This document shows positions 1-64,000 of a DNA stretch of 64,000 nt, in pieces; position 1 is the first letter of the stretch, and each line of letters begins with the position of its first letter. A program made the translations under genes and the position numbers. The DNA lies in NCBI RefSeq assembly GCF_000235425.2, contig NZ_KI912266.1, positions 7,769,130 through 7,833,129 of the forward strand. Reading direction: 5' to 3'. A model generated the notes under the pieces. It searched no databases. It saw only the letters and a program-made list of their open reading frames with translations, and was not told where the DNA came from. The stretch comes from Pseudofrankia saprophytica (GTDB lineage: Bacteria > Actinomycetota > Actinomycetes > Frankiales > Frankiaceae).

Positions 1-904
1 CGCCGACGAAGGTGCTGGCGACCACGTAGACCGGGCGGTCCTGGAACTGGTCCAGCACCCGGACCGCCGCGCCGCCGAGGTCGGGGCCCGTCTGGTCGCA
101 CCGGTTGTCGACGAACGCGGAACGCACGATCCTGAACTGCCCGCCACGAACGAAGATCGCCCCACCGCCGCCGCCCTCCACGTGGTCGCCGGTCGAATTG
201 CCATCGGCGAACGTCAGGTTCTGCACGGTCAGGCTCGGGAGATCCTGGTCGTCGCAGTGCGAGGTGGTCCACCCCTGGGCCTGGTCGCACGTGTTCATGT
301 AGAGAATGCGGTGCCGACCGCCGCCGCTCAGGGTGACCAGGCCTCCGCCGTCGAGGACGACCCGTGGGCTGGCCGCGTTCACCACCTTGGCCGTCGCGGT
401 CATGGTGATGGTGACCGGAGCGGGACCGCAGGCGAAGGTGATGACTCCTCCGGCGGCGACGGCGGCCACCACCGCGTCGGAGGTACAGCTGGCCCGCGTT
501 CCGTTGCCGACCACCCGGGTCGGGTGCGAGGTGTCGACCGCGGCCGCCTCGGCCGGGACGGCCGCCGTCCCGCCGGGATTTCCGACGGCGAGGTTTCCGA
601 CGGCGGCGTTTCCGTTTCCGGTGGCCGGATTTCCGGCCACCGGCCCGCCGGGACCCGGCCGGCCGGACGGGTCAGCCGCGGGGGGCGACGAGACCTGAGT
701 GGACGACGAGACCAGCGGAGGGCTCGGGGCCGCGGCCTGCGCCGCGAGAGCCGTCGGAGCGGCCGTCACGCCGGCGGAGAAGGTGACCGCCGGGTCCGCG
801 GTGGCGCCGCCTGAACCGCAGGCACCGACGCAGCCGACCAGCAGGCAGACCAGGACGACGACCGGCCAGGGCGGCGTCCGCGACCTGCCTGCCTTCGTTG
901 CCAT
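1..904 (-). CDS. Secreted lipoprotein with right-handed beta-helix repeat region (partial, C-terminus outside window)
   Basis: Open frame from an ATG at 904 running off the left edge (301 codons visible, no stop). The N-terminus has a positively charged start, a hydrophobic core (PWPVVVLVCLLVG) and two possible lipobox cysteines at residues 25 (LVGC) and 29 (VGAC), so it should be an exported, lipid-anchored protein. A Pro/Ser/Ala/Gly-rich linker of about 100 residues contains AVGN/PATGN-like repeats. Then follows a region (NLTFADGNSTGDHVEGGGG, FVDNRC) typical of proteins with parallel beta-helix repeats and polymorphic outer-membrane-type repeats. No catalytic residues can be judged because the C-terminal part is missing. 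Function unknown; surface adhesion or polysaccharide binding is only a guess. Confidence 0.7.
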   Translation of the reverse strand, partial: MATKAGRSRTPPWPVVVLVCLLVGCVGACGSGGATADPAVTFSAGVTAAPTALAAQAAAPSPPLVSSSTQVSSPPAADPSGRPGPGGPVAGNPATGNGNAAVGNLAVGNPGGTAAVPAEAAAVDTSHPTRVVGNGTRASCTSDAVVAAVAAGGVITFACGPAPVTITMTATAKVVNAASPRVVLDGGGLVTLSGGGRHRILYMNTCDQAQGWTTSHCDDQDLPSLTVQNLTFADGNSTGDHVEGGGGGAIFVRGGQFRIVRSAFVDNRCDQTGPDLGGAAVRVLDQFQDRPVYVVASTFVG

Positions 905-1054
905 GCGCGCACGCTAGTCCGGCGAACGGGACTTCTCGAAGGCTACTTCGATCAACAGATACCCTACCCTAGATTTTCGGCCCTCGGCCGGTGGGCGCCG
1001 ACGCTCTCGTGTCGTAAGCGGCCTGGGTAGCGGGCGGATGGTGTTTTCGAGGAC
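905..1054. other. Short intergenic stretch
   Basis: Lies upstream of the leftward lipoprotein gene and downstream of the leftward secreted-protein gene. The part at 925-980 is AT-richer than its surroundings (ending in accctaccctag) and is the likely promoter area of the lipoprotein gene. No clear operator or terminator seen. Confidence 0.3.
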
Positions 1055-2206
1055 TCACGAGGCGCGCGGCCGCGGGGATGGCGGATCTCCGAGGGGATGG
1101 CAGACCTCGAAGGGCGCGCTGCTGCCGCCCCAGTGCACGACGCGTCCCGACCAGAGCGGGACACAGTCGCCGACGGTCAGAGATCGGATGGCGGTTCCGT
1201 CATCGATACCGTTGCCGAAGCACCAGTCGTAATAGACATACGCATCCCTTGTCAGCCCGCCCGCGGCCAGGCGCAGCACTATCCCGGTGTCGCCCCACAT
1301 GTCCCGCACGCAGGTCTCCGGCGCGTCCGGTCCACCGCCGACCGGCGCGGCCCGGATCGCCGCGAGCAGCGCCGCCGCGCCGGCCCCGCGGAACTGGTGG
1401 GAGGCCTGGAGCCCGGGGCTTCCCGCCGGGCGGTGCAGGTCGTACTGGCAGACCGCGATGGTGTCCACGGTGTCCAGCAGAGCCACGTCGAACGGTGCGG
1501 GCGGGCGGGCGAACCGGCCGGCCTGGATCGGCGAGCTGACGTCGCAGCCGTAGTGGTCGACAGTGGCCTGGCGGGCCGAGCCGATGATCCGCCCAGCATC
1601 GTCGAGGTGCGCGTCGTCCGCCAGGACGAACACCTTCGCCGAGCCAACCGTGCGAACGACGCGGGTCCAGCCGTCGGCGCTCACCCGCCCGTCCGGCGTC
1701 TCGTCGACGCCACCCGCCGCGGGGGTGGCGGCGAACCAGACGTGCGGGGCCCAGTGTTCGCGAGGCACCCCGCCGCCGTGCAGATCCAGGTTCTCGCCGC
1801 CGGAAACGCAACCGATCAACAGCTCGAACACGTCGCCGCCTCTGGTATCGACGTACGGCTGCTCGGGAAAGGAGGCCGGTTGTCCTCTGTAGGCGCACCA
1901 GTCGGCGCCGGGCGCCCGCGCATACCCCCAGGAGGCCGGGACCTGCACAACCATGTCGAGGAACGACTCGAACCGCCATCCCGGATCCGGTCGTGCCATC
2001 TCCTGTGGGGATGGTGGGCGCTCGGACCGGGCGGTCTCGCCGCCGTCCGCCCGCCCAACCGCGAACACCGTGCCGCCGACGATCAGCACGATGGCGACCG
2101 GTAGCCCCACCATCCAGAGCAGAGCCCGAGGCCCGCCGTGCCGGGCGGCGGCGAGGCGCTGGACCACGGAACGCGGACGCGGCACGCGGATCGGACGAAT
2201 TCTCAT
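1055..2206 (-). CDS. Membrane-anchored extracytoplasmic protein of unknown function
   Basis: 383 residues. An Arg-rich N-terminus is followed by one membrane segment at about residues 29-50 (ALLWMVGLPVAIVLIVGGTV), then a large extracytoplasmic domain rich in Trp, Gly and Cys. The many cysteines (DWCAYRG, LIGCVSGG, HYGCDVSS, ETCVRDMWG, DWCFGNG, GDCVPLW) suggest disulfides outside the cell. The gene starts 72 bp downstream of the kinase gene on the same strand, so the two are probably co-transcribed, and this may be a substrate or partner of the kinase. I do not recognise a family. Confidence 0.75.
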   Translation of the reverse strand: MRIRPIRVPRPRSVVQRLAAARHGGPRALLWMVGLPVAIVLIVGGTVFAVGRADGGETARSERPPSPQEMARPDPGWRFESFLDMVVQVPASWGYARAPGADWCAYRGQPASFPEQPYVDTRGGDVFELLIGCVSGGENLDLHGGGVPREHWAPHVWFAATPAAGGVDETPDGRVSADGWTRVVRTVGSAKVFVLADDAHLDDAGRIIGSARQATVDHYGCDVSSPIQAGRFARPPAPFDVALLDTVDTIAVCQYDLHRPAGSPGLQASHQFRGAGAAALLAAIRAAPVGGGPDAPETCVRDMWGDTGIVLRLAAGGLTRDAYVYYDWCFGNGIDDGTAIRSLTVGDCVPLWSGRVVHWGGSSAPFEVCHPLGDPPSPRPRAS

Positions 2207-2278
2207 GGCGGCCTCCCCCGCCTTCGACGCGCTGTCGCGAGCTTCGGTTCCAAATTTCAGCCGGCTCGGACGGCGCCG

Positions 2279-4495
2279 TCACGGCCCGGGGCGGAAGGTG
2301 GCAAAGATCCGCCACATCAGGGCCTGCTGGCCGTCCCAGTCGGTCTGCGGCATCCGCCAGCGCAGCGCGTATCCGTGGCCGTTGCGGACGACACCGAGAT
2401 CCAGGACGTGGATGGTGCGCCCACCCGAGTTGAAGGTGAACTCCCAGATGGCGGCGCTCGCGCCGTTCCCGCCGTCGGCCGGGCGGATGGACAGGAGCCG
2501 ATAGCCCGGTGACTGCGCCCGGACGCTTCCTTCCAGTGACCGCCAGGCGCCGATGGCGGACGGTCCGGCCGTGGCCTGGGCCTCGACCAACAGCTCCGGA
2601 TAGCCGCTCGCGGGGGCGAAGACGGTTCGGTCGGCGCCGCGCGGGGAGGTCGACCACTCGCTCGGCACCGCGACCGACCAGCCGGATCCTCCGGAACGCG
2701 TGGTGTAGCCCTCCGGCGGCCGCGCCGGGGTGGTACTGGTCGGAATGAGTGCGCCGAGGCTGGTGTCGTAGTCCTGCGCCGGCGCCGCGTTCGTCCGTGG
2801 GTCGCCTGAGGCCGCGGAGCCGCCCGCGCTCGAAGGCGGGAGTGACGAGCTCGGTGTCGCCGGTGTCGGCGTCGGCGTCGAGGATGCGATCGGGCCGGAC
2901 GAGGAAGACACCGGTCTCTGCGATGGCGGGGCCGCGGTGGGCGTGGCGGTGCCGTCGTCGGCGAGCGCCAGGCCCACGGTGGTCCCCACCGCCAGGAGCG
3001 CCGCCAGCACCGCCGCCGCGATCACTGACGCCCGTCGGCGCGAGCCGTTTCGCCTTCCATCAAGGGGTACCGGGACGGCGCCAGCGTCGTCTCGTTCGGC
3101 GTCGTCCGGTTCGGCGTCGTCCGGTTCGGCGTGGTCGGGTTCGGCGTGGTCGGGTTCGGCGTGGTCAGGTTCGGCGTCACCCGGCTCGGCGTCGGCGGGA
3201 TCGGTGCCCTGGTCGGGTTCGACGCCCGCGTCGGCATCGGTGCCCGCGCCATGTCCGGCGAGGTCGCCGGGCTCGGCGACGGCGTCGGATTCGGCGGTCG
3301 CGTCGGGCTCGGCGGGCACCGCGGGCACGTTCGGTTCAGCAACGGCGTTCGGCTCGGCAACCGCGTTCGGCTCGGCGGTGGCGTCAGCCTCCGGTTCGTC
3401 CGCGCTGGCCGCGTCGACCATGTTGACCGTGCCAGCCACGTTCGCCGGGCCGGCGCTGTCGACGTTCGCTCCATGGTCCGCTGCACTGTCGGCCGCCAGG
3501 TCCGGTCCGGCGCCATTCGGCTGCCCCGGACGGTGGCTGTCGGCGAGGATCTCCAACCACGGGTCGGACCGGTCGGCCTCGCGGGGACGGGAGGGGCGCC
3601 GAGCGAGCGCGGCCCGTCTGGTGTGTCTGCGCCGCCCGCCCGCGGCGGACGCCGCGCCGTCCAGGACCTCGTGAAGATGACCGCGGATCTGCGCGAGCGA
3701 CGGCCGCCTGTCGGGGTCGGCGTCCAGCATGTGATCGATGACGCCGCGTAGGAAGCCCGCGTGGGTGAACGGGCGCCTGCGGTTCTCCACGACGGCGGTC
3801 AGGGTCGCCAGCGCCCCCTTGCCCTCGAACGGGGGCGCGCCTTCGACGGCGGTGAACAGGGTCGCTCCCAGCCCCCAGACGTCGCTGGCGTTCACGGCCC
3901 GCGCACCGCGGACACGTTCCGGGGCGATGTAGGCCGGCGAACCGATCAGCGTTCCCGCGTTCGTCAGAGTTGTTTCGCCGTGACTGACCGCGATGCCGAA
4001 GTCGGTCAGGCGTGACTGGCCGTCGGCGGTGACCAGGACGTTGCCTGGCTTGACATCACGGTGGATGATGCCGGCGTTGTGAGCGGCCTCGAGCGCGTAG
4101 GTCAGGCTGATGCCGATACGGGCGACCCGCTCAGGTGCCAGTCGTCCGGAGTCCGCGATGAGCTGGGACAGCGAGACGCCGTCGATGTACTCCATGACGA
4201 TCCAGGAACGCCTGTCCGCCTTGAGCACGTCGTAGACCGCCACCAGCCCCGGATGCCGCAGTCGAGCCGCGGCGCGTGCCTCGCGCATCACCCGCTGTTC
4301 GGCGAGGTCGAGTTCGGCCGCCGACCCCATGGGCGGTAGCCGAACCTCCTTGATCGCCACCGGGCGGCGCAGCAGAACGTCCTCACCCTCGTGGACGGTG
4401 CCGCCACCGCCGCCACCGATCACTCTGCCCAGCCGGTACCGACCGCCCAGATACCCTTCCGTGCCCTGTCCGTCGGGGGCACCGGTGGTCGGCAT
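2279..4495 (-). CDS. Membrane-bound PknB-type serine/threonine protein kinase
   Basis: 738 residues. The cytoplasmic Hanks-type kinase domain spans residues 20-285: a very Gly-rich nucleotide loop (IGGGGGGTV, 26-34), the VAIK lysine K49, the HRDVKPGN catalytic loop (145-152, Asp147) and DFG (165-167). An activation segment with GTLIGSPAYIAPE follows. All key residues are present, so it should be active. A long acidic Ala/Glu/Pro/Asp linker (about 330-480) contains pentapeptide repeats. One membrane segment lies at about 488-511, then a Ser/Thr/Pro stalk and an extracellular C-terminal domain of about 130 residues (WSVAVPSEW to ATFRPGP) that I do not recognise, presumably the sensor. First gene of a likely two-gene leftward operon with the secreted protein at 1055. 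Confidence 0.92.
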   Translation of the reverse strand: MPTTGAPDGQGTEGYLGGRYRLGRVIGGGGGGTVHEGEDVLLRRPVAIKEVRLPPMGSAAELDLAEQRVMREARAAARLRHPGLVAVYDVLKADRRSWIVMEYIDGVSLSQLIADSGRLAPERVARIGISLTYALEAAHNAGIIHRDVKPGNVLVTADGQSRLTDFGIAVSHGETTLTNAGTLIGSPAYIAPERVRGARAVNASDVWGLGATLFTAVEGAPPFEGKGALATLTAVVENRRRPFTHAGFLRGVIDHMLDADPDRRPSLAQIRGHLHEVLDGAASAAGGRRRHTRRAALARRPSRPREADRSDPWLEILADSHRPGQPNGAGPDLAADSAADHGANVDSAGPANVAGTVNMVDAASADEPEADATAEPNAVAEPNAVAEPNVPAVPAEPDATAESDAVAEPGDLAGHGAGTDADAGVEPDQGTDPADAEPGDAEPDHAEPDHAEPDHAEPDDAEPDDAERDDAGAVPVPLDGRRNGSRRRASVIAAAVLAALLAVGTTVGLALADDGTATPTAAPPSQRPVSSSSGPIASSTPTPTPATPSSSLPPSSAGGSAASGDPRTNAAPAQDYDTSLGALIPTSTTPARPPEGYTTRSGGSGWSVAVPSEWSTSPRGADRTVFAPASGYPELLVEAQATAGPSAIGAWRSLEGSVRAQSPGYRLLSIRPADGGNGASAAIWEFTFNSGGRTIHVLDLGVVRNGHGYALRWRMPQTDWDGQQALMWRIFATFRPGP
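3091..3195. repeat. Seven in-frame 15-bp tandem repeats in the kinase linker
   Basis: Seven units of 15 bp, consensus on the + strand ccggttcggcgtsgt, lie head to tail from 3091 to 3195 with few mismatches; two neighbouring units are identical. On the coding strand they give AEPD(H/D) pentapeptides. The unit is a multiple of three, so copy number can change without breaking the frame. A looser 18-bp repeat (AVAEPN units) follows at about 3333-3385 in the same linker. Confidence 0.85.
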
Positions 4496-4634
4496 CGCTT
4501 GACCCGCTTTCAGCGATCTTCTTGGGATTTACGGTTCACTTACCCAACGGCACAACGGACAACACGCACGTTACCCAGTCACCGTCGTCGGCATGCGCCG
4601 CGCGGAAACGGTGCCCTGGTCGCCGAGACCGTCG

Positions 4635-4680
4635 CGAACGCGACCCCTCGCCAGGGTCGAACGCGCCCCCTCGCCGGGGT
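4635..4680. repeat. Two tandem 23-bp repeats between the kinase and methyltransferase genes
   Basis: Units 4635-4657 and 4658-4680 match at 21 of 23 positions (cgaacgcgMccc...tcgccRgggt). They lie in the divergent promoter region, 140-185 bp upstream of the kinase start and 135-180 bp upstream of the methyltransferase start. A tandem operator is possible; no regulator is known. Confidence 0.5.
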
Positions 4681-4697
4681 AATGTCTTTCACAGTTC

Positions 4698-4760
4698 GTC
4701 GGGGTACGCCCCGACCGTGACCGTGGAGGACGCCATGCCTGCCCCGGGTTGATACCCGGG
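4698..4760 (+). promoter_or_regulatory. Structured leader with two hairpins and a five-codon leader ORF
   Basis: Hairpin 1 at 4698-4715 has a perfect 7-bp stem, GTCGGGG/CCCCGAC, closed by a TACG (UNCG-type) tetraloop. A good ribosome site (ggagg, 4725-4729) then precedes ATG at 4735, which opens only five codons (Met-Pro-Ala-Pro-Gly) before TGA at 4750. Hairpin 2 at 4743-4760 (CCCGGGT-TGAT-ACCCGGG, perfect 7-bp arms) covers the last codons and stop of this mini-ORF. The methyltransferase starts about 55 bp further on. The layout resembles a translated leader attenuator, but no regulation is known. Confidence 0.4.
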
Positions 4761-4814
4761 TCACCGGCTTCCTTCGGTGTGCCCGGGTTCCGTCTTCGCA
4801 ACGACCCCGTGATC

Positions 4815-5588
4815 ATGCACACCTCGAACGGAGCACCAGCGTTGTCCGATCCAGACTGGTACCGAACCTTCTTCACCGAACTGCCGAACGAGTTCTGGCG
4901 CCGGGCCGCCGCCCCCGCCTGGACCGTCGCCGACGTCGACTTCATCGTGTCCGAGCTCGGGCTGGCTCCCGGCTCGCGGATTCTCGACGCACCGTGCGGC
5001 AGCGGCCGGCACAGCCTGCTGCTCGCCGCCCGGGGCCACCGGGTAAGCGGCGTCGACATCTCGACGGAGGCGGTCACACACGCCCGCGCGGCGGCCGCCG
5101 CCGCCGGGCTCGACGTCGATTTCACCGTCGACGACATGCGCAACGTTCCACGGACCGGCGCGTTCGACGCGGCCGTGTGCCTGGGCAACAGCTTCGGATA
5201 CCTCGATCCGGCCGGCACCGCGGAGTTCGTCGCCGCGCTCGCCGGTGCCGTGCGCCCCGGCGGCGGGCTCGTCATCGACTTCAGCGCCACGGCGGAGTCG
5301 GTCCTACCGGGCTTCACCGGCGAGCGGGACGTCATGCGGACCGGTGACATCGAGGTCGAGACACGCACCGAGTACGACCTGGCTGAGAGCCGGCTGCTCA
5401 GCCAGTACACCTTCCGCCGCGGCAGCCAGGTCCTCGACGCGACGGCAGTGCACCACATCTACACCAGCGGTCAGCTGACCGGATTCCTGCGAGCGGGCGG
5501 CTTCACCGTGACCGGCCGGCACGCCGGCCCGGACGGCGCCCCGTACGAGCTGGGCTCTCCTCGCCTGCTCCTCCTCGCCCGCCGCTGA
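4815..5588 (+). CDS. Class I SAM-dependent methyltransferase
   Basis: 257 residues from ATG 4815; GTG 4809 is an equally possible start, and the frame is open upstream to 4749 without a good ribosome site. Motif I is ILDAPCGSGRHS, followed by GHRVSGVDIS (acidic residue at the end of beta-2), DDMRNVP, and FDAAVCLGNSFGYLD as motif IV. The C-terminal half (FRRGSQVLDATAVHHIYTSGQLTGFLRAGGF) is typical of ubiquinone/menaquinone-type small-molecule methyltransferases. Substrate unknown. It stands alone between a structured leader and a strong terminator. Confidence 0.85.
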   Translation: MHTSNGAPALSDPDWYRTFFTELPNEFWRRAAAPAWTVADVDFIVSELGLAPGSRILDAPCGSGRHSLLLAARGHRVSGVDISTEAVTHARAAAAAAGLDVDFTVDDMRNVPRTGAFDAAVCLGNSFGYLDPAGTAEFVAALAGAVRPGGGLVIDFSATAESVLPGFTGERDVMRTGDIEVETRTEYDLAESRLLSQYTFRRGSQVLDATAVHHIYTSGQLTGFLRAGGFTVTGRHAGPDGAPYELGSPRLLLLARR

Positions 5589-5599
5589 CCCACCCCATC

Positions 5600-5634
5600 G
5601 CCGGCCGTGCGGGACACCGTCCCGCACGGCCGGC
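5600..5634 (+). terminator. Perfect 16-bp stem-loop terminator after the methyltransferase
   Basis: Arms 5600-5615 (gccggccgtgcgggac) and 5619-5634 are exact reverse complements with a 3-nt spacer, starting 12 nt after the methyltransferase stop. No U-tract follows, which is usual for actinobacterial terminators. Confidence 0.75.
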
Positions 5635-5710
5635 ACCCGGGGCCGTTGCGCCGTGACCGCCAGCCGACATCTGCGCACCGGCGTCTGGACGGACAATTAC
5701 GATCTCCGAC

Positions 5711-6802
5711 GTGGCAGCGGTCACGGTTAGAACCGGGCGCCGCCCTCGGCGGCGGCCGGTGCCGGCATGGCGGGGCGGCAGCCGGACTCCGGGGGTGTGT
5801 TCGCGGGCCAGGCCCGACACCCGGGCCATCGTGGTGGCCGTGCTGGCGTTGTTCGTCGTTACCGCGCTGGCCGCCTGCGGCACCGTGTCGAACCCGGTGC
5901 CGGACGTCGCCCGACCGATGGCGGCGCCGAGCGCGCCGGTGCTCGCGGTCCCCGGACCGTCCACCGCGTCGCCGGGGTGCGGGGACCCGACCGCCAGCCT
6001 GCGGCCACCGGCCGTCCTTCCGAGCCCTGGCGCGATGCCGCCCGGTTCCTATCTCGAGACGATCGCCAAGCGCGGATATCTGACGGTCGGGGTGCGGCTG
6101 GACACGCCGCCATTCGACTCGCTCAATCTCGACACCAATCAGTTCGAAGGCTTCGAGATCGACATCGCGAAGCTGGTCGCGGCGGCCATCTTCGGCCCGG
6201 TGGACGTGGACAAGCACGTGAGGTTCCGCGCGCTGACCGCGGCCGAGCGGATCTCCCTGGTGCAGAAGGGGGAGCTCGACCTGACCACCGCGACGATCAC
6301 CGTCACCTGCGGCCGGCTGGCTCAGGTGGACTTCTCGTCCGTCTACTACCTCACCGCCAAGGCGGTCATCGTCCAGCGCGGGTCGGGTTTCCGCGGGCTG
6401 GACGACCTCGGCGGACACCGGGTCTGCGCGGCCAGCGGCACCACGTCGATCCAGCGGGTCGTCGACGCGCCGTCGCACCCCGTCCCCGTACCGGTCGCCA
6501 ACGCCGCCGAATGCCTGGTGGCGTTGCAGAACGGCTCCGTCGACGCCGCGGTGAACGACGAGATCGTGCTGGCCGGAATGGCCGCGCAGGACCCGGAGAC
6601 CGAAATCGTCGGCCAGGGGCCCGACGACGTGCCGGTGGCCGCCGCCATAAGCAAGGCGCACCCGGATCTCACCCGGTTCGTCAACGGCGTGCTCGCGGCG
6701 GCCACGCGGGACGGCACGTGGACCAGCATCTACAACCAGCGGCTGCTGGCCGAACTGCACCGCCCGGCGCCGGTGCCGCCGGCCACCCGTTACCGGGACT
6801 GA
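5711..6802 (+). CDS. ABC transporter solute-binding lipoprotein, polar amino acid (glutamate/glutamine) family
   Basis: 363 residues from GTG 5711; the start is uncertain because no ribosome site is clear, and GTG 5759 and GTG 5795 also fit. A charged N-region and hydrophobic stretch (AIVVAVLALFVVTALAAC) end in a lipobox at Cys56. The mature part has the family-3 binding-protein pattern: SYLETIAKRGYLTVGVRLDTPPFDSLN, FEGFEIDIAKLVAAAIFG, and FRALTAAERISLVQKGELDLTTATITVT. This resembles GluB-type proteins that feed glutamate or a related amino acid to an ABC importer. No permease or ATPase lies next to it, so it is an orphan binding protein or pairs with a transporter elsewhere. Confidence 0.85.
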   Translation: MAAVTVRTGRRPRRRPVPAWRGGSRTPGVCSRARPDTRAIVVAVLALFVVTALAACGTVSNPVPDVARPMAAPSAPVLAVPGPSTASPGCGDPTASLRPPAVLPSPGAMPPGSYLETIAKRGYLTVGVRLDTPPFDSLNLDTNQFEGFEIDIAKLVAAAIFGPVDVDKHVRFRALTAAERISLVQKGELDLTTATITVTCGRLAQVDFSSVYYLTAKAVIVQRGSGFRGLDDLGGHRVCAASGTTSIQRVVDAPSHPVPVPVANAAECLVALQNGSVDAAVNDEIVLAGMAAQDPETEIVGQGPDDVPVAAAISKAHPDLTRFVNGVLAAATRDGTWTSIYNQRLLAELHRPAPVPPATRYRD

Positions 6803-6927
6803 CGGCCGAGGGCACGGTCGTGTCCGCGCTGCCGCACGAGGGCGGCATGCGGTACCGGGTCGTGGTTCGGGGGGCCGACGGAAAAGGACCTGATCAGGGC
6901 ACCTCGCCGGCGGCCTACCCGACTCTG

Positions 6928-6962
6928 TGGGGGCCGGCGGGTGAAACTCCCGCTGGCCACCC
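6928..6962. terminator. Imperfect stem-loop between convergent genes
   Basis: A GC-rich inverted repeat (arms about 14 bp with three mismatches around a tgaaact-like loop) lies between the ends of the binding-protein gene (6802, rightward) and the hydrolase gene (6981, leftward). It may end transcription from both sides. Confidence 0.4.
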
Positions 6963-6980
6963 GGAATCCGATGCTGGAGA

Positions 6981-8585
6981 TCAGTTTCGGATGGGCAGGA
7001 TCACCGCCGAGGGGTGGGCCGGGTCGTGGTACACAGATTGATCGGCGGCGCGCAGCGCGGTGGCGGTGGCGTGGGGTTCGCCGGTTCCGGGGTTGCGGGC
7101 GTAGCGGGGGAAGGCGCCGCTGGAGACCTGGACCCGGATGCGGTGGCCGCGCTTGAACCGGTACGCCGTCGGCCACAGCCGTACTGACGCACAGGAGATC
7201 TGACTGGCGACGGTCAGGCTGGCCAGACCGTCGCAGAGGTTGTGGGAGCGGCCGCGGGGGTCGACGTCACAGAGGCGGACGAAGACGTCCGCGTACGCGA
7301 GGCTGGAGCGGAACCAGATCTCGGCGCTGACCTCTCCGATGACCTCGACGTCCTCGTCGAGCGGCGCAGTGGTGTAGGTGAGCACGTCCGGGCGGGCCTC
7401 CAGCGCCCTGTTGTCAACGGACCCGCTGTCGCGGGTCATGCGCACCCCGCCGACCGCTGGGGTCGGATCGGCTGGGTCGTAGCGGTAGGTGTCCGCCGCC
7501 GATTCACCGGAGGGCTCGGTCGACAGTGCGCCGCCAGGCTGGAGGTGGTATCGCCGTGGTGAGTAGCCCTTCGGCGGCCAGGAGTCGAAGTCGCGCCAGG
7601 CACCTTCGCCCATCACGTACAGGCGCACCGGTGCGCGGTCCGGGGACTGCTCGCCGCGCGCATGGGCGAGGCCGAACGTGATGGCCTCCCGCAGCGGCGT
7701 GCCGTCGCGGGCCACGTGTACCCAGGGACCGACCGTCAACTGGGCCGGCCGGCCGGCCGCCTGCAGGATCTGGAAGTCACGAAGCTGGCCGGGCAGGAAG
7801 ATGTCGAACCAGCCGCCGACCGAGCAGACCGGAACGGTCGCGTCGGCCAGCCGGTGCCGGTGGTCGATCCCGGCCCACCGAGGCGCGTCCGGGTCATGGG
7901 CGAGGATGTCCTGGAGGTAGTCCGACCGGTGGCCGAGGGCGGCGATGTCGGCGTCGGCGAGCGGAACCGTGGACAGCGCGCGGCGAACCATTCTCGCCCC
8001 GAGAAGCTGCCGGACGATCGCCCACCGGCGTTCCTGGCCGGCGACCATGACACCCCAGTTGAACGGCGTCTCCAACGACATTCCGTCCTTCCGCAGGAAT
8101 TCCAGCGTCAGGGCGGACTCGGTCATCAGCGTGATCATCGCCTTGACCTCGGGCGGGAGACGGTCGGCCACCGCCCACTGCACGTAACCGAGGTAGCTTG
8201 CGCCGAAGAGCACGATCGAGCCGGCGAACCAGGGCTGCTTGACCAGCCAGTCCAGCGTCGCCAGGCCGTCATCCCGCTCCTGCCGTAACGGGTCGAACAC
8301 GCCGCCGGAACCGAACGTGCCCCGCACGCTCTGGATCAGCACCTGAAACCCGCGTTCGGCCAGCGGCCTGGCCATGGCCGAGCCGACTATTCCCCGCCGG
8401 CCGTAGGGCGAGCGCAGCAGAGCGATGGGTAAGGACTCGCCCCCAGCACGCGGTGCCCACCGGTCCGCCAGCAGTTCGACCCCGTCCGGCATCGACACCC
8501 GAAGATCCCGCTGAACGACCAGGTCCCGGGTAGACGGCGGGGGAAGCTTCAACTGGCGCTGAATGAGACGACTGCTCAGGTTCAC
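6981..8585 (-). CDS. CocE/NonD-family alpha/beta hydrolase (acyl esterase)
   Basis: 534 residues from GTG 8585, which has GGAG about 8 nt upstream; a longer open frame upstream runs into boxB on the same strand and is rejected. Nucleophile motif GASYLGY gives Ser130; Asp261 (GGWFDIF) and His290 (GPWVH) complete the triad, and Tyr61 (SPYGRRG) sits where CocE has its oxyanion Tyr. The C-terminal jelly-roll domain (about 370-534) is characteristic of X-Pro dipeptidyl-peptidase/CocE enzymes. The family hydrolyses esters or amides; the founding cocaine esterase releases benzoate from a benzoyl ester. It lies 55 bp downstream of boxB on the same strand, so it probably belongs to the box operon. No signal peptide, so cytoplasmic. 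Confidence 0.88.
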   Translation of the reverse strand: MNLSSRLIQRQLKLPPPSTRDLVVQRDLRVSMPDGVELLADRWAPRAGGESLPIALLRSPYGRRGIVGSAMARPLAERGFQVLIQSVRGTFGSGGVFDPLRQERDDGLATLDWLVKQPWFAGSIVLFGASYLGYVQWAVADRLPPEVKAMITLMTESALTLEFLRKDGMSLETPFNWGVMVAGQERRWAIVRQLLGARMVRRALSTVPLADADIAALGHRSDYLQDILAHDPDAPRWAGIDHRHRLADATVPVCSVGGWFDIFLPGQLRDFQILQAAGRPAQLTVGPWVHVARDGTPLREAITFGLAHARGEQSPDRAPVRLYVMGEGAWRDFDSWPPKGYSPRRYHLQPGGALSTEPSGESAADTYRYDPADPTPAVGGVRMTRDSGSVDNRALEARPDVLTYTTAPLDEDVEVIGEVSAEIWFRSSLAYADVFVRLCDVDPRGRSHNLCDGLASLTVASQISCASVRLWPTAYRFKRGHRIRVQVSSGAFPRYARNPGTGEPHATATALRAADQSVYHDPAHPSAVILPIRN

Positions 8586-8640
8586 TGGCTGCTCCAGGTC
8601 ATGCGTGGTGGTGGGCCGTTTTTCCCTTTCGCGGGCGCGG

Positions 8641-10116
8641 TCACGCGGGGAATCGGACGTAGTCGAACTCGACGGGCGTGTTGTTGATCCCATGCTTCGG
8701 GGGCGTAAGCCAGCTGGCGAACTGGCCGGGATCGAAGATGGGCCCCATGAGCCCGGACACCTGTGCCATGTCGTCGGCCGTCGGCAGCCAGTCGCCGAGC
8801 CGGGCGTGCCAGGCCGCCTCGTCGAGGATCTCGCCGTCCGGCGAGATCCGGTGGCCGACAAACGCGCCGACGGCGCGGTTGAAGCCAATGTGCGGCAGCG
8901 TCAGCCGAACGTCGACGCCGGCGTCCGCGAGCGCCGCGTTCCAGCGCCGCACGCCGGTGGCGCAGTCGGCCGCGTATTCATTACGCAGGTCCAGGTTCAA
9001 GCCGGTGAGCATCGGCACGGTGCGCGTGGTGAACGCGCCGTCGCGGACCTCCGGCACCTCAAGGATGGCCTCGGTGAGCACGTGGTCGTCGCGGCGGCGG
9101 GTCTCCAGCCAGCGGCCCTTGAGCCCGGTGGTGAAGTAGGACGCCACGTTCGACGACGTCTCCGAGCCGAACAGGTCCAGCGACACCGAGTAGTGGAAGT
9201 TGATGTACTTCTGGATGACGGACAGCGGGATGCCGCCGTGCCTCCACAGGTCGTCGGTGCCGTGCGCCCGCATCAGCTCAGCGGTCCGCTCCACCACGCG
9301 CTGTACGCCGGTGATGCCGACGAACATGTGGTGGGCCTCTTCCCTGAGCATGAACTCGCAGGTGCGGGCGAGCGGGTCGAAGGCGCTTTCCTTCAGCGTG
9401 CCGAGCTGGTACTTGCCGTCGCGGTCGGTGAAGTAGGTGAACATGAAGAACGCCAGCCAGTCGGGCGTCGCCTCGTTGAACGCGCCGAGGATGCGCGGCC
9501 GGTCGGAGTCACCGGAGTTGCGGCTCAGCAGCGCCTCGGCCTCCTCCCGGCCGTCCCGGCCGAAGTAGGCGTGCAGCAGGTAGACCATCGCCCACAGGTG
9601 GCGGCCCTCCTCGACGTTGACCTGCAGCAGGTTGCGCAGGTCGTAGAGGCTGGGCGCGGTCGCCCCCAGGTGGCGCTGCTGCTCGACGGAGGCCGGCTCG
9701 GTGTCCCCCTGCACGACGATGAGCCGGCGCAGATCCGAGCGGTACTCGCCGGGAACCTCGTTCCAGACCGGCTCACCCTTGTGCATCCCGAAGCCGATTT
9801 TCTTGTCGGGGTCGCTCTCGGCCAGGAAAATACCCCAGCGGTACTGCTCCATCGGCACGTGGTCGAAGTGCGCCCAGCCGTCCCGGCCGACGGCGACGGC
9901 GGTGCGCAGGTAGACGTCCCGGGTGGGCAGCGCGGGCCCGAGCCGGCGCCACCAGTCGAGAAACGCCGGCTGCCAGCTTTCCAGCGCCCGCCGCAGGCGG
10001 CGGTCGCCGGCGAGGTTGACGTTGTTCGGGATGCGCTGCGTGTAGTCGACCGGGCTGAGCGGCCCGGCGGGCGCCGGCGCGGCACCGACGGCCACGGCCG
10101 CGTCGGGAGTGGTCAC
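8641..10116 (-). CDS. boxB: Benzoyl-CoA 2,3-epoxidase oxygenase subunit BoxB
   Basis: 491 residues, GTG start at 10116, two bases after the boxC stop, so translation is probably coupled. BoxB is the di-iron oxygenase that converts benzoyl-CoA to its 2,3-epoxide with O2 and electrons from BoxA. The ligand pattern is intact: Glu140, Glu170-x-x-His173 (EEGRH), Asp231 (FTDRDG), and Glu260-x-x-His263 (REEAHHMF). The spacing matches the known BoxB ligand set with a constant offset of 20, as far as I remember it. Family-typical stretches such as NLLQVNVEEGRHLWAMVYLL and TPDWLAFFMFTYFTDRDGK are present. No boxA lies in the window. Confidence 0.95.
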   Translation of the reverse strand: MTTPDAAVAVGAAPAPAGPLSPVDYTQRIPNNVNLAGDRRLRRALESWQPAFLDWWRRLGPALPTRDVYLRTAVAVGRDGWAHFDHVPMEQYRWGIFLAESDPDKKIGFGMHKGEPVWNEVPGEYRSDLRRLIVVQGDTEPASVEQQRHLGATAPSLYDLRNLLQVNVEEGRHLWAMVYLLHAYFGRDGREEAEALLSRNSGDSDRPRILGAFNEATPDWLAFFMFTYFTDRDGKYQLGTLKESAFDPLARTCEFMLREEAHHMFVGITGVQRVVERTAELMRAHGTDDLWRHGGIPLSVIQKYINFHYSVSLDLFGSETSSNVASYFTTGLKGRWLETRRRDDHVLTEAILEVPEVRDGAFTTRTVPMLTGLNLDLRNEYAADCATGVRRWNAALADAGVDVRLTLPHIGFNRAVGAFVGHRISPDGEILDEAAWHARLGDWLPTADDMAQVSGLMGPIFDPGQFASWLTPPKHGINNTPVEFDYVRFPA

Positions 10117-10118
10117 GA

Positions 10119-11834
10119 TCAGACCCGCTTCCTGTCGTAGTCGGCGCGGCGGCCGGTGCCATAGCGCCCCAGGGCGCCGTTCGGGCCGGCGGCGTTCGGC
10201 CGCTGGAAGATCCAGTTCTGCCAGGCGGACAGCCTGCCGAAGATCTTGGTTTCGAAGGTCTCCGGGCCGGCGAACCGCAGGTTGGCCTCCAGGCCCGTGA
10301 GCGCGTCTGGGGAGAAGCTGGCGCGTTCGGAGAGCACCAGGCGGATCTCGTCGTCCCAGTCGAGGTCGTCTGGCGTCGCCGTCACGAGACCGGCCCGCGC
10401 CGCCTCGGCGGCAGCCAGGTCCGTGCCCGCCGTGGCGAGCGCGCCCTCGAGCGCGGCCGGGTCGCCCCGGAACCGGACGGCCAGCCGGCTGACGCCGGCC
10501 GACGTCGGCAGCGGCCCGGCGTTGAAGCCGTCAAGCCGGAGGACAGCGGCGGGTGCCGGGTCGTCATCCTCGGTGAACTCGCCGTCGAGCATGTACTGCC
10601 GGTCGGCCGCCAGCGCGAGCTCCAGCAGGCTTCCGACGAAGCAACTACCCGGCTCGACCAGCGCGATCAGGCTGCGCGAGCTGGCGTCCAGGCGGCGAAG
10701 TGTCCGCTTCCAGAACTGGATGACCTCGTTGACGAGCCAGTCGTCGCGGTGCGCGAGCAGCAGCTCGTCGACGGCGGCGACCGCCGCCGGGTCGCCCTCG
10801 GTGCGCAGCACCCAGGTGCCGACGGACAGCTCGTTGACCCGCAGCCGCAGGACCGCGTCGTCCAACGCGCGGGCGACGGCCAGCGGCCAGCAGCCGGCGC
10901 CCTGGGTGTGCACGTCCTCGAGCGAGGCCGGGGTCGCCGCCGGCCCGGTGCCCGGCCCGAGGACGGTCAGGTACGCCGTCGACGACGCCCGGTCGACGAC
11001 GACCCGCAGGTGGTCGTAGCTGGTCGTGTCCCCGTCGACGGCGCGGCGCAGCGGCGTGAGCCGGATCCCGGCCGCGGCATCCGGCCGGGGCGAGCGGGCG
11101 ACGGCGGCCTCGACGCGGGCAGCGAGCGCCGCGCCGAACCCACCCGGAGGCACCGCCTCGTCGACGAGGCCCCAGGCGACGGCGCGGGCGCCGCGCACCC
11201 CCTCGGCGGTGGTCGCGAAGACGTCGGCGAGGTCGCGGCGCACGGCCCGCTTGTCGACCATCCGGGTCAGCCCGCCGGTGCCGGGCAGCACCCCGAGCAG
11301 CGGGACCTCGGGCAGCGAGACCGCCGACGAGCCGTCGTCGACGAGCAGGATCTGCTCGCACGCCAGCGCGAGCTCGTAGCCGCCGCCAGCCGCCGTGCCG
11401 TTCAGTGCGGCGAGATAGGTCTGACCCGAGTGCGCGGTCGCGTCCTCCATGCCGTTACGGGTCTCGTTGGTGAACTTGCAGAAGTTCACCTTCCAGGGGT
11501 GCGACGACTGGGCGAGCATCCGGATGTTCGCGCCGGCGCAGAACATCCGCTCCTTGCCGCTGGTGACGACGACGACCTTGACCCCGGGGTGCTCGAAACG
11601 AAGCCGCTGGGTCGCGTCGTACAGCTCGATGTCGACGCCCAGGTCGTAGCTGTTCATCTTCAGCTCGTAGCCGGGCACGATCCCGCCGTCCGGGTCGACG
11701 TTCAGGGCCAGCGTCGCGACCGGCCCGTCGACCGACAGCCGCCAGTGGCGGTACCGGCCGGGCTCGGTGTCGAACGACACCGCCACGGGGCCCGCAAGCT
11801 CCGCGGACGGGGTCGCCGCGTCGGTCACGGTCAT
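10119..11834 (-). CDS. boxC: Benzoyl-CoA-dihydrodiol lyase BoxC
   Basis: 571 residues from ATG 11834, preceded by gggagg. An in-frame start 20 codons upstream would lie beyond the inverted-repeat operator and is rejected. BoxC opens the ring of the epoxide/dihydrodiol of benzoyl-CoA, giving 3,4-didehydroadipyl-CoA semialdehyde and formate. It is a crotonase-superfamily enzyme with two enoyl-CoA-hydratase-like halves: FCAGANIRML (about 94-103), NGTAAGGGYELALACE and SLPEVPLLGVLPGTGG in the first, and a weaker repeat (LIALVEPGSCFVGSLLELALAADRQYML) in the second. First gene of the leftward boxC-boxB-hydrolase operon, under the operator at 11850-11887. Confidence 0.95.
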   Translation of the reverse strand: MTVTDAATPSAELAGPVAVSFDTEPGRYRHWRLSVDGPVATLALNVDPDGGIVPGYELKMNSYDLGVDIELYDATQRLRFEHPGVKVVVVTSGKERMFCAGANIRMLAQSSHPWKVNFCKFTNETRNGMEDATAHSGQTYLAALNGTAAGGGYELALACEQILLVDDGSSAVSLPEVPLLGVLPGTGGLTRMVDKRAVRRDLADVFATTAEGVRGARAVAWGLVDEAVPPGGFGAALAARVEAAVARSPRPDAAAGIRLTPLRRAVDGDTTSYDHLRVVVDRASSTAYLTVLGPGTGPAATPASLEDVHTQGAGCWPLAVARALDDAVLRLRVNELSVGTWVLRTEGDPAAVAAVDELLLAHRDDWLVNEVIQFWKRTLRRLDASSRSLIALVEPGSCFVGSLLELALAADRQYMLDGEFTEDDDPAPAAVLRLDGFNAGPLPTSAGVSRLAVRFRGDPAALEGALATAGTDLAAAEAARAGLVTATPDDLDWDDEIRLVLSERASFSPDALTGLEANLRFAGPETFETKIFGRLSAWQNWIFQRPNAAGPNGALGRYGTGRRADYDRKRV

Positions 11835-11849
11835 CCGGCCTCCCAGTTT

Positions 11850-11887
11850 GCTACACAACTGTGCGCATGATGCACCGATTGTGTAGC
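11850..11887. promoter_or_regulatory. Inverted-repeat operator in front of boxC
   Basis: Perfect 9-bp arms GCTACACAA (11850-11858) and TTGTGTAGC (11879-11887) are separated by 20 bp, making a 38-bp dyad. It begins 16 bp upstream of the boxC start, in the divergent region shared with the PaaX-family gene. A related element with the same GCTACACA half-site and almost the same span lies at 12899-12935, in front of the CoA ligase. The likely ligand is the PaaX-like repressor encoded between them (inference). Confidence 0.7.
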
Positions 11888-12011
11888 CAGTCATCGGGCG
11901 GGCGCAAGAGCCCGGTCACGGCCCGCGCCCTCGCCGGCGGCGCTGGAACTGGGGCGGTACCTGGCACGATGGGACGCCCAGAGGAACGAGCCGGCCATGG
12001 GAGGTGACGAG

Positions 12012-12866
12012 ATGACCTCGCTGGACGGCCGCGTGGCGCCCACGGAGATCACCCGGCGCCGCGAGGTCGGCACGGCCAGCGCCCGCAGCCTGCTGCTGAC
12101 CGTGCTCGGCGAGTTCGTGCTGCCGCAGGACGCCCCCGTGTGGACGTCGACGCTCGTCCGGCTGCTCGGCGAGCTGGGGGTCGAGGAGAAGGCGGCCCGT
12201 CAGGCGCTCATGCGCCTGGCCGGCGACGGCTGGATCGTCGCCGACCGCCACGGCCGGCGGGCGCGTTGGAGCCTGACACCCGCGGGAGAGCGGCTGCTGG
12301 CCGACGGCACCCGGCGGATCTACTCCTTCGCGGCCTCGGTACGCCAGTGGGACGGGACGTGGCTGCTGCTGTCGGTGGACGTGCCCGAGGGGGGGCGCGC
12401 CCTGCGCCAGAAGCTGCGTACCCGGCTGGCCTGGGCCGGCTTCGGGCAACTGCCGGGCGGCCTGTGGATCTCGCCGCGGCCCGAGCGGGAGGAGGAGGCG
12501 GCGCGGGCGCTGGCCGACCTGGGGCTGGGCGACGCCGCGCTGTCCTTCCGGGCCCGCTCCGGCGCGGTCGGGGCGCCCGACGCGATGGTCCGCCAGGCCT
12601 GGGACCTCGAGGAGCTCGCGCACGACTACGACGAGTTCCTGCGCGCCGTTACGTCGCTCGAGCCGGACGGGCCCGGCCAGACGCTCGCCTACCAGGTCCG
12701 GCTGGTCCAGGAGTGGCGCCGCTTCCCGCTACGTGACCCCGGCCTGCCGCGCCAGTTCCTGCCGGTCGAGTGGAGCGGCGAGGTGGCGGCCGACCTGTTC
12801 CACCGCCGGCACGCCGCCTGGGCCGGCCTTGCCTGGACCGGCTGGCGCGCGCTCGCCGCCGAGTGA
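12012..12866 (+). CDS. PaaX-family transcriptional repressor, probable regulator of the box locus
   Basis: 284 residues from ATG 12012. An in-frame ATG at 11997 exists, but the ribosome site GGGAGGTGA (11999-12007) lies just after it and fits 12012. The N-terminal winged-helix domain (about 20-90: ARSLLLTVLGEFVLPQ, VRLLGELGVEEKAARQALMRLAGDGWI) is followed by the PaaX central domain (TWLLLSVDVPE, RTRLAWAGFGQLPGGLWISPR) and the C-terminal part (EWRRFPLRDPGLPRQFLPVEW). PaaX of E. coli represses phenylacetate genes and is released by phenylacetyl-CoA. By context this one may sense benzoyl-CoA; that is inference. Confidence 0.9.
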   Translation: MTSLDGRVAPTEITRRREVGTASARSLLLTVLGEFVLPQDAPVWTSTLVRLLGELGVEEKAARQALMRLAGDGWIVADRHGRRARWSLTPAGERLLADGTRRIYSFAASVRQWDGTWLLLSVDVPEGGRALRQKLRTRLAWAGFGQLPGGLWISPRPEREEEAARALADLGLGDAALSFRARSGAVGAPDAMVRQAWDLEELAHDYDEFLRAVTSLEPDGPGQTLAYQVRLVQEWRRFPLRDPGLPRQFLPVEWSGEVAADLFHRRHAAWAGLAWTGWRALAAE

Positions 12867-12898
12867 TCGCGGCGGGTTGTCCCTGGTGGCCACAACCT

Positions 12899-12935
12899 GC
12901 TACACACATCGGAATTTGATCCGTTTACCTGTAGT
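12899..12935. promoter_or_regulatory. Operator-like repeat and -10-like hexamer in front of the CoA ligase
   Basis: GCTACACA (12899-12906) repeats the left half-site of the boxC operator exactly. A degenerate partner, tgtag (12930-12934), lies at nearly the same span (37 versus 38 bp). A -10-like TATCCT is at 12955-12960, so the right half would overlap its -35 region. Just upstream, ggttgt/acaacc (12875-12897) forms another short inverted repeat. Confidence 0.5.
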
Positions 12936-13023
12936 TCTTTTCCGCCGGCTGCCCTATCCTTTGAGCCGCCATCGTCCGGACGCCCCGTCGCCCTTGCCAA
13001 GGAGCGACGCAGGAGGCCAGCGC

Positions 13024-14703
13024 ATGACCACGACGTCCTCACCAGGCCAGTCCGCTCTCGCCGGGACCGCGGGGTTCAACGCCTACGACTGGCTGTTACG
13101 CCGGCGCGCCGCCGACGATCCGGCGAGACGGGCCGTCATCGCCGTCGACGCCGCCGGCCGCGCGCGGGAACTCAGCTACGGCGACCTCGACGCCCTGGTC
13201 GCCCAGTGCGGGGCCGGGCTCGTCGCCGCCGGCCTGCGCCGCGAGGAGCGCTTCGTCCTGTGCATGGCGGACGGGCCGGAGCTGGTGGCGCTGTTCCTGG
13301 CCGGGCTGCGCATCGGCGCGGTCCCGGTGCCCGTCAGCACGATGCTCACCGGCAAGGACCTCGCGACCATCCTCGCCGACAGCCTCGCCCGGCTCCTCGT
13401 GGTCAGCGCGGAGTTCGCCGCCACCGCGCACGCGGCCGTGGCCGACCTCTCGGGCGCGGCCACCCCGCCGGTCCGCCTGGTCGTCGCCGGCGGCGCGCCA
13501 GCCGCCGCCGCGCCCGGCGCGGCCGCGGCGTCGACCTTCGAGAAGTTCCTCGCCGCGGGCAGCGGTGAGCGGGTGCCGCTCGCCGACACGCGCTACGACA
13601 GCCCCGGGTTCTGGCTCTACACGTCCGGCACCACCGGCACGCCGAAAGCGGCGATGCACCGCCACGGGTCGCTGCGCGACACCGTCGACACCTACGCCAC
13701 CGATGTGCTCGACATCCGGCCCGACGACGTCACCTTCTCCGTCGCCAAGGTCTTCTTCGCCTACGGCCTGGGCAACAGCCTGACCTTCCCGTTCGCTGCC
13801 GGGGCGACGACCGTCCTCGCCCACGCGCGGCCGAACCCGACGGCCGTCGCCCGGGTCGTCACCGAGCACCGGCCGACGCTGTTCTTCGCTGGCCCGACGT
13901 TCTACGCCGCGCTCCTCGCCGCCGACCTGCCCGCCGACACCTTCGCCAGCGTCCGCCTCGCGGTGAGCGCCGGCGAGGCCTGCCCCGCCGACCTGCTGCG
14001 CCGCTTCCAGCGGCGCTTCGGCATCGAGGTCCTCGACGGCATCGGCTCCACCGAGATGCTGCACATCTTCCTGTCCAACCGCCCCGGCCGTGTCCGGCCC
14101 GGCACCACCGGAACGCCCGTCGCCGGCTACGACCTGCGCCTCGTCGACAGCGACGGCCGCCACGTCACGCCCGGCGAGCCCGGCCAGCTGATGGTCCGCG
14201 GCCGCTCGGCGGCCAGCGGCTACTGGTGCCGCGCCGACATCTCCCGCCAGGTGTTCGAGGGCCCGTGGACCCGAACCGGCGACATATATGTCGAGGACGA
14301 GGACGGCTACTACACCTGCCTCGGCCGCACCGGCGACGTCCTGAAGGCGGGCGGCATCTGGGTCTCCCCCGGCGAGGTCGAGGAACGGCTACGGGCCCAC
14401 CCCGCGGTCGCGCAGGCCGTCGTCGTCGCGGTCACCGACCACGACGGCCTGGAGACCCCGGTCGCCTGCGTCGTCCCGGCCCCCGGCGAGCAGGTCGGCG
14501 AGGCCGACCTCGTCGCCTTCTGCCGCGAAGGACTCGCCGCATTCAAGCGCCCCCGCCGCGTGTTCGTCCTCCCTGAGCTCCCCCTCACCGGCACCGGCAA
14601 GATCGCCCGCTCCCAGGTCCGCCATCTGGCCACCACCCTGATGACCAACCCGGACGAGCCCACCACGCCCGCCGAGCCGTCCCCGCTCACCACCGCCAAC
14701 TGA
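13024..14703 (+). CDS. Benzoate--CoA ligase (ANL superfamily acyl-CoA synthetase)
   Basis: 559 residues from ATG 13024 with AGGAGG 7 nt upstream. Such enzymes activate an aromatic acid with ATP and CoA via an acyl-adenylate. P-loop-like motif YTSGTTGTPKAAMHRH, the A5 motif DGIGSTEMLHIFLSN, the A7 TGDIYVEDEDGYY, the A8 hinge GRTGDVLKAGGIWVSP, and the C-terminal catalytic lysine in LPLTGTGKIARS are all present. FAYGLGNSLTFPFAAGATTVL and STEMLHIFLSN are the features I associate with benzoate-CoA ligases (BclA/BadA) rather than fatty-acid ligases. Next to PaaX and divergent from boxCB, it most likely makes benzoyl-CoA for BoxB; another aromatic acid cannot be excluded. Confidence 0.88.
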   Translation: MTTTSSPGQSALAGTAGFNAYDWLLRRRAADDPARRAVIAVDAAGRARELSYGDLDALVAQCGAGLVAAGLRREERFVLCMADGPELVALFLAGLRIGAVPVPVSTMLTGKDLATILADSLARLLVVSAEFAATAHAAVADLSGAATPPVRLVVAGGAPAAAAPGAAAASTFEKFLAAGSGERVPLADTRYDSPGFWLYTSGTTGTPKAAMHRHGSLRDTVDTYATDVLDIRPDDVTFSVAKVFFAYGLGNSLTFPFAAGATTVLAHARPNPTAVARVVTEHRPTLFFAGPTFYAALLAADLPADTFASVRLAVSAGEACPADLLRRFQRRFGIEVLDGIGSTEMLHIFLSNRPGRVRPGTTGTPVAGYDLRLVDSDGRHVTPGEPGQLMVRGRSAASGYWCRADISRQVFEGPWTRTGDIYVEDEDGYYTCLGRTGDVLKAGGIWVSPGEVEERLRAHPAVAQAVVVAVTDHDGLETPVACVVPAPGEQVGEADLVAFCREGLAAFKRPRRVFVLPELPLTGTGKIARSQVRHLATTLMTNPDEPTTPAEPSPLTTAN

Positions 14704-14768
14704 CCCGGCGACGTTCCATGAGCGTCCCGCGGGCCGCTTTCCAGTCGAACTACGGGCGCGCTGGCCGA

Positions 14769-14793
14769 CAGCTGACAGCTGACAGCTGACAGC
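14769..14793. repeat. 7-bp tandem repeat, CAGCTGA x 3.5
   Basis: Three complete CAGCTGA units and a partial fourth begin 66 bp after the ligase stop. Each contains the palindrome CAGCTG. The rest of the 180-bp gap to the binding-protein gene shows no clear terminator. Confidence 0.7.
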
Positions 14794-14883
14794 GCGACGT
14801 GCCTGCCGTCGCAGTAGCTGTCGCCCGGCGAAGGCACTGCCGTCGACAACACCGTCGTTCCTCATCCCACCTGGGAGCACACG

Positions 14884-16272
14884 ATGACCCACCGATCCGG
14901 TCCTGAGATCTCCATCGTCGCGACGCCCCCGGCGACGAGATGGACGATGCGCGGGCAGCATGCGAGGAACCTCCTCGACGGGCTGCCTTCCGTGCGGGCG
15001 CGGTATCGGCGGGCGGGCCTGCGCCTGACCGCCTTATCCGCCCTGGCCGCGAGCCTGTTCCTGACTGCCGGATGTGGGAGCGGTGGCGACAACAGCGACG
15101 AGAACCCGCCAGCGGACAGCGCCCCGAGCACGGCCGGGGTGCTCGGGCCGGCGGCCCCGGCCCAGGGGACCCCGGTCCGGATCGGAACAATCTCGGACGG
15201 CAAGACCCCCTTCGGGGACGTGTCCATCCAGTTCCACGTGGCCGACGCCACCATCAAGTACCTGAACGAGCACCGCTCTGGCATCGCCGGCCGGCCTATT
15301 CAACTGGTCACGTGTGAGGCCCAGGCGGACCCGAGCAAGAGCATCGACTGCGCGAACCGCATGATCCAGGAGAACGTCGTCGCCGTCGTCCTGCCCGAGC
15401 TGACAGCGATGGATGACGTCTGGAGGACGCTGCACGACGCGAAGATGCCGGTGATGCTCTTCGGCGCGAGCAGCTCGACGCTGCTGGCCGACACCGAGTC
15501 GACCTTCACCCTGGGTGATCCGCTGTTCGGCCGGGTGAGCCTGCCCATCCAGCTCGCGAAGGACTCCGGCGCCACCAAGGTGACGGCGATCGTGATCGAC
15601 GTGCCGGCCGCGCTGAGTCTCTATGACACGATCGCGCCGCCGATATTCGAGGAAGCCGGCATCGGCCTCAAGGTCGTCCGGGTTCCCCCGGGCACCCCCG
15701 ACATGACGCCCCAGCTGCAGAGCCTGGCCGCCAGCGACCCCGGAGTCGTGCAGATCGTGGGGAACGACGCGTTCTGCATCAGCGCGTTGAACGGTCTGCG
15801 GGCGATCGGATTCAACGGCAAGATCACCGCTATCGCGCAGTGCATCACCGACGCGACCCGCCGGGCGGTGCCGGCGGACATGCTCGAGGGGATAGCCGTC
15901 GCCGCCGCGACGCCGATCGGAACGGACAACCCGTCGACACGCCTTTACAACGCCGTCGTGGAAACCTACGGCAACGGCATCGACACCAGCTCGGCCGGCG
16001 GGGTGAGCATGTTCATCGCGCTCGCCGGCTTCCAGGCGGCGACCGAGGGGATCTCAGGGAGAGACATCACCCCGGAGGCCATCGTCGCTGCAATCAAGGC
16101 GATGCCGGAGAAGGAGCTGCCGGGCGCGGGCGGCTTGCGGTTCCGCTGCAACGGCAAGGCCAGCCCGACAGCGCCGGCGATCTGCGTCCGCGGCGGGCTG
16201 ATCACCACCCTGAACGCCAAGGGCCAGCCCACTGACTATAAGGCGGTCGGTTCCTCTCCCATCGGAGGCTGA
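14884..16272 (+). CDS. ABC transporter solute-binding lipoprotein, branched-chain amino acid/aromatic type
   Basis: 462 residues from ATG 14884 (gggag upstream); ATG 14947 would give a shorter signal peptide. The signal sequence ends in LFLTAGC, with the lipid-attached Cys at 64. The mature protein is a type-1 periplasmic-binding fold (LivK/receptor family): VRIGTISDGKTPFGDVS, DPSKSIDCANRMIQENVVAVV, GDPLFGRVSLPIQLAKDSGATKVTAIVID. Homologues bind branched-chain amino acids, and in soil bacteria often aromatic acids. Its position after the CoA ligase suggests uptake of the aromatic substrate; permease and ATPase genes are not here. Confidence 0.85.
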   Translation: MTHRSGPEISIVATPPATRWTMRGQHARNLLDGLPSVRARYRRAGLRLTALSALAASLFLTAGCGSGGDNSDENPPADSAPSTAGVLGPAAPAQGTPVRIGTISDGKTPFGDVSIQFHVADATIKYLNEHRSGIAGRPIQLVTCEAQADPSKSIDCANRMIQENVVAVVLPELTAMDDVWRTLHDAKMPVMLFGASSSTLLADTESTFTLGDPLFGRVSLPIQLAKDSGATKVTAIVIDVPAALSLYDTIAPPIFEEAGIGLKVVRVPPGTPDMTPQLQSLAASDPGVVQIVGNDAFCISALNGLRAIGFNGKITAIAQCITDATRRAVPADMLEGIAVAAATPIGTDNPSTRLYNAVVETYGNGIDTSSAGGVSMFIALAGFQAATEGISGRDITPEAIVAAIKAMPEKELPGAGGLRFRCNGKASPTAPAICVRGGLITTLNAKGQPTDYKAVGSSPIGG

Positions 16273-16518
16273 GGGGCTCTGTTGTGTTGTCTGGGCGCAG
16301 CGGTTGGGCCGACCGGTCAGGCATGATCGCCGCTGGGCGGAGTTCCGGGCCGCGACGCCTGTCGAGGGCGGCGCGCCGGGGCATTAACAGTTTCCCAACT
16401 TTGGCACATATGCCGGGCGAAATAGCAGCAGCCAGTAGCATGTGGGACATCTGGGGGCATTCGGGGACCGCGGTCATGACGGCAGATTCCAGAACCGGCT
16501 CGGGGGCCGGCCGGTCGT
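16273..16518. other. Intergenic region upstream of the MoxR operon
   Basis: About 245 bp. The central part (16380-16440: attaacagtttcccaacttt and following) is AT-richer and the likely promoter area for the next operon. No definite operator or terminator seen. Confidence 0.3.
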
Positions 16519-17073
16519 GTGGACGGGCCACCGCCTGAGAACGGCAGAGAGACAGTGGACGACGGCGAACGCGCGCATGGAGCCGGCCCGAAGGATCTCG
16601 GTGCCGAGACCGACGCCTTCCTGACCGCGTGGCGGAGCTTTCCGGCCACGTCCCCGCCGTCGCTGGCCGCGCTTCGGCGCCTTGCCGCCCGGCGGCCACC
16701 CCCGAGGGCGGCGGCCGATCGCCGTGACGACCGACGTTCCTCACCCGGCGCCGCGCCGCCGTATGCCACGCCGCCGTATGCCACGCCACCGGGCGCCGCA
16801 CCGCCGGCCCCGGCCCCGGGGCCGGCCGGGGCGCCATCGGGGCGGGCTCGCCCGGCCCAGCCGATGGCGTCGACCCCGCCGAGGCCCGACGACGTGGCCG
16901 AACCCGGACCGCCGAACACCTACGCCGCGAACGACGGTGCCACGGTCTTCGTCGGACGGCTCAGCCGGGACGCCCAGTTCCGCGTCCTCGGCCGCCGGGC
17001 CGCGGTCCTGGCCGCCGTGCTTCTCCTGGCCGTCGTCGGTTCGGTCACGGCGGCGGCGGTGCTCGTCCGATGA
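16519..17073 (+). CDS. Small Pro/Ala-rich single-pass membrane protein, first gene of MoxR operon
   Basis: 184 residues from GTG 16519; GTG 16555 is an alternative start. A soluble N-terminus (DAFLTAWRSFPATSPPSLAALRRLAAR) is followed by a Pro/Ala-rich stretch with direct PPYAT repeats (15-bp DNA repeats near 16757) and a C-terminal membrane segment (AAVLAAVLLLAVVGSVTAAAVLV, about 160-183). It ends 36 bp before moxR. No family recognised; a membrane partner for the MoxR/DUF58 system is possible. Confidence 0.6.
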   Translation: MDGPPPENGRETVDDGERAHGAGPKDLGAETDAFLTAWRSFPATSPPSLAALRRLAARRPPPRAAADRRDDRRSSPGAAPPYATPPYATPPGAAPPAPAPGPAGAPSGRARPAQPMASTPPRPDDVAEPGPPNTYAANDGATVFVGRLSRDAQFRVLGRRAAVLAAVLLLAVVGSVTAAAVLVR

Positions 17074-17109
17074 GTCTGAACAACCACCGACAACCCTCTG
17101 GGAGAGCGT

Positions 17110-18093
17110 GTGTCCGAGCAGCCAGTGTCGCCGGCCGAGGTGGCGTGGTTCGCGCAGCGGTGCGACCTGGTCGTCCGCAACGTCGAACGCGTCATCCGCG
17201 GCAAGACGGATGTCATCCGGCTGGCTGTGCTCTGCCTCGCCGCCGAGGGTCATCTGCTCATCGATGACGTGCCGGGCGTGGGCAAGACGTCGATCGCGAA
17301 GGCGCTGGCGAGGTCGATCGCTGGCACGATGCGCCGGATCCAGTGCACGCCGGACCTGCTGCCGACCGATGTCACCGGCGTCAACATCTGGAATGCCGAC
17401 ACCAGGAAGTTCGAGTTCCAGCCCGGCCCCGTGTTCGCGAACGTCGTACTCGCCGACGAGGTGAACCGGGCGTCACCGAAGACGCAGTCCGCGCTGTTGG
17501 AGGTGATGGAGGAACGGCAGGTGACCCTCGACGGAACCGCCTACCCGCTGGAGCGGCCCTTCCTGGTCATCGCCACCCAGAACCCGGTCGAGCACGGCGG
17601 CACCTTCGACCTGCCCGAGGCGCAGATCGACCGGTTCATGATGCGCCTCGCGGTCGGCTACCCGAGCCACGAGGCGGAGGTGGACATGCTGGCCAGCCGG
17701 TCGGCCGGCCAGTCGGTCGAGGACCTGGCGCCGGTGGTGTCCGCCGCCGATGCGCAGCTGATGACCGCGACGGTGCGGCGCGTCCACATAAGCCGCGACC
17801 TGCTCAGCTACGTCGTGACGATCGTGGACGCCACCCGCCGGCGCGGCGAGCTCCGGCTGGGCGCGAGCCCCCGCGGGGGTCTCGCGCTCGTCGTCGCGGC
17901 GCAGGCGCACGCGGCGGCCGAGGGACGCGCCTTCGTCATTCCCGACGACGTCAAGACGCTCGCCCCGCATGTTCTCGGGCATCGGCTGCTCCTGCGCCCG
18001 GAGGCCGAGCTGAACGGCGTGACCGCCGAGAAGGTGCTCGGCTCGATTCTCGTCGGGATCCCGGTACCCGGCGAACGGCCGGCCTTCCGATGA
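17110..18093 (+). CDS. MoxR-family AAA+ ATPase
   Basis: 327 residues from GTG 17110. Walker A (DDVPGVGKTSIAKAL, about 55-68), Walker B (VVLADEVNRASPKTQSALLEVMEE), sensor 1 (FLVIATQNPVEHGGTFDLPEAQIDRFMM) and the MoxR C-terminal lid domain (GASPRGGLALVVAAQAHA) are intact. MoxR ATPases act as chaperones that assemble or activate partner proteins. The partner is almost certainly the DUF58 protein, whose start codon overlaps this stop (ATGA, 18090-18093). Confidence 0.93.
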   Translation: MSEQPVSPAEVAWFAQRCDLVVRNVERVIRGKTDVIRLAVLCLAAEGHLLIDDVPGVGKTSIAKALARSIAGTMRRIQCTPDLLPTDVTGVNIWNADTRKFEFQPGPVFANVVLADEVNRASPKTQSALLEVMEERQVTLDGTAYPLERPFLVIATQNPVEHGGTFDLPEAQIDRFMMRLAVGYPSHEAEVDMLASRSAGQSVEDLAPVVSAADAQLMTATVRRVHISRDLLSYVVTIVDATRRRGELRLGASPRGGLALVVAAQAHAAAEGRAFVIPDDVKTLAPHVLGHRLLLRPEAELNGVTAEKVLGSILVGIPVPGERPAFR

Positions 18094-19235
18094 TCACTCG
18101 CTCCGGGCTCCTCATGGCCGCGCTCGCGGTGGCCCTGGGTGTCGCCGGCTTCGTCCTGCGCTACCCGGAGTTCGTCGTCATGTCGGCCGCGGCCACGCTG
18201 GCGCTCGTCGTCGCCTGCGGCTGGCTGTTCGTGGCCCCGGACGTCGTGATCAATCGTGAGATCCGCCCGGCCGGGGTGGTGGAGGGCGAGCCGGCTTCCG
18301 GCGTCCTCACGGTCACCAACGTCTCCGGGCGGCGCTGCCCGCCGCTGCGGGCCGCCGAGCGCGTCGCCGGCACGTCGATCGGCATCGCGCTTCCCAGCCT
18401 CGCGGCCGGGGCCGGAACCCAGCGCGGTTACGCGATCCCCACCGGGCGGCGCGGGGTGTTCGAGATCGGCCCGCTGGTCGTCGGCCACAGTGATCCGCTG
18501 CGGCTCATCCAGCTGCGCCGGGAGCTGCCCGGGCGCTCGACCCTGCGGGTGCGCCCGCGGGTGCTCGCCGTCGCGCCGCTGCCGACCGGGGGGTCGTTCG
18601 AGCTCGACGGGCCGGCGGCGCGTGAGGCACCGCTGGGCGGTGTCGCGTTCCACTCGCTGCGGGAGTACGTGCGCGGCGACGACCGGCGGCTCATTCACTG
18701 GAGGTCCTCCGCCAGGGTCGCCAAGCTCATGGTCCGGCAGAACGTCGTGCCCAACGAAATGACCATGATGATCGTGCTGGACACCAGCGCCGCCCCGTAC
18801 GCCGACGACTTCTTCGAGGACGCGGTGCGGATAACCTCGTCGCTGCTCGCCGCCGGGCTCACCCGGGGCTTCCCGGTCGAGCTGTGGACCACCGGCCGAG
18901 GACGCCTCGCGGCCGGCCGGGACAGCGCGGCCGGGGAGGCGATGCTGGACCTGCTCGCCGAGGTGACGCCGCGGGCCGACGACCCTGGCCTGGCCGCGTT
19001 GGCGGCCATGGCGCCGGGCACCTCCGGCGTCGCGCTCGGGGTCGTGACGGGTCAGCCGCCGCCGTCGGCGCTGGGCGCCGTGTCGACCGTGCGGCCCCGG
19101 TACGCCATGGTCAGCCTCGTCCAGGTCGGTGAGCTGTTCGGCCGGCCGGCGCCGTCGGTGCCCGGGGCGCTCGCGGTCAACGTGCGGACCAGCGACGAGT
19201 TCGCGGCCGTCTGGGGTTCGCGGGCGCGCCGATGA
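18090..19235 (+). CDS. DUF58 domain membrane protein
   Basis: 381 residues from ATG 18090. Two N-terminal membrane segments (about 5-22 and 28-50) are followed by a beta-sandwich region and the DUF58 signature GDDRRLIHWRSSARVAKLMVRQ (residues about 200-225). A vWA-like C-terminal part begins at EMTMMIVLDTS. DUF58 proteins are regular partners of MoxR ATPases and of transglutaminase-like membrane proteins. Overlaps both neighbours by 4 bp, so translation is coupled. Confidence 0.92.
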   Translation: MITRSGLLMAALAVALGVAGFVLRYPEFVVMSAAATLALVVACGWLFVAPDVVINREIRPAGVVEGEPASGVLTVTNVSGRRCPPLRAAERVAGTSIGIALPSLAAGAGTQRGYAIPTGRRGVFEIGPLVVGHSDPLRLIQLRRELPGRSTLRVRPRVLAVAPLPTGGSFELDGPAAREAPLGGVAFHSLREYVRGDDRRLIHWRSSARVAKLMVRQNVVPNEMTMMIVLDTSAAPYADDFFEDAVRITSSLLAAGLTRGFPVELWTTGRGRLAAGRDSAAGEAMLDLLAEVTPRADDPGLAALAAMAPGTSGVALGVVTGQPPPSALGAVSTVRPRYAMVSLVQVGELFGRPAPSVPGALAVNVRTSDEFAAVWGSRARR

Positions 19236-21856
19236 CCGCGCTGACCACACCGGTCCCGTCCCCCACGCGGACCCAGTCCCCCACGCCGCTCACCACCGGC
19301 CGTCGCCTCCGGCCGGGCGACGTGCTCCTGGCCGGGGCGTCGATGCTGCCCGCCGCGGTCGCCCTCGGCGCGCTGTTCGACGGCTACCGCTACCTGGCGC
19401 CGCTGGCCGGCGCCGTCGCCGTCGCGGCGGTCGCCGGCGCCGTCGCGGCCCGGCGGCTGGCGACGGTCGAGCTGGTCTGTCTCGTCGGTGCGCTGGGCGG
19501 CCTGCTCTACGGCACGGCGGTGACCGCGGGCCGCGTCGACCTGCTGCTGCGGGCGCTGCGCGACGGCTGGCGACCGCTGCTGACCACGGCCGTGCCCGCC
19601 GAGCCGAGCGCGCTGCTGCTGGCACCGCTGGGCGCGGTGCTGTGGGTCGCCACGTTCACCGCCGTCGTGCTGGCGGTGCGCTGGCACGGCGCGCTGCTGC
19701 CGGCGCTGCCCCCGCTGCTCGTGACGGTCGGGTTCCTGCTGCTGGTCGCCGAGGCCGGGCAGCGCCGGCGGGTCACGCAGCTTGCGCTCACCGGATGCTT
19801 CGTGGTGCTCGTGCTCGTGCTCGCGGCGGTGCGCTCGGCGCGCGCGGGGGTGCTCCCCGGCCAGTCCGAGCCGACCGGGGGCGGATGGCGCCCGGGGGCG
19901 CAGCCGTCCGGGCATCGGTCCCGGTTGGCCGGGCCGCTGGTGATCGGGCTGCCGGTGGTCGCGACGGTCGCGGTGCTGGCGACGGCGGTCGGCGTCATCG
20001 TGCCGATCGACTCCGCCGACCGGTACGACCCCAGGGAACACAGCAGCCCGCCGGTCGACGACGTCGCCCTGCTCAACCCACTCGTGCGGGTGCGCGCGCA
20101 GCTGGACACCCCCAAGCCGACGACGCTGTTCACCATCCGGCTGACGCCCCCGGCCGCCGCCTGGCCGCCCGCCGGGCCGGCCACGTCGCCCCGGGTGCGG
20201 ACGGCCGCCCTCGGCACGTTCGACGGCGCCACCTGGAGCGTCGACGGGAACTTCACCGCGGTCGACAAGGTGCTGCCGGGGCCGGACGAGCCGGTCACGA
20301 CGACGGTCGCCCGCGCGAAGGTGCACGCCGACGTGACCTTCGACGAGTTCGATGACGCACTGCTGCCCGCGCTCGGCCAGCCGACCGCCATCGACTACGC
20401 CACCGCCAGCGGTTCCGGCCCGCGGGCGGGAAGAGGACCGGCGTTCGAGCCGGCGTCGGGAACGCTCGCCCTGCTGTCGCCGCCGCGGGCCGGCGACCGC
20501 TTCGACCTGACGGCCGAGGTACCGCAGCCGTCGGACGCGCAGCTGGCCGCGGCCGTCGTCGCGACCGGGCCGGGCGCGGACCGCTACCGGGTGCTGCCGA
20601 ACCTGCCGGACGACCTGCGGGCCGACCTGCTCGCCACCGCCAGGCGGACGACGGCCGAGGCCGCGACGACGTACGACAAGCTGGTCGCGCTCGCCGCCTT
20701 CCTGCGCGACGGCAGCGCGTTCCCCTACGACCTGCACGCGACGCCGGGCCACTCCTACGGCCGGCTCACCCGGCTGCTGGACTCCGCCGACCCGGCGGAC
20801 CGTCGCGGCTACGCGGAGCAGCGCGCCGCCGCGTTCGCCGTCCTGGCCCGCGCGCTCGGGTTCCCGACCCGGATCAGCGTCGGCTACCTGCTCGACGAGG
20901 ACGGCCCGAACAACGCCAACAGCGCCGACAGCGCGGCCGACGACGGCACGTTCACGGTCACCGACCACCAGGCACACGCCTGGCCGGAGGTGCTGTTCGC
21001 CGGGATCGGCTGGGTCGGGTTCGAGCCGACCGACACGAGCGACCTGTCGAGGGCCGGGTCCCGGCTCACGCCGCCTGCCTCCCCGCCGCGCGGCCAGCAG
21101 GGCGACCAGGAGAAGCCGGCGGTCATCGCGCCGACGCAACGCGGCATCACCGTCGACGACGGAGATGACCATGGTGGGCGCCTCGACTGGCCGTTCATCC
21201 TGCTCATCGCGCTGGGCGCCCTCGCCCTCGCCGTGCCACTGGCTGTGATCGGCGAGAAGGCCCGGCGCCGGCTGGCGCGGCGGCGGCGCGGCAGCCCGGC
21301 CGACCGGGTGCGCGGCGCCTGGTGGGAGGCGCGGGACCGCCTAGGCGAGTTCGGCGTCTCCCGGTCACCGTCACTGACCAGGCGTGAGCTGGTCGGCGCC
21401 GTCGCCAGGAACCCGGCCACGGCGCCGGCGGTCGCGGCGCTGCGGCTGCTCGCGGCGCTGGTCGACGAGGCGACGTTCGCCGTGGGCGGCACCGGAGCCG
21501 ACGATCCCGACCGGGCCTGGGCGCTGGTCGGCGACGTCCGCCGGGAGCTGGGGCGCGCGGCCGGCCGCGCCGGCCGGATGCGGGCGCTCCTCGACCCGCG
21601 TCCGCTGTTCGCCGCCCCGGCGGCCGGCGCGGCTGGAACGGCCGGCGCGGGCCTCGCGGGCGTGCCGGGCGCTGGCGCGCCAGGCGCGAGCGCGGCGCCG
21701 ACGCCGACCGGTCCGGCGATGACGCCCGCCGCCCTCGCGCCGACGCCCGCGAGCCCGTCGGACTTCCTCCTGCACTGGGTCCAGGTGCACGACCAGCAGC
21801 GACGCACGATGGTCAACGCCGGCCGGCACGACGACACGCGCGCTGACGCGCGCTGA
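19232..21856 (+). CDS. TgpA-type transglutaminase-like membrane protein lacking the catalytic cysteine
   Basis: 874 residues. Five or six N-terminal membrane segments (to about 255) are followed by an extracytoplasmic region with a transglutaminase core and a further membrane segment near 650-670 (WPFILLIALGALALAVPLAVI). Then comes a cytoplasmic DUF4129-like tail. Where family members read G-Y/F-C-E-Q/H, this one reads RGYAEQRAAAFAVLARALG, with Ala at residue 528 (codon gcg, 20813). His (QAHAWPEVLFAGIGWVGFEP) and Asp (PTDTSD) of the usual triad remain. It cannot use the normal Cys mechanism, so it may be a binding or scaffold protein. Confidence 0.88.
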   Translation: MTALTTPVPSPTRTQSPTPLTTGRRLRPGDVLLAGASMLPAAVALGALFDGYRYLAPLAGAVAVAAVAGAVAARRLATVELVCLVGALGGLLYGTAVTAGRVDLLLRALRDGWRPLLTTAVPAEPSALLLAPLGAVLWVATFTAVVLAVRWHGALLPALPPLLVTVGFLLLVAEAGQRRRVTQLALTGCFVVLVLVLAAVRSARAGVLPGQSEPTGGGWRPGAQPSGHRSRLAGPLVIGLPVVATVAVLATAVGVIVPIDSADRYDPREHSSPPVDDVALLNPLVRVRAQLDTPKPTTLFTIRLTPPAAAWPPAGPATSPRVRTAALGTFDGATWSVDGNFTAVDKVLPGPDEPVTTTVARAKVHADVTFDEFDDALLPALGQPTAIDYATASGSGPRAGRGPAFEPASGTLALLSPPRAGDRFDLTAEVPQPSDAQLAAAVVATGPGADRYRVLPNLPDDLRADLLATARRTTAEAATTYDKLVALAAFLRDGSAFPYDLHATPGHSYGRLTRLLDSADPADRRGYAEQRAAAFAVLARALGFPTRISVGYLLDEDGPNNANSADSAADDGTFTVTDHQAHAWPEVLFAGIGWVGFEPTDTSDLSRAGSRLTPPASPPRGQQGDQEKPAVIAPTQRGITVDDGDDHGGRLDWPFILLIALGALALAVPLAVIGEKARRRLARRRRGSPADRVRGAWWEARDRLGEFGVSRSPSLTRRELVGAVARNPATAPAVAALRLLAALVDEATFAVGGTGADDPDRAWALVGDVRRELGRAAGRAGRMRALLDPRPLFAAPAAGAAGTAGAGLAGVPGAGAPGASAAPTPTGPAMTPAALAPTPASPSDFLLHWVQVHDQQRRTMVNAGRHDDTRADAR

Positions 21857-21873
21857 CACGACGGCGGTGCCCG

Positions 21874-24162
21874 GTGAATGATCACGCCCTCCCGCGTCGG
21901 CAGGCGATCCCGCGGCCGTGGCTCCTCTGGCTGCCGCGGATCCTGCTGACGCTGGTGCTCGTCGGCGCGGTCGCCGGGCTCGCGGTCGCCCTCGCGCGGC
22001 CGGAGGAGGTCCCAAGGCGGGCGGTCGACCTCGACGACGCGTCGGCGTGGCTGGTGTCGTCGGCCGTGGGCGAGGCGGTGCTCGTCGACGGGATGTCCGG
22101 GCAGATCATCGCCCGGGTCGACGTCGGCGGGAACGGGCCGGTGGGCACCCAGGAGGGCACCGACGCGTTCGTCTCGTCGGCCGACGGGACGGTGCGGCGG
22201 ATCGACGGCACGACCTACCGGGTGGACCTGCCGACGAGCCCGTTCTCGGGCCGCGGCGAGCCGCTGGAGCTGTTCCCCGCGCCGGGCGCGCTGTTCGCCG
22301 TCAGCCCGGCGCGGGGGGTCGTCTTCGTCGTCGACCCGCGGACGTTGCGGGTCCGCGCGACCGTCGCCGTCCATGCCACGATCCGCGACGGCGGGGTGCT
22401 CGCCGACGCCTGGGGCCGGCTGTGGATCGTCGACGCGGCGACGGGCGACCTGCTGCGGGTGGACGGCGACGGGCGGCAGGCCCGGGTCGGGGCCGTGGAC
22501 CCGAAGTGGACCAGGCTGATCTCCGTGTCCGGGCGGCCGGTGGCCGTGGACCTGGCGGCCGGGCGGGCCCGCCCGATCGAGGCGGGCGGCGTCACCGGGC
22601 CCGGGGTGTGCGTCGACGCCGACAAGGACGGCTCGGTCGTGGTGGCCGGCGCGGGCGCGGCGCCGCCGCCGGGGCAGCTGGGCGCGGACGCGGCCCGCTG
22701 GATCTTCCTGGCCAGCCAGCGCAGCGGGCTGCTGTTCCTCAGCGACCTCGCCACCCGGACCTGCGACGACGTGATCGACCTGGGCGTCGCCGGACATCGG
22801 CTGGGACAGCCGGTGGAGGCCGCCGGCCTGGTGTTCGTCCCTGACCTCACGGCCAGCCGGGTGATTGTCGTCGACCTCGCCGGGCGGAAGGTCCGGGCCG
22901 CCGCGAACGTGCCGGTCAAGCCCGGGCAGCCGTTCGAGCTGCGGCGCGCCGGGTCGGTGATGTTCTTCAACGACTCCGCGGGGAGCATCGCCGGGATCAT
23001 CCAGCCCAGCGGCACCGTCACCACGGTCGAGAAGTACGGCCCTGCGCCGACGGGCGCCGACGAGCCCGCCGCCGTTCCACCGCCCCCGCCCACGTCCACG
23101 TCGCCGACACCCACGCCGTCGACACCGCCGCCGTCCCCGACCGGGCCCGCGACGTCCCCGCCCGCCACGGCCCGGCCCACGCCGCCGAAGACTCCCCCGG
23201 TCTCGCCGCCCGCGGCCGCGCCCAGCCCGCCGCCGGTCGTCCCCCCGGTCACGCGGCCGGCGCCACGGGGAACCTCTCCCGAGGCGTCGCGCCCGACGAG
23301 GCCGGCGCAGACCACCTCCGCCGCGCCCACCGGACCCCCGGTCGTCGCGCCATCGCCGGCGCCCACCTCGCCACCGCCCAGCGCGCCGCCGGTCGTCGCG
23401 ACGTCGGCGCCAGCGACGGTCCCGCCGCCAGCGAACCCGCCCACGGCCCGGCTGAACGTGTCGCAGACCAGTGGGCTGGCGCCGCTTCCCGTGCGGCTCG
23501 ACGCCAGCGGCTCGTCCGCGGCGAACCCGGCGGTGCCGATCGTCAGCTACAACTTCCTGGCGGGTCCCGGCGGTTCGATCACCCAGACGACCGGGGACCA
23601 GGCGTCCGCGGTGGTGGACCTGACCTTCGACACGCCAGGCACCTGGCTCGTCATGGTCCGCGTCACCGACGCGGCCGGCAACTCGGCGCAGAGCGCCTCG
23701 ATCCGGGTAACCGTGAACGGCCCCCCGACGGCCCAGCCATCTCCGACTCCCCCGACGACGCAGCCCCCGACGACGCAGCCGCCGACGACACGTCCACCGA
23801 CGACAGCGCCGCCGACCACGACGCGCCCGCCGACGACAACTCCACCGGCCACGACGCCTCCGCCGACGACGACTCCACCGCCGGCGACCCACACCGAGGT
23901 CACCGGCAACACCGGCTCGCCGACCTTCGCCACCGTGCATTTCGTCGGCCCGAACACCCCGAGGATCGGGGTGAACGTGGCCGTGCAGGTCCGCTGTCGG
24001 ACGACCGGAGACGCGGTGGAGGACGGGAACACCTGGTTCTATCTGGTCGTGTCCGGGGTGGCGTCCGGCCGGTACGCGCCGGCCGACAACTTCTACAACA
24101 ACGGCGCGACGTCCGGCCCGCACAACAACGTCTTCGTCGACACGAAGGTCCCGCTCTGCTGA
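21874..24162 (+). CDS. Surface-anchored protein with beta-propeller-like head, Pro/Thr-rich stalks and PKD domain
   Basis: 762 residues from GTG 21874, 17 bp after the previous gene. One membrane segment (WLLWLPRILLTLVLVGAVAGLAVAL, about 16-40) leads to a repetitive beta region (about 50-390: LVDGMSGQIIARVDV, VVDPRTLRVRATVAV, IVDAATGDLLRVDG) resembling a six- or seven-bladed propeller. A Pro/Thr/Ser stalk follows, then a PKD-type domain (PTARLNVSQTSGLAPLPVRLDASGS onward), a second stalk of PPTT repeats, and a C-terminal domain of about 90 residues with two cysteines. Last gene of the MoxR operon; probably the envelope component it handles. An open frame on the other strand is a shadow. Confidence 0.8.
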   Translation: MNDHALPRRQAIPRPWLLWLPRILLTLVLVGAVAGLAVALARPEEVPRRAVDLDDASAWLVSSAVGEAVLVDGMSGQIIARVDVGGNGPVGTQEGTDAFVSSADGTVRRIDGTTYRVDLPTSPFSGRGEPLELFPAPGALFAVSPARGVVFVVDPRTLRVRATVAVHATIRDGGVLADAWGRLWIVDAATGDLLRVDGDGRQARVGAVDPKWTRLISVSGRPVAVDLAAGRARPIEAGGVTGPGVCVDADKDGSVVVAGAGAAPPPGQLGADAARWIFLASQRSGLLFLSDLATRTCDDVIDLGVAGHRLGQPVEAAGLVFVPDLTASRVIVVDLAGRKVRAAANVPVKPGQPFELRRAGSVMFFNDSAGSIAGIIQPSGTVTTVEKYGPAPTGADEPAAVPPPPPTSTSPTPTPSTPPPSPTGPATSPPATARPTPPKTPPVSPPAAAPSPPPVVPPVTRPAPRGTSPEASRPTRPAQTTSAAPTGPPVVAPSPAPTSPPPSAPPVVATSAPATVPPPANPPTARLNVSQTSGLAPLPVRLDASGSSAANPAVPIVSYNFLAGPGGSITQTTGDQASAVVDLTFDTPGTWLVMVRVTDAAGNSAQSASIRVTVNGPPTAQPSPTPPTTQPPTTQPPTTRPPTTAPPTTTRPPTTTPPATTPPPTTTPPPATHTEVTGNTGSPTFATVHFVGPNTPRIGVNVAVQVRCRTTGDAVEDGNTWFYLVVSGVASGRYAPADNFYNNGATSGPHNNVFVDTKVPLC

Positions 24163-24222
24163 GCCGAAGAGCCCCACGATTCACGTGCTGGCGGTCGCGT
24201 AGTACCGAGCCGGCAGGTTCGG

Positions 24223-25104
24223 TCAGGCGCCCCGGGTTTCACCGTGGCGACCGAGGGCTTCCAGGATCTCGGCGCGGTTCTGGTGGTCGATCGAGGTCGC
24301 GCCGCCGCCGGCGATAGCGGCGTCGACCGCCGCCAGCGCCTCGGCGTGCCGGCCGAGGTCGAGCAGGATCGCCGCCCTGACGCTCAGGCCGGTGGCCCGG
24401 TTGGTCCGGTCCGGCAGTGAGCCGACTCCCCTACCGGCCTGCTCGATCTCCTGGCCGCGGGCGCAGGCGGCCAGCGCCTCGTCGAGACGGTTCATCAGGT
24501 GCAGGACGACCGCCTTGTCGAGGTGGCCGAGCACGAAGTTCGGTTCTGCCCGCAGCGTCTGCTCGCAGATGGCCAGCGCCTCGTCCAGCTGGTCCCGCCG
24601 CATGTACAGCCGTTCCAGGTTGAGCAGGGTGCCGAGGTGCGCCGGATCGATCCCGAGGACCTGCCGGTAGGCGTCGGCCGCGTCGTCGGGACGGCCGAGA
24701 CCGCTCAGCATCAGGCCCTGGTAGAAGTGCGCGTCGATGTAGCGCGGCCGCAGTTCGAGTGCCTCGGTGAACGCGGCGAGCGCATCCCCGTCCCGCCCGG
24801 AGCGGGCCAGCTCGTTGCCCCGCTCGACGAGGTCGATCTCGGGCGGGGCGGCCCGGTCCCTGACCTCCGGCCAGTCGGCGGGGTCGAGGAGCGTGCCGAG
24901 GCACCGGGGGCACAGCGCCGCGTCGAACCACCGTGCCTTCGCCTGCACGCACTGATAGCAGAACCGGCGTTTGCAGTCGCCGCAGATCATGTGCTGGCCG
25001 GCGAACGATCCCGGGTTGGCGCGGGCCACCGGGTTGCCCCCGGGAATCACCGAGACCGAGATCAGCCGGTCGCAGAAATTGGTGGAACAGTAATAGACGG
25101 CCAC
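24223..25104 (-). CDS. Cys-rich zinc-ribbon and TPR repeat protein
   Basis: 293 residues from GTG 25104, with GGAGG upstream; the frame stays open further upstream but without a start of similar quality. The N-terminal 70 residues carry eight cysteines in CxxxxC, CxxC, CxxC and CxxC pairs (Cys6, 11, 41, 44, 49, 52, 65, 68) plus His38. This pattern should bind two zinc ions, RING- or LIM-like. From about residue 90 there are five or six TPR units (GRDGDALAAFTEALELRPRYIDAHFYQGL and following). It is probably a cytoplasmic protein-protein adaptor. Partner unknown. Confidence 0.8.
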   Translation of the reverse strand: MAVYYCSTNFCDRLISVSVIPGGNPVARANPGSFAGQHMICGDCKRRFCYQCVQAKARWFDAALCPRCLGTLLDPADWPEVRDRAAPPEIDLVERGNELARSGRDGDALAAFTEALELRPRYIDAHFYQGLMLSGLGRPDDAADAYRQVLGIDPAHLGTLLNLERLYMRRDQLDEALAICEQTLRAEPNFVLGHLDKAVVLHLMNRLDEALAACARGQEIEQAGRGVGSLPDRTNRATGLSVRAAILLDLGRHAEALAAVDAAIAGGGATSIDHQNRAEILEALGRHGETRGA

Positions 25105-25336
25105 GCTCGCCTCCAGCGGCGCGTCAGGACCACCCACCCGGTGCGGATGCCGCCCGCGCCGATCAACGTGGCAAGACTCGCACGCACCAGAAGTCCCCCA
25201 CGGCCGGCGTCGGCTGCGCGACAACACGACGCAAGACCGCCTCGTCCACGTCCTGAGCATCGTCCCCGTCCTGGGCGATCTCACCTGACGCTCGCCCGGC
25301 ACCGGCCCCGGAATTCCCCGATCCTGGAGAAGGTGA

Positions 25337-25362
25337 CGGGAACAATCCCGCACGAAGCGGGA
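25337..25362 (+). promoter_or_regulatory. Overlapping alternative hairpins before the gene at 25380
   Basis: Three arms CGGGA (25337-25341), TCCCGC (25346-25351) and GCGGGA (25357-25362) can form either of two mutually exclusive hairpins, ending 17 bp before the start codon. The second hairpin would sit over the ribosome-binding area. Regulatory meaning is speculative. Confidence 0.35.
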
Positions 25363-25379
25363 CGATAGATGATGGGTGC

Positions 25380-26015
25380 GTGTGGTCTGGCGATTTCGAG
25401 GTGCATCTGACCTGCCCGGCGATGGAAGTGGCGGCGCTCGCGACGTTCGCCGAGCGGCATGGTGCCAAGTTCAGCCACATCGAGCTCGATCAGGGAGCGA
25501 CCCCTTCGCAGCCGATGCTGACGGTGTTCGGCAGCGGGACCTCAGTCGAGGTCCAGGGGCTGGCCACTCGCTGGCGGGCCCGGCTCGAGGCCGCGGGCCT
25601 GCGGGTGCTTCGTCTGAAGATCGAGGCGGCGCCCTGGAATGATGGCGTTCCTGAGTTCGACGCGCAGGCGTCCGCCGATCTGTACTTTGAGCATCACATC
25701 AAGGTTCGGCTGCCATCCGGTGACCAGCGGGTGGTGGGCGCGTTGGCCTCGACGGTGCGCGGCCACGGTGCCCGTCCCTCCCGGAACGCCCGCCGGGTCG
25801 TTGCCCAGGGCTGCGAGGACAGGTTCGTCACCCAGCGCTGCCGCGGTGTCGGTCGGCGGACCGCGGTTGGCCGGCTCGACGCCCTGCTGGCCGCGGTCCG
25901 GGATGGCGGGTTCGAGGTACGGGATGTCTGCACGGAATACGTCGTGTTCGACGACGCGGCGCACCTCGATGCCGGCTGGCTTGAGCGTGAGCTGGTCATC
26001 GGCTCGGCCCAGTAG
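25380..26015 (+). CDS. Conserved-looking protein of unknown function, convergent to AbiEii-type gene
   Basis: 211 residues from GTG 25380. No signal peptide or membrane segment. The sequence alternates beta-type strands (DFEVHLTC, MLTVFGSGTSVEVQG, EHHIKVRLPSG, DRFVTQRCR, FEVRDVCTEYVVFDD) with helices. The motifs HIKVRLP, RFVTQRC and EYVVFDD look like conserved family blocks, but I cannot name the family. It ends 29 bp from the end of the nucleotidyltransferase gene on the opposite strand. A functional link, for example as a partner or antidote, is only suggested by position. Confidence 0.65.
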   Translation: MWSGDFEVHLTCPAMEVAALATFAERHGAKFSHIELDQGATPSQPMLTVFGSGTSVEVQGLATRWRARLEAAGLRVLRLKIEAAPWNDGVPEFDAQASADLYFEHHIKVRLPSGDQRVVGALASTVRGHGARPSRNARRVVAQGCEDRFVTQRCRGVGRRTAVGRLDALLAAVRDGGFEVRDVCTEYVVFDDAAHLDAGWLERELVIGSAQ

Positions 26016-26044
26016 CCGCCGGTTCCCCTCTCGACGCGAGGCGA

Positions 26045-26911
26045 TCAGCTGGCAGCAAGCGCCGCGCCCAGGCGGTTGAGCCAGGATTGGGCGTCGCCGT
26101 CGACGTGGGGGTGCTCGGCGCGGAAACGGTCCCAGTCCACCTGGCCGGGCGAGAGCGGTTGGATCACGTCGAGGTGGTCCAGGAGTTCGAGGAGCAGGCC
26201 GCAGATGTGAGCGAGCGGCACCTGGCTGTGCTCGGCGAGCAGGACCGCGTCGTAGAGGTCCTTGCCGCGGGCAGGGACGTCGTTGAGCAGCCAGTACACC
26301 TTCCAGGCCAGGGAGAGCGCGGGGGTCGCGGCCATCATCCGCGTACCCAACGGCGGGATCTCCACGACGACCGGCTCCTCGACCAGCCGCTCCCCGAACG
26401 CCAGGTCGATCTGGAGCACGTCCCGCTCGTCGCCGACGTCGTACGGAAGCAACAGGCGGGTCACCGGCGGCGGGTGGCTCGTTCCGGGCGGCTGGCCCGG
26501 CCGTTCCTCCTGGAAGCCGTGGGGCAGTCGCGCCGGTAGCCGTGAACCTGACCGTCGCGGCAGCGTGTCGGCCGGGTACTCGTCAAGGTAGCCGTAGTAG
26601 CCGTTGATGTCGTCGACCTCGATCAGGTCCGCGCGCAGACCCGGCACCGGGTCCTCAGCGAGCGCCGCCAGGACGCCGTCCACCAGAGCCTGCTCGCCGA
26701 TCCGCGCGGTCGGGTGCCCGTCCGCGTCGAGGCCGGGGTGCGTCACGACGAAGTCGATGTCCGCGGGCTCGCGCGCGGGCTCGCCCAGCCAGGCCCTGAG
26801 CGCCACGCTGCCCCGCAGCACCAGGTACTGGGCCCAACAGGACGCGGCGAGAACCCGTAACACGTGCGCCACCGCCGCGCGGCGCGCGATCAGCCTGTCG
26901 GTCACAACCAC
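26045..26911 (-). CDS. AbiEii/AbiGii-type nucleotidyltransferase
   Basis: 288 residues from GTG 26911. The nucleotidyltransferase signature is complete: GS motif (LVLRGSVALRAWLG, Gly34-Ser35) and DxD (ADIDFVV, Asp51 and Asp53). The second conserved block is LAWKVYWLLNDVPARGKDLYDAVLLAEH. AbiEii proteins are toxins of type IV toxin-antitoxin/abortive infection systems, normally next to an AbiEi antitoxin on the same strand. No AbiEi-like winged-helix gene lies beside it, so this may be an orphan or a housekeeping relative. A Pro/Arg-rich insertion (about 120-160) is unusual. Confidence 0.75.
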   Translation of the reverse strand: MVVTDRLIARRAAVAHVLRVLAASCWAQYLVLRGSVALRAWLGEPAREPADIDFVVTHPGLDADGHPTARIGEQALVDGVLAALAEDPVPGLRADLIEVDDINGYYGYLDEYPADTLPRRSGSRLPARLPHGFQEERPGQPPGTSHPPPVTRLLLPYDVGDERDVLQIDLAFGERLVEEPVVVEIPPLGTRMMAATPALSLAWKVYWLLNDVPARGKDLYDAVLLAEHSQVPLAHICGLLLELLDHLDVIQPLSPGQVDWDRFRAEHPHVDGDAQSWLNRLGAALAAS

Positions 26912-27043
26912 GCCGCGATTAGACCATATGTTCGATATCTACTCGACAGCCACCTGGCTCCGTCACCCAGCCGAGGCCGGCGCGAATCACGGAAGGAACC
27001 GCCCGGAATGCCGGAACTGGCGGGTTACCCGCTCGTTTGGCGG

Positions 27044-27343
27044 TCACAGGTCGACGAGCTCGACGGTCACGGTCGCGACGTCACCGGGCTCCAGGGCCTC
27101 GGCCTGGCGGACGGCGCGCTTGACAGGCAACACGTAGCCGCGGGTGCTGTCCGGGAAGATCGAGGTCGTCCACGAGCTGCCGCCTACCATGACCCGCACC
27201 CGTAGCGACCCGAAGCCGCGACGCAGCCCACCCGCCCGCTCACGGATCTCCTCGGACGCCTCGGCAGGCAGGCTCACGAAGGTCCAGCTGTCCGTACGCC
27301 GGGCGTCCCATATCCACAGCTCGCTATCGAAGACGACGACCAC
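27044..27343 (-). CDS. DUF1905 domain protein
   Basis: 99 residues. The whole protein matches the DUF1905 pattern: SWTFVSLPAE, EEIRERAGGLRRGFGSLRVRV, SSWTTSIFPDS, YVLPVKRAVRQAEAL and the closing GDVATVTVELVD. It is a small cytoplasmic beta-barrel domain of unknown biochemical role. Stands alone. Confidence 0.85.
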   Translation of the reverse strand: MVVVFDSELWIWDARRTDSWTFVSLPAEASEEIRERAGGLRRGFGSLRVRVMVGGSSWTTSIFPDSTRGYVLPVKRAVRQAEALEPGDVATVTVELVDL

Positions 27344-27438
27344 CAGCTCAGTGTCACCGCCGAGTCCGACAGTCCACGGCCGTCGGCCGCCAGTTGCCGT
27401 CCCGGCGGGTAAATCCGGGCGGCGACAAGGAACACCCG

Positions 27439-27454
27439 ACGGCGACTTCGCCGT
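27439..27454 (-). terminator. Short perfect hairpin after the AraC gene
   Basis: ACGGCGA (27439-27445) and TCGCCGT (27448-27454) form a 7-bp perfect stem about 37 bp downstream of the leftward AraC gene. Confidence 0.4.
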
Positions 27455-27490
27455 TAGTCTCTCCGTCCCACCTGACCAAGCCTCGCCGCC

Positions 27491-28243
27491 TCAGGGCCGG
27501 AAGCTGGCCCGGTATTCCGTCGGAGTGCGGCCGGTCAGCTCCCGGAATGCGGCGTTGAACGCCGACAGGGAGGTGTAGCCGATCGTGTACGCGATCGCGG
27601 TTACCGCGGCGTCCCCCGCGGCGAGTTCCTCGATGGCGCGCAACACCCGCATACGACGCAGGACCGCCCGCCAGGTCATGCCCGTCTCCGCCTCGAACCG
27701 CCGGGCCAACGTCCGCGGCGCGACGCCCACCTCGTCCGCCAGGTCCTCGAAGCGGACCTCCTCGCCGAGCCGCTCCTCGGTGAGCCGCAAGGCTCGGCGC
27801 AGCTCCGGCGATCGCCCCGCCGGCACGACCACCGGACTCGGCTGATCAGCAAGCCGCCAGGTCACCGCGGCGAGCGCGGCGAACAGCGTCTCGCCGTACG
27901 CCGTGAGGGGCTCATCGCTCTCGCCCCACGCGCCGCACTCATTCACCAGCGCCCGTGCCAGCGGGCTGAGGTCGAACACCGTCAACGGCGCTGGCGGAAC
28001 CGGGGCGAAGTCGGTGTCGAACAGCACCGACGCCGTCGTCACCTGCTGCGGGATGCTCACCCGGACCGGCCGGCCCGCCTCGATCAGCGCGGCCCTGGCC
28101 GGCGGCAACAACCACGCCTGACCCCGCGCCTCCAGCCGCAGGACGCCGGCGGAGGCGCAGAGCAGGTAGTGGCGGTCGACGCAGAGGTCGCGATCGGGCT
28201 CCGGCGCGAACGTCCGGACGAAGCTGTACGCCTTCCGGGTCAT
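27491..28243 (-). CDS. AraC-family transcriptional regulator
   Basis: 250 residues from ATG 28243. An N-terminal cupin-like domain (AGRPVRVSIPQQVTTASVLFDTDF) is followed by a C-terminal double helix-turn-helix (about 155-250: RFEDLADEVGVAPRTLARRFEAETGMTWRAVLRRMRV and AVTAIAYTIGYTSLSAFNAAFRELTGRTPTEYR). It is 46 bp downstream of the small monooxygenase-like gene on the same strand and probably co-transcribed. Effector unknown. Confidence 0.9.
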   Translation of the reverse strand: MTRKAYSFVRTFAPEPDRDLCVDRHYLLCASAGVLRLEARGQAWLLPPARAALIEAGRPVRVSIPQQVTTASVLFDTDFAPVPPAPLTVFDLSPLARALVNECGAWGESDEPLTAYGETLFAALAAVTWRLADQPSPVVVPAGRSPELRRALRLTEERLGEEVRFEDLADEVGVAPRTLARRFEAETGMTWRAVLRRMRVLRAIEELAAGDAAVTAIAYTIGYTSLSAFNAAFRELTGRTPTEYRASFRP

Positions 28244-28289
28244 CGACGGCCTCGCACGGACCGATCGTAGGAACCCGCCGCTACGCCGG

Positions 28290-28592
28290 TCAGGCGACCG
28301 TCTCCACCAACTCGGCCTGGAATCTCCGGCTGATCGGAACGCCGGTCATCATCGGCCGAAGCACCTCGCCGGAGCGGGCGAATGCCTCCGACCCCAGGTA
28401 GCCGCCAAACGACGCCGGGTCGTCCCATTCGTGCACGACGGTGATCCGGGTGTCGTCCTCGCGGGAGGCATAGACCCGGAAGGCGACATTGCCTGGCATG
28501 GCGCGGATCTCGTCACGCTCACCGTCGAGCTGGGCGAGGGCGGCCGGCCGATCGGCGGCAGCGGTACTGAAATCGAGGATGGCAATGAGCAC
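28290..28592 (-). CDS. ABM-fold (antibiotic biosynthesis monooxygenase-like) small protein
   Basis: 100 residues from GTG 28592, with AGGAGGT just upstream; a longer frame upstream has no such site. The sequence LIAILDFSTAAADRPAALAQL, RVYASREDDTRITVVHEWDDPASFGGYLGSEAF fits the dimeric alpha/beta barrel superfamily that includes heme-degrading and quinone-forming monooxygenases. Substrate unknown. First gene of a likely pair with the AraC regulator. Confidence 0.8.
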   Translation of the reverse strand: MLIAILDFSTAAADRPAALAQLDGERDEIRAMPGNVAFRVYASREDDTRITVVHEWDDPASFGGYLGSEAFARSGEVLRPMMTGVPISRRFQAELVETVA

Positions 28593-28759
28593 CAGAGACC
28601 TCCTGGTTCGGGGCGGGTAACCGCCTCGGGCTTGATGCACCCATCTTCAGCCGGTCCCCACCCGCCGACCACGGTCAGCCGGACACGTTCACGCTCCCAT
28701 CGGACAGGCCCGCTCCGCACCGGCGGCGCGGCGATCACGGTGATCACGGCAGCGCTTCG

Positions 28760-30124
28760 TCATCTGCCGAGCAGGCCGCGCTCGATCACGTGGACCGCGG
28801 CCTCCAGCGTCTGCGTCGGGTGGTTTCTGCCGCCGAACACGTCGAGCAGGGCCATCGCCACGATCGCCTCGGCATGGACGTCACCGAAGCCGCGTGGTTC
28901 CAGGAAATGCACGATCTGGCGCCGGCCCCAGTCGAGCGCAGCGGCCGCGTCGGTCCCGAGCGACGCATCGCGGCGTGTCGCGTCGACCCAGATCCGGATG
29001 ATCCCGGCCTCGGAGGCGTGCATCTTGTTGTATGTGCGCAGCCATGCCCGCAGGTCTGCCGTCGACCAGGCTTTCCCGGACCCGGGTTCGGGCGGCGCGG
29101 GGATTGCCGCGAGCGTGCTGGAAAGCGGCTCCATCGCTGTCAGCACGAGAACTCGCGCGAGGTCGGCCTTGTTGGCGAAGTATCGGTAGAAGAGGCCGTG
29201 CGAGAGGCCGGCGATCTCGACGACGTCGTCGATCCGCGCGCTGTGATATCCGTGCCTGATAAAGGCCTCGTAGCCGGCGGAGAGCAGCGCGTCATGCGTC
29301 GCCCGCGCGGCGCCGACGAGCGCGGAGCGCCGTGTCGATGTCCCGTCGGCCCGGTGGTCGAAGTCGATCGGCGGCGCCGCGACGGCGTCTCGACCGTGCA
29401 CGTTCACGTCGGGAACGAGCCCGAAGAAGGTGCGGTGGATGATGTCGGCGATCGCGTCGTCGACGCGGGCACGGGGATACGCGTGCGGGGCCGCGTGCCG
29501 CAGGATCCTGCCCAGGTAGCAGGCGTGGGCCGTGGCGCCCAGGAGCAGGCCGATCATCGCGTCGGCCCCGCCGGCGGCGGACGCGGCCGCAGGCAGCTTG
29601 GACCGGATCCGCGCGATGGTCAGCGCCACCGCGCGGGTGTTCAGCGCTTTGAGGCTCTCCGCCTCCCTGGCCGCGCTCTCGAAGACGTGAAAGACGGCGC
29701 CGAAGTGCTCGTAGATGTCCGCGTACTGTGCCACCCAGGCGCGGATCGCCGTCCAGCCGGCGCCATCCGGAGTCAGCGGCCCCATCGCCTCGACGGAGGC
29801 GCTGACCTGGTGGGCGACCTGCCCCGCCAGGTGCCAGAGGACGTCCTCCTTGCTGGAGAAGTACTGGTAGAACGTCACGCGCGAGCAGCCGGCGTGCCGG
29901 GCGAGGTCGGCGATGGTCGAGGTGTGGTAGCCGCCCTCGCCGAACGCCCGCAACGCGGCGGCCAGGATGCGCTGCCGGGTGCGCTGCCCGCGCTGGCCGA
30001 CCGCGGGATTACCGGAGAACGGGGCGCGTCGGGCGATCGGCTCCGGCCCGGGCAGTCCCCTGGCCTCGGCGGTGGGTGTCGGCCGCGCGGGCCCGCCCGT
30101 CGAGCTGGCCGGATCGCTGATCAT
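28760..30124 (-). CDS. TetR-family regulator with two tandem DNA-binding domains
   Basis: 454 residues, about twice the usual TetR length. Two complete TetR helix-turn-helix regions are present: residues 48-95 (RTRQRILAAALRAFGEGGYHTSTIADLARHAGCSRVTFYQYFSSKEDVL) and about 272-322 (HDALLSAGYEAFIRHGYHSARIDDVVEIAGLSHGLFYRYFANKADL). Each is followed by its own helical ligand or dimer domain, so a single chain may mimic a TetR dimer. It lies next to the amidohydrolase gene on the same strand and probably controls it. Confidence 0.9.
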   Translation of the reverse strand: MISDPASSTGGPARPTPTAEARGLPGPEPIARRAPFSGNPAVGQRGQRTRQRILAAALRAFGEGGYHTSTIADLARHAGCSRVTFYQYFSSKEDVLWHLAGQVAHQVSASVEAMGPLTPDGAGWTAIRAWVAQYADIYEHFGAVFHVFESAAREAESLKALNTRAVALTIARIRSKLPAAASAAGGADAMIGLLLGATAHACYLGRILRHAAPHAYPRARVDDAIADIIHRTFFGLVPDVNVHGRDAVAAPPIDFDHRADGTSTRRSALVGAARATHDALLSAGYEAFIRHGYHSARIDDVVEIAGLSHGLFYRYFANKADLARVLVLTAMEPLSSTLAAIPAPPEPGSGKAWSTADLRAWLRTYNKMHASEAGIIRIWVDATRRDASLGTDAAAALDWGRRQIVHFLEPRGFGDVHAEAIVAMALLDVFGGRNHPTQTLEAAVHVIERGLLGR

Positions 30125-30131
30125 GATTTCG

Positions 30132-30210
30132 CCAGCATCTCAAATCCAGCATCTCCATCGAGGTCCGCCTGCCGGTCGGGGTCTGCTGGTCAGGGTCTGC
30201 CGGTCAGCCC
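30132..30210. repeat. Direct repeats upstream of the double TetR gene
   Basis: CCAGCATCTC occurs at 30132-30141 and again at 30146-30155, 14 bp apart, right before the TetR start codon (30124, leftward). Beyond it, three 14-bp tandem units (consensus CTGCYGGTCRGGGT) fill 30169-30210. These may be regulator sites. The rest of the gap to the amidohydrolase (30211-30382) shows nothing clear. Confidence 0.6.
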
Positions 30211-30382
30211 CGGGCCGGCCGCATGGTTGCCTGCGATGGCGAACATCCGGCCGGCTCGGTGGCGGCGAGATCGGCGATGCTCCCTGCTCGCGGGACCGTC
30301 GTGCTGGTGGGGCCCTCCGCCGTCCACTGCGCGAAGGACCCACCAGCCACACTTCGACCGGCCTCCCGATCGGCCTCTCCGC

Positions 30383-31591
30383 TCAGGCCGCGGCAGCGAA
30401 CGGGAGGTTCATGGCCTCGGCCAGGTTGCCGCCCATGACACGAGCGATGTCCTCCGCGGACAGGCCCTCGAGCTCGTCGACGTAGGAGACCGGGTCGGAC
30501 AGGCCCTCGGCGTGCGGGAAGTCGGACCCGAACACGACGCGGTCGACACCCACGACCTTGATGAGGCCGCGCGGGTCCTCCTCGTGGAACGGGTGAATCC
30601 AGATGTTGCGCTTGAACACCGCGAGCGGGTCCTCGTCGAACCGCCTCGGGTTGTGCGCGTAGGCGGTGCCGGCGGCCTCCACGAAGGGCCGAACCCAGCC
30701 GGAGCCGTTCTCGACCGGAAGAATGCGCAGCTGGGGGAAACGTGAGAGCAGCCCGTGCCCGATCAGCGAGGCCACCGTGTCGAAGATGCCCCGGCCCTGG
30801 GTGTGCATGATCTCGATGAACGCCGACGGTGTGGAGAAGGGAAGGTGCTCACCGTCGGCTCGCCCCTCCCACATGTTGTAGTAGCGGGTCAGACCGTCGT
30901 CGGAGGAGTGCAGGCCGACGGTGATGTTCGCCTCGACGACCTTCTCCCAGAACGGGTCGAACTCCGGCAGCGCGAACGACCGGAAGCCCTCGTAGCCGGG
31001 AACCGGCGCCGGCCGGATCAGGATGATCTTCGCTCCGCGCTCGAGCACCCACTCCAGTTCCTTGATCGCCTCGCTCACGATCGGCAGCGTGATGACCGGG
31101 GTGGCGAAGATGCGGTCCTGGTAGTTGAAGCTCCACTGCTCGTGCATCCACTGGTTCAGCGCGTGGACGACCACGTGGGTGGCCTTCGGGTCCATGCGCA
31201 GCCGGTCCTCCAGGAGACTGGCGAGCGTCGGCCACATGAGCGCCCGGTCGATTCCCAGCTCGTTCATGAGGGCCAGCCGCGGCTCCGGCGCGAAGAACGC
31301 CTCGGGCGAGCGGATCGGGGCACCCATCAGTTCCCGGGTCGACTTCCCATCCGGATTGCCGTGCTTGAAGAACTCCTCCCAGGCTCCCGGCCGGGCGACG
31401 ACGTTGAAGGTCGGGTTCGGGATGTACTCGGAGATCACACCCCGAACCGCGATCTTGTCACGCCCGTTGACCTGGACGTATTTGATTAGGCCGTCATATT
31501 CCTTGGGAAGAAATCTCGTGAAGGCGTCCACCGTCTCGTACATGTGGTTGTCCGCGTCGAAGACGGGAAAGTCGACGGGGGTTCTGGGCAT
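30383..31591 (-). CDS. Amidohydrolase family 2 (metal-dependent TIM-barrel hydrolase/decarboxylase)
   Basis: 402 residues from ATG 31591 with GGAGG 5 nt upstream. N-terminal metal motif is DADNHMYE instead of the classical DxHxH; other family residues are GLHSSDD, IHPFHEED and VFGSDFPHAEGLSD. This subfamily is common in actinobacterial catabolic loci, and relatives include ACMSD and resorcylate decarboxylases. Substrate unknown. Regulated presumably by the adjacent TetR via the palindrome at 31731. Confidence 0.88.
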   Translation of the reverse strand: MPRTPVDFPVFDADNHMYETVDAFTRFLPKEYDGLIKYVQVNGRDKIAVRGVISEYIPNPTFNVVARPGAWEEFFKHGNPDGKSTRELMGAPIRSPEAFFAPEPRLALMNELGIDRALMWPTLASLLEDRLRMDPKATHVVVHALNQWMHEQWSFNYQDRIFATPVITLPIVSEAIKELEWVLERGAKIILIRPAPVPGYEGFRSFALPEFDPFWEKVVEANITVGLHSSDDGLTRYYNMWEGRADGEHLPFSTPSAFIEIMHTQGRGIFDTVASLIGHGLLSRFPQLRILPVENGSGWVRPFVEAAGTAYAHNPRRFDEDPLAVFKRNIWIHPFHEEDPRGLIKVVGVDRVVFGSDFPHAEGLSDPVSYVDELEGLSAEDIARVMGGNLAEAMNLPFAAAA

Positions 31592-31730
31592 GACTACCTC
31601 CGGTCGCTGGTGGGCCGTCCGGCGGACGTCACTGGGCGGCCGCGCGACAGCTCGTGATCATGCCTGCCTGGCAGCCGACGAGTATCAGCCCCGGTGCGTG
31701 ACGCCAGACACAGATCGTTCCTAACATCTT

Positions 31731-31752
31731 CTAACACTGACGTCAACGTTAG
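31731..31752. promoter_or_regulatory. 22-bp palindrome upstream of the amidohydrolase
   Basis: CTAAC at one end and GTTAG at the other flank a perfect central TGACGTCA; 18 of 22 positions are symmetrical. It lies 140 bp upstream of the amidohydrolase start and 237 bp before the epimerase start, in the divergent region. A further CTAACA lies 10 bp to the left. Good candidate for the TetR operator. Confidence 0.5.
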
Positions 31753-31988
31753 TCAGGAGCCGGGACGGCTCGCGACGAGGTCCGCTCGGGTACGGCGCCG
31801 TCACAGATGCCGGGGCGAGGGGTCGGATGGCTATCGACTGCCCCAATGGATCGGGTTACGACATAGCCCTCCTCGCGGCTCGCACCAGGCCACTGCCCGG
31901 ACGACGCGGGCGACGCCCATCCCGCGGCTGACTCCACCGGGGAATCGCCGGGCGAGTTAACCGGGCTGGAGGCGGGGAGGCCTGCGAC

Positions 31989-33181
31989 ATGCGCGTCGCG
32001 ATCGTCGGAGCCACCGGGAACATCGGACACGCCCTGCTCCACACCCTGCTGGCGGATCCGTCCGTCGAGGAAGTCGTCGCGGTCGCCCGGCGCCTGCCCA
32101 CCGAGCCACTCGGGGCTCGCGTCCGCTGGACGTCGATCGACATCGCGCACCCTGACGCCGCGGCGGCGCTGACCGAGGCCTTCCAGGGCTGCGCGGCCGT
32201 GGTCCACCTCGCCTGGCTGATCCAGCCAGTCCGTCGTCCGGACGTGATGCGAGCGACCAATGTCGACGGCAGCGCCCGCGTCTTCGAAGCGGTCCGGGCC
32301 GCCTCGGTGCCGACGCTGGTCTACGCCTCCTCCGTCGGTACGTACGCACCGGCGCCCCGGGACGCCCACGGTTCCAAGGCAGGCCGCCTTCTCGCCGAGG
32401 ACTGGCCGACGACCGGCGTCGTGACCTGCGCCTACAGCGTGCACAAGGCGGCGGTGGAGGACATTCTGGATCGCTTCGAGACGGACTTCCCGCAGTGCCG
32501 GGTGGTGCGGATCCGGCCCGGCATCGTGCTCTCCGGGGCCGCCGCCGCCTCGCAGACGCGCTACTTCGCCGGACCGCTGCTGCCCCGCCGCACGCTCGGC
32601 CTGCTCCTGCGTGGCCACCGCCAGCCGGACGGGACGGCCGACCCGACGAGCGCCCCGCGCCGGCCGGCGGCCCGATGGTCCACGGGCTGGCGACGCCCCG
32701 GCCGGCTGCCGGTGGTCCGGCGGTCAGCGGGCTGGAGTTCCAGGTCGTGCACACCGACGACGTCGCGGCCGCGTTCGCCGCCGCGATCAGGGCGGACGCG
32801 CGCGGTCCGATCAACGTGGCCGCGGGCCCGGTCGTGGACCCACGCTCACTGCCGAACATGGTGGGCGGTCAACCGATACCGGTGCCGGCAAGGCTGGTCC
32901 GCGGCCTGGTCCAACTGGCCTTCCGGGGTCGCCTCATCCCCATCGACGAGGGGTGGATCGACCTTGCTCTCGCGGTCCCGCTGATGGACACCAGCCGGGC
33001 CCATGAGCTGCTCGGCTGGCGGCCCGCGCACGAGGCCGGGTCCATCCTGCGCGAGTGGCTGACCGGCGCCGCGGCCGGAACGGGCCGAGCCACCCCGGTG
33101 CTTCGCCCCGTCAACCGGCCAGGCGACCAGGTCGCGGGCGCCGCCCGCGCCATCCGTGGGGACTCCGCCGGCCGGGTATGA
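31989..33181 (+). pseudogene. NAD-dependent epimerase/dehydratase with a frameshift
   Basis: From ATG 31989 the frame reads a good extended-SDR N-terminus: MRVAIVGATGNIGHALL, VVHLAWLIQPVRRPDVMRATNVDGS, and YASSVGTYAP with the catalytic YSVHKAAVEDIL. After RYFAGPLLPRR the natural continuation (LEFQVVHTDDVAAAFAAAIRADARGPINVAAG to the end at 33181) is in another frame. The switch lies somewhere in 32600-32675, in a Pro/Arg-rich stretch about 30 residues longer than usual. Either a real frameshift or a sequencing error. Divergent from the amidohydrolase, probably the same catabolic cluster. Confidence 0.7.
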
Positions 33182-33364
33182 CGCCGCGCGCCGCGGAGTG
33201 GAGTTCCCGCCGACGGGAGCCACCATGTGCGGCGTCGCGCCGAGTTGGCTGACGATCTGCTCTGGGCATCGCGTTTATGGTGACCGCCCTGTCGGGTAAG
33301 TGGCCGAACAACTGAAGGTGGGGCCCCGGCCCAAGGCCAGCCCGGGGAGAACTGTGGGACTGGT

Positions 33365-34255
33365 GTGATCGCATGCGAGGGCCGAGCACGCCGGGTCGAC
33401 GGGATAGACCAAGGCGACCACCTGTGTCTGGCGTACTTCGACGACACCGAGCAACGCCGGGTGGTCACCGCATATGTGCGGGCCGGCCTGGGGCGCGGAG
33501 AGCGGGTCCTGTACTTCGCTGACGAGCGCGCCCCGCGTGAGGTCCTGGGGTGGCTGCGCGAGGACGGTGTCGATACGGCGGCGGTCCTCGCCACCGGCCA
33601 GCTGTCCGTGGCCACCGCCGCCACCAGCTACCTTGCCTCCGGGGCGTTCGACGCCCTGGCGATGGTGCGGGCGCTGCGCAGCGAGGTGAACGACTCGTTG
33701 TCAGCCGGCTTCGCCGGCGTTCGGGTCAGCGGCGAGATGGGCTGGGCACTGCGTGACGTGCCTGGCGCTGACCAGCTGGGCACCTACGAGACCGCGGTGA
33801 ACGCGGCGTTCTCCGGCCAGTCGGCTTCGGCGGTCTGTCAGTACGACGCGCGCCAGTTCAGCGCCGCCGCATTGGAGGACCTGCAGCGGCGCCATCCGGC
33901 AGCGGTGGAGCTCACGCCGCTGCACCTGAGCAGCCGGTTGCGCATCGTGCCGGCCTTTCGCTGCGGACGTCGGACGCTGCGGGTGGTGGGCACGGTGGAC
34001 CACAACACCGTCGACGCGCTGGCCGGGGCGCTCGAGGCCGTCCTGACCTGGCCGGAAGACATCTGGGTGGACATGGGCGAGCTGGAGTTCATCGACCTGG
34101 CTGGGCTGCGGGCGCTGAGTCATGCCGCGGGGCGGCTGCCGGCGGGACGGCAGATGCACGTGATGAACCTGGCGCCACTGCTGTGCCGCGTGGTCGAGCT
34201 GGTCGGCTTCAACAACATCCCCTCCCTGACCGTCACCCCTCGAGACGCCACGTGA
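33365..34255 (+). CDS. MEDS-STAS regulator (anti-anti-sigma factor type)
   Basis: 296 residues from GTG 33365 (ggggaga about 12 nt upstream). Residues 10-165 form a MEDS sensor domain (GDHLCLAYFDDTEQRRVVTAYVRAGLGRGERVLYFAD; later GTYETAVNAAFSGQSASAVCQYDARQF). Residues about 195-290 are a STAS domain (LRVVGTVDHNTVDALAGALEAVL, WVDMGELEFIDLAGLRALSHAA). The phosphorylatable position of STAS antagonists is Asp-Leu-Ala here (FIDLAGL) rather than the usual D-S-S/T, so phosphorylation control may be lost. The stop overlaps the next gene. Confidence 0.9.
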   Translation: MIACEGRARRVDGIDQGDHLCLAYFDDTEQRRVVTAYVRAGLGRGERVLYFADERAPREVLGWLREDGVDTAAVLATGQLSVATAATSYLASGAFDALAMVRALRSEVNDSLSAGFAGVRVSGEMGWALRDVPGADQLGTYETAVNAAFSGQSASAVCQYDARQFSAAALEDLQRRHPAAVELTPLHLSSRLRIVPAFRCGRRTLRVVGTVDHNTVDALAGALEAVLTWPEDIWVDMGELEFIDLAGLRALSHAAGRLPAGRQMHVMNLAPLLCRVVELVGFNNIPSLTVTPRDAT

Positions 34256-35220
34256 CGAGCACCGCCGAGCCATGTCCTCCGTCGGAGCGCCACCGAGGTC
34301 TGATCCACCGGGCGCTGATCTACGGCAGCGACGCGGAGTTCCTCGCCGCGACGGCGCCGTTCTGTCTCGACGGCATCGACCAGGGCGATTCGCTGCTGGT
34401 CGTCACCTCGGCCGTCAACATCGACCTGCTACGGCAGGCGCTGCGCGACGCCGCCAGCGAGGTCGAGTTCGTCGCCGCCGAGGAGTGGTACGACACACCG
34501 GGGGGTGCCCTGGGTGCCTGCCATCGGGTTGTCGATCGCTATGCCGCGACGGTTGGTCGCCGGCGGATGCGCTTGATCGGCGAGCCGATCTGGCACGGCA
34601 GGGACGCGGTGGAGACCGCGGAGTGGACGCGCTACGAATCGGCGATCAACCTCGCGTTCGCCGCCTACCCGGCGTCGGTCCTCTGCGGGTATGACAGCCG
34701 GCTGCTGCCCGAGACCGTGGTCGCCGACGCGCGGCGTACTCATCCGGAACTGGCCTTCGGGACGTCGGCGCACTCCAGCCCCGAGTACGCCGACCCGACG
34801 GACGTGTCCGGTCCCTGGACACGGCGGCTCGCGCCCTTGCCCGTCGACGGTGACGAGGCCGTGCTGGACTTCGGCACCGACCTGGCCACGGTGCGGGACT
34901 TCGTCACGGCGACCGCGACCGCCCTGGGCGTTTCCCCCGACGGAATCGAACGGCTGGTGTTCAGCGTCAACGAGGTCGCCACCAACGCCCTTCAGCACGG
35001 CGGCCAGGGACGGCTGACGATGCGGCTTGTCGGACGCCGTCTGGTCTGCGACATCACGAACCCCAGCCATCGCGCCACCGACTGGTTCCTGGGCTACCGT
35101 CCACCCGGTCCCGGTCAGGAACGCGGCTACGGCCTGTGGGCGGTCAGGCAGCTGTGCCACCTGATGGAGATCGACACCCACGACGGACACACCACCGTGC
35201 GCCTGCACCTCGAAATCTGA
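34252..35220 (+). CDS. MEDS-HATPase regulator (anti-sigma/RsbW-like kinase)
   Basis: 322 residues from GTG 34252, overlapping the STAS gene by 4 bp (GTGA). Residues about 15-185 are a second MEDS domain (GLIHRALIYGSDAEFLAATAPFCLDGIDQGDSLLVV; YESAINLAFAAYPASVLCGYDSRLL). Residues about 205-322 form an RsbW-like ATPase: N-box FSVNEVATNALQHGG and G-box GQERGYGLWAVRQLCHLMEI. Together with the STAS gene it makes a partner-switching pair in which both partners carry the same kind of sensor. Confidence 0.9.
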   Translation: MTSTAEPCPPSERHRGLIHRALIYGSDAEFLAATAPFCLDGIDQGDSLLVVTSAVNIDLLRQALRDAASEVEFVAAEEWYDTPGGALGACHRVVDRYAATVGRRRMRLIGEPIWHGRDAVETAEWTRYESAINLAFAAYPASVLCGYDSRLLPETVVADARRTHPELAFGTSAHSSPEYADPTDVSGPWTRRLAPLPVDGDEAVLDFGTDLATVRDFVTATATALGVSPDGIERLVFSVNEVATNALQHGGQGRLTMRLVGRRLVCDITNPSHRATDWFLGYRPPGPGQERGYGLWAVRQLCHLMEIDTHDGHTTVRLHLEI

Positions 35221-35863
35221 CGGCGGCCATCGGACGCGCGAACATTCGACTTCATGGGAGATGGAGATCGCCACCGGCGCGCTCAGTCTTTTCATGAAGG
35301 CAGACGACCGAAGGTCGCCTCGGCTATAAAACCTCCGCGAGGACCAGTCAGGACTTGTCGGACCGCTCCGAGTCCGAGCGGGAACGGCGGCCGCGCGTGC
35401 CGACATCGGCAGGCCGGCGATGAATGCCCTCGAGGGCCGCGGCACGGTCGTCGGCCACGCTTTGAGCGATGAGATCGAGAGTGCGAGAACGGGTGTTGTC
35501 GTCGAGTCCGTCCACCAGGCTGTCCAGGAAACTCACGTTTCACTCGCTTTCATTCTGCAACGCGATGCTTTGGTCGGGTACCCCGATCCCCGCCGACAAC
35601 CCACCCGCGCCAGCGACGTGACGTGCATCACATCTTGACGCCGATAGCCCGCCTGGCCTTCCTCGACGAGCTGATCACGACGGGTTGAGAACGACCTTGA
35701 CGCGGTCGTCCGCCTTCGAGGGATCGACGCAGGACCCACGGCTCCCGCGATGGCGCCAGCCCATGCGGGCCGAGCGGAAACGCGGGCTCCGACGATTCAC
35801 CGGCGCACGGGCGGGAAGGCGATCCGCTGGACGGCGTAACCCAGCCGACGACGGAGGATCGCC
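35221..35863. other. Mostly non-coding stretch
   Basis: About 640 bp between the MEDS pair and the LLM oxidoreductase. Apart from one possible short leftward gene at 35348-35536 I see no supported coding region. The part at 35530-35720 is less GC-rich and may hold promoters. Confidence 0.4.
35348..35536 (-). CDS. Possible small protein of unknown function
   Basis: 62 residues from GTG 35536: helical N-terminus (FLDSLVDGLDDNTRSRTLDLIAQSVADDRAAALEGIH) followed by an Arg/Ser-rich tail. Codons mostly end in G or C, but the ribosome site is weak. A chance frame is possible. Confidence 0.3.
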   Translation of the reverse strand: MSFLDSLVDGLDDNTRSRTLDLIAQSVADDRAAALEGIHRRPADVGTRGRRSRSDSERSDKS

Positions 35864-36841
35864 ATGAAGATCGGGTACAAGCTGGCGACCGAGGCCTTTG
35901 GCCCGGCCGAGATCATCCGGCAGACGGTCGCCGCCGAGCAGGCCGGTTTCGACTTCGTCGAGCTGTCCGACCACTTCCACCCGTGGCTGGACAACCAGGG
36001 CCACTCGGCCTTCACCTGGACGCTGCTGGGGGCCATGGCCGAGCGCACGGATCGAATAGGGCTCGCGACCGGCGTGACCTGCCCGACGATCCGCTACCAC
36101 CCGGCGGTGATCGCGCAGGCGGCGGCGACCGTCACGCTGCTGTCCGACGGCCGGTTCACCCTCGGCCTCGGCTCCGGGGAGCGGCTCAACGAGCACGTCG
36201 TCGGCCGTGGGTTCCCGGCCGTGGCCACCCGCCACGCGATGCTGCGAGAAGCCGTCGAGATCATTCGGCTGCTCTGGGAGGGCGGCTACCGCTCCTACGA
36301 CGGCCGCCACCTCCAGCTCGAGGACGCCCGGGTCTTCGACCTGCCCGACTCCCCGCCGCCGATCGCGATCGCGGCCAGCGGCGGCCCGTCAGCCCGGCTG
36401 GCGGCCGACTGCGGCGACGGACTGTTCGCCACCGAGGCCGAACCGGAGATCGTCGGCGAGTTCCACCGGGCTGGGGGCACCGGCCCCCGCTACGCCGAGG
36501 TGCCCGTGGCGTACGGCCCCGACGAGCACGCCGCCGCCGAGACGGCCCTGTCCACCACCCGGTGGGCGCTCACCGGCTGGAAGGTCATGAGTGAGCTGCC
36601 CAACCCCGTCAACTTCGCCGCCGCCACCACGACGGTCACCGAGGACGACATCACCGACCGGTTCGCCTGCGGACCCGACCCGGCCCGCCATCTGGGGGTC
36701 GCCCAGCAGTTCGTCGACGCCGGCTTCGACCACCTGGCCCTCATGAACGCCGGACCCGACCCCGACGGCTTCCTCGACTTCTTCACCTACACCCTGTCGG
36801 CGCCGCTGCGCGCCCTCACCCCGTCCGCGCAGGCGGCCTGA
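35864..36841 (+). CDS. F420-dependent LLM-class oxidoreductase
   Basis: 325 residues from ATG 35864 with GGAGG upstream. Luciferase-like TIM-barrel: MKIGYKLATEAFGPAEIIRQTVAAEQAGFDFVELSDHFHPW, the ATGVTCPTIRYHPAVIAQAAATVTLLSDGRFTLGLGSGE block, and a C-terminal FDHLALMNAGPDPDGFLDFF. The N-terminal ELSDHFHPW and GSGERLNEHV match the F420-glucose-6-phosphate-dehydrogenase-related subfamily. It should use cofactor F420; substrate unknown. Confidence 0.88.
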   Translation: MKIGYKLATEAFGPAEIIRQTVAAEQAGFDFVELSDHFHPWLDNQGHSAFTWTLLGAMAERTDRIGLATGVTCPTIRYHPAVIAQAAATVTLLSDGRFTLGLGSGERLNEHVVGRGFPAVATRHAMLREAVEIIRLLWEGGYRSYDGRHLQLEDARVFDLPDSPPPIAIAASGGPSARLAADCGDGLFATEAEPEIVGEFHRAGGTGPRYAEVPVAYGPDEHAAAETALSTTRWALTGWKVMSELPNPVNFAAATTTVTEDDITDRFACGPDPARHLGVAQQFVDAGFDHLALMNAGPDPDGFLDFFTYTLSAPLRALTPSAQAA

Positions 36842-36997
36842 GGAGGCGGCCGTGGTCGTACCCGCGCGGGCCTGACCGCACGGGCGTGACCGCAGGAACG
36901 AAACGGTATGCGCCGACGGCTGGCCATGATCATCCGACGTGCCCCGCCGAGGACCGGCCGCCGGCTTCGTAGACTGCGGGAGACCTGTCACCGGCTG

Positions 36998-38209
36998 ATG
37001 AGGGCCCCTGCCGTGCGTGCGCTGCTGCTAGAGAACGTCCACCCGGACGCCGCGACGATCCTCGAGGCCGCCGGCGCGGAGGTCGAGACGATCGACCGGG
37101 CGCTCGACCATCGGGCGCTGGTCGCGGCCCTGGCGGGCGTGCAGCTGTTGGGGATCAGGTCGAAGACCGAGGTCACCGAGGCGGTGTTCGACGAGGCGCC
37201 GGACCTGCTCGCCATCGGCGCGTTCTGCATCGGTACCAACCAGGTGGATCTCGGCGCCGCGCGCGAGCGAGGCGTCGCCGTGTTCAACGCTCCTTTCTCC
37301 AACACCCGCAGCGTGGTCGAGCTCGCGCTCGCGGAGATCATCGCGCTGACGCGGCGGTTGACCCCCAAGAACACCGCCATGCATGCGGGCGTGTGGGACA
37401 AGTCGGCCGAGGCGGCCCACGAGGTCCGCGGCCGGCGCCTCGGCATCGTCGGCTACGGCAACATCGGCGCGCAGCTGTCGGTGCTGGCCGAGGCGCTCGG
37501 CATGAGCGTGTACTTCTACGACACCGCCGACAAGCTGGCGCTCGGCAATGCCCGCCGCTGCGCCAGCCTCGACGACCTGCTGGCGGTCGCGGACGTCGTG
37601 ACCCTGCACGTGGACGGACGCGCCGGCAACAGCGGGATGTTCGGCGCCGAGCAGTTCGCCCGCATGCGGCCTGGCAGCCTCTTCCTCAACCTCTCGCGCG
37701 GCTTCGTCGTGGACCATGGCGCACTGCGCACGCAGGTGGAGAGCGGGCGGCTGGCCGGCGCGGCGATCGACGTCTTCCCGCATGAGCCGGCCGGGCGCGG
37801 CGACGAGTTCCGCTCCGAGCTGCGAGACCTGCCGAACGTGATCCTCACGCCGCACATCGCCGGCTCGACCGAGGAGGCCCAGCAGGACATCGGCCGCTAC
37901 GTCGCGGGCAAGCTGCGGGACTACCAGCTCGACGGCGGCACGGCCATGAGCGTCAACCTGCCGCACCTCTCGCTGCCGCCGCGGCCGGGCGGGCGCCGGA
38001 TCGCCCATCTGCATCGCAACGTGCCGGGCGTGCTCGCGAAGATCAACAGCCTGCTCGCCGAGCACAAGGTCAACATCGACGGCCAGCTCCTCGACACCCG
38101 TGGCGAGTACGGGTATGTCCTGACCGACATCGCCGTCGACTACCCGGCGGCCGTACTCGGCTCGCTGGCCGCGATGCCAGAGACCGTCCGGGTAAGGCTG
38201 CTGGGATGA
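36998..38209 (+). CDS. serA: D-3-phosphoglycerate dehydrogenase
   Basis: 403 residues from ATG 36998; the frame is open to 36908, but the upstream part is Arg-rich and unlike the family. It oxidises 3-phosphoglycerate to 3-phosphohydroxypyruvate, the first step of serine synthesis. Seen: substrate domain (AIGAFCIGTNQVDL, FNAPFSNTRSVVELALAEII), Rossmann motif GIVGYGNIGAQL, catalytic Arg in NLSRGFVVDH, ILTPHIAGSTEEAQ with the catalytic His, and a C-terminal ACT domain (about 328-403: HRNVPGVLAKINSLLAEHKVNIDGQLL) for serine feedback. The length matches the 410-residue E. coli type. The stop overlaps the next gene. Confidence 0.92.
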   Translation: MRAPAVRALLLENVHPDAATILEAAGAEVETIDRALDHRALVAALAGVQLLGIRSKTEVTEAVFDEAPDLLAIGAFCIGTNQVDLGAARERGVAVFNAPFSNTRSVVELALAEIIALTRRLTPKNTAMHAGVWDKSAEAAHEVRGRRLGIVGYGNIGAQLSVLAEALGMSVYFYDTADKLALGNARRCASLDDLLAVADVVTLHVDGRAGNSGMFGAEQFARMRPGSLFLNLSRGFVVDHGALRTQVESGRLAGAAIDVFPHEPAGRGDEFRSELRDLPNVILTPHIAGSTEEAQQDIGRYVAGKLRDYQLDGGTAMSVNLPHLSLPPRPGGRRIAHLHRNVPGVLAKINSLLAEHKVNIDGQLLDTRGEYGYVLTDIAVDYPAAVLGSLAAMPETVRVRLLG

Positions 38210-39672
38210 GCGCGCCGACCAGCGGGCTGACGCCGGCTGGTGGCGTGGCGGCAACCTCCGACGCGGCGATCCCCGACGGGAAGCCGGGTTCCGACTGGGC
38301 GTCGACGCCGGCCTCGGCCCTGGCGGCGGAGCTGCGCGCCGCGGTCGGTGCCGCCCATCTGCTCACCGACGCCTCCGTCGTCGCCTCCTTCGAGTCCGAC
38401 TGGACCGGTCGGTTCCACGGCCGCGCTCGTTGCGTGGTCCGGCCCGCCGACACGACCGAGGTGGCCGAGGTGATGGCCGCCGCGGCGCGGGCGAAGGTGC
38501 CCGTCTGCGTCCAGGGCGGCAACACCGGGCTGGTCGGCGGGAGTGTGCCCGTCGACGGCGCGATCCTGCTCAGCACGGCCCGGTTGACGGCTCTCGAACC
38601 GGTGGAGTCGGTCTCCGGCCAGGTCACCGTGGGTGCGGGCGTCACCCTGGCCGCACTGCAACGGCACGTCCGCGCCGAGGGCTACGACTTCGGGGTCGAT
38701 TTCGCGGCGCGGGACTCGGCCACCCTCGGCGGTCTGGTCGCCACCAACGCTGGCGGCGAGCGGGTGCTGCGTTACGGCACGACCCGGGCGCAGGTGCTCG
38801 GGATCGAGGCGGTACTCGCCAACGGTTCGATCATCAGCCGTCTCAGTGGGCTCCCGAAGGACAACACGGGCTATCACGCGATGTCGCTGCTCACCGGCAG
38901 CGAAGGCACGCTGGGGATCATCACCCGGCTTCGCCTGCGGCTCGTTCCCCTCCTGACCGACCGGGCGGTGGCCCTGGTCGCCGTGGACGACATCGCCGCC
39001 GCGCTGTCGCTCGTCCGGTCGGTGCGCAACCGGATGCCGTCGCTGGAGGCCGCCGAGCTGTTCTTCGCCGACGGCCTCGCGCTGGTCCGCGACAAGACCG
39101 GCCTCTCGGCCCCGTTCGCCGAGACCTACCCGGCCTACCTGGTCCTCGAGTGCGCCGGCCGGACCGACCCGACCGAGGACCTGCTCGAGGCGCTGGCGGA
39201 CAGCGATGCCGTCAGGGATGCGACCGTCGCCTCCGACACGCGCGGCCGGCACCTGCTGTGGGCCTACCGCGAGGCGCACACCGAGTCGATCAACGCCGCC
39301 GGTGTCCCGGTGAAGCTCGACGTGGCGGTGCCGCTGACGGCGCTGGCCGAGACGGTGGCTTCGCTTCCGGCGACGATATCGGCGGCCTGCCCGACCGCGC
39401 GGCCGATCCTGTTCGGGCACATCAACGAGGGAAACCTGCACGTCAACGTGCTCGACGCGACCAGCGAGGCCGAGGCCGTGACGGACGCGGTGCTGCGGCT
39501 CGTCGCGGCGCACGGCGGGAGCATCAGCGCCGAGCACGGCGTCGGTCGGGCCAAGCGCGCGTGGCTGGGGCTGTCCCGGTCACCTCAGGAGATCGCGATG
39601 ATGCGCGCGGTCAAGCGCGGACTCGACCCTGACGGGCTGCTCAACCCGGGCGTCCTGCTCGATCCAGCCTGA
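38206..39672 (+). CDS. FAD-linked D-2-hydroxyacid dehydrogenase, probable D-2-hydroxyglutarate dehydrogenase
   Basis: 488 residues from ATG 38206, overlapping serA by 4 bp (ATGA). FAD-binding PCMH domain (about 75-255: QGGNTGLVGGSVPVDGAILLSTARL, DFAARDSATLGGLVATNAGGERVLRYG, LLTGSEGTLGIITRLRL) and C-terminal FAD-oxidase domain with the metal motif FGHINEGNLHVNV and the closing HGVGRAKRAWLGLSRSP. Glycolate oxidase GlcD and D-lactate dehydrogenase belong to the same family. The fusion-like overlap with serA favours D-2-hydroxyglutarate, because SerA enzymes can reduce 2-oxoglutarate to it (inference). Confidence 0.87.
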   Translation: MSAPTSGLTPAGGVAATSDAAIPDGKPGSDWASTPASALAAELRAAVGAAHLLTDASVVASFESDWTGRFHGRARCVVRPADTTEVAEVMAAAARAKVPVCVQGGNTGLVGGSVPVDGAILLSTARLTALEPVESVSGQVTVGAGVTLAALQRHVRAEGYDFGVDFAARDSATLGGLVATNAGGERVLRYGTTRAQVLGIEAVLANGSIISRLSGLPKDNTGYHAMSLLTGSEGTLGIITRLRLRLVPLLTDRAVALVAVDDIAAALSLVRSVRNRMPSLEAAELFFADGLALVRDKTGLSAPFAETYPAYLVLECAGRTDPTEDLLEALADSDAVRDATVASDTRGRHLLWAYREAHTESINAAGVPVKLDVAVPLTALAETVASLPATISAACPTARPILFGHINEGNLHVNVLDATSEAEAVTDAVLRLVAAHGGSISAEHGVGRAKRAWLGLSRSPQEIAMMRAVKRGLDPDGLLNPGVLLDPA

Positions 39673-39768
39673 CACGGTCGGGACGGCCCCAGCCACGGCG
39701 GCTCAGGGGGACCAGCGTATGGTTGGCGCGACAGTGGATCGCTGGCGCAGCGTCGACCCGTTGGAGAC

Positions 39769-40479
39769 ATGATTTTTCTAGCGGAGCGAGCTCCAGTCCT
39801 CCACGGCCCGGCCGCCCCTGAGACGGGACCCGGCGAGGCGGCAGCGCAGGCGGACGCCCGGCTTCCCAAGCCCACGATGATCGCCAGACACGGGCTGCCT
39901 CATCTCATCGAGGCGACGGTCGTACCCGCGGTCCTTTTTCTTGTCGTCCTGCACTTCTTCAACTTCACCTTGGCGGCGTTGGCCGCGTTGGTGTGGGAGT
40001 ACGCCGCGGTGAGCCGGCGGGTGGCCACCAAGCGGCGCATCCCGGCGCTGCTGGTGCTGTCCTCGGTCGGGCTGACCGTGCGCACCGTGGTAGCGGTCAT
40101 AAGCGGCAGCGCCTTCGTCTACTTTCTTCAGCCTGTCATCGTCGCCGGAATCGTGGGACTGATGTTCCTGCTGTCCGCTCTCTCCCCGCGGCCCCTCGTT
40201 CACCGGCTGGCGCGCGACTTCTGCCCGCTGCCTCCCGGCGTGACGGCCCGGCCCGGCGTGCGCAGGCTGTTCCTCGGGCTCACCCTCCTGTGGGCGGCGG
40301 TGAACCTCGGGAACTCCGCCTTCACGTACTGGTTGTTGACATCCCAGACGACCGAGGTCTTCGTCGCGGTCCGCGGGATCACCGGCACCGCCCTGCCCGT
40401 CGCGGCCACGTTGGTCACCGTCGCCTGGTCGTGGCGGGTCGCTGGCCGAGAAGGTCTCCGGGCGGCCCGCGCGGCCTGA
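39769..40479 (+). CDS. VC0807-like integral membrane protein
   Basis: 236 residues from ATG 39769 (ggag 4 nt upstream). Five or six membrane segments: about 47-90 (EATVVPAVLFLVVLHFFNFTLAALAALVWEY), 95-110, 120-140 (FVYFLQPVIVAGIVGLMFLLSAL), 172-190, and 205-225. The pattern ALLVLSSVGLTVRTV, PLVHRLARDFCPLPPGV, and FTYWLLTSQTTEVFVAVRG is that of the small VC0807-type family, whose function is unknown. Single gene, ending at a strong terminator. Confidence 0.75.
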   Translation: MIFLAERAPVLHGPAAPETGPGEAAAQADARLPKPTMIARHGLPHLIEATVVPAVLFLVVLHFFNFTLAALAALVWEYAAVSRRVATKRRIPALLVLSSVGLTVRTVVAVISGSAFVYFLQPVIVAGIVGLMFLLSALSPRPLVHRLARDFCPLPPGVTARPGVRRLFLGLTLLWAAVNLGNSAFTYWLLTSQTTEVFVAVRGITGTALPVAATLVTVAWSWRVAGREGLRAARAA

Positions 40480-40495
40480 CGTCTGACGTCTGACG
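40476..40495. repeat. 7-bp tandem repeat CTGACGT across the stop codon
   Basis: Two complete CTGACGT units and a third CTGACG span 40476-40495 and include the stop of the preceding gene. Confidence 0.6.
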
Positions 40496-40541
40496 GAGGC
40501 TGCCCCGCGGGTAAGCCCCGCCGGCCGGCGGCCGATGCGCA

Positions 40542-40583
40542 TCGGGTCGGCCCGGTCGCACGGCGGCGACCGGGCCGACCCGA
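40542..40583. terminator. Perfect 18-bp stem-loop between convergent genes
   Basis: Arms 40542-40559 (tcgggtcggcccggtcgc) and 40566-40583 are exact reverse complements with a 6-nt loop. It lies between the ends of the VC0807-like gene (40479) and the secreted-protein gene (40600), so it can terminate both. Confidence 0.8.
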
Positions 40584-40599
40584 CGGCGGCGAGATCCGA

Positions 40600-41775
40600 T
40601 CAGCTCCAGGGAATCCAGGCGGTCCGCACGTGGCCGTTGCCGTGGCTGTCGCTGGGCTGGAAGTAGGAAAACATCAGCTTACTGGACGTGCTCGACTCCG
40701 GATGGCCGATGTAGGCCCGGCACAAACCTCCGTCGCCGGTGGTGCTGTTACACGGGACGGCCGCGGTGAATCTCGGCGTAAACGGCCCGGTTGGGCTGCT
40801 CGACGAGAACACCGTGATGTTCCCGCCGATATCGTCCTGCTCGATCGCGACGAACGGGGACCCGGAGAACGCTGGATAGCGGTGGACATCGAAGCTGGCC
40901 GGAGTGATCGGAGTGAAGCCACCGGAGGTGGCGGCCAGTGTGCTGAAGGTGTAGTTACGGGGGTCCAGCCAGCGATGACCACCGCTCCGATTGCTCGCGT
41001 TGTACGCCGCGAACGGTGTACTACCCAACGTGACCTTCGCGACCTGGGCGGTCCCAGCGGAGCAGTCACCGAAGACGGAGCTGGTGCACAGACCGGTGTA
41101 GAAGTACAGCGAGCCGTTGTAGACCACCGGTGAGCCCAGGGTGCGGTTGTCCGCCAGCGGGCTGCCGGTGAAGATCCCGTTGCCGCCGACCGGGCTGTCG
41201 TTGCTGAAGGTGTTCGTCGTGTAGTCGTAGTCGACGATACGGAACGCGAGCGGCCTCGTGTTGCTTCCGTCCAGGCACATCAGCACGTACGGAATGATGA
41301 GAAGCGGATTCGGCGAGGACGTCGGGATCGACGCTGTTCCGCTGGCCCAGGCGGCGAGGGTACCGCCGCAGGAGAACCCCGACGGGTTCGGGATGAACTG
41401 GACCACGTTGTTGCCCGAGGCGTCCGTGAAATCGCCGAACAGCGACTGGTTCGGCGCGGTGAAGGCCTGCGCGGTACCCGCGGTCGTCCCCCAGACCCGC
41501 TGGCCGGTCGGGCTGACCGCGGTGTCACAGAACAGCCACAGCACGCCGATCGTGTTCGCCTGCGGGACACCGGTGAACCCGCAGTCCCGGGAGATCTCGT
41601 AGCCCTTGTTCACCTCGAGCGAGGACACGACCTGGCCGATGTCATTGACGGCCCGGGTGGCCGCCGCCGCCGGCGCGGCGGCGCCCACGGTGTACGCCAG
41701 AATGACCGATAATGCTGCGCTGATCATAGATAAGATGGAGCCGATAAACTGTCGGCGCGGGCGCACTGCACGCAT
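40600..41775 (-). CDS. Secreted protein, probable glycoside-hydrolase-like beta-propeller
   Basis: 391 residues from ATG 41775 with GGAGA upstream; the open frame extends to 42033 but without family-like sequence. Signal peptide: Arg-rich start, FIGSILSMISAALSVILAYTVGAAA, cleavage near AAAAT. The mature chain is rich in Gly, Ser, Thr, Asn and aromatic residues (WLFCDTAVSPTGQRVWGTTAGTAQAFTAP, FVAIEQDDIGGNITVFSSSSPTGPF, RAYIGHPESSTSSKLMFSYFQP). Repeated blade-like units resemble five-bladed propellers of glycosidases such as GH43/DUF4185/DUF5005 types. No catalytic residues can be assigned. Confidence 0.7.
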   Translation of the reverse strand: MRAVRPRRQFIGSILSMISAALSVILAYTVGAAAPAAAATRAVNDIGQVVSSLEVNKGYEISRDCGFTGVPQANTIGVLWLFCDTAVSPTGQRVWGTTAGTAQAFTAPNQSLFGDFTDASGNNVVQFIPNPSGFSCGGTLAAWASGTASIPTSSPNPLLIIPYVLMCLDGSNTRPLAFRIVDYDYTTNTFSNDSPVGGNGIFTGSPLADNRTLGSPVVYNGSLYFYTGLCTSSVFGDCSAGTAQVAKVTLGSTPFAAYNASNRSGGHRWLDPRNYTFSTLAATSGGFTPITPASFDVHRYPAFSGSPFVAIEQDDIGGNITVFSSSSPTGPFTPRFTAAVPCNSTTGDGGLCRAYIGHPESSTSSKLMFSYFQPSDSHGNGHVRTAWIPWS

Positions 41776-42164
41776 GGTGCGTCTCCTCGACGGTCGACCG
41801 CGACGCGAAAGCGCCGCGCGGGGCTGGACGCCCACCTCGATGGCACTGGTTGCGAAGACAATCGATGGAGCAAGCTCCCGATGATTGACGCGACAAGTTC
41901 CCGCAAGGTCAGGCGTCGCGCCTTCCATAATTGGAGGTCGTCGCATCGAAAATGGGGCACGCCGTTCGTCGTGGACCTTAGCATGCCCACCCCTGCGCAA
42001 TCTATCGAAGCCGATCAACCTCCGCCTCGACAAGGCGGTCGGACAATCTCGGATGACAAACCCGAGGTCAGCGGACCGGAAGGTTTGCCGTCAAGATCTC
42101 CATCTTCCGTCACGATCGGCCGAGCTGAGCCCGTTCACCTCCCGGCCTCGGGCACGATGGCGTC
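41776..42164. other. AT-richer intergenic region
   Basis: About 390 bp of divergent promoter region for the secreted protein (leftward) and DUF1330 gene (rightward). Noticeably less GC-rich than the genes. No definite operator seen. Confidence 0.35.
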
Positions 42165-42452
42165 ATGACTGCCTACTGGATCAGCGTGTACAAGGAGATC
42201 GTCGACGAGGGCAAGGTCGCGGCGTACGCCGAGCTGGCCGGTCCGGCCCTGCGTGCCGCCGGCGGCACCTTCGTCGCCCGCGGCCTTCCCGAGTTGACCT
42301 ACGAGGCCGGGGAGAAGACCCGCACCGTGCTCATCGCCTTCGACTCGGTCGAGGCCGCCCGGGCCGCGCATGACAGCGCCGCCTACCAGGAAGCCCTCGC
42401 CGCCCTCGACGGCGGCGCCGTTCGTGACCTGCGCATCGTGCCCGGCCTGTAG
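42165..42452 (+). CDS. DUF1330 domain protein
   Basis: 95 residues. The entire length fits DUF1330 (YWISVYKEIVDEGKVAAYAELAGPALRAAGGTFVARG, TVLIAFDSVEAARAAHDSAAYQEALAAL), a ferredoxin-like/ABM-type fold. Function unknown. Stands 226 bp before the dioxygenase. Confidence 0.85.
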   Translation: MTAYWISVYKEIVDEGKVAAYAELAGPALRAAGGTFVARGLPELTYEAGEKTRTVLIAFDSVEAARAAHDSAAYQEALAALDGGAVRDLRIVPGL

Positions 42453-42678
42453 GGCCTCGTCGCATCTGGTGTCTCCCCCGACGTGCGCGCGCACGGATGG
42501 CGAACCGACGCCTGGCCGGAGTTGTTCGGGCGCGTCCTGACGGTGACGGTGCCGCGGCCGATGAGTGCGCCCTCGCTCCTCGGCCCGGTGCCGCGTCCGC
42601 CTGCTCGCCTGCTGGCCGCAGGCGCCGCCGGGGAGATGTCCTACGGTCCTACGGGAGCGACGGAAGACGGAGGACACC

Positions 42679-43506
42679 ATGGGTCACCTGGACAGCGCCG
42701 GTCGCTACCTCATCGACGACGAGGACCGTCGCCGGTTCGCGCGCGACGGGTTCGTCCACCTGGCCGGCGTGCTCACCGACGGCGAGGTCGCCGAGATCGA
42801 GGTCACCTACGACCGGTTCCTTCGCCGCGAGATCGACGTCGAGGGCAAGGACTTCTGCGACATGGCCGGCGACTATGGACGGGACCCGTCGGAGTACTCG
42901 ATCGTGAACGTGATGCTGCCCCGTCGGTACTTTCCCGGCTGGCAGGGCAACGTGTACGAGCGGCGGACCGCGGACATCGCCCGGCAGCTCTGCGGCGACG
43001 GGATGACGATCGACTACGACCAGCTCCTCGCCAAGCAGCCGCACAAGACCGACGCCGTGTTCGCCTGGCACCAGGACATGGCCTACTGGCCAGCGACCGA
43101 GGACCGCCGCACGGCCACGTTCTGGCTCGCCGTCGACGACTCGACCATCGACAACGGCTGCATGCGGTTCGTCCCGGCCACCACCCACGAGACGCACCTG
43201 CGGCCACATGCCCCCGTGTACGGCGGGCGCGGCGAGTCCCATGCCCTGGGCACCGAGCTGCGGCCCGACGACGAGGTGATGGTCAGGCCGATCGCGCGCG
43301 GCGACTGCACCGTGCACAACGAGCGGGTGATGCATGGCTCGGGCGGCAACCACACCGACGGATTCCGCCGGGCCTACATCCTCGCCTACCGCTCCGAGGC
43401 CACCGTGAACATCGAACGGCAGCTCGGCTTCACCCACAGCCACAACGACAAGGCCGACGTCCTCAACGCGGTCGGCGTCGCGGGCGAGACCAACCGAGAC
43501 GCCTGA
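42679..43506 (+). CDS. Phytanoyl-CoA dioxygenase (PhyH) family Fe(II)/2-oxoglutarate oxygenase
   Basis: 275 residues from ATG 42679 with gGAGGA 5 nt upstream. N-terminal FARDGFVHLAGVLTDGEVAEI is typical. The iron-binding HxD is in FAWHQDMAYW (His, Asp), the distal His in ERVMHGSGGNHTDGFRRAYIL, and the following Arg should bind 2-oxoglutarate. These enzymes hydroxylate (or halogenate, if the Asp were missing, which it is not) small molecules. No neighbours point to a substrate. Confidence 0.88.
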   Translation: MGHLDSAGRYLIDDEDRRRFARDGFVHLAGVLTDGEVAEIEVTYDRFLRREIDVEGKDFCDMAGDYGRDPSEYSIVNVMLPRRYFPGWQGNVYERRTADIARQLCGDGMTIDYDQLLAKQPHKTDAVFAWHQDMAYWPATEDRRTATFWLAVDDSTIDNGCMRFVPATTHETHLRPHAPVYGGRGESHALGTELRPDDEVMVRPIARGDCTVHNERVMHGSGGNHTDGFRRAYILAYRSEATVNIERQLGFTHSHNDKADVLNAVGVAGETNRDA

Positions 43507-43525
43507 GGCCAGGTCACCACGGGAC

Positions 43526-43552
43526 ACCGGACGCCGGAAACCGGACGCCGGA
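43526..43552. repeat. 13-bp direct repeat downstream of the dioxygenase
   Basis: accggacgccgga occurs twice (43526-43538 and 43540-43552). Each copy contains the inverted repeat tccggcgtccgg-type core, so it may help terminate transcription between the convergent dioxygenase and SDR genes. Confidence 0.4.
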
Positions 43553-43568
43553 CCGCGATGCGACGGCC

Positions 43569-44276
43569 CTAGACCAGTGCGTACACCTCGGCGGGGTCGG
43601 CGCCGAGCGCCGCCTTGGCATCGACGGACTCCTGGTCCGCGAGCACCTCCAGCGCGCCGGCCTGGAGGCCGTCGAGTGCCGCCCGCACGACGTCGGCGGG
43701 GTCGTTCTTGGGGATGTCCCAGCCGGCCATCATGTCGGTGTCCGTCGAGCTCAGGAAAAGGCCGGTGACGAGGGTGCCCTGCGCCGCGAGCTCCAGGCGC
43801 ACGCCGTTGGTCAGGCTCCAGGCCGCCGCCTTCGACGCGGCGTAGGCATTGGCGCCGTCGTACGAGAGCCAGGCTAGGCGTGACAGCACGTTGAGGATCG
43901 CGCCGCCGCCACCTGCCGCGAGGATCGGCGCGAAGGCGCGGACCATCGCGAGCGGCCCGTAGAAGTTGGTGTCGAGCTCCTGGCGGATACGCGCGAGGTC
44001 GCCGGTGACGAGGTTCGTGGCGGTCGAGACGCCGGCGTTGTTGACGAGGAGCGTGACGTCGGGGGCAGCCGCGGCGACGGCGGCGACCGACGCCGGGTCG
44101 GTGACGTCCAGGCGCAGGACATGCGCCTCGGGCACGTCGACCGTCTCGGGGACGCGGGCGGTCGCGTAGACCTTGGCCGCCCCGCGCTCCAGGAGCTGCA
44201 GCGCGAACTGGCGGCCGAGGCCGCGGTTGGCGCCGGTGATCAGAGCGGTGCTTCCAGTGATATCCACGACGGTCAC
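43569..44276 (-). CDS. Short-chain dehydrogenase/reductase, divergon 1
   Basis: 235 residues from GTG 44276. Classical SDR: TGANRGLG (cofactor loop), LVNNAGV, Ser region LNVLSRLAWLS and the catalytic YAASK. LQLLERGAAKVYATARVPE suggests the NADP-type end of beta-2. Divergent from the AraC gene at 44347, with only 70 bp between the starts. Closely parallels the SDR at 53634-54353, which has the same kind of AraC neighbour. Confidence 0.9.
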   Translation of the reverse strand: MTVVDITGSTALITGANRGLGRQFALQLLERGAAKVYATARVPETVDVPEAHVLRLDVTDPASVAAVAAAAPDVTLLVNNAGVSTATNLVTGDLARIRQELDTNFYGPLAMVRAFAPILAAGGGGAILNVLSRLAWLSYDGANAYAASKAAAWSLTNGVRLELAAQGTLVTGLFLSSTDTDMMAGWDIPKNDPADVVRAALDGLQAGALEVLADQESVDAKAALGADPAEVYALV

Positions 44277-44307
44277 GCTAAGCGGGCTGGATGCGGCTGT
44301 GGATGCG

Positions 44308-44341
44308 TATCAGCGTCAGATCCATATCAGCCTGCGTCAGA
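44308..44341. promoter_or_regulatory. Direct-repeat operator candidate between SDR and AraC (divergon 1)
   Basis: TATCAG (44308-44313 and 44325-44330) and CGTCAGA (44314-44320 and 44335-44341) make two imperfect direct repeats spaced 17-21 bp, about two helical turns, in the 70-bp divergent promoter. This is the usual arrangement of AraC-type sites. Confidence 0.45.
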
Positions 44342-44346
44342 CCAGT

Positions 44347-45300
44347 ATGCTTCATGGCATCGACATCCTCTCCGAGATGCTTGCGGTATCCGGTGTCCGC
44401 GGGGTCCTCGGCGCCCGGATCGAGGCTGGCGCCGACTGGGGCTGGTGGGCGGCGCCCAGCGCCGGCGCGGCGTTCCACGCCGTCACGGCGGGCACCGCCT
44501 GGCTGGCCCGGCGCGGTGAGCCAGCGCGTCAGCTCCTGCCGGGCGACGTGCTGCTGCTCCCCCGCGGCACGGAACATGCCCTGGGCAGCGACCCCGCGGC
44601 GGTGGCACGCGCGGCGGCCGGCCGGCCCGACGGCTACGAGCAGACGGGACCGGGGACGGTCCGCATCGGCGCCGGCCCGGTCCGGACCCATGTCCTGTGC
44701 GCGCACTACGAGCACGACCCGGCGTCGTCGAGCCAGCCCTTCGCGCTGCTTCCCGAGGTCGTGCACATCGGCGCACAGGCCGGCGGGTCCGGGCTGGAGG
44801 ACACCGTCCAGCTACTCGGGCACGAGCTGGCCCGGTCGGGGCAGGTCGCGACGGCGCTGGTGCTGGACCGTCTCGTCGACATCCTGCTCGTCCAGCTGCT
44901 GCGGGCATGGCTCGCCGGCGATCCCGAAGGCACGCAGCCCTCGGTGCTGGGCGCGTTGCACGACCCGCTGGTCGGCGCCGCGGTCACCGCGTTGCACCGC
45001 GACCCGGCCCGCGCCTGGACCACCGAGGCGCTCGCCCGCGAGGTGGCGGTGTCACGCGCGACGCTCACCCGGCGCTTCCGGGCGGTGACCGGTGACACGC
45101 CCGGGGCCTACCTGACCCGGTGGCGGCTCGACCTCGCGGCCCGGCGCCTGCGGGACGGCGACGAGGGCCTCGAGGCGGTCGCGCACTCGGTCGGCTACAC
45201 GTCCGTCTACGCGTTCAGCCGTGCCTTCCGCCGCGCCCGCGCCATGCCGCCGGGCCACTATCGCGTCGCGGCGCGGCAGGGCCAGCGCAGCCAGGCCTGA
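44347..45300 (+). CDS. AraC-family regulator with cupin_6 domain, divergon 1
   Basis: 317 residues from ATG 44347. N-terminal cupin_6 domain (FHAVTAGTAWLARRGEPARQLLPGDVLLLPRGTEHALG; TFVLCAHYEHD-like block VRTHVLCAHYEHDPAS) and C-terminal AraC double HTH (about 215-310: AWTTEALAREVAVSRATLTRRFRAVTGDTPGAYLTRWRLDLAARRL and LEAVAHSVGYTSVYAFSRAFRRARAMPPGHYR). Probably controls the divergent SDR gene. Paralogue at 54492-55508. Confidence 0.92.
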   Translation: MLHGIDILSEMLAVSGVRGVLGARIEAGADWGWWAAPSAGAAFHAVTAGTAWLARRGEPARQLLPGDVLLLPRGTEHALGSDPAAVARAAAGRPDGYEQTGPGTVRIGAGPVRTHVLCAHYEHDPASSSQPFALLPEVVHIGAQAGGSGLEDTVQLLGHELARSGQVATALVLDRLVDILLVQLLRAWLAGDPEGTQPSVLGALHDPLVGAAVTALHRDPARAWTTEALAREVAVSRATLTRRFRAVTGDTPGAYLTRWRLDLAARRLRDGDEGLEAVAHSVGYTSVYAFSRAFRRARAMPPGHYRVAARQGQRSQA

Positions 45301-45410
45301 CGCCGTACGCGGCGACCGCGGCGACCGCGGCCGCCGCGCCCACCCGGAGCGCGGCCCCATCAGTGCCGCTTCCGTCAGGGCCTGCCCGGGTCCGAGACCG
45401 CGGATCGGCC

Positions 45411-45461
45411 CAGCCTCCCGACGGGATGTCCCGTCAGCGGTTCCGGCCCGTCGGGAGGCTG
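45411..45461. terminator. Perfect 15-bp stem-loop between convergent genes
   Basis: cagcctcccgacggg (45411-45425) and its exact reverse complement (45447-45461) flank a 21-nt loop. It lies between the AraC stop (45300) and the methyltransferase stop (45491, leftward), so it is probably a bidirectional terminator. Confidence 0.7.
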
Positions 45462-45490
45462 AGTGACTCATATCTCAGGGCACGGCTTTC

Positions 45491-46390
45491 TCAGGGCACG
45501 GCAACCTTCTCGAACGGCACCGCCTGACCATGGTCCATGTCCCGGTCCAGATCACTCGGCTTGCGTAGGACCACCAGGCGGTATCGGACCGCGCCGAGGG
45601 CCGAGAGCAGAAAGAGAAGGAGCGTGGAGCGGATCGGGACATGTCCACGGCCGGTGACGGCGCGAGCGATGCCGGTCGAGAGCAGATAGAGGTAGGTGGG
45701 CAGGGTGAGTTTGGTGACGTCCTCGTTCCGTTCGAGCACGAGCCCGGCCTTGTCGGCCATTGCCTGATAGTCGCCGTCCGACCACTTCGATTGCCGGCCG
45801 TATCCCTTGGCGACCTGGTCCTCGAGCCAGCGGCTGACAGCGCTGTCAGCGCCGTCCGGGTCACCGTTGTCCGCGGGCACGAAGTCGGACAGGGAAATCC
45901 GCCCGCCGGGCTTCAGGACCCGCTGCGCCTCCCTGAGGAAGGTGAGCCGGGACGGGAAATGAAAGATGCACTCGACCGCGAGAACCGCATCGAACGCGGC
46001 GGAGGGCAGCGGGAGCGCGCAGCCGTCCGCACAGATGAACTGGGTCCGGGTGGACTGGGCCCGGGTGGACTGGGCCCGGGTGAGCTGCCGATGATCGATG
46101 TTCACACCGACCAGTCGCGCCGCCGGCAACCGTTCCGACAATCGCCCCAGCGTTCCCCCGAAGCCGCAGCCGACATCCAGGACGGCCATGCCATCGGAGA
46201 TCAGCGCCCCGCCAGCGACCGTGTCATCGAGCCGCTCCTGGGCGGCGACGACATTCCGCCCTCGAATTCTTGTACCGCGCAGCCGTGGCCACAGCCCCCA
46301 GTGTATGTGCCGCGAGAAGGCATCCGCCGTCCGATCACCTTGGTCATGGGTATCGAGAAGTACGTCTATATAGGGCAGTTCCACATCCAC
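45491..46390 (-). CDS. SAM-dependent methyltransferase with an in-frame repeat insertion
   Basis: 299 residues from GTG 46390. Motif I VLDVGCGFGGTLGRL, acidic end of beta-2 LVGVNID, motif IV FDAVLAVECIFHFPSRLTFLREAQRVLKPGGRISLSDF; similar to tocopherol/sterol-type or cyclopropane-type methyltransferases. Just after the SAM-binding HRQ region, three pentapeptides (LTRAQ-STRAQ-STRTQ) are encoded by three 15-bp tandem repeats at 46041-46085. C-terminal hydrophobic stretch (STLLLFLLSALGAVRYRLVVLR) may associate with membrane. Substrate unknown. Confidence 0.85.
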   Translation of the reverse strand: MDVELPYIDVLLDTHDQGDRTADAFSRHIHWGLWPRLRGTRIRGRNVVAAQERLDDTVAGGALISDGMAVLDVGCGFGGTLGRLSERLPAARLVGVNIDHRQLTRAQSTRAQSTRTQFICADGCALPLPSAAFDAVLAVECIFHFPSRLTFLREAQRVLKPGGRISLSDFVPADNGDPDGADSAVSRWLEDQVAKGYGRQSKWSDGDYQAMADKAGLVLERNEDVTKLTLPTYLYLLSTGIARAVTGRGHVPIRSTLLLFLLSALGAVRYRLVVLRKPSDLDRDMDHGQAVPFEKVAVP

Positions 46391-47584
46391 ACCATATACT
46401 GAGGTTTGGCATCGAGCAAAATGCCGCGGACAGGCCCGGCAAAATATCTGCCCGGCTACCTGACGTTACCGTAGATGGCGAGTTCGATTGGCCGCGGAAC
46501 GGCCGACCTAGTATTTAGGACGCTCCCGCCGCGACCGGCTCGCGTATCTACGAAAAAATTGACGCCTCCTCGCGCAGGAAACCGCCGATGCGCCGACGGC
46601 TGGATTACAGGGCCGTCGGCGCGGCGATAGACCGACCGCCGGATCGTCGCGTCCGAGACGGCGGTAGCTGGTCAGCGGGCGTCGATCGGCGAGCAGCAGT
46701 TGCCGGCCCGCACGATCCTGGCACTTCGACCGCCGACCAACCGTCCGGCATCCCGTCTGAAACGGTCCGCTCGTCGCATGTACTTTGTCTAACACAGACA
46801 GCCCGGATCTTTTACCCTCGATCGGGTGTAATCTCGCGATCGGATTTGGTATAGAATTCGCCGCGGGTACGGTTCAGCCCAAGGCAGGATGCCGACCGGC
46901 GGTGTCGTTCCTGGTCCGTAAATTCCGGAGCAGGGCGTGGCAGCGCGTGCACTCGGGCGCCGTCGACCCGGAACCGCTCCCCACCCTCACCGGCGTCCGT
47001 GCGGCACGGCGTTGGTCACGAGCTCGCTGGTCAGCAGCAGGACCAGGTCGGCCAGCTCGTCATCGACCCCCAGCCGGCGCAGGACCGGGCCGAGGCGAAC
47101 CCTCGCCTGGCCCGGGCATATGAGGCACCACCCGAGCCTGTCTGGCCGGTCGACCGGGTGGCGCGGAGGTCGAGTCCATAGCGCGGTGGTGGCGGCGACG
47201 GTGCCAGGTGTGAGGGTCGGGTGGGCGTCGGGGTCGGGTGGCCGTGGGGGTGATGTCGACGGGCGGCGCTTGAAATCTGCTCTGGCTGATGCATAATTTG
47301 TGGCACGGGTGGGGTAGATAGTCGACCGAGAGGAACCACGCGGGAGGTCAGGAGGTGAGGACGATGGCGGTGCTCCTCCCGACAGCTCGAGGCGGCGACT
47401 GGCGGCCGCCATGCGCGAGGGAACTGCGCACCATCCGAAGGCGTGCGCGGCGTCGGCCCGGAGTCCGGCGCGCGACGCGGCCGTGACATCCCGTCCGGCC
47501 GCCACTGCCTACACCCGTCGCGACCCGCGGCGGTTCGCAAGATCAGAGATCCATTGTTCGTCATGTGGTTGGAGGTTTGTAGCA
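46391..47584. other. 1.2-kb region with low coding content
   Basis: Parts at 46380-46570 and 46780-46870 are clearly AT-richer than the rest of the window. No intact gene is supported; the only coding-like segment is a truncated HATPase remnant at 46987-47136. The end of the region (47500-47584) carries the hsp20 promoter and a GGAGG ribosome site at about 47569. It looks like a degraded or foreign insertion site, but no transposase or repeats at the ends were found. Confidence 0.45.
46987..47136 (-). pseudogene. Remnant of an RsbW-like (HATPase_c_2) ATP-binding protein
   Basis: On the minus strand this stretch reads PGQARVRLGPVLRRLGVDDELADLVLLLTSELVTNAV, which matches the first half of small anti-sigma-type ATPases, including the N-box ExVTNAV. 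A stop follows almost at once (PHGRR-stop), so the ATP lid and G-boxes are missing. The frame extends upstream to 47505, but that part shows no family resemblance. Confidence 0.45.
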
Positions 47585-48010
47585 ATGCTGCTGCGATTCG
47601 ATCCGTTCCATGACTTCGACCGTCTGGCCAGCGAGGCGCTCGGAGCGGCCCGGACGCCGCGGATGATGCCCATGGACTGCTACCGGTCCGGCGACGCGTA
47701 CTTCCTGCACTTCGACCTGCCGGGTGTCGACCCGGACTCGGTCGACGTCACCGCGGAGAACGGCACCCTGACCGTCCGCGCAAGCCGGAGCCGGCTGGCT
47801 CCCGAAGACGCCCAGTACCTGATCTCGGAACGAGGCACGGGCACCTACAACCGGCAGATCATCCTCGGCGACGGGCTGAGCCTGGACAACATCGCCGCGC
47901 ATTACCGCGACGGCGTGTTGACCGTGATGATCCCGGTCGCCGAACACGCCAAGCCCCGGCGCATCGAGATCGGCCGCGACACGACCGACCACAAGGTCCT
48001 CGAGCCATGA
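47585..48010 (+). CDS. Hsp20-family small heat-shock protein
   Basis: 141 residues from ATG 47585 with GGAGG about 10 nt upstream. The alpha-crystallin domain covers about 30-125: MDCYRSGDAYFLHFDLPGVDPDSVDVTAENGTLTVRASR, then ERGTGTYNRQIILGDGLSLDNIAAHYRDGVLTVMIPVAE. These are ATP-independent chaperone oligomers. First gene of a pair with merR-type regulator. I saw no HAIR-type (ACTCAAG) HspR site upstream. Confidence 0.93.
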   Translation: MLLRFDPFHDFDRLASEALGAARTPRMMPMDCYRSGDAYFLHFDLPGVDPDSVDVTAENGTLTVRASRSRLAPEDAQYLISERGTGTYNRQIILGDGLSLDNIAAHYRDGVLTVMIPVAEHAKPRRIEIGRDTTDHKVLEP

Positions 48011-48042
48011 CGGCGCGCCCCAGACAGACCGCATGACGGTCG

Positions 48043-48073
48043 GCGGCCGGTGGGCTGACAGCCCACCGGCCGC
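48043..48073 (+). terminator. Perfect 15-bp stem-loop between hsp20 and merR
   Basis: From 48043 to 48073 the sequence is an almost perfect self-complementary hairpin (arms of 15 bp around a single central base; in RNA the loop would be 3-5 nt). It sits in the 84-bp gap, 22 bp before the merR start, so it may be an attenuator lowering regulator expression relative to hsp20. Confidence 0.65.
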
Positions 48074-48094
48074 TGGGCGTAGGAGGGGTGGCAT

Positions 48095-48448
48095 ATGACT
48101 CGGCACGGCAAAATCGACGACACCAGCTACCCGGCCTTCAGCATGGGTGCGGCCGCCGACCTGATCGGCGTCGAACCCTCCTTCCTACGCGCGCTCGGCC
48201 AGGAAGGACTGCTGAGTCCGCACCGTTCCGACGGCGGGCACCGGCGCTACTCCCGCGCCGACCTCGATCTGGCCGTCCGCGCTCGGGCGGTCGTCGACGA
48301 GGGCCTCACCGTCGCCGCCGCCTGCAGGATCGTGCTGCTCGAGCACCAGCTCGCCCAGACCCGCGCCGAACTCACCGCACTACGACGCCACAGCAAGCGC
48401 CCCGAGAACGGCACCCCACCGCCGCCCACCGGACCCGATCAGAGCTGA
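48095..48448 (+). CDS. MerR-family regulator, probably of hsp20 (HspR-like)
   Basis: 117 residues from ATG 48095 with AGGAGG (48081-48086). MerR helix-turn-helix YPAFSMGAAADLIGVEPSFLRALGQEGLLSPHRSDGGHRRYSRADLDL (about 12-60) is followed by a short coiled-coil. Length and sequence resemble HspR-type repressors of heat-shock operons. Being in the same operon as hsp20 suggests autoregulated control. Confidence 0.85.
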   Translation: MTRHGKIDDTSYPAFSMGAAADLIGVEPSFLRALGQEGLLSPHRSDGGHRRYSRADLDLAVRARAVVDEGLTVAAACRIVLLEHQLAQTRAELTALRRHSKRPENGTPPPPTGPDQS

Positions 48449-49031
48449 CAGGGAGCCGACACCCCGGTCAGTACGCGGATGTGGGTCGCGAAGCGTGGAC
48501 GAGAAGATCCTTCAGGGCCGGCGCAGGGCGCCGGAGTCCAGGCGCGATCCCGCCTGAGGACCCATCTGGAGCATGCCGCCGTCGACGGCTTGCAAGCTGC
48601 CGGTCGGGTCATGCGAGCAGGTTTTCGAGGTCGCCGTGGTCGAGACGGTGACAGGCTGGCATCGCGCCGAGTTCACACACGGCCAGCACCCGCTCGGGAT
48701 CGGCGGCGTGCACGCGGCGCAGTCGGCGACGCCTTCGCCCGCGTTGATCGCGCGGTGTAGTTCGGCAAGCTCTGGCATCCCACGGGAGCCCACACGGAGC
48801 CGTGAATGCTCGGCATCCGAGCCGGCGAGGCGACCACCAGACCGGACACCGAACTGGCACACTCGACCCCGGTCGAGACCGGGTTTCACCTTCAGGCTCG
48901 GCCGGCAATCGTTGTCGCGCACGGAAAGCCGTCCGCTCATCCCAGGATCCTTACCTTCTCCGCGCATCCCCCTGTCCGGATGTCGTCGGCGCCGCCATCA
49001 CCGTCATGGCGACAAGGAAAGCAGGTCGATC
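48449..49031. other. Intergenic region without a supported gene
   Basis: About 580 bp. Frames on both strands are open, but codon use and sequence look random (Arg/Ser/Pro-rich). A Cys-rich leftward frame (48512-48967) was considered and rejected. Promoter of the next operon should lie near 48990-49030. Confidence 0.4.
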
Positions 49032-50750
49032 TTGATCGATTACTGGACACATACGGCATATCTCGATGTCTATGGGCAAATTCTTGCCGGCGGGGCGGGA
49101 CCGCCGGAACTGCGGGACCGGCTCCTTACCGCGATCAAGTCCGATCCAGGGTCGGCGACGCTCGGGGCCCTGGTCGACCACCTGGTCTGGCACGCTGACG
49201 ACGACGCGGAGCTCGGCCTGGTCAGGCAGGCATCCGACCTCTGGTCGCGGGCATTGACGATCTACGGCCAGGTTTCGGCGGCCCGCGACGACGTCGAGGC
49301 GGCACTGCTCTCGCCAGGAGACCCGGCCTCCCCGGCACGCTTCAATCAGGCAACCGCACAGCTCGTCGCGCTGAAGAACGGCCTGGGGACCTTGCAGGCC
49401 CAGATCACGGCGCTGCACGCGGCGCTCGCGCCGATACCGCACCTGCGTCGTCCGCACCCGCGCCAGGAGTCCCGGGACATCGCTTCCTGGCCTTTCGCGG
49501 ATCGGTTCCTGGCCCGCCGCACCGCCGCCTTCCTACAGAAGCTGCTCTCCGGGGCGACGGACGACGGATCCACCGCGTTCGCCGCCGGCGCGGTCTCCTC
49601 CTACCTCGGCAACGCCGCCGGGTCGGCCTACCTGGGAGCCGTGGTCGGCGGGCCGCGCCGCCTGCACCGGGTACGGGACCGGCTGGCCAGGAACACGGTC
49701 GGGGCCTGGATCTCGGTCAACCGGGGGCAGCCCTCGCTCACCGAACTGGCCGAGCTCGTCTCGCTCGGCGCCGAACGCGGCGCCGAGACGATCCCTGGGC
49801 CCACCCGCCAGTGTCTGGAAGCGGCGCTCGCGGCGGCATACCCGGGCCTGCCGCCCGCGGGGGACCTCGATACCGGTCTGCGGCGGATGGCCGAGCACCT
49901 TCGCCTGCTCGACACGTTCGGGCTGCCTCCACTGCCGAGGCCGCTGCCGCCGGCGCTGGCCGCGACCCTCACCCTGGTCCCCGGCAGCCCGGGCGGCGGG
50001 GTGAAGGTGCAGTCCTACGGCGACGACCCCAACGGGCCAACCAGCTCGACCACCACGCCGACCACCAGTGACAAGCAGACCGCCGCGGGGAACATCTGCC
50101 TGGCGATCCTCGTGCTCCTGGTGGCGTTGCTGGTAGCCGGCCTCATCATCTGCATCGGGCTGCTGGCGGAGGAGGGCAAGTGCACCCCCGAACGTGTCTG
50201 GGAAAAGCTCACCGGCGGCGGTGGGCATCCGCCCCAGGTGGCGGTGACGGCCCAGACCCTGGTGACCGTCGCCCAGAACGGCGCCGGCGCCGAGCTGGTC
50301 CGGGAGTTCGCCAAGGCACAGGGAGCGCTCTTCCAGGGGCTCCTGCAGGCGCGGACCTTCCTCGCCACGATCGGACTGATCTACCCGACCGGCGGCCAGC
50401 TAGGCACACCGTTGTTCGCGCAGTTCACCTCCACCCCGAGCACCGCGCAGAACGGCTGGCCTCGCCGGTCGCCTCCCGACGAGTTCGACTCCTACATCTA
50501 CGCGCCGACGAGCCCGGTGGAACAGCCGTCCTCGTCGGCGCCGCTGCCTCCTGGTAAGGACCCCGGCTATCTGCTCGACGCCGTCCCCAGCTGGATCAAG
50601 GAGCTGACCCACGACATCTTCGGTGAGCCACCCAGCATCGATCTGGACGCCGATCGTGGTCTGCTCCACCGTTGTTGGGACGTGGCACCCGGTACTCGCA
50701 TCGACGACCAGCCGCTGTCGGTCCACCTACTCGGTTTCCACGAGATCTGA
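49032..50750 (+). CDS. Single-pass membrane protein of unknown family, first gene of a two-gene module
   Basis: 572 residues if TTG 49032 is the start (LIDYWTHTAY); upstream the frame is open but not protein-like, and no ATG or GTG fits. The first 330 residues are helical and soluble (LDVYGQILAGGAGPPELRDRLLTAIKSDPG; FADRFLARRTAAFLQKLLSGATDDG; CLEAALAAAYPGL). A Thr/Ser linker follows, then one membrane segment at about 355-378 (NICLAILVLLVALLVAGLIICIGLLA), then a C-terminal part of about 190 residues ending in TRIDDQPLSVHLLGFHEI. I do not recognise it. The next gene starts 8 bp later. Confidence 0.7.
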   Translation: MIDYWTHTAYLDVYGQILAGGAGPPELRDRLLTAIKSDPGSATLGALVDHLVWHADDDAELGLVRQASDLWSRALTIYGQVSAARDDVEAALLSPGDPASPARFNQATAQLVALKNGLGTLQAQITALHAALAPIPHLRRPHPRQESRDIASWPFADRFLARRTAAFLQKLLSGATDDGSTAFAAGAVSSYLGNAAGSAYLGAVVGGPRRLHRVRDRLARNTVGAWISVNRGQPSLTELAELVSLGAERGAETIPGPTRQCLEAALAAAYPGLPPAGDLDTGLRRMAEHLRLLDTFGLPPLPRPLPPALAATLTLVPGSPGGGVKVQSYGDDPNGPTSSTTTPTTSDKQTAAGNICLAILVLLVALLVAGLIICIGLLAEEGKCTPERVWEKLTGGGGHPPQVAVTAQTLVTVAQNGAGAELVREFAKAQGALFQGLLQARTFLATIGLIYPTGGQLGTPLFAQFTSTPSTAQNGWPRRSPPDEFDSYIYAPTSPVEQPSSSAPLPPGKDPGYLLDAVPSWIKELTHDIFGEPPSIDLDADRGLLHRCWDVAPGTRIDDQPLSVHLLGFHEI

Positions 50751-50758
50751 GGGATGAC

Positions 50759-51625
50759 GTGCCGGAACACGAGAACATTGACGAAGCCAAGCCCTGGCTG
50801 GTGATTCCCTATTTCGCCGGCGACCTCGGCCGGCAGGGAATCGAACGGGCCCCTCTGCCCCCGCCGGCCCTCGGATGGCTGTGCGAAGGCATCCGGGTCA
50901 ACGGCGGTCCCTTGCGGGTGTACAACCCGGGCGAGCCGACGACCGTCACCGTGGACGTCCGCAACTACGGCGGCGGCGCCGCGGAAACGCTGGCCACAGT
51001 GACCGTGTGGTGGACGGACCCGACGGCGGGCTTCAGCTCGGCCAAGTGGTTCGGCGAGGAGATGGCGCTCGTCGCGTCGAAGGGCGGGAGCGCGACGGCG
51101 ACCGTCACCGGGGTGATCCCGGTGACGGCTCCGGCCCACGTGTGCCTGCTCGCGAGCGTGGAGGCGGCGTTCGACGACAACCTGCCCGCCACCATCGCGC
51201 CCGGCGTCGACCGGCACTGGGCCCAGCTGAACATCGACGCGGTGAAGGCTCCGGGCGGGGCCTTCAGGACGCCCTTCGCCATCGGCAACCCCGGATACAC
51301 GCGGATCCGTACGCACGTCAGCGCGCGGCTGCTGTCCCCGGAAAGGTCAGTGGCCGCAGCCAAGACCCTGGGGGTGGCGCCCTTCCACCCGAAGACGGTC
51401 GAGCTGAAACTGTCGGCGCGACGCGGCGAGGCCCGTCTGGAACACCTGGACGGCGCGGTCGCGGTCGATCTCGCCCCAGGACGCTCCGCCACGCTGGAAC
51501 TCGCCGGCCACCTAAGTCCGCCGCCCGAGCCGGGCACAGCCGCGCTGATCGAGATCGTGCAGTACGCACCGCACGATCCGGACACGGTCGTCGGATCCCT
51601 GGCCGTGGCCGTGACCGGCGGCTGA
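50759..51625 (+). CDS. Beta-sandwich (CARDB-like) protein of unknown function, second gene of the module
   Basis: 288 residues from GTG 50759 (gaggga upstream). Begins with WLVIPYFAGDLGRQGIE and WLCEGIRVNGG, then a CARDB-like domain (LRVYNPGEPTTVTVDVRNYGGGAAETLATVTVWWTDPTAGF; HVCLLASVEAAFDDNLPAT), and a second beta-rich half (FAIGNPGYTRIRTHVSARLL). No signal peptide or membrane segment, so it may be cytoplasmic or exported by a special route. Tightly coupled to the membrane protein upstream; no homologous system comes to mind. Confidence 0.7.
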   Translation: MPEHENIDEAKPWLVIPYFAGDLGRQGIERAPLPPPALGWLCEGIRVNGGPLRVYNPGEPTTVTVDVRNYGGGAAETLATVTVWWTDPTAGFSSAKWFGEEMALVASKGGSATATVTGVIPVTAPAHVCLLASVEAAFDDNLPATIAPGVDRHWAQLNIDAVKAPGGAFRTPFAIGNPGYTRIRTHVSARLLSPERSVAAAKTLGVAPFHPKTVELKLSARRGEARLEHLDGAVAVDLAPGRSATLELAGHLSPPPEPGTAALIEIVQYAPHDPDTVVGSLAVAVTGG

Positions 51626-51758
51626 TCCCGGCCGGCGCGCGGCCAGGGGGCAGGCCGGTCTTCCGCGTCCGCGACGTCCCTCAGCCTCGTCCGCGGGCGC
51701 TGTCGCACGGGTCGATGTCGCGGAGTTGCCAGGCCCGCGTGTCCAGGGCAGCCGACCT

Positions 51759-52328
51759 TCAGTCCGTGACTCGACTGGGCTGGTACCGCAGAGCGACCGC
51801 CCCCGACCGGAACTCCTGGCGCTCGACGAGCTTCAGCTCGAGCCGCTCGCTCAGGCCGGCGAACAACGTCGGGCCGTGACCCGCCACGACGGGCTGCACG
51901 ACGAACTCGTACTCATCGATCAATCCCAGATCCGCCAAGGCCAGCGGGAGGGTCACGCCTCCCACGAACAGGCCCGTGCCAGGCTCCCGCTTGAGCTGCG
52001 CGACGGCTTTCCCCAGGTCACCCCGCACGAGCTCGGCGTTCCAATCGACCCGGTCCAGGGTGCCCGACACGACGTACTTCTTCGCCCCGTCGATCGTCTG
52101 GGCGAAGGGGACCATCCAATCGGCCATCCAGTCAGGCCACGTTCCCGCCGCCGGCCGCCGCCACGCCTCCTCCATCATCTCGTAGGTCACCCGGCCGAAG
52201 AGAAGCGCATCGGCCCGTTCCAGACTCGCGGCCCAATAGCGATGCGACTCCTCGTCCGGGGTCATCCCCACCCGGTGGTCGCAGCAGCCGTCGAGGGTGA
52301 CGTTGATCGAATATCGGAGCGGTCTCAT
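51759..52328 (-). CDS. Dihydrofolate-reductase-like (RibD C-terminal domain) protein
   Basis: 189 residues from ATG 52328 with GGGAGAG upstream; longer upstream frame rejected. RibD_C pattern: YSINVTLDGCCDHRVG, ASLERADALLFGRVTYEMMEEAW, KKYVVSGTLDRVDWNAELV, LFVGGVTLPLALADLGLIDEYEFVVQPVVAGHGPTLF. NADPH-dependent reductases of unknown substrate, common in actinobacteria and often near ArsR/SRPBCC pairs, as here. Confidence 0.88.
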   Translation of the reverse strand: MRPLRYSINVTLDGCCDHRVGMTPDEESHRYWAASLERADALLFGRVTYEMMEEAWRRPAAGTWPDWMADWMVPFAQTIDGAKKYVVSGTLDRVDWNAELVRGDLGKAVAQLKREPGTGLFVGGVTLPLALADLGLIDEYEFVVQPVVAGHGPTLFAGLSERLELKLVERQEFRSGAVALRYQPSRVTD

Positions 52329-52620
52329 CGGTTGCTCTCCCTTGCTGCGGTCACAGGCATCTGGCGGACCGTAATCAGACCGGCGCCGCCGCCATTTCTC
52401 ATCGGTCCCTCGTTCGGAACCGCTCGGAGGGCGCGTGCCTTCGAGGCCGAGCCCCGCGACCTTGTTGAACGGTGAGTCCTGCTCGGCGAAGCTCGCGACG
52501 CCGCCGGCGACGTGGATCACGAAGCCGGCGGTGTCGGCCCGTCCGCGGCGGGCGGCGCCCGCCGCGGACGGGCCGCGGGTTCGGTCACGGTGCACCTGAA
52601 GTCGGCCGCCCGTGACACGC

Positions 52621-52644
52621 TTATATCTCTTGCTAGGCATATAA
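52621..52644. promoter_or_regulatory. AT-rich inverted repeat upstream of the ArsR gene
   Basis: TTATAT (52621-52626) and ATATAA (52639-52644) flank 12 bp, ending 21 bp before the ArsR start. This AT-rich dyad in GC-rich DNA is a typical ArsR-family operator and probably serves autoregulation. The rest of the gap 52329-52620 shows nothing clear. Confidence 0.5.
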
Positions 52645-52665
52645 CCTTCGGGGTATGTTCAGGGC

Positions 52666-53022
52666 GTGGAGGCAGTGTTCTCGATCGTCGCGGAGCCCAG
52701 CCGGCGGCGCATCCTCGACGCGCTACGGACCGGCGAGCGGTCGGTCGGGGACCTCGTCGCCGCACTGGGCATGAGCCAGCCCGCGACGTCGAAACAGCTG
52801 CGGGTCCTGCGTGACGCCGGCCTCGTATCCAGCCGGATCGACGCGCAGCGCCGGGTCTACCGGATCGAGCCGGCACCCCTGCGCGCCCTCGACGACTGGC
52901 TCGCCCCCTACCGCGCCCTGTGGGCCGACAGCCTCGACGCCCTCGAACGTCACCTGGACGAGGCGGCCCAAGCCGAAAACCAGGACGGCCCGCACCGAGA
53001 CACCACGGCCAACGGCCACTGA
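52666..53022 (+). CDS. ArsR-family transcriptional regulator
   Basis: 118 residues from GTG 52666. Winged-helix: VFSIVAEPSRRRILDALRTGERSVGDLVAALGMSQPATSKQLRVLRDAGLVSSRIDAQRRVYRIEPAPL. No metal-binding CxC motif, so it is the non-metal type usually paired with an SRPBCC gene, which starts 18 bp downstream. Confidence 0.92.
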   Translation: MEAVFSIVAEPSRRRILDALRTGERSVGDLVAALGMSQPATSKQLRVLRDAGLVSSRIDAQRRVYRIEPAPLRALDDWLAPYRALWADSLDALERHLDEAAQAENQDGPHRDTTANGH

Positions 53023-53040
53023 GCACTCAGGGAGGACCGC

Positions 53041-53607
53041 ATGGCGACGACCACCGACCGGCTGGGAACGCTCGAACGCGTCGGAGACCGCGCCCGGCTG
53101 CGCTACGAACGGCTGCTGCGCCACCCCCGCGAGCGGGTATGGCGCGCACTGACCGACCCGGAGGACCTGCGAGCCTGGTTCCCCACCGGCATCGTCGGCG
53201 ACCGGGCGACCGGCGCCGCACTGACGTTCCCGTTCCCCGACCAGGACCTCCCCGCCATGACCGGCGAGATGCTGCGGTTCGAGCCGCCAGCGGTACTGGA
53301 GCTGCGCTGGGGTCCGGACGACATCCTGCGCTTCGAGCTCGCCACCGCCGCCGACGACGCCGGCGGCACCGGCTGGTGCGCGCTGACGCTCGTCGCCGAG
53401 TTCACCCCGCTGGGCAAGGCCGCCCGAGACGGCGCCGGCTGGCACGAATGCCTCGACCTGCTCGCCACCCACCTCGCCGGCGGCGAGCCCTGGGCACCGG
53501 GCCAGCGCTGGGCCCCCATCGCCGCCCGCTACCGCGCCGCGTTCGGCCCCGAAGCCTCCGAGCTCGGACCGCCTGACGGCTGGAAGGAACCCACCGAACC
53601 GCGCTGA
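53041..53607 (+). CDS. SRPBCC (AHSA1-like) domain protein
   Basis: 188 residues from ATG 53041 (gggagga upstream). RYERLLRHPRERVWRALTDPEDLRAWFPTGIVGDRATGAALTFPFPD, then FEPPAVLELRWGPDDILRFEL and a C-terminal helix WHECLDLLATHLAGG: the Aha1/START-like ligand-binding fold. Co-transcribed with the ArsR regulator; ligand unknown. Confidence 0.9.
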   Translation: MATTTDRLGTLERVGDRARLRYERLLRHPRERVWRALTDPEDLRAWFPTGIVGDRATGAALTFPFPDQDLPAMTGEMLRFEPPAVLELRWGPDDILRFELATAADDAGGTGWCALTLVAEFTPLGKAARDGAGWHECLDLLATHLAGGEPWAPGQRWAPIAARYRAAFGPEASELGPPDGWKEPTEPR

Positions 53608-53633
53608 CGGCACACCCATCCGGAAGCCGCAGG

Positions 53634-54353
53634 TCAGCCTGCGAGCATCCTCTCGAGGCCCAGCGGGTCGGTGAGGTAGACCGAGCCCGCGCCGGCAGCG
53701 GCGTCATCGGGCCAGATCACCGTCTGCCCGGCGGCGACGCCGGCGACGATCCGTTCCGCGACCACTCGCGGCGGCGCCTTGACGGCATCGACCCCGGCGA
53801 GCATGTCCGTGTCGATACCGCCGGGGTAGGCGCCGACGACCTCGACGCCAGTGCCGCGTAGTTCCGCCCGCAGGGACTGGGTGATCGAATGCGCGGCCGC
53901 CTTCGACGCGCAGTAGCCCGCCATTCCAGCCACCGGCGCGAGCGCGATCAAGGTCAGTACGTTGACGATCGCGCCCGGCGCGTTCTCGGTCAGGACGGGC
54001 ACGAAGGCCTGGCTCACCCGCAGCAGTCCGATCTGGTTGGTCAGCACGTCACGCTGAAACAGGTCCAGATCACCGTCGAGGGCCCCGCCGAATCCGAGAA
54101 CTCCGGCGTTGTTGATCAGCAGGGTGACATCGGTCGCGGCCTTGGCCGCGGCGTCCACGCTCGAGGAGTCGGTGACATCCAGCGCCAGGACGTTGACCCG
54201 CGGGTCGGTGCTCACAGCCGACGTGATGGCGCGGGGGTCCCGCGCGGTGGCGTAGACCTTGCTCGCGCCCGCGTCGAGGAGCTCGCCGACCAGACGAGCG
54301 CCGAGGCCCCGGCTCGCGCCGGTCACCAGGGCAATGCTGCCGTTGACGTTCAT
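53634..54353 (-). CDS. Short-chain dehydrogenase/reductase, divergon 2
   Basis: 239 residues from ATG 54353. TGASRGLG, LINNAGV, Ser-type region LNVLTLIALAPVAG (the catalytic Ser appears replaced by Thr/Leu), and YCASK. The N-terminal part is nearly the same pattern as the SDR of divergon 1 (LVGELLDAGASKVYATARDPR). Divergent from an AraC/cupin_6 gene across 138 bp. Confidence 0.88.
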   Translation of the reverse strand: MNVNGSIALVTGASRGLGARLVGELLDAGASKVYATARDPRAITSAVSTDPRVNVLALDVTDSSSVDAAAKAATDVTLLINNAGVLGFGGALDGDLDLFQRDVLTNQIGLLRVSQAFVPVLTENAPGAIVNVLTLIALAPVAGMAGYCASKAAAHSITQSLRAELRGTGVEVVGAYPGGIDTDMLAGVDAVKAPPRVVAERIVAGVAAGQTVIWPDDAAAGAGSVYLTDPLGLERMLAG

Positions 54354-54371
54354 GTGTCGCCTTCCGGTTGC

Positions 54372-54460
54372 GATCTGGAACAGATCAACCGTATGGCGCG
54401 CAAGGTGAGCTATCGATGCCGGGAAGTCTCAGATTCTTGTCTGATCGTCGCACAGATCAG
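54372..54460. promoter_or_regulatory. Inverted repeats between SDR and AraC (divergon 2)
   Basis: Three short dyads share CAGA/TCTG cores: GATCTG-gaa-CAGATC (54372-54386, perfect), TCAGA/TCTGA (54429-54444) and CTGATC/GATCAG (54441-54460). The TCAGA core also occurs in the divergon-1 promoter. Candidate sites for the AraC regulator. Confidence 0.45.
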
Positions 54461-54491
54461 GGGGTGAGAGGCCTATCGGTAGGCTGCGGGA

Positions 54492-55508
54492 ATGGATCTG
54501 CTCGGTGACGTGCTGCGCGTCGCCGGTGTGCGCGGGACGGTCGCCGCGACGGTCCACGCCGGCGATCCGTGGGGACTGCGGCTGTTCCGGATCTCGGCGG
54601 CGGCCTTCCATGCCGTCACCGCCGGCACAGCCTGGCTGCGCCTTCCCGGGCAACCGCCCCTACGGCTCATGCCCGGGGATGTCGTTCTCCTGCCCACCGG
54701 GTCCGAACACGGCCTGGCCGGCGACCCGGACGGTCCGCTGGAACCGTTCGACCACGCCGTGTCGAAAGCGGCGCTCGCCAGCGATGGTCGCCTGGACGTC
54801 GGGACCCTGCCGGCGCGGACCAGAATCCTGTGTGCCTCCTACCGGCACGACCCCGCCGTCACCACCCCGCTGTTCACCCTGCTGCCCGAGGTGGTCCACA
54901 TACCCGCCGGGACACCCGGCGCCGGGCCGCTCGCCGACACCCTCCGCCTGCTGTCAGGCGAACTCACCGAACCAGGCCCGGCCGCCACGACGCTGCTCGA
55001 CCGGCTCGTGGACGTCCTGCTCATCCAGGTGCTGCGGGCGTGGCTGCGCGCCGCGCCCACCACACCATCGATCTCCTGGCTACGCGCGCTGAACGACCCC
55101 ACGATCAGCGCGGCGCTCACCGCTCTGCACTCCGACCCCGGCCGCGCCTGGACACTGACCTCGCTCGCCGACCACGTCGCCGTCTCCCGCGCCACCCTCG
55201 CGCGCCGCTTCCCCGCGCTCGTCGGCGAGACCCCGGCCGCGTACCTGACCCGATGGCGGATGGACCTCGCGGCCCGCGCGCTGCGCGACACCGACGACCC
55301 GATCGGGGTCATCGCCCACGCCGTCGGCTACACCTCCGAGTACGCGTTCTCCCGCGCCTTCTCCCGCGACCGTGCCATCCCTCCCGGGCGCTACCGCGCC
55401 CAGAGCCGAACTCGACCCGCCGCTGGGGCTGACGGATCCGGGGACGCGTCTGCTGTCACCCGCGCAGCGGGTCGCGGGCGAAGGCCGTCATCCCCGCGTC
55501 GAAGGTGA
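54492..55508 (+). CDS. AraC-family regulator with cupin_6 domain, divergon 2
   Basis: 338 residues from ATG 54492. Cupin_6 (FHAVTAGTAWLRLPGQPPLRLMPGDVVLLPTGSEHGLAGDPDGP) and AraC double HTH (AWTLTSLADHVAVSRATLARRFPALVGETPAAYLTRWRMDLAARAL; IGVIAHAVGYTSEYAFSRAFSRDRAIPPGRYR). Nearly identical in build to the regulator at 44347. The last 30 residues are a low-complexity tail whose codons overlap the 3' end of the convergent epimerase gene by 53 bp. Confidence 0.92.
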   Translation: MDLLGDVLRVAGVRGTVAATVHAGDPWGLRLFRISAAAFHAVTAGTAWLRLPGQPPLRLMPGDVVLLPTGSEHGLAGDPDGPLEPFDHAVSKAALASDGRLDVGTLPARTRILCASYRHDPAVTTPLFTLLPEVVHIPAGTPGAGPLADTLRLLSGELTEPGPAATTLLDRLVDVLLIQVLRAWLRAAPTTPSISWLRALNDPTISAALTALHSDPGRAWTLTSLADHVAVSRATLARRFPALVGETPAAYLTRWRMDLAARALRDTDDPIGVIAHAVGYTSEYAFSRAFSRDRAIPPGRYRAQSRTRPAAGADGSGDASAVTRAAGRGRRPSSPRRR

Positions 55509-56499
55509 CCGCCGCCTGGTAACCGAGCAGATCGCGGGCGCGGTCGGAGGACGCGACGATGTGCCGGACGTCGCCGGCCCGGTACTGCCCGGTGACAACG
55601 GGCATCGGTCCGCCGAAGGCACGGGCCAGCGCGCTCGCCATCTCGCCGACGGTGTGGGGCTGTCCGGAGCCGACGTTGACCGGCACGAGCCGGCCGGGTG
55701 CGCCGTCGTGCCGGAGCGCCGCCACGTTGGCGTCGGCGACGTCACGGACGTGGACGAAGTCGCGCAGCTGGCCGCCGTCCTCGTAGACCCTCGGTGGCCC
55801 GCCCCGCTCCAGTGCGCTGCGGAAGATCGACGCGACCCCGGCATAGAACGTGTCCCGCGGCATCCGCGGGCCGTAGACGTTGTGGTACCGCAGCGCCATC
55901 ACGGTGCCGCCAGTGGCGGTGGCCCAGGCGGCGGCGAGGTGTTCCTGGGCGACCTTGGTGGCCGCGTAGACGTTGCGCGGGTCCAGCGGCGCGCCCTCGG
56001 TGACGGGCGTCGAGTCCAGCGGCCGGCCGCAGCGGGGGCAGGGTGGCTCGAACCCGCCGTTCTCCAGGTCGGCGGGCCGTCGGGGACCGGGACGGACGGG
56101 CCCGTCCGCGGCGCAGCGGTAGCCGCCCTCGCCGTAGACGACCATCGAGCTGGCCAGCACGAGCCGCCCGAGGCCGCGGCGGGCCATCGCGGCGAGCAGG
56201 ACCGCGGTACCGAGGTCGTTGTGGGTGGCGTAGGCGGGCAGGTCGTCGAGGTCGACGCCGAGGCCGACCATGGCCGCCTGGTGGCAGACGGCGTCCACCC
56301 CGTCGAGCGCCGACCCGACCGTCGCCCGGTCGGTGACGTCTCCGACGATGAGCTCGGCGGCGTCGTTGAGGGCTGGTTTCGTGCGGTGCACGGCCGGCAG
56401 CAGGGCGTCGAGCACCCGGACGGAATGACCCGTGTTGACCAGTGCGTCGACGATGTGGGAACCGATGAAGCCGGCGCCGCCGGTGACGAGGACCTGCAT
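55456..56499 (-). CDS. NAD-dependent epimerase/dehydratase (nucleotide-sugar type)
   Basis: 347 residues from ATG 56499. Extended SDR: MQVLVTGGAGFIGSHIVDAL, CHQAAMVGLGVDL, ASSMVVYGEGGY, catalytic YAATKVAQEHL, and RYHNVYGPRMPRDTFYAGVASIFRSALERGGPPRVYEDGGQLRDFVHVRDVADA as in UDP-glucose epimerases. An insertion near 150-160 contains a CPRCG zinc-ribbon-like element, which is unusual. Start of the glycan-type locus; same strand as the two-component genes. Confidence 0.9.
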   Translation of the reverse strand: MQVLVTGGAGFIGSHIVDALVNTGHSVRVLDALLPAVHRTKPALNDAAELIVGDVTDRATVGSALDGVDAVCHQAAMVGLGVDLDDLPAYATHNDLGTAVLLAAMARRGLGRLVLASSMVVYGEGGYRCAADGPVRPGPRRPADLENGGFEPPCPRCGRPLDSTPVTEGAPLDPRNVYAATKVAQEHLAAAWATATGGTVMALRYHNVYGPRMPRDTFYAGVASIFRSALERGGPPRVYEDGGQLRDFVHVRDVADANVAALRHDGAPGRLVPVNVGSGQPHTVGEMASALARAFGGPMPVVTGQYRAGDVRHIVASSDRARDLLGYQAAVTFDAGMTAFARDPLRG

Positions 56500-56570
56500 G
56501 TCCGCGACGCTAGCGGCGCGGGCGCCCGATGGATCTTACGAGTCGCGGAAGCCCGCTCCTCCTGGGAGGT

Positions 56571-57758
56571 TCAGGCGGCGGGAAGGGCGACGACGAAGCG
56601 GCAGCCGTCGTGCTGGTTGTGGACGGTGACGTCCCCGCCATGCGCCTCCACGATGCCCCGGACGATCGCCAGCCCGATGCCGGACCGCACCCGGGGCTGA
56701 TGTGGATGATCGCCCCCGTCGCCGGGAGTACGCGCGGTCTCCCCGCGGAAGCCGAGGTCGAAGAGGCGCGGCAGGTCCTCGGTGGGGATGCCGCCGCACC
56801 GGTCGGCGACCGCGACGATCGCCCGGCTGTCGTCGGCCGCTCCCGCTCCCGCTCCGTCGCCGCGCGAGGCGCCGCCCGTCCGTTCGACCTGGACCTCGAC
56901 GGTGCCGTCGTCGGGGGTGTGGCGGATGGCGTTGATCAGCAGGTTGATCAGCGCGCGGCTGACCTGGGTGGCATCCACGTCGACGTAGACGGCGTCGTCG
57001 GTGCTGCCGGTGACGACGACCCGCCTGGCGCGGGCGATGGGATCGACGACGGCGACGGCGTCGGACACGATGTCGGCGAGGCAGACCTTCTCCAGGGTCA
57101 GTTCGAGCGCGCCGGCCTGGAGCCGGGCGAGCTCGAACAGGTCGTCGACCATGCCGGTCAGCCGTTCGGCGTCGGCGAGCATCTGCCGGTGGTAACGCTC
57201 CGTAGTTCCAACATCCGTGACCAGGCCGTCCGCGAGCGCCTCCGCCGTGGCCCGGATCCCGGCGAGCGGGGTACGCAGGTCGTGGCTGATCCAGGCCACC
57301 AGTTCGCGCCGGCTGGCTTCCAGCGCGCGTTCACGGTCGCGCGACGCCACCAGACGTACGTGTGTCGCGTCGAGCGTGCCCGCCAGGGCGGTCAGCTCGA
57401 CGGTCGGGAGCCGGCCGGCCCGCTGGTAGGCCGGGTCACCCAGCGTGCCCGCCGCGCGGGTCAGCGAACCGGTGGCCGCGACGACCGGCCGACCAAGGCG
57501 CACCGCGGCGGCGGTCGCGACCACCGCGGAGACCGCCACGACGATCAGCACGACCCGCAGGTCATGGTGCGAGAGGAACATGGCGCGGGCGGTACCGGCC
57601 ACGCCGGCCGCGACAGCGAGGATCGGAACGACGCTCAGCACGACCGCGGTGGCCCACAGCGGGCGTGCGCGCAGCAGGCGAAGCAGCGGCACACCGGTCA
57701 GTGCGGCCACCGCCGAGCAGGCGAGGGCGATCCCGACGACCTGCAGGTCCGCGCTCAT
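56571..57758 (-). CDS. Sensor histidine kinase
   Basis: 395 residues. Three membrane segments in the first 90 residues with very short outside loops, then a HAMP-like linker, HisKA with phospho-acceptor His159 (WISHDLRTPLAGIRATAEAL) and HATPase (N-box ALINLLINAIRHTPDDG; G1 VADRCGGIPTEDLPRLFDLGF; G2 GIGLAIVRGIVEAHGG). The lack of a large external domain suggests sensing within or near the membrane. Starts 33 bp after the response regulator on the same strand. Confidence 0.92.
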   Translation of the reverse strand: MSADLQVVGIALACSAVAALTGVPLLRLLRARPLWATAVVLSVVPILAVAAGVAGTARAMFLSHHDLRVVLIVVAVSAVVATAAAVRLGRPVVAATGSLTRAAGTLGDPAYQRAGRLPTVELTALAGTLDATHVRLVASRDRERALEASRRELVAWISHDLRTPLAGIRATAEALADGLVTDVGTTERYHRQMLADAERLTGMVDDLFELARLQAGALELTLEKVCLADIVSDAVAVVDPIARARRVVVTGSTDDAVYVDVDATQVSRALINLLINAIRHTPDDGTVEVQVERTGGASRGDGAGAGAADDSRAIVAVADRCGGIPTEDLPRLFDLGFRGETARTPGDGGDHPHQPRVRSGIGLAIVRGIVEAHGGDVTVHNQHDGCRFVVALPAA

Positions 57759-57791
57759 GCCAGCGCCTCCGTTCTGGCCGACCAGCCGGAC

Positions 57792-58520
57792 CTACTCATC
57801 GGCGGCGCGGGACCGGCCCAGAGAATCCGAGTGGTGCGCGGCCGGCGGGTCGTATCGGTATCCGACGCCCCACACGGTGACCAGCAGCCGCGGGGCCGTC
57901 GGGTCGTCCTCGATCTTCTCCCGCAGCCGGCGGATGTGCACCGTGACGGTCGACGGGTCGCCGTAGGTCCAACCCCACACCTGTTCCAGCAGCTCCGCGC
58001 GGGTGAGGGCGCGGCCGGGGTGGCGGAGCAGGAACACCAGCAGGTCGAACTCGCGCACGGTGAGCCCGAGCGAGCCGCCGTGCCGGGTCGCGGTGCGGGC
58101 GGCGGCGTCGACGACGAGGGCGCCGGCACGCAGAATGCCGGAGCCGGCCGGCGGCGGCTCGCTCGCCCGGCGCAGCACGGACCGCACCCGCAACGTGAGC
58201 TCCCGCGGTGAGAACGGCTTGGTCACGTAATCGTCCGCGCCGCACTCGAGCCCGGCGATGCGGTCGGTCTCCTCACCGCGCGCCGTCAGCATGATCACCG
58301 GGATGGGGCCCCGCTCCCGCAGCCGGCGACACACCTCGATGCCGTCAAGACCGGGGAGCATCAGGTCCAGGACGACCAGGTCCGGAGCGGCCGCCTCGAC
58401 CATCCGCAACGCGGCCGGCCCGTCCGCGGCCCGGTCGACGTCGAACCCGGCATTGCGCAGATACCGGTCGACGACCTCGGCCACAGTGGCGTCGTCATCG
58501 ACCACCAGGACACGAGCCAC
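57792..58520 (-). CDS. OmpR/PhoB-family response regulator
   Basis: 242 residues from GTG 58520. Receiver domain with DDD pocket (RVLVVDDDATVAEVV), phospho-acceptor Asp52 (VVLDLMLPGLDG), Thr in MLTARGEETDR and Lys in YVTKPFSPREL. Winged-helix DNA-binding domain about 150-225 (LTVREFDLLVFLLRHPGRALTRAELLEQVWGW, STVTVHIRRLREKIEDD). Operon RR then kinase; likely controls the neighbouring glycan genes (inference). Confidence 0.93.
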   Translation of the reverse strand: MARVLVVDDDATVAEVVDRYLRNAGFDVDRAADGPAALRMVEAAAPDLVVLDLMLPGLDGIEVCRRLRERGPIPVIMLTARGEETDRIAGLECGADDYVTKPFSPRELTLRVRSVLRRASEPPPAGSGILRAGALVVDAAARTATRHGGSLGLTVREFDLLVFLLRHPGRALTRAELLEQVWGWTYGDPSTVTVHIRRLREKIEDDPTAPRLLVTVWGVGYRYDPPAAHHSDSLGRSRAADE

Positions 58521-58682
58521 GTCGCCACCATAGAGCGCGGATACCGCCCGCGAGCGACACCGGAACTGCCGTCACGGATTCGTAAGAAGACCCGCGCCGG
58601 CTCCGCCGAGACAGTCGCCCACCAGCGGATTTCCTTGTTTGGTAAGGGTCGACGACGGCCGACTGTCACTAGAGTCGCGATC

Positions 58683-59363
58683 ATGCTCACGCAAAGTCAC
58701 CAGGGGCCGGTCTCGGTGGACGTCGTGCTCCCCTGCCTGAACGAGGCCGAGGCGCTGCCCTGGGTCCTCGAACGGATACCGCCCGGATATCGAGCCGTCG
58801 TCGCCGACAACGGCTCCCGCGATGGTTCCCCACAGCTCGCCCGTGAGCGGGGCGCCGTTGTCGTCGACGTGCCGCGGCGCGGCTATGGGGCGGCCGTGCA
58901 CGCCGGCCTGCTCGCGGCGGACGCCGACGTGGTCTGTGTCTGCGACGCCGACGCGTCCCTGGACCCCGCGCAGCTTCCCGGCCTCGTGGCCGAGCTGACG
59001 GCCGGGCGCGCCGACCTCGTCCTGGGCCGCCGCCGGCCGACGTCCGCCCGGGCCTGGCCGCCGCATGCCCGGCTCGGCAACGCGGTGGTCGCCCAGCGGC
59101 TGCGCCGTCGCGGCGTCCCGGTCCGCGACCTCGGGCCGATGCGGGCCGCCCGCCGAGCCGAGCTGCTACGCCTGCCGATCACGGACCGCCGCTTCGGCTA
59201 CCCGCTGGAGCTGCTGCTGCGCGCAGAGCAGGCGGGCTGGCGCATCGTCGAGAGGGACGTCGACTACCACCCCCGGGTCGGGCGGTCGAAGGTGACCGGA
59301 ACACCACTCGGCACGGCCCGCACCGTACGGGACATGACGGCCGCGCTGGCGGCGCTGCGATGA
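58683..59363 (+). CDS. Family 2 glycosyltransferase
   Basis: 226 residues from ATG 58683. GT-A fold: VSVDVVLPCLNEAEALPWVLERIPPGYRAVVADNGSRDGSPQLA, GYGAAVHAGLLAADADVVCVCDADASLDPAQL (metal-binding DAD), and RFGYPLELLLRAEQAGWRIVERDVDYHPRVGRSKVTGT. Resembles dolichol-phosphate-mannose-synthase-like and TIGR04283-type enzymes. The stop overlaps the next start (ATGA). Confidence 0.9.
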   Translation: MLTQSHQGPVSVDVVLPCLNEAEALPWVLERIPPGYRAVVADNGSRDGSPQLARERGAVVVDVPRRGYGAAVHAGLLAADADVVCVCDADASLDPAQLPGLVAELTAGRADLVLGRRRPTSARAWPPHARLGNAVVAQRLRRRGVPVRDLGPMRAARRAELLRLPITDRRFGYPLELLLRAEQAGWRIVERDVDYHPRVGRSKVTGTPLGTARTVRDMTAALAALR

Positions 59364-60067
59364 CCGCGCGGTGGCCCGAGGAGCCGCCTGTCGCGGTGAC
59401 TCTGCTGGTGGTGGCGAAGGAACCGGTCCCCGGCCGGGTCAAGACCAGGCTGACGCCGCCGTTCACCCCGGCGCAGGCCGCCGCCGTGGCCGAGGCGGCC
59501 ATCGCGGACACGTTGACGGCGGTCAGCCGACTGACCCGGCTTCCCGGTATCGGGCCGGTCCGGGCCGTCCTGGTGCTCGACGGCGCCGTCGGCCCCTGGC
59601 TACGCGTGCCGATCGAGGCAATCCCGCAGGCCCGGGGACCGTTCGACACCCGGCTCGCCGCCGCCTTCGACGCCGCCGCCGGCCCAACGCTTCTGATCGG
59701 GATGGACACCCCACAGGTGACACCCACCCTGCTCGCCGACGCCTGCCGCGCGCTGGCCCGCACAGACGCGGTGTTCGGCCCCGCCGCCGATGGCGGGTGG
59801 TGGGCGCTCGGCCTACGCCGCCCGGACGGCCGCCTGCTGCGCGGCATCGCCACCTCCCAACCTGACACCGGAGCCCGACAGCTCGAACGGCTGACCCAGG
59901 CCGGCCTGCGCGTCACGACGCTGCCGGTCCTGCGGGACGTCGACACCGCGGCCGACGCCGACGCGGTCGCGCGGCTCGCCCCCGATGGCCGGTTCGCCGC
60001 CGCCGTGCGGACCATCGGGAACGATGCGGCCCGGACCGGCGCGGCCCGCCCGCTGGTCGGGCGATGA
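59360..60067 (+). CDS. DUF2064 (TIGR04282-type) glycosyltransferase-like protein
   Basis: 235 residues. VTLLVVAKEPVPGRVKTRLTPPFTPAQAAAVAEAAIADT is the family hallmark; LIGMDTPQVTPTLLADACRAL and GPAADGGWWALGLRRPD complete the nucleotide-sugar-transferase-like fold. Databases name some members arsenosugar biosynthesis glycosyltransferases, but no arsenic gene is near. Overlaps both neighbours by 4 bp. Confidence 0.9.
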   Translation: MTARWPEEPPVAVTLLVVAKEPVPGRVKTRLTPPFTPAQAAAVAEAAIADTLTAVSRLTRLPGIGPVRAVLVLDGAVGPWLRVPIEAIPQARGPFDTRLAAAFDAAAGPTLLIGMDTPQVTPTLLADACRALARTDAVFGPAADGGWWALGLRRPDGRLLRGIATSQPDTGARQLERLTQAGLRVTTLPVLRDVDTAADADAVARLAPDGRFAAAVRTIGNDAARTGAARPLVGR

Positions 60068-60783
60068 CGACGGCCGCCGCCGCGGGGCCGCCGGCGACCG
60101 TCGGGCTCGGTGACCGGGCCGGGCAGTGGACCCCGCCGGTCATGGAGGGCAGCGCGCCGACGGCGCTGTACGAGGCGGCGCTGCGCTCCGCCGACGGCCG
60201 GCTGTGGGTACGCCACCCCGATGGGCGGCGCGAGCCGTTGCCGGTGCCCAGCTGGCGTGGCGGGCTCGTCGCGGGCGACGCGTCCCTGCTGCGGCGCTGC
60301 GCAGGTCCGACCCTCGACGTCGGCTGCGGCCCCGGGCGGCTGACCGCCGCGCTCTGCGCCCGCCGCGTGCCGACGCTCGGCGTCGACGTCGCGCCCTTCG
60401 CGGTACGCCTCGCCCGCCGGGCCGGCGCGCCAGCGCTGTGCCGCGACGTCTTCGGCCCGCTGCCGGCGGAGGGACGCTGGTCGACGCTGGTGCTGGCCGA
60501 CGGCAACATCGGCATCGGCGGGGACCCGGGCCGGCTGCTGACCCGCGCCGCCGAGCTGCTCGGCCCGGCCGGCCGGGTACTCGTCGAGCTGCGGCCGCAC
60601 CCGTCCCCGGCCGGCCGACGGCTGGTCCGCCTGGAGGGGCCGGACGGACAGGTGTCGCGATCGTTCCCCTGGGCGTTCGTCGCCGCCTGCGAGGTCGTCG
60701 GCTACGCCTCGGCCGCCGGGCTGCGCGTCACGCAGACCTGGCGCGGCGGCGGCCGGCACTTCGCGGCGCTGGGCCGGTCATGA
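60064..60783 (+). CDS. SAM-dependent methyltransferase of the GT2-DUF2064 operon
   Basis: 239 residues from ATG 60064. Motif I TLDVGCGPGRLTAALCARRVPTLGVDVAP, STLVLADGNIGIGGDPGRLLTRAAELLGPAGRVLVELRPHP. The N-terminal ALYEAALRSADGRLWVRHPDGRREPLPVPSW block is specific to this operon type. Overlaps the end of the convergent membrane-protein gene by 6 bp (tcatga). Confidence 0.88.
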   Translation: MTTAAAAGPPATVGLGDRAGQWTPPVMEGSAPTALYEAALRSADGRLWVRHPDGRREPLPVPSWRGGLVAGDASLLRRCAGPTLDVGCGPGRLTAALCARRVPTLGVDVAPFAVRLARRAGAPALCRDVFGPLPAEGRWSTLVLADGNIGIGGDPGRLLTRAAELLGPAGRVLVELRPHPSPAGRRLVRLEGPDGQVSRSFPWAFVAACEVVGYASAAGLRVTQTWRGGGRHFAALGRS

Positions 60784-61290
60784 ACCCTCGGTGACCCGCC
60801 GCCCCGGCTGATCAGCGGCCGGCGGGTGGTCCGCGCCGCGGGACGGGTCGGCGCGGACCACCCGCGTGCGACGCGCCCGCATCGCCCGGACGGCGATCAC
60901 GACCGCGGCGCCGGCCCACACGGCGCCGAGGACGATCGCCAGGTTCCGCCCGTAGGGCAGCGGGTTCACCGTCGGGTTGTCGGGCGAGCCGCCGTAGCCG
61001 CGCCAGAGAGGCAGGGACGCGAGCGCGACGGTCGCGCTGACCAGGAGCGCGCCCTGCGCGACCGCCCGGTACGGCGCGCGCACGAACCGGGTGAGCAGCA
61101 GCCCCATGATGGCCGTGACCGGGACGGCGACCAGGTCGTGCACCAGGACTGCGCCGATCAGCCACCGGGCCGCCTGTGGCGGGTGGGTGGCCCGCGTCAT
61201 CGTCAGCAGCCCGTGGACGCCGTATCCGATCACGGCCAGGCCGACGACTACGAGCACGCCACGCAGGACCGCGGCGAGGGTCGCCTTCAC
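60778..61290 (-). CDS. Small integral membrane protein
   Basis: 170 residues from GTG 61290, overlapping the stop of the molybdoprotein gene by 4 bp. Four membrane segments: about 5-28, 42-65 (AARWLIGAVLVHDLVAVPVTAIMGLLL), 75-95, 112-135 (NLAIVLGAVWAGAAVVIAVRAM), and a polar tail. No family recognised. Coupled to the molybdenum oxidoreductase, so it may be its membrane partner. Confidence 0.75.
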   Translation of the reverse strand: MKATLAAVLRGVLVVVGLAVIGYGVHGLLTMTRATHPPQAARWLIGAVLVHDLVAVPVTAIMGLLLTRFVRAPYRAVAQGALLVSATVALASLPLWRGYGGSPDNPTVNPLPYGRNLAIVLGAVWAGAAVVIAVRAMRARRTRVVRADPSRGADHPPAADQPGRRVTEGS

Positions 61291-62486
61291 AGCATCACCA
61301 CCCGGTGCACCCACTTGGTCTGCAGCACGCCGGGCCGGTTGGGGGCGATGAGCCGGGCCGGGTATCCGTGGTCGATGTCGAGCTTGGCGCCGTTCAGCCC
61401 CGTGGCGAGCAGCGTCAGCGGGTCGCGGGCGTGCGGGGGGTTCACCTCGCTGGCGCGGTAGCCGCCGCGCACCTCGAGCGACTCGACCCGGACCGTCGCG
61501 TCGGGCGGGACGCCCGCGGCGTCGAGCAGGTCCCGCAGCCGCGGACCATGCCAGGTCGCGTCGGCGGCCCACCCCTCCACGCAGGTGATCGGCAGCTTGG
61601 ACGTGTGGTGGTCGAATGCCAGCAACTCGTCGAGGCCGAGAGAGAACGGGCGCGGGCCGACGACGTCCAGTCGGTAGCCCGGGTCGCGGGCGAGGGCGAC
61701 GACCCGCGCCGCGGCCGCGGTCCGGTTGACCGGCAGCCGCTGCGGGCCGGCGTCGGGCCGCCGGGGCGCGAGCAGGTCGAGCCGGGCCAGCCCGGGCACG
61801 AACTGGCCGGCGCTGGTGAGGGTGATGACGCCGGCGGCGGTGCCGACCGCGATCCCGAGGCCACGCCGGGACAGTCCCTCCCCCGGCGGTTCCGGCTTGC
61901 TGACCCGGTCCGCGAGCGGCGCGCGGCCGGCCCGGCCCGGGCCGACGTTCGCCCGCACCACCGCGAGCTTCGCGGCGACGTGCACCAGCAGCGCGCCGAT
62001 CGTGATCCAGGCGACCCAGTAATGGGTGACGGTGAAGAAGAACCGGAAGCGGTACCACTGCGCGATGTTCGCTATTCCGGTGGCCAGCTGGAACAGGGCA
62101 CCCGCGATGAGCGGCACGATCGTCACCCGTTCCAGCGCATGGGCCGCCGAACGCACCGGCGGCCATTCCCACAGCCGCGGATACACCGTCCACAGCTTTA
62201 CCAGCAACAGCGGAACACTCGCCAGCCCGGTGGCCACGTGCAGACCCTGGGTCAGCCGGTACAACCAGACCGGACGGGCCGGCCAGTCCAGCCACGACGG
62301 CGGATGCTGCATGAAATGCGAAAACAGACCCGTCAGGAAACACACCCCGAACGCGATCCCGAGCCAGATGCCGAGCAGCGCGGCCACCCGCGGATCGTGC
62401 AGGCGGCTCGGGAAAGCGCCCTCGCGCAGCGGGCCCCGCCGTAGGAAAGCGGGTGGATGCGGGAATCGTCTGGTCAGCGCGCGCAC
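61287..62486 (-). CDS. Membrane molybdopterin-dependent oxidoreductase with cytochrome-b-like N-domain and internal Tat motif
   Basis: 399 residues from ATG 62486. Four N-terminal membrane segments (about 33-55, 78-100, 122-142, 150-178) carry histidines suited to heme binding (HFMQH, QGLHVATG, VTHYWVAW, LLVHVAAK). Then SRRGLGIAVGTAAGVITLTSAG (205-227), a twin-arginine motif before the fifth segment, and a C-terminal sulfite-oxidase/YedY-type Mo domain with the ligand Cys302 in LPITCVEGWAADATWHGPRLRDLL. Actinobacterial proteins of this type are known to be inserted by Sec and then Tat. Substrate unknown. Confidence 0.9.
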   Translation of the reverse strand: MRALTRRFPHPPAFLRRGPLREGAFPSRLHDPRVAALLGIWLGIAFGVCFLTGLFSHFMQHPPSWLDWPARPVWLYRLTQGLHVATGLASVPLLLVKLWTVYPRLWEWPPVRSAAHALERVTIVPLIAGALFQLATGIANIAQWYRFRFFFTVTHYWVAWITIGALLVHVAAKLAVVRANVGPGRAGRAPLADRVSKPEPPGEGLSRRGLGIAVGTAAGVITLTSAGQFVPGLARLDLLAPRRPDAGPQRLPVNRTAAAARVVALARDPGYRLDVVGPRPFSLGLDELLAFDHHTSKLPITCVEGWAADATWHGPRLRDLLDAAGVPPDATVRVESLEVRGGYRASEVNPPHARDPLTLLATGLNGAKLDIDHGYPARLIAPNRPGVLQTKWVHRVVML

Positions 62487-62599
62487 TCACGCACCGTAGG
62501 TCTCCTAGACCGGGCATAACGAGTCGCGAAGCCTTACGGAACGGAGAAACCCGGCCCCGGCCTGCCCGCGGCGCCCGGATTGGCTGCCACGCTCGCTAC

Positions 62600-64000
62600 A
62601 TGCCGACCGCCGTCACCACCTCCCAGAGCCAGCGCGTTCCCGCGCCGCCGGCGACGCGGTCGGGGCCGTGGCGCGGGCGGCGCTCGGCGGCGCTGGTCGG
62701 GGCCGGCGTCGGGCTCGCGGGCCTGTTCGCCGTCCAGGTGGTCGTGCTGCGCCAGCCGGGCTACCTGGTCAGCCGTCCCGCCCTGCTGTACCTGACGATG
62801 CTGTGGTGGGCGCTCGCTCTGATCACGGCCACCCTGCTCGTGCTGGCCGCGCCCCGCCGGCTCGCGCTTGTCCTGCTGCTCGCCGCCACCGTCGCGATCC
62901 CCACCGTGGCCCTCACGCACGGCCCGCGGCTGTCCGACGATCTCTACCGCTACGCCTGGGACGGCAGGGTGCAGGCCGCCGGCATCGACCCCTACCGCTA
63001 CGGTCCGCTCGACCCCGAGCTCACCGGAGTCCGGGACGGCTGGCTGTTCCCCGACTCGGCCGGCTGCACCGCCGACCACCCCCGCCCGCACTGCACCCGG
63101 CTGAACTACCCCCGGGCGCACACCATCTACCCGCCGGTGGCGCAGGCCTACTTCACCGCGGTCCACGTCCTGCCCGGGCCCCCACGCGAGCACAAGCTGC
63201 AGCTCTATGCGTCGCTCACCTCGCTGGCCCTGGTCGGCCTCCTCATGGCGATGCTGGCGGCGCGGGGCCGGGACCCGCGCCTCGCCGCCTTCTACGCGCT
63301 GACGCCGCTCGCCGGCGTCGACATCGGCTCCGACGCGCACGTCGATGTCCTCGGCGCGCTGCTCGCGCTCGGCGCCATCGCCGTCCTGACCTCGAGTGGG
63401 TCCCGGGAGGACGCGGCACCGTCCGCGGCCACGCCGTCCTCCGCGCCCGCGCCGCTGCCCCGGCGGCGGGCGTGGCTGGCGGGCGCGCTGCTCGGCGCGG
63501 CCGTGGCGGTCAAGCTCTACCCGGTGCTGCTGCTGCCCGCGCTGGTGGGGCGCGGCCGCCGCCTCCGGCCCGTCAGCCTGCTGTGCGCGGCCGGCGCGGT
63601 CGTCGGGTTGAGCTACCTCCCCCACGTCCTGGCGGTGGGAACGGGCGTCCTCGGCTTCCTCCCGCAGTACCTCAACGTCGAGGGATACGACCAGGGCAGC
63701 CGGTTCCTGCTGCTCGCCGGGCTCGGCCTGCACGGCAGCGCAGCCAAGGCCGTCGCGGCCGGCGTTCTCGCCACGGTCACCGTCGCGGTGCTGCGGGCCG
63801 ACCCGGATCGCGTGCCGGTCGAACGGGCCGCGCTGTGGCTCGTCGGCGCCGCCTTCCTGACCGCCACGCCGGCCCAGCCCTGGTACGGCGTCCTGCTGGC
63901 CGTCCTCGCCGTCGTCGCCGGCAGGCCGGAATGGCTCGCCGTGGCGGCCGCCGGCCATTCCCTGTACATCTCGCTGTTCACCGACCTGCCCGGCGACGCC
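62600..64000 (+). CDS. GT-C-type membrane glycosyltransferase (mannosyltransferase-like), partial at right edge
   Basis: 467 codons visible from ATG 62600 with no stop before the window ends. About ten membrane segments begin at residue 30. The first outer loop has the acidic motif LSDDLYRYAWDGRVQAAGIDPYRYGP and a large loop with NYPRAHTIYPPVAQAYF, as in polyprenol-phosphate-sugar-dependent DUF2029/AlgXX-like transferases. Divergent from the molybdoprotein gene across 113 bp. Completes the glycan-type locus. Confidence 0.85.
   Translation, partial: MPTAVTTSQSQRVPAPPATRSGPWRGRRSAALVGAGVGLAGLFAVQVVVLRQPGYLVSRPALLYLTMLWWALALITATLLVLAAPRRLALVLLLAATVAIPTVALTHGPRLSDDLYRYAWDGRVQAAGIDPYRYGPLDPELTGVRDGWLFPDSAGCTADHPRPHCTRLNYPRAHTIYPPVAQAYFTAVHVLPGPPREHKLQLYASLTSLALVGLLMAMLAARGRDPRLAAFYALTPLAGVDIGSDAHVDVLGALLALGAIAVLTSSGSREDAAPSAATPSSAPAPLPRRRAWLAGALLGAAVAVKLYPVLLLPALVGRGRRLRPVSLLCAAGAVVGLSYLPHVLAVGTGVLGFLPQYLNVEGYDQGSRFLLLAGLGLHGSAAKAVAAGVLATVTVAVLRADPDRVPVERAALWLVGAAFLTATPAQPWYGVLLAVLAVVAGRPEWLAVAAAGHSLYISLFTDLPGDA

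Follow-up and report, generated by a model that had tools for sequence, protein, structure and literature searches.

Candidate operators of a PaaX-family regulator at an actinobacterial box locus for aerobic benzoyl-CoA degradation

The box locus and its neighboring PaaX-family gene

The window, a 64,000-nucleotide stretch of Pseudofrankia saprophytica DNA, carries boxB, boxC and a ligase gene of the aerobic benzoyl-CoA pathway, with a gene for a PaaX-family protein lying between boxC and the ligase gene. The features on which the argument rests are the following, with coordinates counted from the first nucleotide of the window.

8641..10116, minus strand: boxB, benzoyl-CoA 2,3-epoxidase subunit, in the boxC operon (TIGR03225, 756 bits; cut-off, 499)
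10119..11834, minus strand: boxC, 2,3-epoxybenzoyl-CoA dihydrolase (TIGR03222, 863 bits; cut-off, 712)
11839..11844, minus strand: boxC ribosome-binding site GGGAGG, read from the sequence
11850..11887, minus strand: boxC-side candidate operator, dyad GCTACACAA-N20-TTGTGTAGC, span 38 bp
11997..12866, plus strand: PaaX-family regulator of the box-linked clade (PF07848, PF20803 and PF08223, all above cut-off)
12900..12934, plus strand: ligase-side candidate operator, CTACA-N25-TGTAG, 90 bp 5' of the ligase start
13024..14703, plus strand: benzoate-CoA ligase family protein (TIGR02262, 515 bits; cut-off, 375)

The PaaX-family protein has its three Pfam domains in order, at 66.2, 72.4 and 61.6 bits against cut-offs of 24.8, 24 and 22, and it is homologous to the solved E. 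coli PaaX structure 8a39 (E=5e-28). Against the PaaX equivalog model TIGR02277, however, it scores 166.7 bits, under the cut-off of 264.55. Thus, the window regulator belongs to the PaaX family but is not the curated phenylacetate repressor. The initial annotation had predicted a PaaX-type regulator of a separate branch, encoded between two binding sites, and both parts of that prediction hold: the gene lies between the two candidate operators listed above, and its product falls in the box-linked clade described below.

Several neighboring or expected genes deserve mention. Following boxB on the same strand is a gene for a CocE/NonD-type S15 hydrolase (6981-8888; TIGR00976, 325 bits; cut-off, 66). 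Benzoate is the product released by cocaine-esterase-like enzymes, and the hydrolase may feed the box pathway; its gene is not a conserved feature of other box loci. A solute-binding protein gene at 14884 was considered as a regulon member and dropped, as other box loci gave weak hits only. No relative of boxD, which encodes 3,4-dehydroadipyl-CoA semialdehyde dehydrogenase, was found in the window's own genome at E<=1e-40, and the boxA family is absent among the genes conserved at box loci. Finally, boxC was not found in the other sampled members of the genus, which makes lateral acquisition of the box cluster a possibility.

Two dyads with a common core

Upstream of boxC, GCTACACAA occupies positions 11850-11858 and its exact reverse complement occupies positions 11879-11887. 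The sequence thus confirms the 38-bp dyad with perfect 9-bp arms that had been annotated before boxC, and 15 bp separate it from the start codon at 11834. The dyad by itself was rejected as significant because such repeats are common in the GC-rich window: at 72% GC, perfect 9-bp inverted repeats with gaps of 3-40 number 124, against 51 in shuffles. Within the gap between boxC and paaX alone, a perfect 9-bp dyad has a P of about 0.04.

A shorter core is what the two sites share. On the boxC side, CTACA at 11851-11855 and TGTAG at 11882-11886 enclose 26 bp (core, 11851-11886). On the ligase side, the copy begins at 12899, and CTACA at 12900-12904 and TGTAG at 12930-12934, both exact, enclose 25 bp. 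The two cores are identical in their half-sites and differ in the spacer. The initial annotation was right to place the same half-site before the ligase gene but had described its partner as weaker, whereas both core half-sites are exact. Moreover, it had taken GCTACACAA as the half-site of one shared operator; the conserved half-site is instead CTACA/TGTAG, and the two sites are separate copies.

Across the 9.98-Mb genome, CTACA-N25/26-TGTAG has two matches, at precisely these two places, while the 29 other spacers between 10 and 40 together give 12 sites. Other spacings served as the control in this search; the reversed pattern was unsuitable, as GATGT-type words are commoner in the genome. 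In the window, the two matches compare with 0.003 in shuffles. We conclude that the paired CTACA-N25/26-TGTAG pattern is not due to chance.

Recurrence of the site and the regulator in relatives

Conservation at homologous loci was the check set beforehand for the proposed operator; when run, it was widely passed, with core and spacing recurring before boxC in most relatives. An early view of the relatives' boxC promoters found CTACA preceding TTGACG and TGTAG at -10. In 1.4 Mb of loci, CTACA-Nd-YGTAG occurs 35 times at d=25, 19 times at d=26 and at most 3 times at any other d, counts that include some duplicates because a few loci overlap. With duplicates removed and up to one mismatch allowed, 36 of 47 boxC upstream regions fit d=25/26, other spacers giving at most 3. 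At the same mismatch limit and spacing, a site lies upstream of 27 of the 91 clade paaX genes. The same mismatch limit gave a site for 1 of 34 paralogous paaX genes and for 1 of 46 boxB genes, boxB being mostly internal to its operon. The single paralogue match is apparently the protein of G142, positioned within the clade in the tree. A dyad scan blind to the motif arrived at this pair of half-sites both upstream of boxC and upstream of clade paaX; at the paralogous actinobacterial paaX genes, it found nothing consistent or comparable. Moreover, among boxC promoters unused in defining the motif, namely, those of genomes whose clade PaaX lacked nearby box genes, 18 of 29 were positive at up to one mismatch and 3 more have exact cores at d=24. 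A Nonomuraea record from a different collection has one-mismatch sites 5' of boxC and of boxB. The dyads are copies of a single site, predicted to bind a regulator, that is kept across dozens of actinobacterial genera.

The site is missing from the promoters of many clade paaX genes, several Amycolatopsis boxC genes have none inside 230 bp, and two BoxR-type betaproteobacterial box clusters (L201 and L203) contain no exact CTACA dyad. Some families have a degenerate right half-site, TGTCA, as upstream of boxC in family f13 (L008, L011, L012, L013 and L166), where CTACA and TTGACG are kept. The Amycolatopsis-type boxC promoters L190 and L194 have exact cores with a spacer of 24, one base under the usual. 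We note also a CTACA-N25-CGTAG site with TTGACG at a contig end (L157:8987; G051:C89:17986-18020), about 14 kb from boxC.

Scanning 85,000 species gave 178 relatives, and 80 loci were kept. The box-linked PaaX proteins, including that of the window, form a clade with SH-aLRT support of 98, in which the sister of the window protein is from Geodermatophilaceae (support, 95). The subfamily is spread over Geodermatophilaceae, Pseudonocardiaceae, Streptomyces, Actinoallomurus, the window's genus and others. The recognition-helix motif EKxARQA occurs in 79 of 93 clade members and in 0 of 34 paralogues, a count that is biased, as the helix was among the two search patterns that retrieved most clade members. 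At 42 of the 80 clade paaX loci, boxB or boxC lies inside the analyzed flanks. Clade genomes without nearby box genes have boxC elsewhere in 32 of 37 cases, and in the other 5 no boxC was detectable anywhere. Within the class, boxC is present in 12 of 394 genomes, and all 12 encode a clade PaaX, comprising the window's own and 11 with 45-55% identity over its length. The 382 box-negative genomes hold one clear clade PaaX (G085); a second box-negative genome, G142 of the window's genus, encodes a PaaX relative that is 41% identical and lies inside the clade on a long branch.

These two genomes have sites of their own. In G142 (L136; C552:7294-7328), CTACA-N25-CGTAG precedes its own clade paaX, and in G085 (C86; L156:4414-4448), a site precedes genes for a 3-hydroxyacyl-CoA dehydrogenase and an alpha/beta hydrolase, boxC being absent from both. 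Separately, a metagenome-assembled genome labeled Chloroflexi (L020) contains a PaaX-boxC-boxB locus in which the PaaX belongs to the clade and a near match to the site is present, which suggests either transfer out of Actinomycetota or mislabeling.

The genes preceded by a site are boxC, paaX, the ligase gene, a box-linked amidohydrolase gene and, in one genome, boxD. Ligase promoters with the core occur in the window, in L069 and in L103/L167. The boxD gene is in G012, 1.8 Mb from the box cluster; its site lies 65 bp upstream of the start with TTGACG inside, and its product scores above the 3,4-dehydroadipyl-CoA semialdehyde dehydrogenase cut-off, an enzyme whose step comes after BoxC being thereby indicated. 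Sites at paaX promoters persist in L038, L050, L057 and L070, loci with no box gene closer than 8 kb. The linked families conserved over 26 box loci are limited to boxC, boxB, the ligase, PaaX and the amidohydrolase, a sixth conserved cluster resembling an antisense frame. Thus, PaaX is the sole conserved regulator. The amidohydrolase (L096:2509-3225, L030:9742-10458 and others) is linked to 12 of the 26 actinobacterial box loci, is absent from the window and has its own CTACA-N25-TGTAG in several genomes. In Geodermatophilaceae (L030:7858-7892), the paaX-side site lies between paaX and a divergent gene for an ABC-transporter solute-binding protein, which may belong to a system for benzoate uptake that shares this control.

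Proposed regulation and known systems

How the site is placed relative to the promoter bears on its nature. TTGAC starts at site position 11 in 29 of 34 N25 boxC sites, where the expected -10 and the right half-site overlap. The dyad thus spans both the -35 TTGACG and the -10, and the core promoter would be covered by any protein bound there. The same fixed register would be expected if the conserved blocks were promoter elements and their symmetry fortuitous. In Geodermatophilaceae, however, a TTGC element lies at position 19 instead (10 of 11 N26 sites) and the dyad is kept; because the promoter register shifts while the dyad remains, the dyad is not a by-product of the promoter. Moreover, the paaX sites and the window ligase site keep CTACA-N25/26-TGTAG without the TTGAC register, and the pattern is uncommon in promoters genome-wide. 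We give fortuitous symmetry next to no probability. In the window, no clear -35 and -10 could be assigned around either site. The operator lies only 15 bp from the boxC start codon, and thus, short of a long leader, the dyad and the core promoter of boxC would have to overlap.

Granted an operator, its reader could be a different regulator encoded elsewhere, whether TetR, BoxR-like XRE or other, and the linked PaaX would then be no reader at all. Short half-sites do not give the identity of the protein, and PaaX does not adjoin boxC in some genera. Nonetheless, no other regulator family is conserved over the 26 box loci, clade PaaX and boxC occur together, and the paaX promoter itself carries sites, including at loci where box genes are distant. 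The wide dyad also resembles the site reported for E. coli PaaX, whereas BoxR reads TGCA repeats (PMC6449761) and the two BoxR-type clusters lack the motif. A reader encoded elsewhere is very unlikely, and the neighboring PaaX-type repressor almost certainly reads the dyads. PaaX might also bind but activate, or answer another CoA ester, such as phenylacetyl-CoA or a substituted benzoyl-CoA. Indeed, as the clade scores under the PaaX equivalog cut-off, its ligand may differ from phenylacetyl-CoA. The coverage of -35 and -10 by the N25 operator, however, fits occlusion, and the controlled genes make and break benzoyl-CoA. We consider activation or another ligand rather improbable.

The reading we prefer, with a probability of roughly 0.87, is that the two dyads are operators of the PaaX-type repressor encoded between them and that benzoyl-CoA releases it. 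That PaaX binds, that it represses rather than activates and that its effector is benzoyl-CoA are proposals modeled on E. coli PaaX, which answers to phenylacetyl-CoA; linkage to the box genes also suggests the effector. The half-site centers are separated by 30 or 31 bp, close to three helical turns, and one or two PaaX dimers would contact the two CTACA half-sites on one face of the DNA. PaaX on the boxC-side site would block the promoter of boxC and boxB, and PaaX on the ligase-side site would block that of the ligase gene. When benzoate enters and is activated, the resulting benzoyl-CoA would bind PaaX, PaaX would leave the DNA, and the ligase and the ring-cleavage enzymes would be switched on together. 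It is also likely, though less so, that a benzoyl-CoA-responsive PaaX subfamily governs the aerobic box pathway generally across Actinomycetota, with CTACA-N25/26-TGTAG as its own operator code and a regulon of boxBC, the ligase gene, boxD, the box-linked amidohydrolase gene and its own gene.

If so, a candidate regulator and an exact operator can be assigned to aerobic benzoyl-CoA degradation in an entire phylum, a pathway for which we found no described regulator there, and Actinomycetota would have arrived at a solution independent of BoxR in Betaproteobacteria. The combination of a fixed wide spacing like that of E. coli PaaX with a new half-site and an altered helix makes PaaX-DNA recognition testable. 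Moreover, the motif can locate more pathway genes, boxD being an example, and could be used as a part of a benzoyl-CoA biosensor. Literature searches combining PaaX either with boxC or with both Streptomyces and benzoyl-CoA found no report of a PaaX box regulator, most subscription journals lying outside the search. The PaaX clade, the half-site and the regulon appear to be new, and the PaaX family is known.

Among known systems, BoxR and BzdR are XRE-family regulators of the benzoyl-CoA pathway in Betaproteobacteria, and PaaR, of the TetR type, regulates paa genes in actinobacteria, among others. BoxR and BzdR control the same enzymes as proposed here but belong to a protein family unrelated to PaaX; BoxR, also a box regulator in PMC10803450, reads TGCA repeats and controls boxC, boxB, the ligase gene and boxD (PMC6449761). 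PaaR responds to aryl-CoA (PMC9493321), as the box-linked PaaX is proposed to do, but differs in protein family and regulon, and no TetR gene is conserved at the 26 box loci. A 2026 survey of PaaX and PaaR covers phenylacetate clusters (PMC13186573). The PaaX proteins of E. coli and Pseudomonas, phenylacetyl-CoA-responsive repressors of paa genes, share the three-domain architecture but form a separate clade linked to paa rather than box genes. According to a review that reports no structure of a PaaX-DNA complex, E. coli PaaX binds TGATTC-N27-GAATCA and is released by phenylacetyl-CoA (PMC9493321). The site described here is likewise a widely spaced inverted repeat, but its half-site is CTACA rather than TGATTC, its spacer is 25 or 26, and the recognition helix reads VEEKAARQA where that of E. 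coli PaaX reads GERFVRTA.
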